Source: Acidobacteriota bacterium
Lineage (GTDB): Bacteria; Acidobacteriota; Blastocatellia; Pyrinomonadales; Pyrinomonadaceae
Length of the DNA stretch: 9,520 nucleotides
Assembly (NCBI GenBank): GCA_029777145.1
Contig: JAKOSS010000662.1
Span: forward strand, 1-9,520
Direction of reading: 5' to 3'
Position numbers and translations under genes: made by a program. Below are positions 1-9,520 of this stretch, piece by piece (the first letter of the stretch is position 1; each line of letters starts with the position of its first letter). Below the pieces are notes generated by a model. It saw only the letters and a program-made list of their open reading frames with translations, did not search any database and was not told where the DNA came from.

Positions 1-1404
1 CAGATGTTTACGGGGCACGGTTACCGGCCGTACACGTGGCAGAAGGTTTCGATCGGCGCCGAGAAAGACGGAAAACTGCGATCGATCATCCACGAGGCGA
101 TCGGAAACACCTCGACGATCGAGAATTTCACCGAGAGTCCGAACGGCTTCGGGCGCACGCTTTACGAATGCCCGAATTACCACACGCCGTACAAGGTCGC
201 GAAGACGGATCTGCCGACGCCGACGTGGATGCGCGCGCCGGGCGCGGTCACGGGCGCATTCGCGCTCGAATCGGCGATCGACGAGGTCGCGTACCAGTTG
301 AAGATCGATCCGGTTGAATTCCGCCTGATAAATTACTCGGAAAAGGATCCTGAAACCGGACGGCCGTTCTCCAGCAAGGCACTGCGCGAAGCGTTCAAAC
401 AGGGCGCCGCAAAGTTCGGCTGGGAAAAAAGAAAATTCGAACCTCGTTCAATGCGTGACGGAAACTGGCTCGTCGGCTGGGGCGTCGCGGTCGGAACTTG
501 GGGCGCGGGGCAGGCGCCGGCGTCAGTCCGAATAACGCTCGGTGCGGACGGAACGGCGCGGGTCGGCAGCGCGACCGCCGACATCGGACCGGGAACATAT
601 ACCGTCATCACGATGATCGCGGCTGAGTTTCTCGGAGTCGACCCCGAGAAAGTGAAATTCGAACTCGGCGACAGCGATCTTCCGAGCGCGCCGATGCAGG
701 GCGGATCGATCACCACCGCGTCCGTCGGCACGGCCGCTCAGGGCGCGGCGCTGGCGATCAAGACGAAACTCGTTGCGCTGGCCCAGAAAGATCCGAATTC
801 TCCGCTCGCCGGCGCGGTTGTTGACGATATCGAGATGTCTGACGGGTTCCTATCGGTGAAGGCGAATGCGGCGAGGAAGATTCCGATCGCCGACGTCATG
901 AAGGCGAACGGGATGAACGAGATCGTCGAAACATTCACGTCGACGCCGAATTCCGAGCGCCGCAATTACAGAACACAGGCGCACGGCGCACAGTTTGTCG
1001 AGGTAAAGGTCGACGAATCGCTCGGCATCGTGAAGGTCACACGAGTCGTCGAGGCGACGGCCTGCGGGCGCATCATGAATCCGAAGACATCGCATTCCCA
1101 GGAGATGGGCGGCGTCGTGTGGGGTATCGGAATGGCTCTCCAGGAAGAGACGGCAATCGACCATCGTTACGGCCGGATGATGACGACGAACTTCGCGACG
1201 TATCACATCCCGGTCAACGCGGACGTTCAGAGTGTGGAAACGGCGTTCGTCGAAGAGGAAGACAAGATCGTGAATCCGCTCGGGATCAAGGGAATGGGAG
1301 AACTTTGTCTCGTCGGCATCCCGGCGGCGATCGCGAATGCGGTCTTTCATGCGACAGGCAAGCGCGTCCGCGATCTTCCGATCACGCTCGATAAGTTGTT
1401 ATGA
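1..1404 (+). CDS. Xanthine dehydrogenase/aldehyde oxidase family molybdenum-binding subunit, C-terminal part (5' truncated by window edge)
   Basis: The large catalytic subunit of a molybdenum hydroxylase, which hydroxylates purines, aldehydes or N-heterocycles at the Mo centre. The reading frame is open from base 1, so the gene begins upstream; the ATG at base 4 is unlikely to be the start. Numbering from base 1, 467 residues are visible, against roughly 730-760 for full YagR/PaoC-type subunits. Family motifs are in the right order: MRAPG at residues 77-81 (the Arg lies near the cofactor in relatives), QGGSITTASVG from 233 (cofactor-binding loop), and KGMGEL near the end, with Glu434 in the place of the invariant catalytic Glu. 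The opening residues (GYRPYTWQ...) resemble the PaoC/YagR branch. FeS and FAD subunits are expected upstream, outside the window. The xdhC and mocA-like genes downstream fit a cytosine-dinucleotide cofactor. The substrate cannot be told from sequence. The family call is secure; the sub-family is inference. Confidence 0.93.
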   Translation, partial: QMFTGHGYRPYTWQKVSIGAEKDGKLRSIIHEAIGNTSTIENFTESPNGFGRTLYECPNYHTPYKVAKTDLPTPTWMRAPGAVTGAFALESAIDEVAYQLKIDPVEFRLINYSEKDPETGRPFSSKALREAFKQGAAKFGWEKRKFEPRSMRDGNWLVGWGVAVGTWGAGQAPASVRITLGADGTARVGSATADIGPGTYTVITMIAAEFLGVDPEKVKFELGDSDLPSAPMQGGSITTASVGTAAQGAALAIKTKLVALAQKDPNSPLAGAVVDDIEMSDGFLSVKANAARKIPIADVMKANGMNEIVETFTSTPNSERRNYRTQAHGAQFVEVKVDESLGIVKVTRVVEATACGRIMNPKTSHSQEMGGVVWGIGMALQEETAIDHRYGRMMTTNFATYHIPVNADVQSVETAFVEEEDKIVNPLGIKGMGELCLVGIPAAIANAVFHATGKRVRDLPITLDKLL

Positions 1405-1445
1405 ATTCTTACAGACCGTATCAAGGTGATCAGTAGCTGACTTTG

Positions 1446-1533
1446 TGACCTCCGTGTCCGCGTGTTGAAAATCGGCGTGACCACATAGACACAGAGTCAA
1501 CATAGAGTTCTCCGAATTTTCTGAGAGCTGAAG
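1446..1533. repeat. Palindromic intergenic repeat, copy 1
   Basis: First of two direct copies 108 bases apart in the gap between the Mo-subunit gene and xdhC. The two 88-base copies align without gaps and agree at about 62 of 88 positions (hand count), with an identical 14-base core, GACCACATAGACAC, at 1479-1492. The copy is itself an imperfect inverted repeat: GTGTCCGCGTG (1454-1464) against CACATAGACAC (1482-1492) pairs at 8 of 11 positions around a 17-base loop. Such CACAGAGACAC-like palindromes recur between genes in some environmental bacteria, so this may belong to a dispersed REP-like family. No ORF or terminator is seen here. Confidence 0.75.
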
Positions 1534-1553
1534 GTCCTTAGAGTGAGGCTATG

Positions 1554-1641
1554 TGCCCTCGATGCCTATGTGTTTGAAATGATTGCGACCACATAGACAC
1601 GGAGTGAACATAGATTTCGCCCAACCGTTCAAGGGCTGAAG
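1554..1641. repeat. Palindromic intergenic repeat, copy 2
   Basis: Second copy, offset 108 bases from the first, ending 11 bases before the xdhC start. Its inner arms are exact: CTATGTG (1566-1572) pairs with CACATAG (1590-1596), so it should fold better than copy 1. The core GACCACATAGACAC is at 1587-1600. The 20 bases between the copies (1534-1553) are not part of the repeat. Lying so close to the xdhC start, the hairpin would sit in that gene's leader if transcription runs through from the Mo-subunit gene. Any effect on expression is inference. Confidence 0.75.
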
Positions 1642-1652
1642 ATTGGATAGAG

Positions 1653-2615
1653 ATGAAAGAGATCGAACTTATCCTCAAAACGATTCCGCAACTCGCGCCC
1701 GGAGAGAAGGCGATCATCGCGACGGTCGTCGACGTCCGGGGATCTGCGTACCGCGGCGAGGGTGCGAAGATGCTCATCCGCGCGAACGGCGACGCCGTCG
1801 GGACAGTTTCGGGAGGTTGTCTTGAAGCGGACGTGCTCGAACGCGCGAAGCAAGTCGCAGACTCGGGAAAAGCACAGGTCTTCATTTACGACACTACCAA
1901 GAATGAGGATTCGGTGTTCTCGCTCAACATGGGCTGCCGCGGCGTGATCCGGATCTTGTTCGAACCGCTCGATGCGGATTATTTCGGTCGGCTTTCTCGC
2001 GCTCGGGCGGAGCGCCGGCGATTCGTCAGCAAGGTCGTCATCGACGGTGAGGAGTTCGGACGGCGGACATACTTGGACGATGGGGACCACGGCACGCGAT
2101 CGCACGCGGACGGCGATGAGTTCCTGGAGATCATCGATCCGCCGACCTCTCTGTTTGTTTTTGGCGCCGGCGCCGACGCGATCCCCGTTTACGAGATCGC
2201 GAAGACGCTCGGATGGCTCGTCGCGATCATCGATCACCGCGCCGCGTTCGCGACCCGCGAGCGATTTCCGGACGCCGACGCGCTCCACATTCTTCAGCCC
2301 GACGACTACTCCGCAAATCTCAATCTCGACGAACACGCTGTCGCGGTCGTCATGACGCACAATTACGAGAAGGACAAGCTGATCGAGAAGTTCTTGCTGA
2401 AGACGAACGCCGCGTACATCGGTCAGCTCGGACCGCGAAAGCGAACCGAGAAACTCCTCGCCGAGATCGGCGAGTCGTGGCCGTCGAATCTTCATGCGCC
2501 GGTCGGTCTAGACATCGGTTCCGAATCACCGGAAGAGATCGCGCTCGCCATCGTCTCTGAGATCCTGACCGTTCTGCGGAATCGCGACGGCGGATTTCTG
2601 ACAAACAGAAACTGA
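1653..2615 (+). CDS. xdhC: XdhC/CoxI family molybdenum-cofactor chaperone
   Basis: A cytoplasmic maturation factor that binds molybdenum cofactor, promotes its sulfuration and delivers it to xanthine-dehydrogenase-type enzymes (family knowledge). The 320-residue protein has both expected domains. The N-terminal XdhC/CoxI domain carries GSAYRGEGAKML (30-41), SGGCLEADV (53-61) and MGCRGVI (93-99), including the two conserved cysteines Cys56 and Cys95. The C-terminal Rossmann-like domain carries FGAGADA (170-176), MTHNYEKD (234-241), YIGQLGPRKRTEKLL (255-269) and PVGLDIGSESPEEIALAI (283-300). Length is normal for the two-domain form. The ATG start is preceded by only a weak Shine-Dalgarno (GGATAGAG). 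It lies downstream of its presumed client, and the next gene starts one base after its stop, which implies co-transcription. Confidence 0.95.
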   Translation: MKEIELILKTIPQLAPGEKAIIATVVDVRGSAYRGEGAKMLIRANGDAVGTVSGGCLEADVLERAKQVADSGKAQVFIYDTTKNEDSVFSLNMGCRGVIRILFEPLDADYFGRLSRARAERRRFVSKVVIDGEEFGRRTYLDDGDHGTRSHADGDEFLEIIDPPTSLFVFGAGADAIPVYEIAKTLGWLVAIIDHRAAFATRERFPDADALHILQPDDYSANLNLDEHAVAVVMTHNYEKDKLIEKFLLKTNAAYIGQLGPRKRTEKLLAEIGESWPSNLHAPVGLDIGSESPEEIALAIVSEILTVLRNRDGGFLTNRN

Positions 2616-2616
2616 T

Positions 2617-3114
2617 ATGAGAACGGCTTTTCTCGCTGCGGTCGCTTCACTCACATTCGCCTGCTCGCTGTTCACCGCTAAGGTTTACCATCCGCCATCA
2701 ATGATCGAAGCCCATTCATATTCCGGCGGAAACTATGAGAAGGAATACCGGCTTCACTTCGAGCCAAACGGCCATGTTGTACTCTCGGGACGTTTGGGGG
2801 CCTTATCGTGCAATGAAGAATGGGATGTTGAACCGGAGAGGTTTCAAGCCACGGCGAAGGTAATCGATTCCGGCGATTTCTTTGCGATGGATTCCGAACC
2901 AAAAGAAAGGCCGAACGCGACCCACTTCACCTCCGTAGATCTCCATGTTGTGCTCGATGATAGGGAGAAAACGGTTAGAGGAATACGTGTCGATCAGCCT
3001 TCGGACGTCAATCGCAAGTTCTTCGCCTTTGTCCTTCACCTTGAGACGGTCACCGACGCGAAACGCCGGATCGACGATTGCTTTTCATGGGAGAAAAGAA
3101 CTTCCGACAAATAA
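2617..3114 (+). CDS. Unrecognised small exported protein or lipoprotein within the xdhC-mocA run
   Basis: A 165-residue protein of unknown function. The N-terminus MRTAFLAAVASLTFACSLF looks like a short signal peptide. Cys16 could be lipidated, but the residues before it (TFA) fit the lipobox only loosely, so ordinary export is equally possible. The body has alternating short strands: YRLHFEPNGHVVLSG (48-62), a GDFFAMDSE segment, and a stretch like VDLHVVLDDREKTVRGIRV. This recalls the layout of DUF6438-like proteins, but that is only an impression. Two cysteines (positions 68 and 157) remain after the signal. It starts one base after the xdhC stop, and the next gene begins directly at its own stop, so it is translated within the operon. 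The six full sequence lines counted by hand average about 51% GC, clearly below the neighbours (60-68% in lines sampled), suggesting a later insertion. A link to molybdenum enzymes is not evident. Confidence 0.75.
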   Translation: MRTAFLAAVASLTFACSLFTAKVYHPPSMIEAHSYSGGNYEKEYRLHFEPNGHVVLSGRLGALSCNEEWDVEPERFQATAKVIDSGDFFAMDSEPKERPNATHFTSVDLHVVLDDREKTVRGIRVDQPSDVNRKFFAFVLHLETVTDAKRRIDDCFSWEKRTSDK

Positions 3115-3723
3115 GTGAATCCACACTCCGAAATTCCAGATCCCAAATGCGTCCTCGTTCTCGCGGCCGGAGGATCGAGCCGTTTCGGTTCGTCTAAACA
3201 GATCGCTGAATTCGATGGCCGAACGCTTGTCCGCCGGGCGGTTGAGACCGCGCTCGAGAGCTCGGCAGATATGGTGTGCGTCGTCCTTGGCGCACAAGCG
3301 GACGAGATCCGACCTCTGATCGACGATCTCCCGACCCTCATCGTCGTCAATGAAGACTGGCCCGCCGGGATCGGATCGTCGATCGCCGCCGGGCTCGAGA
3401 CCGTCCGTGAACTCAACCCGGAACTCGCATCGACCGCGATCACGCTCGCAGATCAGCCGCTTGTAACATCCGGATTTATCGACAGCCTTTTCGCCGCGTC
3501 GGCAACCGGACAGATCGCGGCCACGGAATATGGCGGCACGCACGGAGTACCTTCGGTTTTTCCGCGCAAGTATTTCGACGAATTGCTCTCATTGCCTCCC
3601 GAATCCGGCGCTAAAACCCTGATATTGAAACATTTAGACGATGTTTCGTCGATCCCGTTTCCAGACGCCGCCATCGATATAGACGTCCCGAACGATCTCA
3701 AACGCCTTTCGGGTCGTTCGTAA
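3115..3723 (+). CDS. mocA: MocA-like molybdenum cofactor nucleotidyltransferase (MobA-like NTP transferase fold)
   Basis: Probably transfers CMP from CTP to molybdopterin to make the cytosine-dinucleotide cofactor used by xanthine dehydrogenase/aldehyde oxidase enzymes. The 202-residue length matches MocA. Visible motifs: LAAGGSSRFGSSKQ (16-29), the nucleotide-binding loop, with LAAG as usual in MocA rather than the LAGG of MobA; NEDWPAGIGSSIAAGL (79-94); LADQPLV (111-117), whose Asp is the expected metal ligand; GVPSVFP (144-150); SGAKTLILKHL (164-174); and DIDVPNDL (188-195). The start is a GTG directly after the previous gene's stop, with no close Shine-Dalgarno, so translation is probably coupled; the first 10 residues are not conserved-looking and the start is uncertain. 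The stop overlaps the first weak unit of the phased array before the receptor gene. CTP rather than GTP specificity is inferred from motif and neighbours. Confidence 0.9.
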   Translation: MNPHSEIPDPKCVLVLAAGGSSRFGSSKQIAEFDGRTLVRRAVETALESSADMVCVVLGAQADEIRPLIDDLPTLIVVNEDWPAGIGSSIAAGLETVRELNPELASTAITLADQPLVTSGFIDSLFAASATGQIAATEYGGTHGVPSVFPRKYFDELLSLPPESGAKTLILKHLDDVSSIPFPDAAIDIDVPNDLKRLSGRS

Positions 3724-3795
3724 CATTTCCGTAACTCACAATTAACCGATTCTTAACCCGCGATTAATCTGCCGTTAACCCGGCAGCGTTAACCT
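3720..3795 (+). promoter_or_regulatory. Array of TTAACC hexamers at 11-base spacing with putative -10 (Pho-box-like operator/promoter)
   Basis: Hexamers begin exactly 11 bases apart: GTAACA 3720, GTAACT 3731, TTAACC 3742, TTAACC 3753, TTAATC 3764, TTAACC 3775. The last four fit TTAA-Py-Py. One helical turn between direct repeats is how PhoB/PhoP/OmpR-family response regulators bind, and the cyanobacterial SphR box is described as 8-base repeats with a TTAA-Py-Py core and 3-base spacers, also an 11-base period. A further TTAACC at 3789 is out of phase by 3. Read as TAACCT (3790-3795) it lies 9 bases after the last phased unit, where a -10 would stand if the array replaces the -35; it matches the consensus poorly. 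The start of transcription would then be near 3802, giving a leader of about 100 bases. The spacing is seen; the regulator's identity is inferred. Confidence 0.65.
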
Positions 3796-3860
3796 CTCCC
3801 TTGCACCACGAAATTTCAACTTTTTGACACCACAGCGGAGGCAAACGGCGAGGGAATCGT

Positions 3861-3896
3861 ATGTTTGTCGGCCGCGTATTTCATCAGATTTATTAG
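3861..3896 (+). CDS. 11-residue upstream ORF (candidate leader peptide)
   Basis: ATG at 3861 opens an 11-codon frame, MFVGRVFHQIY, ending with TAG at 3894-3896. GAGGG (3850-3854) lies 6 bases before the ATG, a good Shine-Dalgarno distance. The stop codon overlaps the AGGAG of the receptor gene and lies 8 bases before its ATG, so a ribosome finishing the peptide would sit on the receptor's binding site. No run of one amino acid points to classical attenuation. Coupling of translation is the simplest role. It is too short for coding statistics and could be chance. Confidence 0.4.
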   Translation: MFVGRVFHQIY

Positions 3897-3899
3897 GAG
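3895..3899 (+). promoter_or_regulatory. Ribosome binding site that fixes the receptor start
   Basis: AGGAG lies 5 bases before the ATG at 3905. This, together with the signal peptide that begins right there, selects this start over the in-frame TTG 81 bases upstream. Confidence 0.85.
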
Positions 3900-3904
3900 T
3901 GAAT

Positions 3905-6900
3905 ATGCAGCTCAGCACGAGCCTCAGGGCTCTTACCATTTTGGCCGCGATCGCAATGACGGCGGTCGGCGCTTTCGGACAGACCGATCAGTCGCGTATC
4001 GTCGGGATCGTATCGGACGTTAACGGTGCCGTCGTTCCGGGCGCCCAAGTCGTCGTCAAGAACGAAAAGACCGGCGAATCGCGGTCGTTCGTCTCGGACA
4101 CCCAAGGCAATTTCATAGTCACGGCGCTCAAGCCGGCCTTCTACTCGGTGACCATCAGCCACGCCGGGTTCACGACATCGGAGAGCAAGAACGTTCAGCT
4201 TTCCGTCGGTCAGGAACTCAAACTGAACATCACCTTGCAACCCGAAGGCGCGGTTGCGGAGGTCAACATCGTTTCCGAATCCGAAGCGGGCATCAACCTC
4301 GCGTCGGCGAGTATGAGCGCGAACGTCAACCAGCGCGAGGTTGAAGGACTTCCCGTCAACGGACGTCAACTTTCGCAGCTCTACCTGCAGGCGCCGGGCG
4401 CGGTCAACAGCGGATCCGGCACGTTCGGCGACATCCGATTTTCGGGACGCGCCGTACAGCAGAACGTCATCCGTTACGACGGTGTCGAGGGCACGGGTAT
4501 CATCGACGCGAGTCCCGGCAACCTCAACGGCGAGGTTCCGTCACCGTTCCGGCTCCAGTCCAGCCTCGAGAACGTTCAGGAATTCCGCGTCGATTCGAGC
4601 AATTTCCCGGCCGAATACGGTACCGGTACGGGCGGCCAGATCAACGTCGTGACCAAGTCCGGCGGAAACGAGTTCCGCGGATCGGTCTTCGAATACCTGC
4701 GCCGCGGTTCGCTCGATGCGCGCAATTACTTTGACAACATCACACCGGGGATTCCGAAGAGCGAACTCAAGCTTGACCAGTTCGGCGGATCGATCGGCGG
4801 TCCGATCATCAAGGACAAGTTCTTCTTTTTCTTCTCCTACGAAGGCTATCGCGTCCGGTCGGGACTCAATTTTGTTGAGGCCGCACCGAGTCTCTCGCTC
4901 GCGCAGGCCGGCGCACTGATCCCGGGAACCAACACCCCCGTCAATCCTTCGATCCAGCCGTTCATCTCGGCTTTCCGGTCGCCGGACGCGGTGATCGTTC
5001 AAGGCGGAACGACGGCACCCGGTTTCGATATCGTCCAGCTTCAGGACACCGCAAAGACGGACGAGAACGCCTACTCGCTCCGCCTGGACTACAAGATCAA
5101 CGACCAGAACAACATGTACTTCCGGTTCTTCCGCGATAACGGCACGGACGATCGTCCGGAAGGCGTCTCCGGCCGGCGTGTTCTGATCGAGGCTCAGCCG
5201 CAGAACGGCGTCTTCGGATTGCAGACCGTGTTCGGAACGAACAAGGTCAACGAGTTCCGTCTCGGTTACAACGGTGCGCGGACGCGGATCAACGGACAGG
5301 CTCCGACGATCAACGGTTTTGACCTGTCGTCGGTGATCATCAATATCTCGGGCAGCGTCGCAAACACCGGTATCGCCGGACAGGGAACTTCGTCGGGTAT
5401 CTCGATCCCCGGCGGACTCGTCCGCGCCAACTCGGCGACAAACGGCCGCGGACAGCCGTACACGCCGTACTCGCTTTCGTTCATCGACAACTTCAGCTGG
5501 ACGCGCGGCACGCACAACCTGAAATTCGGCGGTGAAGTCCGCGTCATCCGGCTGTACACCGACCGCCTCGGCGGAACGACGTACACGTTCTCGAACCTCG
5601 CGGCATTCCTCGGAAACTCGCCGTCGTCGGTCCAGTATCTCGGCGACGTCTCGTCACCGAGCCCATTCAACAATGGATACACGGGAGAGCGCTTGGCGAA
5701 ACAGCAGTACTACATCGGCTACGCGCAGGACGAGTGGAAGGTCACGCCGAGCTTCACGCTCAGCTACGGTCTTCGTTACGAATACTACTCGCCGTTGACC
5801 GAAGCGAACAACGCTCTCGTTCTGTTCGACATCACCAACGGCACGTTCAAGCCGAACACGTCGGCGCCGTTCAAGACGTCGAAAACCAACTTCGGCCCGC
5901 GCGTCGCATTTACCTGGTCACCGAACGCCGACAAGACGTCGGGGATGTTCTCCGGCGGCAAGACGGTGATCCGCGGCGGTTTCGGAATTTACTACGGACC
6001 GGGTCAGACCGAAGATCAGATCCAGCCGATCGAAAGCGATCGCATCTCGTCGACGATCTCGAGCGGTTCGCTGCTCGCGTTCCCGGCGAATATCCCGGCG
6101 ATCGTCAACAACTTCAACTCGAACCCGACGAACCGCACGTATCAGCCGCGCGCCTATTCGAACGATTACAAGGTTCCGGAGCGCGTCTTTCAATACACGG
6201 TCTCGTGGCAGCAGGAATTGCCGTACAAACTCGTCTCGACGGTCGCGTACGTCGGCAGCCAGGGACGAAATCTGTTCCTTCGCAGCGTTGCCAACCGAAT
6301 TCTTCCGGGTTCGACGGTGATCGCCGACGGCACGAATCTGCCGACCGGCGTCGGTGTCATCAACCGCACGAACGGCAGCGGTCAGGTGATCGGCGTCAAC
6401 ACGGTCCGACAATTCGACATCATCTCGGGAACATCGCAATCGCGGCCGTTCGCCGAGATCGATTACAAGACTTCGGGCGGCGACGACAAGTACAACGCGC
6501 TCCAACTTTCGCTGGCACGGCGCTTCAACTCGGGTCTGACGCTGAACGCGCAGTACAGCTATTCGTCGAGCCGCGGTACGACCGCCGGTTCGAACGAAGC
6601 CCGGACGTCGGCTCAGCTTGAGAATTTCGAGGCTGACCGCGGCCGGAACAACTTCGATGTCCGTCACACCTTCAACCTGAGCGCGCTCTACGATCTTCCG
6701 ATCGGAAAGGGCCGCATGTGGGATCTTGGCAAAACGGGCAACTTCCTGCTCGGCGGCTGGGAGATCGGCGGCATCGTCAATGCCCGCAGCGGTCTGCCGG
6801 TTGAAGTGCTTGTCGTCCGTCCGGACACCGTTGCGCAATGCGTCGCGGCGGCCGGCTGTACGATTGGCTCGACGACCGTCGCGCAGGGATTCACGGCGAC

Positions 6901-7441
6901 TCTCGGAACCAACCCGAGTTCGGCGGTTCCGCTTCCGACGGGCTTCCAGGTTGTCGTCAATACGCCGGGCGGCGGTGCTTCGCGTAACGTCCGCCGGCCG
7001 AACGTGATCTCGGGTCAGCCGCTTTACCTCGACAACGACCGATTCATTCTGAATCCGGCGGCGTTTTCGATCCCGGAAGCCGGAACCTGGGGTGACCTGT
7101 CACGCAACGCTCTTCGCGGACCGCAGTTCAAGCAGTTCGACCTCGTTCTCGGGAAGAAGTTCAAATTTACCGAGACGATGAACGTCGAGTTCAGGACCGA
7201 GATCTTCAACATCTTCAACATCACGAATTTCTCGAATCCTTCGGCGACGCTCAGCAACGCGCTGCCGACGCTCAGCGTTTCGTCGGGGGCGTACACGCTC
7301 GGATCCGGACTTCAACCGGGTCAGGCATTCACGCAGAGCCGCGCCGGTTCGACCTGGGGACAGCTCCGTTCAACGGTCGAGCGTACGGTCGGTCTAGGTA
7401 CTAACCGCCAGATCCAGTTCGCTTTCCGGTTCAACTTCTAG
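3905..7441 (+). CDS. Oar-like TonB-dependent outer-membrane receptor with carboxypeptidase-regulatory-like N-terminal domain
   Basis: An outer-membrane transporter or binding protein of 1178 residues, a typical length for the expanded Acidobacteriota Oar-like family. Residues 1-25 are a signal peptide (hydrophobic LTILAAIAMTAVGAFG, cut likely after AFG). About 30-115 is a beta-sandwich domain of the carboxypeptidase-regulatory/Cna-B type (GIVSDVNGAVVPGAQVVV). From about 130 to 270 comes the plug (EGLPVNGRQLSQLYLQAPG; later FPAEYGTGTGGQINVVTKSG). The rest is a barrel rich in alternating aromatic strands (FFFFFSYEGYR; YYIGYAQDEWKVTPSFTLSY; FRTEIFNIFNITNF). The chain ends in FRFNF, with the terminal Phe used for barrel assembly. 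No clear TonB box was seen. The substrate is unknown; relatives are often assumed to take up sugars or peptides. An operator-like array and a short leader ORF precede it and a strong terminator follows, so it is probably its own transcription unit. Confidence 0.96.
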   Translation: MQLSTSLRALTILAAIAMTAVGAFGQTDQSRIVGIVSDVNGAVVPGAQVVVKNEKTGESRSFVSDTQGNFIVTALKPAFYSVTISHAGFTTSESKNVQLSVGQELKLNITLQPEGAVAEVNIVSESEAGINLASASMSANVNQREVEGLPVNGRQLSQLYLQAPGAVNSGSGTFGDIRFSGRAVQQNVIRYDGVEGTGIIDASPGNLNGEVPSPFRLQSSLENVQEFRVDSSNFPAEYGTGTGGQINVVTKSGGNEFRGSVFEYLRRGSLDARNYFDNITPGIPKSELKLDQFGGSIGGPIIKDKFFFFFSYEGYRVRSGLNFVEAAPSLSLAQAGALIPGTNTPVNPSIQPFISAFRSPDAVIVQGGTTAPGFDIVQLQDTAKTDENAYSLRLDYKINDQNNMYFRFFRDNGTDDRPEGVSGRRVLIEAQPQNGVFGLQTVFGTNKVNEFRLGYNGARTRINGQAPTINGFDLSSVIINISGSVANTGIAGQGTSSGISIPGGLVRANSATNGRGQPYTPYSLSFIDNFSWTRGTHNLKFGGEVRVIRLYTDRLGGTTYTFSNLAAFLGNSPSSVQYLGDVSSPSPFNNGYTGERLAKQQYYIGYAQDEWKVTPSFTLSYGLRYEYYSPLTEANNALVLFDITNGTFKPNTSAPFKTSKTNFGPRVAFTWSPNADKTSGMFSGGKTVIRGGFGIYYGPGQTEDQIQPIESDRISSTISSGSLLAFPANIPAIVNNFNSNPTNRTYQPRAYSNDYKVPERVFQYTVSWQQELPYKLVSTVAYVGSQGRNLFLRSVANRILPGSTVIADGTNLPTGVGVINRTNGSGQVIGVNTVRQFDIISGTSQSRPFAEIDYKTSGGDDKYNALQLSLARRFNSGLTLNAQYSYSSSRGTTAGSNEARTSAQLENFEADRGRNNFDVRHTFNLSALYDLPIGKGRMWDLGKTGNFLLGGWEIGGIVNARSGLPVEVLVVRPDTVAQCVAAAGCTIGSTTVAQGFTATLGTNPSSAVPLPTGFQVVVNTPGGGASRNVRRPNVISGQPLYLDNDRFILNPAAFSIPEAGTWGDLSRNALRGPQFKQFDLVLGKKFKFTETMNVEFRTEIFNIFNITNFSNPSATLSNALPTLSVSSGAYTLGSGLQPGQAFTQSRAGSTWGQLRSTVERTVGLGTNRQIQFAFRFNF

Positions 7442-7459
7442 AAACCGACGCTAACCTGA

Positions 7460-7498
7460 AAAGAAAAGAGGGCCGTAATTTGCGACCCTCTTTTCTTT
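7460..7498 (+). terminator. Intrinsic terminator of the receptor gene, possibly bidirectional
   Basis: A perfect 13-bp stem, AAAGAAAAGAGGG (7460-7472) with CCCTCTTTTCTTT (7486-7498), around a 13-base loop, 18 bases after the receptor stop. The 3' arm is U-rich and serves as the U-tract. Because the left arm is A-rich, the hairpin also reads as a terminator on the other strand, where it could end transcripts coming from the small - strand ORF. Confidence 0.9.
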
Positions 7499-7521
7499 GA
7501 CTAGGCAGAATTTCCGGCTTG

Positions 7522-7553
7522 GTAACCCGGAGTTAACTATTGAATTGTAGACT
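7522..7553 (+). promoter_or_regulatory. Pair of phased TAAC hexamers plus -10-like TAGACT
   Basis: GTAACC (7522) and TTAACT (7533) start 11 bases apart. TAGACT (7548-7553), matching TATAAT at 4 of 6, follows 9 bases after the second hexamer. No good -35 is present, as expected if an activator bound to the hexamers replaces it. The layout is the same as before the receptor gene. Predicted start near 7560. Two units only, so chance is possible. Confidence 0.4.
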
Positions 7554-7559
7554 CTTAGC

Positions 7560-7626
7560 GAAACCGATTAGTTGATCGGGTCACTTTGCCTCTCGGGCGA
7601 GTCCTTCAAAGGACCCGCCCCTTTTT
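7560..7626 (+). ncRNA. Candidate small RNA between promoter-like site and orphan terminator
   Basis: A strong terminator hairpin lies 96 bases beyond the receptor's own terminator with no + strand ORF between, so something short may be transcribed here. With the predicted start at about 7560 the RNA would be about 67 bases, a 35-base single-stranded head followed by the terminator. No known RNA family was recognised. It would be antisense to the 3' end of the 47-residue - strand ORF. Confidence 0.3.
7595..7625 (+). terminator. Orphan intrinsic terminator
   Basis: GGGCGAGTCC (7595-7604) pairs with GGACCCGCCC (7611-7620), ten positions with one A-C mismatch, around the loop TTCAAA, followed by CTTTTT. 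It is a normal intrinsic terminator on the + strand without an obvious gene before it. It could also be a back-up terminator for the receptor transcript. Confidence 0.8.
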
Positions 7627-7749
7627 GTATCTGCGGTTCCAGTATCGCCACCGCCAAGAGAGGGTGACCGGGTTGAGGGTGCGATACAGCCCGAGCTTTA
7701 CTGCGGCCAATTTCAACGTGTAATAAATGATGAAACTTAGATAGCGCAT
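7606..7749 (-). CDS. Possible 47-residue basic, aromatic-rich small protein
   Basis: On the - strand an ATG at 7749 opens a 47-codon frame ending in TGA within the loop of the + strand terminator. The peptide begins MRYLSFIIYYTLKLAAVKLG, a plausible hydrophobic or amphipathic helix, and ends with a tail rich in Trp, Tyr, Arg and Lys (SWRWRYWNRRYKKG), which would suit membrane association. About two thirds of third codon positions are G or C, as expected of a real gene here. No convincing Shine-Dalgarno is near the ATG. A hairpin (CTGAGG 7761-7766 with CCTCAG 7772-7777) lies just upstream. No family recognised. Between this ORF and the next - strand gene (7750-7875) no well-supported feature is seen. 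Confidence 0.35.
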   Translation of the reverse strand: MRYLSFIIYYTLKLAAVKLGLYRTLNPVTLSWRWRYWNRRYKKGRVL

Positions 7750-7875
7750 TCAGCTAGGCCCTGAGGCGCGTCCTCAGCGCGAATTTCATCCGACGCGGGA
7801 GCGTTGTCATGAATCGTTTCAGGAAGGTTGATGCTTCGCAGATGATGCAGATCGCGAGACTCGGCGCGCCGCTCC

Positions 7876-8064
7876 TCACAGGAGTCTCCGGGCGACGACA
7901 AGTCCGAGCGCGGAGAGCATGATGATCGTCGCGGCGCTCAGTGCGACCAGCGAGACGGTCGGAGGTTTGTCGGGGAAGTATGTCGAAAAGAGCATTTGAA
8001 AGCTCATTCCGATCGCCGCGATCCCGAGAATCAAAACGGTAATAACGGTGAATTCTTTCCTCAT
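7876..8064 (-). CDS. Small two-helix membrane protein of unknown function
   Basis: A 62-residue protein (65 if the ATG at 8073 is used) with two hydrophobic segments: about residues 7-27 (TVITVLILGIAAIGMSFQML) and 37-59 (TVSLVALSAATIIMLSALGL and on), joined by a short FSTYFPDKPP linker. It starts MRKEF and ends ARRLL, with basic residues flanking both helices. No family or function recognised. I prefer the ATG at 8064: neither start has a Shine-Dalgarno, and the -10-like TTTAAT at 8077-8072 predicts transcription from about 8065, which would make the mRNA leaderless and would put the 8073 ATG inside the promoter. The gene stands alone, and no clear terminator was found after it. Confidence 0.65.
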   Translation of the reverse strand: MRKEFTVITVLILGIAAIGMSFQMLFSTYFPDKPPTVSLVALSAATIIMLSALGLVVARRLL

Positions 8065-8071
8065 GGTCCGC

Positions 8072-8114
8072 ATTAAAACAGCCGACTATTAAGGGAATGT
8101 TAGTTGACCCTTAC
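8072..8114 (-). promoter_or_regulatory. Three phased hexamers and -10 before the small membrane protein
   Basis: Read on the - strand: GTAAGG (8114-8109), CTAACA (8103-8098) and TTAATA (8092-8087) start exactly 11 bases apart. Nine bases later comes TTTAAT (8077-8072), a 5 of 6 match to TATAAT. This is the same geometry as before the receptor gene, with more degenerate hexamers. The predicted start, about 8065, falls at the preferred ATG. Confidence 0.45.
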
Positions 8115-8155
8115 GAAAATGCGAACAATTTGAACGCCGAAGAATTCTGGATTTC

Positions 8156-8198
8156 TTAAGCGAAGCGTCACACGGCGGTAACATCGGCAGGCTAAACT
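8156..8198 (+). promoter_or_regulatory. Three phased hexamers and -10-like TAAACT before an orphan terminator
   Basis: TTAAGC (8156), GTCACA (8167) and GTAACA (8178) start 11 bases apart. TAAACT (8193-8198), 4 of 6 against TATAAT, follows 9 bases after the last. Only the third hexamer is a close TAAC match, so this is the weakest of the four sites. It lies 42 bases from the - strand set at 8087-8114, so the two would form a divergent pair. Confidence 0.3.
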
Positions 8199-8204
8199 TG
8201 AACT

Positions 8205-8258
8205 GTTTCTATCGCTGTGGGGTTTGGGGCAAAGCTTCTGGGTTTGCCCCATTTTTTT
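8205..8258 (+). ncRNA. Candidate very short RNA ending at a strong terminator
   Basis: The terminator at 8225-8258 needs a + strand transcript, but no credible + strand gene precedes it: the genes on both sides run on the - strand. With the predicted start near 8205 the product would be about 54 bases and mostly hairpin. It may be an sRNA, the end of an unseen longer RNA, or a barrier against antisense transcription into the converging M1-like gene. Confidence 0.28.
8225..8258 (+). terminator. Strong intrinsic terminator, + strand
   Basis: A perfect 9-bp stem, TGGGGCAAA (8225-8233) with TTTGCCCCA (8243-8251), a 9-base loop, then seven T (8252-8258). On the opposite strand there is no T-run after the stem, so its direction is clear. 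It stops + strand transcription 57 bases before the 3' end of the convergent M1-like gene. Confidence 0.9.
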
Positions 8259-8277
8259 GTTTTGGGCGACTGGCGGC

Positions 8278-8307
8278 AAATCAAAAGGCGGGCATTGGCG
8301 CCCGCCT
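8278..8307 (-). terminator. Intrinsic terminator of the M1-like gene
   Basis: AGGCGGGC (8286-8293) and GCCCGCCT (8300-8307) form a perfect 8-bp stem around a 6-base loop. On the - strand it is followed by TTTGATTT. It begins 7 bases after the stop codon of the M1-like gene, as expected of that gene's terminator. Confidence 0.88.
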
Positions 8308-8314
8308 CGTTCGG

Positions 8315-9520
8315 TCATTTATTGATCGCCGTCGTGTCCGTTTTATCACGCGGATCGTACGGATTCGCCTGATACTTCTTGACGGCTTCCTGAGCGTTGT
8401 CGTAATTGTCGCCGAGCGCGGCAGCCTTGCCGTAGGCGTCCGTCGCCCGCGTGCGGTCGCCCTTGGCGTCGTAGGCGTTGCCCTTCTTGATCAGCGCCCA
8501 GACGTGAAGCCAGGCTGGACGCGCGTCTCCCGAAACACCCAGCGCCTCAACGGCCTTAAAGTTGTCGATCGCGAGGTCGTAGTTCCGTTGCTCGAGATAA
8601 AGAAGGCCGAGGTGGTAGTAGATCCACGCATTCGAACGATCAAGTTTGAGCGCCGCTTCGAACTGCTGCTGCGCCTCGACATAATTTCCTTCCTTGAACT
8701 GCTCGATGCCGCGCCGGGCGATCGACGAGATCCGCAGATCGTCGCTGATGCGGAGTATCTTGTAGTCGGGATCGACGACGACCTCGAGCGGTTTGCCTTC
8801 GGATTCGATGTTGAAATCGGCGCTCGCTTCATCGACCTTCACCGTCACCGTCTTGTGTCCGTCGCCGCCTTCGGAAACGAGCTGAATATCGAGCGGAAGA
8901 CGCAGATTGTCATAGTTCTGACGAACCGTCCCGCGGGTCACGAACTTGCCGGCACGCGTCCGGATGATCAGATAGTCGGTCTTGAACTCGGGAACGCCGG
9001 TGCTCTCGACCCATCGCGCGAAAAAGTAACGCATATTTTCGCCCGCGATCTCGCCCGAAAGTTTCTCAAAATCCTCGATCGACGCCGTTTTTCCTCGATA
9101 CCGGTCAAGATAGGTGCGAAGCAGCTGATTGAATTTCTGATCGCCGAGCGTGTCACGCAGGAGCTTGAAGACGAATGCGCCCTTCGCGTACATGATGTAC
9201 TGATAGGCGGTCGACTGGTCGTCGAGTGTCGATGGCGCCCGGAGCAATGAAGAGGTCTGTTCGAACGTCAGGGCCTTTTCAAGCAACTCGCGCCGGAGCG
9301 AATCGAGCGCCGGACCCTGAAGCTGGCTTTCGCGCAACGAAAAGGCGCTGTACTCCGCCAATCCCTGTGAGAGCCACGCGTCGTCGAACGACTTCAGCCC
9401 GGCGGTCAATCCCCACCATTGATACGCGGCCTCGCGCTGCATCCTCTCGGAAGTGACCTCCCGCGATTGATCGAAGAACCGCTGCGCAACGAAAAGCATT
9501 CCCTGCGACGAGTAGAAATC
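8315..9520 (-). CDS. M1-aminopeptidase-like protein with lost zinc site and C-terminal TPR repeats (N-terminus outside the window)
   Basis: The frame is open to the window edge, so the gene starts beyond 9520; 401 residues are visible (numbered from 9520). The N-terminal part aligns with the M1 (gluzincin) catalytic domain: REAAYQWWG (29-37) stands where HExxHQWWG is expected, and WLSQGLAEY (49-57) where WLNEGFA is expected. The zinc ligands are Arg29, Tyr33 and Gln52 instead of His, His and Glu, at the exact HExxH-x18-E spacing; only the catalytic Glu30 remains. MYAKGA (110-115) keeps the Tyr of the usual YxKGA motif, and FFARWVESTGVPEF (166-179) is the normal end of the domain. A beta-sandwich-like stretch follows (about 182-265), then about three TPR repeats (270-382), suggesting protein binding. 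Zinc hydrolysis is unlikely; a scaffold or chaperone-like role is inference. Location is unknown, as the signal region is not visible. Confidence 0.88.
   Translation of the reverse strand, partial: DFYSSQGMLFVAQRFFDQSREVTSERMQREAAYQWWGLTAGLKSFDDAWLSQGLAEYSAFSLRESQLQGPALDSLRRELLEKALTFEQTSSLLRAPSTLDDQSTAYQYIMYAKGAFVFKLLRDTLGDQKFNQLLRTYLDRYRGKTASIEDFEKLSGEIAGENMRYFFARWVESTGVPEFKTDYLIIRTRAGKFVTRGTVRQNYDNLRLPLDIQLVSEGGDGHKTVTVKVDEASADFNIESEGKPLEVVVDPDYKILRISDDLRISSIARRGIEQFKEGNYVEAQQQFEAALKLDRSNAWIYYHLGLLYLEQRNYDLAIDNFKAVEALGVSGDARPAWLHVWALIKKGNAYDAKGDRTRATDAYGKAAALGDNYDNAQEAVKKYQANPYDPRDKTDTTAINK

Follow-up and report, generated by a model that had tools for sequence, protein, structure and literature searches.

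The six direct repeats located upstream of an Oar-like receptor gene in an Acidobacteriota genome are, with a probability that we put at roughly 90%, a PhoB operator (Pho box) standing in for the -35 element within a PhoB-activated promoter of the sigma-70 type. The repeats are found in a stretch of 9,520 nucleotides, which is called the window here. Comparison with related genomes provides the evidence for this assignment, because the arrangement recurs upstream of orthologous receptors and of genes for phosphate regulation. The features of the window are collected in Table 1.

Table 1. Genes, putative regulatory elements and candidate short RNAs of the window
Feature	Position	Strand	Remarks
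XDH-type molybdopterin-binding subunit	1-1404	+	end of gene
XdhC	1653-2615	+
165-aa protein	2617-3114	+	no Pfam match; between XdhC and MobA
MobA-like nucleotidyltransferase	3115-3723	+
Two distal repeats, GTAACA and GTAACT	3720-3736	+	second aligns to GTAATC of the closest genome found (G036)
Predicted Pho-type operator core: TTAACC, TTAACC, TTAATC, TTAACC	3742-3780	+	four conserved repeats, 11-bp period
Putative -10 element, TAACCT	3790-3795	+	exactly 9 bp past last repeat
AGGAG, likely ribosome-binding site before ATG 3905	3895-3899	+	from sequence
Oar-like outer-membrane receptor, 1178 aa	3905-7441	+	gene under the array; CarboxypepD_reg 32-112, OMP_b-brl_4 249-1119
Second predicted Pho-type promoter, two repeats	7522-7553	+	GTAACC-N5-TTAACT-N9-TAGACT
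Candidate short transcript	7558-7632	+	GC hairpin and T-run; ends uncertain; fold z-score -2.62, 5/200 shuffles as good
Third predicted Pho-type promoter, two repeats	8167-8198	+	GTCACA-N5-GTAACA-N9-TAAACT
Candidate short RNA	8203-8262	+	G036 shares its core and hairpin; ends uncertain; fold z-score -2.45, 3/200 shuffles as good
M1-peptidase/TPR protein	beyond 873-bp gap behind receptor	convergent

The sequence-only reading of this DNA had claimed six hexamers with exact 11-base phasing. GTAACA, GTAACT, TTAACC, TTAACC, TTAATC and TTAACC indeed begin at 3720, 3731, 3742, 3753, 3764 and 3775, which are identical to the positions claimed. Period 11 yields a run of six [GT]T[AC]A[CT] words, and no other period between 8 and 14 contains even a run of three. 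No run of four appeared in 1000 dinucleotide shuffles of the window when both strands were considered. An initial scan with an IUPAC pattern gave 11 matches versus 2.19 expected, with 8 as the largest number in a shuffle. The first hexamer is the weakest of the six because it overlaps the stop codon of the MobA-like gene (3721-3723). A seventh TTAACC at 3789 is out of phase with the array and is best read as part of the predicted -10 element, which would thereby account for it. The -10 element is absent from the sequence-only reading.

The receptor belongs to a family in which PF13620 and PF25183 are matched in 35 of 35 members. The Pfam Plug domain has no match in the window protein; it is present in four array-bearing paralogues, in one of them below the cut-off. 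A sequence search for a solved relative of the receptor returned none, and its AlphaFold model is poor (mean pLDDT 56.7, pTM 0.43). When this low-confidence model was submitted to Foldseek, the 50 matches listed were all TonB-dependent transporters by title, with TM-scores of 0.17-0.36. Oar-like receptors are numerous, with 7 to 18 matches per genome when part of the candidates were scored, and no task for them was found in the open-licence literature surveyed.

Conservation and pattern scans were run in relatives of the window genome, namely 119 genomes from the family of G001, which the title of its locus L001 identifies as a Pyrinomonadaceae MAG. The contig database holds 70 loci related to the window receptor, and the protein database holds a sequence (P0001) that is 96% identical. 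The receptor search was positive in all 119 genomes, and orthologues were found in a minority of them. We assembled 38 upstream regions (set A) from the window and 37 of the 38 listed orthologues that have at least 50% identity and an N-terminus. The remaining orthologue (G073:C158) was overlooked and has a pattern match 183 bp upstream; fragments without an N-terminus were excluded. Set B comprises the upstream regions of 38 out of 40 fetched paralogues from the same genomes (29-34% identity), taken down the list and not at random; L234 and L249 were too short.

None of the 38 members of set A falls below 18 of 20 when scored for four [TG]T[AC]A[CT] words in 11-bp steps within 330 bp, whereas the best score in set B is 16 of 20. 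The array is thus kept before every orthologous receptor in set A and is present as four repeats in none of the 38 sampled paralogues, although the latter count is valid for that sample alone, because further paralogues with arrays turned up later. Pairs of words at distance 11 number 83 in set A versus 1 in set B, and triples occur in 23 versus 0 sequences.

The consensus of the aligned set A sites is TTAACAnnnATTTAAcannnnnTTCACnnnnnnTTAAC, followed after ten more bases by TAnnCT, which is nine bases past the last hexamer. The sequence TANNNT has a background rate of 1.4% per position. With the register and the -10 element selected jointly, it is located 9 bp past the array in all 38 receptor promoters. 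If only the repeats decide the register and ties go to the downstream option, the distance is exact in 35 of the 38 promoters; in the remaining three, two registers score equally and the earlier one fits. The repeat words drift among TTAAC, GTAAC and TTCAC while the register stays. As judged from these alignments, the conserved core is four repeats.

The signal extends to 31 distant receptors with 43-59% identity, which by title include Terriglobia, Bryobacterales and Edaphobacter. Among these, 33 pairs occur at distance 11 when the third base of the word is A, C or G. Other distances give at most five pairs, except for the harmonic at 22, which gives 14. A three-repeat score of at least 14 of 15 is reached by 17 of the 31, and 14 are below it. 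Edaphobacter modestus DSM 18101 (L038) and Edaphobacter aggregans DSM 19364 (L027) both score 15 of 15, and Terriglobus roseus DSM 18391 (L036), where pst genes are close by, has a weak array that scores 13. Twenty loci with at most 33% identity have two pairs at distance 11, and one of the 20 reaches a score of 14.

Arrays of this type also precede the genes for PhoB-like regulators. We took 20 consecutive PhoB orthologues in the list, passing over loci that had been fetched before and one duplicate, and used 20 other OmpR-family regulators with 44-50% identity as controls. The array, followed by 9 bp and TANNNT, is found upstream of 18 of the 20 phoB or phoU-phoB loci and upstream of none of the controls. 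The two phoB loci that lack the site are L302, which is truncated where its contig stops, and L310. Repeats, nine bases and TANNNT are likewise present at six of six further phoB or phoU-phoB loci where the regulator is away from the receptor, two of the six having been chosen for known array matches. Taken with the conservation described above, this comparison supports phosphate control by a PhoB-like regulator; the sequence-only reading had inferred phosphate or other two-component control.

At pstS, the site is present in 18 of 31 upstream regions (5 forward, 12 divergent only and 1 both) and absent from 13. This count was made without a control set, and at five loci the stretch scanned is uncertain because the flanks are shorter. 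Three-repeat arrays near pstS are directed away from that gene at L096, L128, L134, L139, L140, L147, L150 and L152, and the L096 locus has a possible small ORF, read by eye, that is divergent from pstS.

In some genomes the receptor shares a gene row with phosphate genes. The row at L004 consists of the array, the receptor, a 155-aa winged-helix protein, pstS, pstC, pstA, pstB, phoU and a PhoB-type regulator, and its PstS, PstC, PstA, PstB and PhoU proteins each score above an NCBIfam cut-off. The winged-helix protein, encoded at 9482-9949 between the receptor and pstS, is of the OmpR type and lacks a receiver (Trans_reg_C). In genome G003 (L212), the row includes the array, the receptor, a DUF47 protein, a Pit-like permease, a PhoB-type regulator that is 75% identical to the one at L004, and a PAS histidine kinase. 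The permease matches the PitA model far under its cut-off, and the protein in G001 that it resembles is PHO4. A PhoB-type gene adjoins phoU, a PhoR-like kinase or pst at L004 and L204 by family models, and at L209-L211 by resemblance only.

Genes of the pst group are located within the fetched stretch in 7 of 42 closer receptor loci (L004, L014, L015, L016, L019, L034 and L036) and in none of 28 distant receptor loci, two weak regulator matches apart. Across the family, 47 matches to receptor orthologues were considered, and for 8 of them pstS or phoB is no more than 15 kb away on the contig. At position 4520 of L298 (minus strand; G004:C54), three repeats, nine bases and TAGTCT stand directly before a 602-aa ORF that is upstream of the receptor-pst row. 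By its coordinates, this ORF is the gene that ends as Porin_5 at L004 3-1091, and its product is possibly a phosphate porin.

Proteins of the OmpR family bind direct repeats that are about one helical turn apart, and the array might be bound by a member other than PhoB, such as the small receiver-less winged-helix protein whose gene lies in the L004 row. The regulators from L004 and G003 also score under the cut-off of the PhoB model TIGR02154, with 242.4 and 243.1 bits relative to 296.2. However, this is the best NCBIfam model for both, and the closest solved relative by sequence is RegX3, which is a mycobacterial phosphate regulator. In addition, the array heads phoB or phoU-phoB in nearly all genomes sampled and none of the other OmpR-family regulators, and at L003 and L212 a PhoB-like regulator occupies the receptor's own row, where no separate small winged-helix gene was matched. 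We consider it improbable that a regulator other than PhoB binds the array.

Binding at an operator that touches a promoter can also block polymerase, and the array does touch its predicted promoter. A PhoB-like protein might accordingly repress transcription here, such that the receptor would be produced under ample phosphate. We rejected this arrangement and regard it as quite unlikely, because the spacing and orientation equal those at phoB operon promoters within the family and are near those of Escherichia coli (PMC1906773). In the latter species, PhoB repeats are located 10 bp before TAN3T/A (PMC1906773) and the Pho box is composed of two 11-nt units (PMC4415409). The putative acidobacterial promoter resembles E. 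coli PhoB promoters in having head-to-tail 11-bp repeats about 10 bp before the -10 element, but differs in its word (TTAAC/TTCAC rather than CTGTCAT), in the number of repeats (four conserved, and six in the case of the window, rather than two), and in having an Oar-like receptor as its target.

The genome scan proposed by the sequence-only reading was run in the relatives and showed enrichment, so that neither of the outcomes which that reading had named as refuting, a loss of the hexamers before orthologous receptors or a scan lacking enrichment, was observed. The pattern TTAAY-N6-TTAA-N7-KTCAY, derived from set A and matched by 27 of its 38 sites, has 110 matches in 73 of the 119 genomes versus 17 in total for the reversed control. 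Thirty of the matches are classed with a receptor orthologue and are not independent, because the pattern was derived from set A; two of them lie 3.3 and 6.7 kb off and so are not the receptor's own promoter. Without these 30, the comparison is 80 versus 17, and 21 of the 80 are located within 10 kb upstream of pstS or phoB on the same strand. Overall, 51 of the 110 have this relation to a receptor orthologue (the 30, some also near others), phoB or pstS, 4 are near these anchor genes in another orientation, and 55 are near none of the three. Phased TTAA-rich stretches can bend DNA, but the idea that AT-rich intergenic DNA or curvature gave rise to the repeats as a side effect, with no regulator bound, has a negligible likelihood and is refuted at the level of statistics by the lack of four-runs in 1000 shuffles, the gene-specific occurrence, the drift of words in a kept register and the excess over the reversed pattern.

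The matches reveal that other Oar-like receptors beyond the orthologues of the window receptor also carry such arrays. Thirty loci were taken in list order, each from a different genome, and a -10 element at the fixed distance is present in 21 of them. Fourteen of these are found before Oar-like receptors, six before phoU or phoB (three of the six calls being phoU by resemblance only) and one (L259) before no gene. Among the nine loci without a -10 element, one precedes a receptor. Single linkage of the array-bearing receptors at 42% identity gives groups of 17, 4, 2 and 1, where the pair is one locus seen twice and the singleton is L089, which has no -10 element. Receptors just 26% identical to each other are included in the group of 17. 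At L259 (also L285; G020:C89), the receptor-type array and -10 element are followed by only a convergent M1 peptidase and no receptor, and this array looks like a promoter left behind after receptor loss.

Genome G036 is the closest found, matching the window at 93% for XDH, 85% for XdhC and 96% for the C-terminal half of the receptor; a search of it for PstS-type proteins (PF12849) gave none. After its MobA-like gene (L205), a five-repeat array occurs with TATTCT. The window leader (3700-3905) aligns with L205 6330-6570 from the MobA stop codon to the ATG with a score of 115, compared with at most 29 for shuffled sequences. The receptor behind this homologous promoter is a different one, with 26% identity to the window receptor over the part present. 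The G036 orthologue of the window receptor is located on another contig beside an M1 peptidase. From about 7630 on, the gap in the window is homologous to G036 DNA located behind the end of an Oar-like receptor.

In these alignments, the promoter and the downstream flank match G036 and the receptor between them does not. It is possible that the receptor was exchanged behind a kept Pho promoter, or that the difference is due to an assembly join, given the G036 contig ends and the draft status of the genomes. We rejected the idea that the window promoter derives from the one typical of its receptor subfamily, since three promoters of that type (receptor I) score 34-47 relative to 115 for G036. 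The window MobA-like protein is just 49% identical to its G036 counterpart, and the window has the extra 165-aa ORF. This MobA region might reflect local replacement or fast change.

Two repeats followed by nine bases and TANNNT are found at three places in the whole window: the receptor promoter and positions 7522 and 8167 in the gap behind the receptor. Among 5000 shuffles of the 873-bp gap, none has two or more such sites and two have one. Behind each of the two additional predicted promoters is a short stretch that has a potential hairpin and a T-run, and we consider 7522-7632 and 8167-8262 as candidate Pho-controlled small RNAs. The 7522 promoter has no counterpart at the matching place in G036, and the stretch at 7558-7632 has no DNA match in the 119 genomes, which is uninformative for this type of search. 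For the 8167 promoter, the geometry is kept in G036:C120 (L340, L341) with changed letters (GTCACA-N5-TTCACA-N9-TAGAGT), and local similarity between the window and G036 ends after the T-run of the second short stretch.

When 7400-8340 was scanned for promoters and terminators, no sigma-70 site and neither of the two hairpins came up; the scan gave two minus-strand terminator-like sites near 8285-8308, versus 1.5 expected. Rfam has no matches in the window at E values up to 0.5. A covariance model built from the window and G036 copies necessarily matches G036 and has no match in any other genome among the 119, suggesting that the second short element is young or fast-changing. A gene for a choice-of-anchor-I protein follows this element in G036, where the element could thus be a leader, and in the window no plus-strand gene was seen between it and the convergent peptidase. 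On the minus strand at 7876-8073, divergent from the 8167 promoter, the window has a 65-aa ORF resembling a small membrane protein, with a 62-aa counterpart at L341 2233-2421.

These arrangements could be explained if the acidobacterial Pho promoter is a fixed slot with exchanged Oar-like receptors that constitute an outer-membrane phosphorus gate, and if the slot also brings Pho-controlled short RNAs. The receptors would be viewed as a gate because different Oar-like receptors are swapped behind the fixed slot. We offer this proposal tentatively and would bet modestly against it.

Several known systems share parts of the predicted PhoB-activated promoter or its target. PhoB and SphR bind such repeats, and SphR requires at least three tandem CTTAACCT repeats with 3-bp linkers (PMC1906773), which gives the SphR box a period of 11 bp. 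The cyanobacterial word nearly equals the acidobacterial TTAACC. The likeness is in the operator word alone; the phylum is different, and the sections of that source used here name no TonB-dependent receptor as an SphR target. In Flavobacterium, phosphate depletion induces outer-membrane TonB-dependent transporters and PusCD, including the orphan Fjoh_3841 with pf13620 (PMC8115612), and the window receptor has the same N-terminal domain family. This likeness is by domain family. The Flavobacterium system is from Bacteroidota, has some SusCD-like pairs, and is described in the sections used of PMC8115612 with no mention of a promoter array. PhoB of Caulobacter crescentus controls various TonB-dependent receptors thought to import phosphate donors (PMC11208175). 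Caulobacter belongs to another phylum, and the sections of that report used here make no mention of Oar-like receptors or of arrays with four to six repeats. The promoter was not found in the titles and abstract starts of open-licence literature on the Pho regulon, PhoB, pstS or TonB receptors of Acidobacteria, or on Oar and phosphate.

If the array is a PhoB operator, low phosphate would cause a PhoR-like kinase to phosphorylate the PhoB-like regulator, which would occupy the 11-bp repeats head to tail and recruit RNA polymerase to the -10 element that lies 9 bp past them. Recruitment is suggested because the geometry is fixed. The receptor mRNA would start about 100 bases before the ATG at 3905, and a phosphorus compound would be imported through the receptor. 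Because the conserved Pho promoter is predicted at the receptor and also at genes for phosphate transport and sensing, the receptor family very probably serves phosphorus uptake.

The sites together provide an operator definition, TTAAC-N6-TTAA-N7-KTCAC-N6-KTAAC-N10-TANNCT, with which the Pho regulon of acidobacteria, a poorly cultured phylum of soil, might be read. The predicted promoter would link phosphate shortage to one widespread receptor subfamily and to several further receptors, and makes what they import a directly testable question.
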